Positions 1-14,659 of a stretch of DNA of 14,659 bases are shown piece by piece. The stretch is from Prototheca cutis (taxonomy: Eukaryota > Chlorophyta > Trebouxiophyceae > Chlorellales > Chlorellaceae). The notes beneath the pieces are model-generated. The model did no database searches and had not been told where the DNA came from. It worked only from the letters and a program-made list of their open reading frames with translations. Positions within the stretch are counted from its first letter, which is position 1. Every line of letters starts with the position of its first letter. The stretch spans positions 201,731 to 216,389 of the forward strand of contig BCIH01000009.1 of assembly GCA_002897115.2 (NCBI GenBank), read 5' to 3'. The translations under genes were made by a program, and so were the position numbers.

Positions 1-169
1 TGGCTCTGACGGAGGAGGCCCAGGGTTACCTGTCGGCGGGATCCCCCGAAGCCCAAGTCTTCCACGCCATCCCAGCAGAGGGCATCTCCCTGGCACATCT
101 CAGGGTGAGCGATGATGGGGGATGTTGGACAGAGCTCCCAAATCGCTCCCCCCCCTTACACGCACATAA

Positions 170-211
<42 letters not shown>

Positions 212-2247
212 ACAGGCCAAGCTGCCGGGCACGGTTGGTGATGTGGGTTTCAAGCAGGCCATGCAGCAGCGCTGGGTGGCTATTTCCAAGGACTCTGGCG
301 CGCCGCTGGCCGTGCGCAAGGTGGAGAGCATCGAGGACACCGTGAAAAATATACTGGGTCGCATTGCGGCCCATGACGATGCCTCGGTGCCCCCGGCTGC
401 AGTGGCGGCGCTGAAGAAGCGCAAGCTGGTCGTCCCGGAGACCTGGAAGACGTACCGCCTGGGCAAGGGCCCCAAGTTTGCCCGACAGCGCGTCAAGGAG
501 GCCACGGACCTTACGGCAGACATGCTCGCCAAGTGGGTCTGGATTTTTAAATCATTTCTGGTGGGATTTTTTCATTCTTTCTTTGGGGTGGATTTGAGGG
601 ATGAGGTGGTGCCATGGGCAAGATGGACAGGGTGGACTGCGTCACATTGTGGCTCCATGCCCAGTTCCCCCACACTAGGCCGTGGACCCGACAACCCACC
701 CATCCACCAAGTCACCCACTTGACCCGCAGGGGGACGTGGAAGGATGTGCCATTCAAGGCCTACAACTTTGAGGCGCTGGGCCTGCCGCTGCCTTCAGGC
801 CACTTGCACCCTCTGCTCAAGGTACTGTTGATTGTGTCTGCCATTGATGCCATGTGCAATGGTTATGCTGTTCTGGGGGCTCGTGGGGTGCCCCACACAT
901 CCCGTGCCATGTGTGCATGACGACCCCTGCACAGTGTCGGCACGTGTTCGACCTTCTGTCACCGCCTCCAACACCCAAACACTGGCCCACAGGTGCGCAG
1001 CGCCTTCCGCCGCATTTTCCTGTCCATGGGCTTTGAGGAGATGCCAACCAACAACTACGTGGAGTCTTCGTTCTGGAACTTTGATGCCCTGTTCCAGCCG
1101 CAGCAGCACCCGGCCCGCGATGCCCACGATACCTTTTTCCTCACCCGTGAGTATAGTTGTTTTTGTTTTTGGTCCGTTGATTTGCTTTTGATTTGTGTTG
1201 TTCGGAAGAGAGAGGATCTGTCCCCTCGTCACATCCCAATAAAACGCAGATCCGGCGGCGACGCCGTGCTCATCGCTGCCCGAGGACTACCTTGAGCGTG
1301 TGCGGACGACGCACCAGTCAGGGGGCTATGGCTCAGCGGGCTACGGCTATGCGTGGCAGACAGTGGAAGCTGAAAAGAACCTGCTGCGCACGCACACGAC
1401 GGCGGTGTCGTCGCGCATGCTGTACCGTCTGGCGCAGGAGGGCTTCCGCCCCGCGAAATATTTTTCGATCGACCGCGTCTTCCGGAACGAGTCGGTGGAC
1501 CGCACGCATCTGGCTGAGTTCCACCAGATTGAAGGCGTCGTGGCTGAGCCGGGCCTGACCCTGGGAGATCTCATCGGCACGCTGCAAGAGTTTTTCACGC
1601 GCATGGGTCTGCCCACGCTGCGCTTCAAGCCCGCGTACAACCCCTACACCGAACCCAGCATGGAAATCTTCAGGTCCTGGCTGCAGTAATTTTGGGGGGA
1701 GAAGGGGGGTGGATGAACTCTATTGGCGGTCAACCTGGGGGTGGTGAACCTCGGGTTGACACTGGGGGGCACTGGGGTCAAGGTGTCTTGGAAGCAAGCA
1801 AGCCAAGCCCTGCACTCAACCCCCGTCCAATTTGACCGCTCCGCAGTTACTCGGAGCAGCTGGGCAAGTGGATCGAAGTGGGCAACTCGGGCATGTTCCG
1901 GCCTGAGATGCTGCGGCCGATGGGTCTTCCTGAGGGCGTCAACGTGATTGCCTGGGGCCTGTCACTGGAAAGGTGAGCAGTGAGGGAATGCTGAAGTAAT
2001 GGGGGCCTTGGGATTTGGTGGTGCGCAAACTTTAGATATCTGTCATGCGGAGCAAGTCTGCTGACGACCGCTGCACTCACCCCCTGCCATCTGCCTGCTC
2101 GAACCCCGCAACCCCACTCCACCCATCCCCACTTGTCAAAGGCCAACGATGATTCTCTACGGCATTGACAACATCCGGGATCTGTTCGGGCACAAGGTGG
2201 CGCTGTCCATGGTCAAGTGCAATCCCATCTGCCGACTCGGCCTCTAG
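1..2247 (+). CDS. FARSA: Phenylalanyl-tRNA synthetase alpha subunit, cytosolic type (5'-partial, 7 exons)
   Basis: This is the catalytic subunit that charges tRNA-Phe with phenylalanine in the cytosol, as an alpha2-beta2 enzyme with the beta subunit. Exons by hand: <3-104, 216-532, 731-821, 993-1146, 1250-1673, 1847-1972, 2142-2247 (TAG). All introns are GT-AG with matching phases, giving 439 residues. The family usually has about 500, so the N-terminal 50-60 residues lie left of the window. The fragment opens with [17 protein letters not shown], the winged-helix region typical of eukaryotic/archaeal alpha chains. Class II motif 1 lies around [26 protein letters not shown]. Motif 2 is [20 protein letters not shown] (Arg-Asn-Glu). 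Motif 3 is [18 protein letters not shown]. The signature [19 protein letters not shown] is intact. Intron 1 holds a 41-base C run just before its acceptor. Nothing looks broken. The family assignment is secure; the exact splice sites are inferred. Confidence 0.95.
171..211 (+). repeat. 41-base poly-C tract in intron 1 of the PheRS alpha gene
   Basis: An uninterrupted run of C fills the 3' end of intron 1 and runs directly into the acceptor CACAG at 211-215. A shorter C8 run sits at 148-155. The tract occupies the place of the polypyrimidine tract on the transcript. The length may be unreliable in an assembly, since long homopolymers are hard to sequence. Confidence 0.9.
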
Positions 2248-2425
2248 ATCAATGCGTTGTCGTAGTCGAACGAGCGCGCGCATGCACGGGGCCTGGTCGA
2301 ATGGCTCTCCCTGACACCACGTGCACTGCTGCACTCCTCCTTGCTCCCCTCTTCCTTCTTGCTACATTCGGCGGTGCATGACATGCAACCAAAATGCAAG
2401 AATTTATGATTGGGCAGACGGAACC
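2248..2425. other. Convergent 3' intergenic gap
   Basis: A short interval between the TAG of the plus-strand synthetase and the TGA of the minus-strand RNase III-like gene. It must hold the 3' UTRs of both. I see no clear TGTAA signal on either strand and no further gene. Confidence 0.6.
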
Positions 2426-3584
2426 TCATGCCTCGGTCTCTGTGGCCTTGCTCTCTGCACCGTCGGGAAGCGGCTGGACCCCAGGCTTGGGCAGCGGGAA
2501 CTTGTCAGTGAGGAGAGCCGTGGCGGCATCGAGACCGCCGTCCAGGTACACCGCGCCCACCAGTGCTTCGAATGTTTCGGCCATCATGTTGTTATTTGGA
2601 CCACCCGACTCTGCAGAAATGGGAGGGACGAGGGGTGAATGAACGAATGGTAGGATGCTCGGTGATTGCCTGGTGGGAGGACGAGAGGAGGGTGAGCTCG
2701 CCGACAACCCAGGCTCCCACCGCCACTGACAAAACAAACACAAAACCTGCAAAAGCGCTACACCCCACCAAGGACCCCAGTAACTGCACACGGCCTACCC
2801 TTCTGGCTCTTGCTTTGGATCATGAAGTGGTCGAGGTGCAGCTTCTGGGCACAGGCGTAGAGGTGCTGACGTGACAATGCTCCGGCTCGCGTGTCAGCCA
2901 GCGTCCCCAGCGCCGCACTTTCTTCCCGTTCCACCAGCAGCTGCTGCGTTCGGACCATGAGCAGCACGGCGTCCCCCAGCCAGGCCAGGCCCCTGTTGTT
3001 GGTTTGCTGTGCCGCGCTGGCCTGCACCAGGCTCAACCGCAGCAGGTAGCGGTCGGCGAATGTGTGGCCCAGCGCAGACTCCAGCTTGTCATAGTCATGA
3101 GGCCCAGGTTCTGTGGGTGGTGCCTTGGCCACATCCGTGAACACCACCGCCCGCCCCACCTGGGACAACTGTTGTTGGAGGGGTGGGATGGGCAGGGTGG
3201 TTGGGGGGGGGGCCTCAAGTCTTGGAGAACTCTACAAGTTGCTGCACCACATGCATGCATTACACACTCGCCACTAGATACCGGGGAATGCAATGCCGGG
3301 TGATTCCTCGAAGAAAAATAGGCAGCAAGTGAGTATGGTGCTTCACGGCAGGCACTGCCTGATGGCAACAGTGGAGACCACCATGAGACATCCGGCACTT
3401 CACGTACGTTGCGCTCGAGGGCCTTTCGGAGGGCTAAGGCTGCCATTGCATGTGTTCCAGGACTGCCCCTCTGCCCACACTGCGTCACCAGGGATCGGTG
3501 CCTTGCTGCACCGGGGCGCTGGTCATGGAGCACTCGGACCTGAAGCGGGCACGAGCCACGCCTAGACTGGACGGGGAAGCTCAT
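2426..3584 (-). CDS. RNase III-domain protein, possibly organellar, incomplete catalytic site (3 exons)
   Basis: Exons on the minus strand: 3584-3408, 3159-2799, 2610-2426 (TGA). Phases match, giving 240 residues. The body carries one RNase III fold. LESALGHTF and LLRLSLVQAS correspond to the first helices. NRGLAWLGDAV (about residues 114-124) is the RNase III signature. AETFEALVGAVYLDGG (about 190-205) is the second active-site helix. Canonical enzymes read NERLEFLGD and aD-fEALiGAiYLD. Here the first catalytic Glu is Ala (A118), D122 is kept, the next Asp is Glu (E191), and E194 is kept. No dsRNA-binding domain follows. The first roughly 46 residues are rich in Arg and Ser and poor in acids, as in a transit peptide, so I chose the ATG at 3584. 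The ATG at 3446 is an in-frame alternative giving 194 residues. A short out-of-frame ATG lies just upstream at 3588. It may be a structural or rRNA-associated RNase III relative. Substrate is unknown. Confidence 0.8.
3203..3212 (-). repeat. C10 tract (sense strand) in intron 1 of the RNase III-like gene
   Basis: Ten G on the plus strand read as ten C on the transcript strand, roughly 45 bases upstream of the acceptor at 3161-3160. It is listed because it repeats the sense-strand poly-C pattern of the other genes. Confidence 0.75.
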
Positions 3585-3952
3585 GCATGCTGCACAAACA
3601 TCATCGATAAACTACTAGATCATGCGTGCACATTGACGCATGCAGTGGATTTGGCTCTGAATCAATCAAGTTGCCGGGAGAGGGGTCGGTCTCGTTAGTG
3701 TGTCGGTAGCGCTTTTCCCAGTCGTCGGCAGTTGCATTCCGCCAGATCACTTTCGTTGTGTTTTGGGAATCCCCCCAGGAAAAAAATTGTCAACAGTCTT
3801 ATCTGGCAACACACCACGACGTTGCGCAAAAAAGAGGTGTGCAACTTCTAGTTTTTCAAGTACGGCAGGCATGAAGTGCCCAGTGACTTGCTGGAGAGCT
3901 CGGTAGCAGGCGGGTCCCTCGCGGGGAAGCGGAGCGGACTCGCGTCGGCGGG
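3585..3952. promoter_or_regulatory. Divergent promoter interval between the RNase III-like and MFS genes
   Basis: These 368 bases separate two divergently transcribed genes and are clearly less GC-rich than the flanking exons, especially around 3590-3870. They should contain both promoters and 5' UTRs. I see no convincing TATA box, RNA gene or coding frame. Confidence 0.5.
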
Positions 3953-6157
3953 ATGCCTTATTCTGGACCCCCTCCATCCCGCAGTGGCAGCCCCTTGAAC
4001 CCCTCATCGGTACGGCAATGGAAACCCCTGCCTGGATCCAGCTTTCGCGCAGGTAGGTAGTGTGTGTGAGAGGGGGTGGAGACAGCACCTAGAGCTGGCA
4101 CGTAGAGCTGGCATTGGGCAGTTGAGGCTGGACGCCCAACTGCCATCTGAGACCGTCGATGGTGGTTCATCTCTCAAAACACACATGTCACCCTAAGGCC
4201 ACGAACATATAGGTGACGACAATAATGGCGTGGAGTTGCCACTGCCGCTGCGTATCGCGGCTGGGCCCGCGCTGCAACTGCAGGCGGCCGCCGAGCGGGA
4301 AGTGATCGGGGAGTTGCGTGTTCCCAGGCTGCGACAGCTGTCCCTGGCGCTGACGTGGCGCGGCCTGACGGGGCTGCTGGCCATGGCCCTGGCGGCGCTG
4401 GCCGCACACCAGGCGCTGCTGCCCGTGGCCATCATTCCCCTGGCCACGCGGCGCGGGTGGGACGTGGGGCAGCAGGGACTGCTGCTTGCCGCATCGTTCT
4501 GCGGCCAGCTGGCAAGCCAGGTGGCCGGAGGCATGCTGGCGGACCGAGCCGGTGGCAGGCTTCCACTCGCCATTGGGCTCATAGGTTCTTGCCTGGCGAC
4601 GTTGGTTTCGCCGGTGGCCGCGGCCCATGGCGGCCGGGGTGGCCTGCTCGCCGCTCGCATCTTGCTGGGCGTCGCGCAGGGCACTGCCGCACCTGCAGTG
4701 CAGTCTTTGCTGGCGGCGCACTGTCCGCCGGCGCGCCAGTCCACTGCCGCCGCAGGCTGTGCGGCCGCGCAACTGCTGGGGATTGCTGCCGTGTTTGGCC
4801 TTGTCCCGGGCTTGCTGTCGAATGCACCCTGGCATGCGCCGTTTTACATCGCTGGATCGCTGGCATTGCCATGGCTGCTGCCGTGGGCATTGTTGCAGCT
4901 TGGGCCGGGGGCACGGCCGCCGGCCAGGTTCGGAGGTGGGCCCGGTGCCGAACCTGGCGGCGGTGCGCTGGCTTCGCTTTGGCATCAACTCGCGACATCC
5001 ATGAGTGCAGTACTCGGCAGGCGGCCTCCCGCCCACGACGTGGCGGGTGGGCAGGTCCTGGCGCCCATCGCAGAAGAGGACGGTGATCGCCAGTCCTGGA
5101 GCATGCGAAGCATGCTGATTTTGGATCGACTACGGTTCTGGTCGGCGGCGCCGCCAGCGACGACAGTGGCCTCCCCTTCTGCGGCCTCCTCTGCATCCCC
5201 CTGGCGTGCCGGCCCCGGCGGCATGTCTGCCGGGACAGAGGGGTACCGATTGGCTCCCGTTCGGCCGATGTCCCCCGGGCCCGAGTCTGCCAGAGATTTT
5301 GCTGCCACCTCAGACGACGGGGCGAGCGATGCCGGCACGGAATGGAGCGACGGTGTGGCCACGGGGTACCGGGCACGGCTGGCCGCCGCGCCCGCGGGAC
5401 CCGCTGCACTGCTGCGCCAGCGAGAAGTCTGGGCCATCTGCGTCGCCCAGTTTGCCAGTGCGTCTGGTTGTTCGTTTCTGCAGCTGGGTTACATGGCACA
5501 CATGTTTCTGTATGATTTTTTAATGGGCATGTCGTTGCACATCCTTGCAAGGCAAAGACCCATCCGAACATCCCACTGTCACAAATTCCCTCCCCAAAAG
5601 GTTCGTGGGGCGCGTACGGCTTGCTGAGCTGGTTGCCTTCATATTTCCGCGAGGCCTTTGGCGTGGAGCTGGGGCGACTGGGCAGCTTTGCGGTGCTTCC
5701 CTTTGCCGTACCCGCGGTAGTGGGTCTGGGCGCTGGTGCTGCCACCGATCGCCTGCTGGCGCGGGGGTGGCCTGTCGCTCGTGTCCGCCGGGGGCTGCAG
5801 GCCGCAGGCATGCTCGGCCCCGCAGCGTGCCTGGCGGCCGCGGCAGCCTGCTCGGGACCCCGGGGAGCCGCGGCCTGGATCACGCTGGGTTCTGCGGCAG
5901 GGGCACTGGGGTTTGCCGGCGCAGGGGCCAACCATCTGGACGTCGCTCCGCGGCATGCCGGCACCGTCTGGGGCGCGGGGTCTTCGGCCGCCACCGCCGC
6001 AGGCCTGCTGGCCGTGCCGGTGTCAGGCTTTGTGCTGGAGGCCACGGGGTCCTGGGCCGCTGTGCTGGCGCTTGCAGCCGCAAACTACGCACTGGGAGCA
6101 GCCGTCTACTGGGCGTGGGCCGGAGGGGAGGCCTTGCTTGCGGACGGAGGGCTGTGA
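3953..6157 (+). CDS. MFS anion/phosphate transporter, PHT4-like, with predicted transit peptide (3 exons)
   Basis: Exons: 3953-4052, 4213-5487, 5601-6157, giving 643 residues. Exon 1 is a Ser/Pro/Arg-rich leader (MPYSGPPPSRSGSPLNPSS...) ending at a GTAGGT donor. It is in phase with the TATAG acceptor, while the main exon has no in-frame ATG upstream of its first membrane segment. This makes exon 1 attractive but unproven. The N-terminal half has hydrophobic segments and MFS motif A (GGMLADRAGGR, about residues 139-149). The C-terminal half carries SWGAYGLLSWLPSYF, PF-VPAVVGLGAGAATDRLLARGW and GANHLDVAPRHAGTVWG. These match the second half of PHT4/SLC17-type transporters, including the Asn-His-Asp-Pro-Arg-like stretch. 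Such proteins move phosphate or organic anions across plastid or other organelle membranes. The central loop (about 268-435) is unusually long and Ser/Gly/Ala-rich. Substrate and membrane are inferred from the family only. Confidence 0.85.
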
Positions 6158-7667
6158 TGACAGCAGTACCCAGCCCCAATCTTTGATGTTTGTGAGGATA
6201 TGATTGTGTGCGTTTGGGACCACAAACTTTTTACGTACATTTTGAGGCCATCAAAACGTTGCACATGTGCCCATCGCACCCTCCAAACCACATGTTGCAT
6301 TGGATGCACCGGTGGTCGCGTAGCCGCGCGGCCTGCCTGACGGCGCACCAGGAAAAAAGGCCCCGAAACCCGACATGCTGCTCTCTGGACGCGCACACTG
6401 ACTGCTTATTGCTTTGACCAACCCTTTTGTCGTTTTTCCGGGTGATTCCGAGTGCAGGGATGAAAACAGCCGGCAAAGGAACCGGGGTCTCGCCGATACC
6501 ATACCCGGGGGGTGGACACGTCGCACGCTGGTCATTCCATCCCAACCACGGCCAGATAGCATCAATCCTGCCATGCAACATGTCATGATCTATACATTAA
6601 TGGACCATGATATTGCCACCATGGTGACCCTCAGCTCATTGGATCGAAGCTCAATCCACAGGATTCCAGCGATCGTTTCCGGTCAATATGCGATGCGATG
6701 CTGTCCCATGAGCTTCTCTGAAACTATGGCGCTCACCAGAATTTCCAATGGTCTGACCACGTCCACAAACACATGGGTACCGGACAGGTTGCGTGGAGCG
6801 GTCTATTGAGCTCAGCCGGTGAGGGTCATTGCTGGCTGGGCCGGAAGCTGCGAGATCTGGGGAGATTAATCCGACTCAGCATAACTATCACATGGCCCTC
6901 TGGCTCCCGAGCTCGCCTAGTCCGGTGCTCTAGGGACCCCGATAGCATGGCATGTCCGATACTCACACCCTGGAACATGATGCAGCTCATCACAACAATA
7001 TACAGGGGCAGTATGGGAAGGGCTGTTGGGCACTGAAATGCCCAGCCCGAGCAATCAAAGCGGTTGGTTCAACTGGAGTGAGACTGCAGGTCGCCGAGCT
7101 GATCAATCTGTCTTCAATCATCCCCTTGATACATCTAAAACGAACCAGACCCAAACACCAGTTGCAACGAGCAATAAAAGCCATATTGGGCTCAGGATGG
7201 CCCCGAGCAACCACCTGCGACAGCACACCCCAAAAGCAGATGCCCTGTATGGCTGCCTACCGACCAGCCGACTGCCAGAAATGGCAACAACTTTTGATCA
7301 TGTCGTGATCATTGGTATGGCCATGCATGCAGGCCAAATATTCTGCGATATGGGCGCATCTGGCATGGGCAGGCCCTGCGTGCAGAGTTTCGGCGTTTCC
7401 CGCTTTCCATCGGCGACCCGACGCCGAGCATCTCCCAATCTCGCACTTCCAGGCCCTGATCACGTCCAGAGTTCTTCTCGATCATAGTAAACGATCATAT
7501 GCAATTGATTTTGTCGGAGATCCTTGCGACCGGTCGGCGTTCTGGCATCCAATTTGTCTCCCGTCAGCATTACTCATTGCCTCGTCAGGGTGCGGAATCC
7601 AGCGCGGAATGTGACGTCCCCCCCGGTCCCCGCCGTAATGCTAAGTGCTAATGGGCATCTGGCCGGA
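6158..7667. other. Long intergenic region without recognisable gene
   Basis: About 1.5 kb between the transporter and the alcohol dehydrogenase. Composition is closer to balanced than in the neighbouring GC-rich exons. Short open frames on both strands carry no motif I recognise and no consistent splice signals. I found no tRNA B-box or rRNA-like stretch. GATCA-containing words recur in the right third (see findings). The region probably contains the transporter 3' UTR and the upstream regulatory region of the dehydrogenase. An unannotated non-coding transcript cannot be excluded. Confidence 0.5.
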
Positions 7668-7673
7668 TATAAA
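7668..7673 (+). promoter_or_regulatory. TATA box of the alcohol dehydrogenase gene
   Basis: TATAAA lies 118 bases upstream of the ATG at 7786. A pyrimidine-rich leader rich in CTT and CCAC follows, as expected for a 5' UTR. An ATTGG (inverted CCAAT) occurs further up at 7311-7315. The start context ATCGCCATG is good for translation. Confidence 0.5.
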
Positions 7674-7785
7674 GCTCCACTGTTCTCCATCGATCAGCAT
7701 CATTTAGCTTGTTTGCTCTCCTTCGCCCACACATCCCCGGAGCAAACTTCTCTTTTTATCCTTCGTTCCTCCACCACACATCGCC

Positions 7786-9381
7786 ATGCTGCGCACCCTC
7801 GCCTCCCGTGCCTGCCGGGCTCGCGGCATGGTCGCCCGCCTGGCCACCTCTGTGGAGTCCAGCATGGCCACCGCCGACAATGTTGCCGTGCGTGCCTTCA
7901 CCACCTCCGCCCTGGTGAGTCTGGGCCTTTGGGTTTGAGACTGCCTCCCGGACTGATTTGGGCCACGTGTCCCGGTGTCGGACCTCGGTCGGGATCTCGG
8001 GACTTCGTGCCGCGTGCTTGCATGGAGGGCCTGCACTTGCTCGAGACAACTCCGGCCAGTTTGAATGCGATCCCGTGGCGTTCCCACCCAAGATGTCCAC
8101 TCCTCCCCCTCCTGTCCCCCTCCACTGCAGCGTCCCGGTGCCCTGCCCATTCCCCAGGGTGCGCACGGCGTGAACTACCACAACTCTCCCCCCGAGGGTG
8201 GTTACGCGTTCTTCATGCCCCGCCAGTCCCTGATCGGCCCCGGCGCGCTGAAGACTGCCGGCGGCATCGTCAAGTCGCTGAACCTGAAGAAGGCCCTGAT
8301 CGTGACCGACGAGGGCATGGCGAAGTCTGGTGCGACCAAGGCCGTGACCGACATGCTGGCCTCCAACGGCATCGAGGCCGTCATCTTCCCTGGTGCCATG
8401 CCCAACCCCACTGACCAGAACGTCGCGGACGGTCTCAAGGCCCTGCGCGACAACGGCTGCGACTTTGTCGTCTCTTTCGGCGGCGGCTCGTCCCACGACT
8501 GCGCCAAGGGCATTGCCATCGTGGCCACCAACGGCGGCCGCATCCACGACTACGAGGGCGTGGACCGCTCCAGCAAGCCCATGATGCCTCTGGTCTCCGT
8601 CAACACCACCGCCGGCACAGCCTCTGAGATGACGCGCTTCTGCATCATCACCGACTCTTCCCGCCGCGTGAAGATGGCCATCGTCGACTCTGCAGTGACG
8701 CCCACGATTGCTGTGGACGACCCGACTCTGATGGTCAAGATGCCCAAGGCCCTGACGGCGGCCACAGGCATGGACGCCCTGACGCACGCGGTGGAGGCCT
8801 ACATGTCCACCATCAGCAACCCCGTCACCGACGCCAGCGCCCTGCACGCCATCAAGCTCATCTCCGCCTACCTGCGCACCGCCGTTGCCGACGGCGCCAA
8901 CGCTCAGGCCCGCGACATGATGGCCTACGCCCAGTTCCTGGCCGGCATGGCCTTCAACTCGGCCTCTCTTGGCTACGTCCACGCCATGGCCCACCAGCTG
9001 GGTGGCTTCTACAATCTGCCCCACGGTGTGTGCAATGCCGTCCTGCTGCCTTCCGTCCAGGAGTTCAACGCGTCGGCCGTCCCCGACCGCTTCATCGATG
9101 TGGCCGAGGCCCTGGGCCTGGGCAAGCTGTCCAAGGACGATGCCCCCAGCGCCGTCGTCGCCGCCATCCGCGAGCTGGCTGCCGATGTCAACATCCCCGC
9201 CAACCTGGAGGTCCTGGGCGTCAAGCCCGCGGACTTTGAGATCCTGGCCGAGAACTCGCTCAAGGATGCGTGCGGCTTCACCAACCCCCGCCCCGCCAAC
9301 AAGGAGGAGCTGATCGAGATTTTCCGCCGCGCCTACGAACAGGGCAGCTCTGGCCAGCAGGCCGCCGCCGCTTCCGCGTAG
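7786..9381 (+). CDS. Iron-containing alcohol dehydrogenase, AdhII/FucO class, mitochondrial (2 exons)
   Basis: Exons 7786-7914 and 8131-9381 (TAG) are separated by a 216-base GTGAGT...TGCAG intron, giving 459 residues. The enzyme interconverts ethanol and acetaldehyde with NAD(H). In anaerobic algae it would reoxidise NADH during fermentation. Exon 1 encodes a basic, Ser/Ala-rich leader ([20 protein letters not shown]) ending in RAFTTSAL, a good mitochondrial presequence. The mature part shows [10 protein letters not shown] (about 160-169) for the dinucleotide, and [18 protein letters not shown]. Metal ligands by homology are D258, H262 (GMDALTHA), H327 and H341 ([19 protein letters not shown]), with H331 the usual nearby active-site His. 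All are present. Similarity to Zymomonas AdhII is close enough to recognise over the whole length. It ends in a Gln/Ala-rich tail. The gene has its own promoter and TGTAA signal. Confidence 0.95.
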
Positions 9382-9803
9382 ACACCCATTTCCTTTAATA
9401 TGATGGGGCTGGGGGAGGCCACATAGTGGCTGCCCTTGCACAACTGCCCCGTACACACTTGCAGAAACATCTTCAGCAACTTGCTGTGCAAGACGTTTCA
9501 CAGAAGAACGTGTCTGTTGTTGCCTGCCATTGGATGGCTCCGAGGGGCCTCCTTGGCTGAGGAGAGTCTTCACAATTTTGTCCCTCTGCCTAAACCCTTT
9601 ATGCTCCCTCCTCCATGTTCGGAAGGAGACGCATGTAAACTCTCTGCATTCAGATCCAAGTTTTTCTACATAAAGAGTAGTGTGGTCTCAAGGGCGTGGC
9701 ACTCTCTGACCCCCAGGCGGGTGGATGAGTGGGTATCACCATAGCCAGTTAGGATGTCCAGGAGCCAGTGGCCAAGTCGCAACAGCGAGCAAAAACAACT
9801 CCC
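9382..9803. other. Convergent 3' UTR interval
   Basis: These 422 bases lie between the dehydrogenase stop and the minus-strand methyltransferase stop. The interval is less GC-rich than the genes. It holds the dehydrogenase 3' UTR with a TGTAA motif, and the shorter 3' UTR of the methyltransferase. I see no gene in it. Confidence 0.6.
9634..9638 (+). terminator. TGTAA polyadenylation-type signal of the alcohol dehydrogenase
   Basis: TGTAA is the usual chlorophyte poly(A) signal. This copy lies about 250 bases after the stop codon, a common 3' UTR length in green algae. It is a short motif and so only moderately specific. Confidence 0.45.
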
Positions 9804-10405
9804 TTACACCACAGCATGGGCATCGGGCAGGCGGATGGCGATGACGTAAGCCGACCAGCCGTCTTGCAGTGCCCGCTTGCCGGTTGCGTCCAGTCCCTCG
9901 TACGGTATGTAATCCGATTCACCTTCGTCATCACTGTCATTCGGGCGAATGCCGGATGCTGGTCCTGGGCTGTTGCCGTCGTTCGCATGGCCTCCATGTC
10001 CATCGTCATCCGTCCCAGCGCCATCATTTCCATCCGCGCGGGCGTCCTTGATGGGGCGCAGCCAGACGCGGACCCTCTGGAATCCAGCGTGGCGGAGGAG
10101 CTCCAGCAGGTCTGGCAACGTCCAGAGCCGCCAGTCGTAGTGAAAAGCGGCGCGCAGCCGTGCCCCTGTCGCCGGGTCGTGCAGGGAGATGGTGCCCACC
10201 ATGCGTCGCGTGACGGGGTCAAAGCCCTGCTGCCCCCACTCGTACTCGGCGCCTGTCACGGAATTGAGGCGGTGCAGGCGCACGTCCCGCTCTGCGGCGG
10301 CGCCGCCTAAAAGATCCGTCACGAAAATTCCACCACGGCGACCGTCCAGCGCCGCATAGACGTGTCGCAGGTACTGCAATACCTGGTTCCTGCACGCGCG
10401 CGCGC

Positions 10406-10437
<32 letters not shown>

Positions 10438-11795
10438 NNGNGGGGGGGGGGGTTCTCTTGTTCTTTGGTGGGTGCTGTGTGAGGATGAAGATCCATGGTC
10501 ATGCTCATTGCCTGGTGCGACTATGATTCCCCACCCTGCAACACACGCTCACACACAGCGCAGTACTATCCCACACACCTGGTGTGCAGGAGGCAGGTAC
10601 CAAAGTTTAGCGCACAGACGATATCACAGGCCCGGAGAGAGAGATCTTTCTCGCCTTCCTCCGAGTCGCTGCTGGATGCCTCGTCCGATGAGTCTTGATC
10701 GTCCTCGGAGCCACCGCGAGAGGCGAATGCAGCGCCTTCTGGCAGCGGCACCCTCTCCATCAACTGGATCGGGTCCAACACCTGAGTTGTGTTGGGGTCG
10801 GAAGGGTTCAACAGTGCTGAGGGTCTCACCGCCGCACCAGTGTCGCACATTTCCAAGCTCCAGTGCATGCTCCGTTGAGGAGACAGTCACTGACATCCAA
10901 GCATGCTGTCCCACCCTCCACTCCCCACACGCACTGGACACAGAACGACCCCCAGCTGACCGGTGCACGCGTACATTCCCCTCGAAGAGCGCAAGCTGTT
11001 TGGGCAGGGAGCCACCCAGGAGGGCGCCGTTGTGCTGCATGCCCCAATCCAGCGTTGGTCGATCCAAGTCAATGCCGACGGCCGACCGGAAGACGCTGCC
11101 CTTGCACCACGTTGCCGCTAGCAGTGCTGTCCCGCAAAAATCCTCCCGGAGGTGCAGCGGCTCCTACAGTGTGGTGATAGTGTGTGTGTGTGGGGGGGGG
11201 GGGGGGGGGGGTTACAAGGTGCCCTCGCTCGATTTCCCCCTATTCTTTTCTTCTTCCCCCTTTGCCCACAGTCACGGCATTCATGCGAGAGAGCCCGATC
11301 AGCATGACTCCGCCTTTCCACCCAGCACACCCGCCACCCAACGCACGTGGGTCCCGATGTAGGCCCGATGGAATTTGACGCAGTAGGATATGTCGCCCTT
11401 GGGCGACTGAACCGCCTGCATGTGAGTGGGGTTGGCTCCAGGGCTTGTCTTCTGGGCGATGGGGTGCATCCTGCATTCAACCGGCGCCGCCTGTACTTGC
11501 AGCCGATGCACTGCGGCCACTTTCCACTGTTCGGATGTACAAGTGACGCATGCATGCTCTTACCTTCTGATAAAGCTCATGCTTCCTGCCAGGATCTGTG
11601 GGAGTGGAGAACGCGGCAGGTAGCAGATGAACAGCAGTGTTGGTGCGAGCCACACCTGAGAGAGAGAGCTGGCACAGCAGTCCAACTGGCCCACCACAGC
11701 GGTGAACTGCGTACAGCATTCCGAACAATGCAGCCCCGCTCACTCGACTCAGATACGTCGATCTTGGTGTGCTTGGTCCTGGTCTTTTTGCCCAT
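9804..11795 (-). CDS. Class I SAM-dependent methyltransferase, conserved plant/algal family (6 exons)
   Basis: Minus-strand exons: 11795-11744, 11595-11564, 11415-11347, 11163-10975, 10781-10579, 10389-9804 (TAA). Total 1131 bases, 376 residues. All introns are GT-AG and each junction restores a family motif. The N-terminus is short and Lys-rich (MGKKTRTKHTKIDV), then NPGRKHELYQKAVQSPKGDI. The glycine-rich SAM loop is LREDFCGTALL (about 56-66), followed by the acidic strand AVGIDLD (79-85). Motif IV-like DIVCALNF is at 167-174, and GGIFVTDLLGG at 201-211. The C-terminal part has YDWRLWTLPDLLELLRHAGF, and it closes with GWSAYVIAIRL. Two acidic or Gly/Asp-rich insertions (about 139-162 and after WLRPIKDA) look disordered. 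There is no clear targeting signal. The methyl acceptor is unknown to me. Introns carry C-runs and dinucleotide repeats. Confidence 0.9.
10395..10452. repeat. (CG)n-(TG)n tract followed by N bases and poly-G, intron 5 of the methyltransferase
   Basis: On the plus strand seven CG units (10395-10408) run into roughly fourteen TG units (to 10437), then ambiguous bases, then eleven G (10442-10452). On the transcript strand this reads C-run, CA repeat, CG repeat, GTGCAG, and then the exon at 10389. The N bases suggest that the repeat length was not resolved. Confidence 0.9.
11181..11211. repeat. TG repeat plus 20-base poly-G, intron 3 of the methyltransferase
   Basis: The plus strand shows a short TG repeat (11181-11191) followed by twenty G (11192-11211). 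On the transcript strand it is a C20 run, then CA repeats, about 15 bases before the TAG acceptor at 11164. Confidence 0.9.
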
Positions 11796-12140
11796 GCCGC
11801 TGCATAGACTGGGGATCCCAGTCGTTCCTGATTGAGAATCACCTGAAGGTCGCTGTACTTGCAGGGCAAAAATGATGAACCTTGTCGGGATTCATCGACT
11901 CCCACCTGCACAGCAAGGGCATGTCTCTCAAACAAAATGCCTGTTGGACCGCATCCCCTTGCCGCGTTGCCCAGAAAATGGGCTTAGTTCCTTCATGGGA
12001 CAGGTCGTGCAAGGAGGTTTTACAAGGTCCTGGAAATTGACTCCCTGGCAAGAGCACTGGGGGTCTCCCGAGGGGGGTCGGCCAGTGGGAACTCGGCACA
12101 ACATACGGGGATTCCCCGCGAACCTATCTATTTCATGCAC
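11796..12140. promoter_or_regulatory. Upstream interval of the methyltransferase and left flank of the Fanzor-like region
   Basis: These 345 bases should contain the minus-strand methyltransferase promoter, and possibly the left end of the element or first exon upstream of the Fanzor-like gene. One frame (11872-12189) stays open here but its residues match nothing I know. I see no TATA box, terminal inverted repeat or target-site duplication that I could defend. Confidence 0.4.
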
Positions 12141-12285
12141 CCATTACAATAACNGGTGCAAAGCGAATGGCCCGCAACTTTTGGGGTAGCGGGCGGGAGG
12201 CGCCCAGGGGCGCCATGACGACCGCCAAGGCGTCAGTGCGTGCGACCTGGCAGCGCATGTTCCACGGTCTTCTGGACGAATAGGA
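12141..12285 (+). pseudogene. Degenerate tandem copy of the Fanzor-like N-terminal exon
   Basis: This stretch aligns to about 12417-12565, some 281 bases downstream, at about 80% identity by hand over 112 bases (12171-12282). Both copies are preceded by CACCCATT. The copy reads TAKASVRATWQRMFHG where the downstream exon reads TAKASVLATWKRMFHG. It carries a one-base insertion near 12185, an in-frame TAG at 12187 and a second TAG at 12281. It therefore looks like a decayed duplicate exon, or a remnant of a second copy of the gene. Similarity fades after about 12285. Confidence 0.7.
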
Positions 12286-12428
12286 GAGCCAGGTCGACAT
12301 CAGCTCGTGAGTTCCCGTTCTGGAAGACGGTGCTGTCCCTTGCGTGGTGGCATTCTGGCGCCCTTCACCAGAGCAGCAGGTGGGAGACTTCACGCCGCCC
12401 TGCCCAATCCATCCACCCATTGTTACAG

Positions 12429-14659
12429 CAGGCAGGATTGCGAGGTCGATGGACCGCGACTTTTGGGCCGCGGGCGGGAGGCGCTCAAGGGCGTCTTCAC
12501 GGCCGCCAAGGCGTCGGTGCTGGCCACCTGGAAGCGCATGTTCCATGGTCCTCAGGAGCAGTATGTCCAAAAGATGCATCCCGTGAAGCAGCATGCCTCG
12601 TTCTTCGCTGCACTCGTGTTGCTGGAGGAGGACGAGGCGGGCAGTGCGGACTTTGCAACGCGGTTCGTCTGTCCCAGGTTCTTTGCCGAGGTCTTCCTGT
12701 ACATGGTCAGCTACTCCCCTAGGAGGAAAACACGCGACGACGAAACGACGTACTTCCGTGCCCGTTTCCAGAGGTCCTGGCCCATGTTCCAGCAGGCGAC
12801 TGCGTACGAGCGGCGGCAGTTCTACCACGCACCCAATCAGGTGACTGATTGAGTTGTGGTTGCATGTGTTGCTGGCATCGCGGGCTGAATGCAGGATTGT
12901 CTATAATGGATTGGCACGCAATGGCCCAGACCACGTGGTGGACGAGCCGGGTGCTCCTTGACGTGCAGGATGCCAAGTACTGGGGAGAAGCCCAGTGCGC
13001 GGCGGTGGAGGCCAACGTTCGCAAGCACTTTGGCGAGCACGTGCGGGGCACCATGAACCTGATCCTCNANGTCAAGGACCGCCGGAAGGAGNTGGATGCN
13101 CGGGCNCGCAGNGAGNNNTGGGATCGCAAGAAGCGCAACGAGACGCGCGAGCGGGAGGTCAACGGGCCCGCGAGGCACATCAAGGAGGCGCTCGGGCGCC
13201 TGGAGGCGACCGTGGAGGGAATGGACGCCACACAGCAGGCAAAGTACGACCGGCTGCTGCAGCTTCTGCGCAACGCCTATCCCCCGGGGTACCGCTTCGA
13301 AAAGGGCACCTTCTACTACGACTCCAAGGCCAACCCGAGGGAGCACGTTCGCGCGATGATCGCGATGTCCCGCTTCCGCGTCGAGGAGGGAATGCGCACG
13401 TTCCGGGCGATCCCCATGCACACTTCGCATGTGCCTGGGGCGGTGCAGATGGACAACTACATCGTTGCGAAGCAGTTCCTGAAGGACAGCAAGCTTGGCT
13501 CATTCGCGGCCAACTTGGAGTTCATCTGGGGNACACTGCTGATGCCAGGTCGCCGCGAGATCAAGGACATCAGTGGAAACAAGTTCCAGGGAGTCGTAAG
13601 CTCTGACGGCATCAGCTGCAGTTTCATCAAGAAGCCACCGGGTCAGACTCGCTGGGCCTGCCATTCTGGCGGCGGTGGTGGCGACGGCGACGGAGGAGGC
13701 GGTGCTGATGGCGGCAANGGCAATGACGGCGGCGGCGACGGCGGCGGCGCTGGTGGCGGCCGCGGCAGAGGCGGCGGCGGCAGAGGCGGTCGCGGCAGAG
13801 GCCACCGCCGTGCTGGTGGCGGCGGCGCTGGCGGCGAGGGCCGCGGTGACATGGGTGACGCAGGCGGCAGCAGCCGCACGCAGCCTGCGAAACGGAAGTT
13901 CCCTGGCGATGGCGGGGACAACAGCAATGACAACGAGGACGGCGGCGGCAGCACCCGCGCCGCGCGAGTCGAGGCAGAGGGAGCGACCGGCTCCCGCGTG
14001 GTTCGTGGCAGGGCCGCCAGCATTGCTGCTGGCACCGCNGCTAGCGCGGAGTCGGACGGCATTGACCCCCCTCAGCAAGATCACACAGACGCACAGCAGC
14101 CGGCCGCACGACGCAGGGTCGTGAAGCGCCGAGGCCTCGAGGGCCTGCGCTACGTCGATGACCTCAGCCCCGAGGAGCTGGAGCAGCTCGGCAAGTGTGT
14201 GTTCATTGACCCCGGCCGCAGGGACTTGATGTACTGCATGCACGAGGACTCGAGCCACGAGAAGGGACGCCGCCTGACCATGCGGATCAGCAGCAGGGAG
14301 TGGGCGTTCCTCACACGGTCGCGCAAGTTCCGGAGGCTGCTCCGGAGGCTCATGACCAAGGGCGTGCGCAAGGCCCAGCAGCGCCTGGCAACTGAGGCAC
14401 CCAACGGGGCCAGGGCCTGCACTGTGGCAGACTTCTTGGCGTACCTGCGTGTGTTCGGCCAAGTCGAGGCGACGCTCAGCAAGCACTATGCCAAGCCCAT
14501 CTTCCGGAAGCTCCGTCTTTGGACGTACATTTACCGGCAAAAGGCCTACGCGGCGGTCATCGCGCGCCTGCGCAAGTTCGCGAACGGCGCGACGCTGGTC
14601 GTCGGCGACTGCTCGCCGGGCCCGGCACGCTACCACGAGCCGATGCCACACGTGGGGCT
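12429..14659 (+). CDS. Fanzor-like (eukaryotic TnpB relative) RNA-guided nuclease, 3'-partial
   Basis: Two exons are readable: about 12429-12840 and 12930 to the window edge, joined by an 89-base GTGACT...CCCAG phase-0 intron. The 5' end is uncertain. The frame is open from 12190, the first in-frame ATG is at 12538, and a TTACAG acceptor ends at 12428. The readable part is about 710 residues with no stop. Order of features: a helical N-terminal part (ANVRKHFGEHVRGTMNLIL), then RTFRAIPMHTSHVPGAVQMDN. Next comes a Thr/Ser-Asp-Gly strand motif (FQGVVSSDGISCSF, Asp codon 13605). A long Gly-rich insert follows, then RuvC-I FIDPGRRDLMY (Asp codon 14208) and GDCSPGPARYHEPMPHVG at the edge. These match Fanzor1-type proteins. 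The family cuts DNA guided by an RNA encoded near the gene's 3' end. RuvC-III, the zinc finger and the guide RNA would lie outside. Several N bases blur 13068-13118. Confidence 0.85.
13665..14020 (+). repeat. Gly/Arg-rich low-complexity insert in the Fanzor-like protein
   Basis: GGC/GGT/GAC-type triplet repeats encode runs of Gly with Asp, then RGRGGGGRGGRGRG-type motifs. A basic patch PAKRKF follows, and then an acidic Asn/Asp/Ser stretch. It lies between the SSDG strand and RuvC-I. The RGG-like part is a common RNA-binding composition, and PAKRKF resembles a nuclear localisation signal. The opposite strand is open only because of the same triplet repeats. Confidence 0.75.

Follow-up and report, generated by a model that had tools for sequence, protein, structure and literature searches.

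The stretch of DNA analysed here (the window; 14 659 nucleotides, positions 201731-216389 of contig C9 in a genome of 19.89 Mb and 23 contigs) carries a copy of Fanzor1, a nuclease of a eukaryotic group related to CRISPR enzymes. It is fairly probable, in our judgement, that this copy lies within a Tc1/mariner-like DNA transposon of a Prototheca-type alga, and that the transposon is kept in its genome by the RNA-guided retention mechanism proposed below. The Fanzor1 identity, the inverted repeats, the TA flanks, the 56 coding places and the approximately 290 right ends are read from sequence, and the mechanism is what we infer from them. The role of Fanzors for their transposons is an open question, on which this genome bears in two respects: it holds many independent insertions of one family, both gene-bearing and gene-less, and an asymmetry of their flanks predicts a motif ahead of assay.

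The remainder of the window contains the following host genes.

1243-1689: piece of a phenylalanyl-tRNA synthetase gene
2758-3231: piece of an RNase III-like gene
4197-5627: MFS transporter gene
8065-9381: iron alcohol dehydrogenase gene

The iron alcohol dehydrogenase is nearest to those of Prototheca wickerhamii (85%) and Auxenochlorella protothecoides (79%), and the original prediction of a green-alga chromosome was thus right as to lineage. Profile searches of the genome for Chloroa_b-bind (light-harvesting) and for RuBisCO_small returned no match, while the control gave a signal in each case; the host is therefore probably a colourless Prototheca-type alga. A description of a Fanzor family in Prototheca was looked for in the titles and abstract openings of openly licensed PMC papers, and none was found there.

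The gene and its parts, all on the + strand, were placed as follows.

12167-12283: imperfect upstream copy of the exon 1 start, approximately 282 bases before exon 1, with 69-79% similarity
12449-12840: exon 1, with its ATG at 12449; in the window copy, the early part and the remainder are in different registers
12841-12929: putative GT-AG intron of 89 bases, from the sequence
12930-14657: exon 2, open to the window end, encoding REC/WED and the first part of RuvC (frame and Fanzor1 alignment)
13653-14132: 160-residue Gly/Ala/Arg-rich low-complexity insert at the WED-RuvC junction (sequence)
14202-14237: RuvC-I motif FIDPGRRDLMYC, with the Asp codon at 14208-14210 (alignment to solved Fanzor1 proteins)
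14595-14642: GD-S-P block LVVGDCSPGPARYHEP, which includes VGDCSP (alignment to solved Fanzor1 proteins)

A Fanzor-type nuclease gene with the landmarks of Fanzor1 in order had been predicted, and it is apparent that all of these landmarks occur in one open frame (12849-14657, + strand), which runs up to the window end: RTFRAIPMHTSHVP at 13395-13436 (+), the SSDGISCSF strand beginning at 13599 (+), and the RuvC-I and GD-S-P motifs listed above. The window frame alone matches the solved Fanzor1 proteins of Parasitella parasitica (PpFz1; E = 1.3e-26) and Spizellomyces punctatus (SpuFz1; E = 1.1e-10), with the aligned stretches in order, so the agreement of the landmarks is not due to chance. FIDPGRRD (14202-14225), which contains the RuvC-I Asp, aligns to both proteins. 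When a family profile built from five relatives was run against the PDB, the matches below E = 1e-3 were three Fanzor1 proteins only, those of P. parasitica (2.8e-88), S. punctatus (4e-47) and G. theta (6.3e-6), the next match listed being at 0.22. Membership of Fanzor2 or TnpB was considered and rejected, since neither appears by name in the list of 22 PDB sequences that reaches to E = 10. A Pfam search of the window frame gave no match, and two sibling proteins matched Cas12f1-like_TNB only, below the cut-off. No relative was found in the viral contigs searched. Taken together, these data support the identification of the window gene as a Fanzor1 that is cut at the window edge. Any RNA-guided DNA cleavage by the family is putative.

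The protein database contained a single homologue (P0001; 647 aa), the predicted structure of which is poor (mean pLDDT 48.9). This protein lacks the published Fanzor/TnpB motif described below in having N in place of the expected last RuvC-III Asp (WGRN), and is therefore probably catalytically dead.

A run of N begins at the base after the window and continues to the end of the fetched stretch, so RuvC-II, the zinc finger and RuvC-III are unreadable in the window copy. The missing third is represented in siblings from the same genome, which supply the RuvC-II Glu, the C4 zinc finger and the RuvC-III Asp; the E-x-TS motif, the C4 finger and the final RuvC Asp that they carry bear out the Fanzor1 reading. 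In sibling L003 (contig C7), an open frame of 748 residues continues with DEFRTSKRCPAC, GLLRCTNEKC and WNRD, corresponding to RuvC-II, the C4 finger and RuvC-III, and matches PpFz1 over three stretches (1.4e-56) with all of the RuvC and zinc-finger motifs aligned. The published motif, given in excerpts of PMC3627910 as D-X(125-275)-[TS][TS]-xx-C4-X(5-50)-RD, is present in L003, L010, L011, L022 (both strands), L023, L026, L027 and others. Further subfamilies, approximately 50% identical to that of the window, are situated at 1.44-1.45 Mb on contig C4 and at 1.19 Mb on contig C2. The L022 (+) frame encodes 680 aa with all catalytic residues, and is interrupted by neither a stop nor an N.

The two-exon reading of the original prediction agrees with the gene model above, in which exon 1 extends from the ATG at 12449 to 12840 and exon 2 begins at 12930, after the putative GT-AG intron. 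Among copies, 30% of the intron columns vary, as against 10-21% in the coding parts. The upstream copy of the exon 1 start was also found in other family copies. The ATG frame is in register with the exon 1 frame in 8 of the 13 copies with comparable exon 1 sequence (one chance-match row was dropped) and out of register in 5, the window copy among them. In the window copy the start-codon frame loses register near the beginning of exon 1, and a full-length protein is probably no longer made from it. Values of dN/dS between subfamilies range from 0.54 to 1.08, so selection at the protein level is weak or unproven. Within the family, an excess of third-position differences was observed in exon 2a only (p = 0.002; exon 1, p = 0.28; exon 2b, p = 0.69); these differences were counted by alignment column, and repeated counting of those private to the window copy was avoided.

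The low-complexity insert lies in exon 2, after the WED strand and before RuvC-I. Where 159 residues separate the aligned stretches in the window copy, the P. parasitica Fanzor1 has 6. Relative to the window copy, 25 of 27 indels in the insert are multiples of three, as against 11 of 82 upstream (pairwise counts, which are not independent), and this pattern fits an insert that is translated. KRK, within 13887-13907, is a possible nuclear signal. Other subfamilies have inserts of different composition at the same WED-RuvC position. Three divergent Fanzor1 copies with common flanking repeats are clustered, in both orientations, in L021/L022 (C4:1441000-1456400), and their WED-RuvC inserts differ, being rich in Asp/Ser or in Asp/Ala. 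A Fanzor1 paralogue at L023 3852-6161 has a second insert, of tandem CKNGRECKSERG-like repeats, between the halves of the zinc finger.

The boundaries of the element were determined from aligned copies, and are as follows (all + strand).

11853-11857: left flank CTGTA, with the TA target-site duplication at 11856-11857, after the predicted VTSTA motif (sequence; family flank statistics)
11858-11881: left terminal inverted repeat (aligned sibling ends; matched once in the window, where shuffles predict 0)
11858-14659: Fanzor1-carrying Tc1/mariner-like element, the right part of which is lost in the N run (aligned sibling ends)

The coordinates given in the original prediction start at 12429; the Fanzor1 gene occupies 12449-14659, and the transposon begins earlier than the given coordinates, at 11858. 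The ends are sharp in the aligned copies: in most, TA is followed directly by C..GGCAAAAATGATG at the left, and CATTATTTTTGCCCTGCAYGG is followed directly by TA at the right. The terminal inverted repeats of most copies read CCRTGCAGGGCAAAAATGATG at the left and CCRTGCAGGGCAAAAATAATG at the right (reverse complement). Of the unique ends, 76 of 82 at the left and 63 of 70 at the right have TA where it is expected. The 40 end-to-end pairs were selected for TA at both ends, and their 40/40 is thus by construction. The ends, TA and repeats fit the Tc1/mariner class. A profile search of the genome for DDE_3 transposase gave no match, and its control gave a signal; searches for Transposase_1 and DDE_1 likewise gave no match, but neither did their controls give a signal. 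Empty sites were looked for among the fetched loci, and none was found.

A protein search of the genome yielded at least 77 matches in at least 56 Fanzor-coding places, a large number of which are fragmentary, in part on account of N runs; neighbouring matches within 2 kb on one strand were merged into one place, and the counts are lower bounds. Within the main family, protein identity is 80-97% for most of the matched pieces. With up to 3 mismatches allowed, a 27-base right-end pattern occurred 293 times and a 20-base left-end pattern 220 times, whereas each pattern reversed occurred 0 times. Of the ends that the right pattern identified on the fetched loci, 68 were right and 1 was left; for the left pattern, the tally was 83 left, 1 right and 1 tie. 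A shorter right-end pattern (390 matches) was discarded, as with 3 mismatches it caught 65 left ends against 69 right ends. It is apparent from the 293 and 220 ends, compared with 56 places, that ends are several times commoner than Fanzor-coding places. The 40 paired elements comprised 22 of 354-367 bases, 9 of 589-625, 2 of 665-678 and 7 that were longer, in proportions that are no census, most of the short ones having been picked by the spacing of their ends. The last approximately 145 bases are common to the short gene-less copies and the Fanzor copies (45 sequences aligned, once duplicates had been removed along with rows that contained N or fell below 165 bases).

These last approximately 145 bases are a candidate guide-RNA scaffold. 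In L013 they fold at -63.2 kcal/mol (z = -3.08, for this one sequence), in a structure where an internal stretch pairs with the right terminal repeat; from this pairing, a guide would be expected to begin beyond the closing helix and the TA. In the consensus structure of the right end, 98% of cells pair. Covariation showed no excess (score 0.101, against 0.104 in shuffles), and the structure is therefore a plausible prediction only. Loci L011 and L013 matched no family in Rfam.

The bases outside the two ends were compared further. G or C precedes TA in 71 of 76 left flanks as against 36 of 63 right flanks (p = 4e-7); the corresponding figures are 41/76 and 11/63 for TG (p = 9e-6; background 9.9%), and 48/76 and 15/63 for VTS followed by TA. 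The left and right flanks differ significantly at positions -1 to -4 and do not from -5 outward. G or C was found before the left TA in 17 of 18 ends at loci fetched for Fanzor matches (3 of the 18 being from gene-less elements) and in 54 of 58 at loci fetched by their ends; the latter are mostly gene-less, as assessed at those loci where the right end was also fetched. The bias persists when elements with two right ends are removed (p = 1.4e-7). The sampled ends are, for the most part, the best pattern matches and were not drawn at random. A preference symmetrical about TA is incompatible with this asymmetry, which either a target-adjacent motif on the left side or an asymmetric transposase can produce. 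VTSTA is predicted to be the target-adjacent motif of this Fanzor1 family.

In the mechanism that we propose, the Fanzor1 of an intact sibling would bind an RNA transcribed from the last approximately 145 bases of an element together with the host bases beyond its right TA, the latter serving as the guide. Such a guide would match the site left empty after excision, or the sister chromosome from which the element is absent. Fanzor1 would cut this empty site where the left flank supplies VTSTA; the occupied copy would then serve as the repair template, so that the element is kept or spreads. The same protein could also act in trans for short gene-less elements that have both ends. An extension of the proposal, which we put forward only tentatively, is that a few intact Fanzor1 copies serve the approximately 290 right ends in trans, each gene-less element guiding to its own empty site, with the left-only VTSTA bias as the footprint of RNA-guided retention.

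The explanation that competes best, although we give it appreciably less than an even chance, is that the VTSTA preference at the left comes from a transposase whose choice of insertion site depends on orientation, and not from a Fanzor target-adjacent motif. The right flanks do show a weaker bias of the same kind, with T at -2 in 27 of 63, which a transposase favouring such sites would produce. Insertion at TA in random orientation, however, predicts like flanks, and the difference is confined to -1 to -4. In S. punctatus, moreover, the conserved CA before the left repeat is contained in CATA, the motif obtained in a cleavage screen (excerpts of PMC10432273). Somewhat less credible, though still a real contender, is a decayed relic in which Fanzor1 was active during the spread of the family, all copies are now dead and the ghosts are ordinary non-autonomous elements. 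Many copies are truncated or out of register, dN/dS is near 1 in several comparisons and the transposase family was not found (DDE_3, as well as Transposase_1 and DDE_1, whose controls gave no signal). Set against these points are several copies and subfamilies in which a long frame stays open and every catalytic residue is present, such as L022 (+) with 680 aa, the high protein identity of most main-family pieces, and the exact pattern match in 100 of the 100 right ends listed, with either right-end pattern. A domesticated, immobile single-copy host gene would be spliced and chromosomal, as this one is, but is very improbable here: the family, taken as a whole, contradicts it, being multicopy and flanked by repeats and TA.

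Related systems are on record, a Fanzor element having been described already from Auxenochlorella and ghost loci from Spizellomyces. The Spu-1 element of S. punctatus, which encodes SpuFz1, has 42 loci and a further 134 ghost loci that lack the gene and keep the right end, and action of the ghost loci in trans has been proposed for it (excerpts of PMC10432273). As described there, Spu-1 resembles the present family in its Fanzor1, inverted repeats, multiple copies, more numerous ghosts and conserved bases before the left repeat; it differs in host, in repeat sequence and in the length of the shared right end (75 bases, compared with approximately 145 here), and neither the predicted VTSTA motif nor the spliced gene with its low-complexity insert corresponds to Spu-1 and SpuFz1. 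SpuFz1 has, of course, been proven biochemically, whereas the activity of the present Fanzor1 is putative. PpFz1, the closest solved relative by the profile search, has the motif ATN and an insertion of approximately 100 residues inside RuvC (excerpts of PMC11423790), whereas the present insert of approximately 160 residues lies between WED and RuvC-I; the family adds to the known Fanzor1 proteins one whose WED-RuvC junction carries a long insert of low complexity. Tc/mariner elements that encode Fanzor1 only and have inverted repeats and TA duplications, such as PUl-4, were reported by Bao and Jurka in 2013 (excerpts of PMC3627910), and the present element is like PUl-4 in all of these respects. 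Their elements carry repeats identical to those of confirmed mariner elements, whereas the present searches revealed neither a transposase nor an autonomous element to match. In the sister lineage, an uncharacterised element encoding a Fanzor outnumbers every other repeat of Auxenochlorella UTEX 250, and may or may not belong to the present family; the excerpts of PMC12633428 that describe it name no element class, ends, ghosts or motif. The same source reports that Auxenochlorella is readily manipulated by homologous recombination, so Fanzor retention or homing could be examined in a close relative.

Two unusual arrangements of ends were also observed. Elements of approximately 100 bases with two inverted right ends are present at L051-L054 (C2:1757533-1757746, C5:67138-67367, C7:263286-263502 and C8:807678-807897), with TA at 7 of their 8 outer edges, a number of ends too small for analysis of their flanks. 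Judging by these elements, mobility may not require a left end. Head-to-head pairs of copies, with left ends approximately 10-250 bases apart, were found in L018 (2075-2436 and 2679 onward), at C2:64083-64478 and at C2:1602909-1603306; this arrangement could be due to chance.
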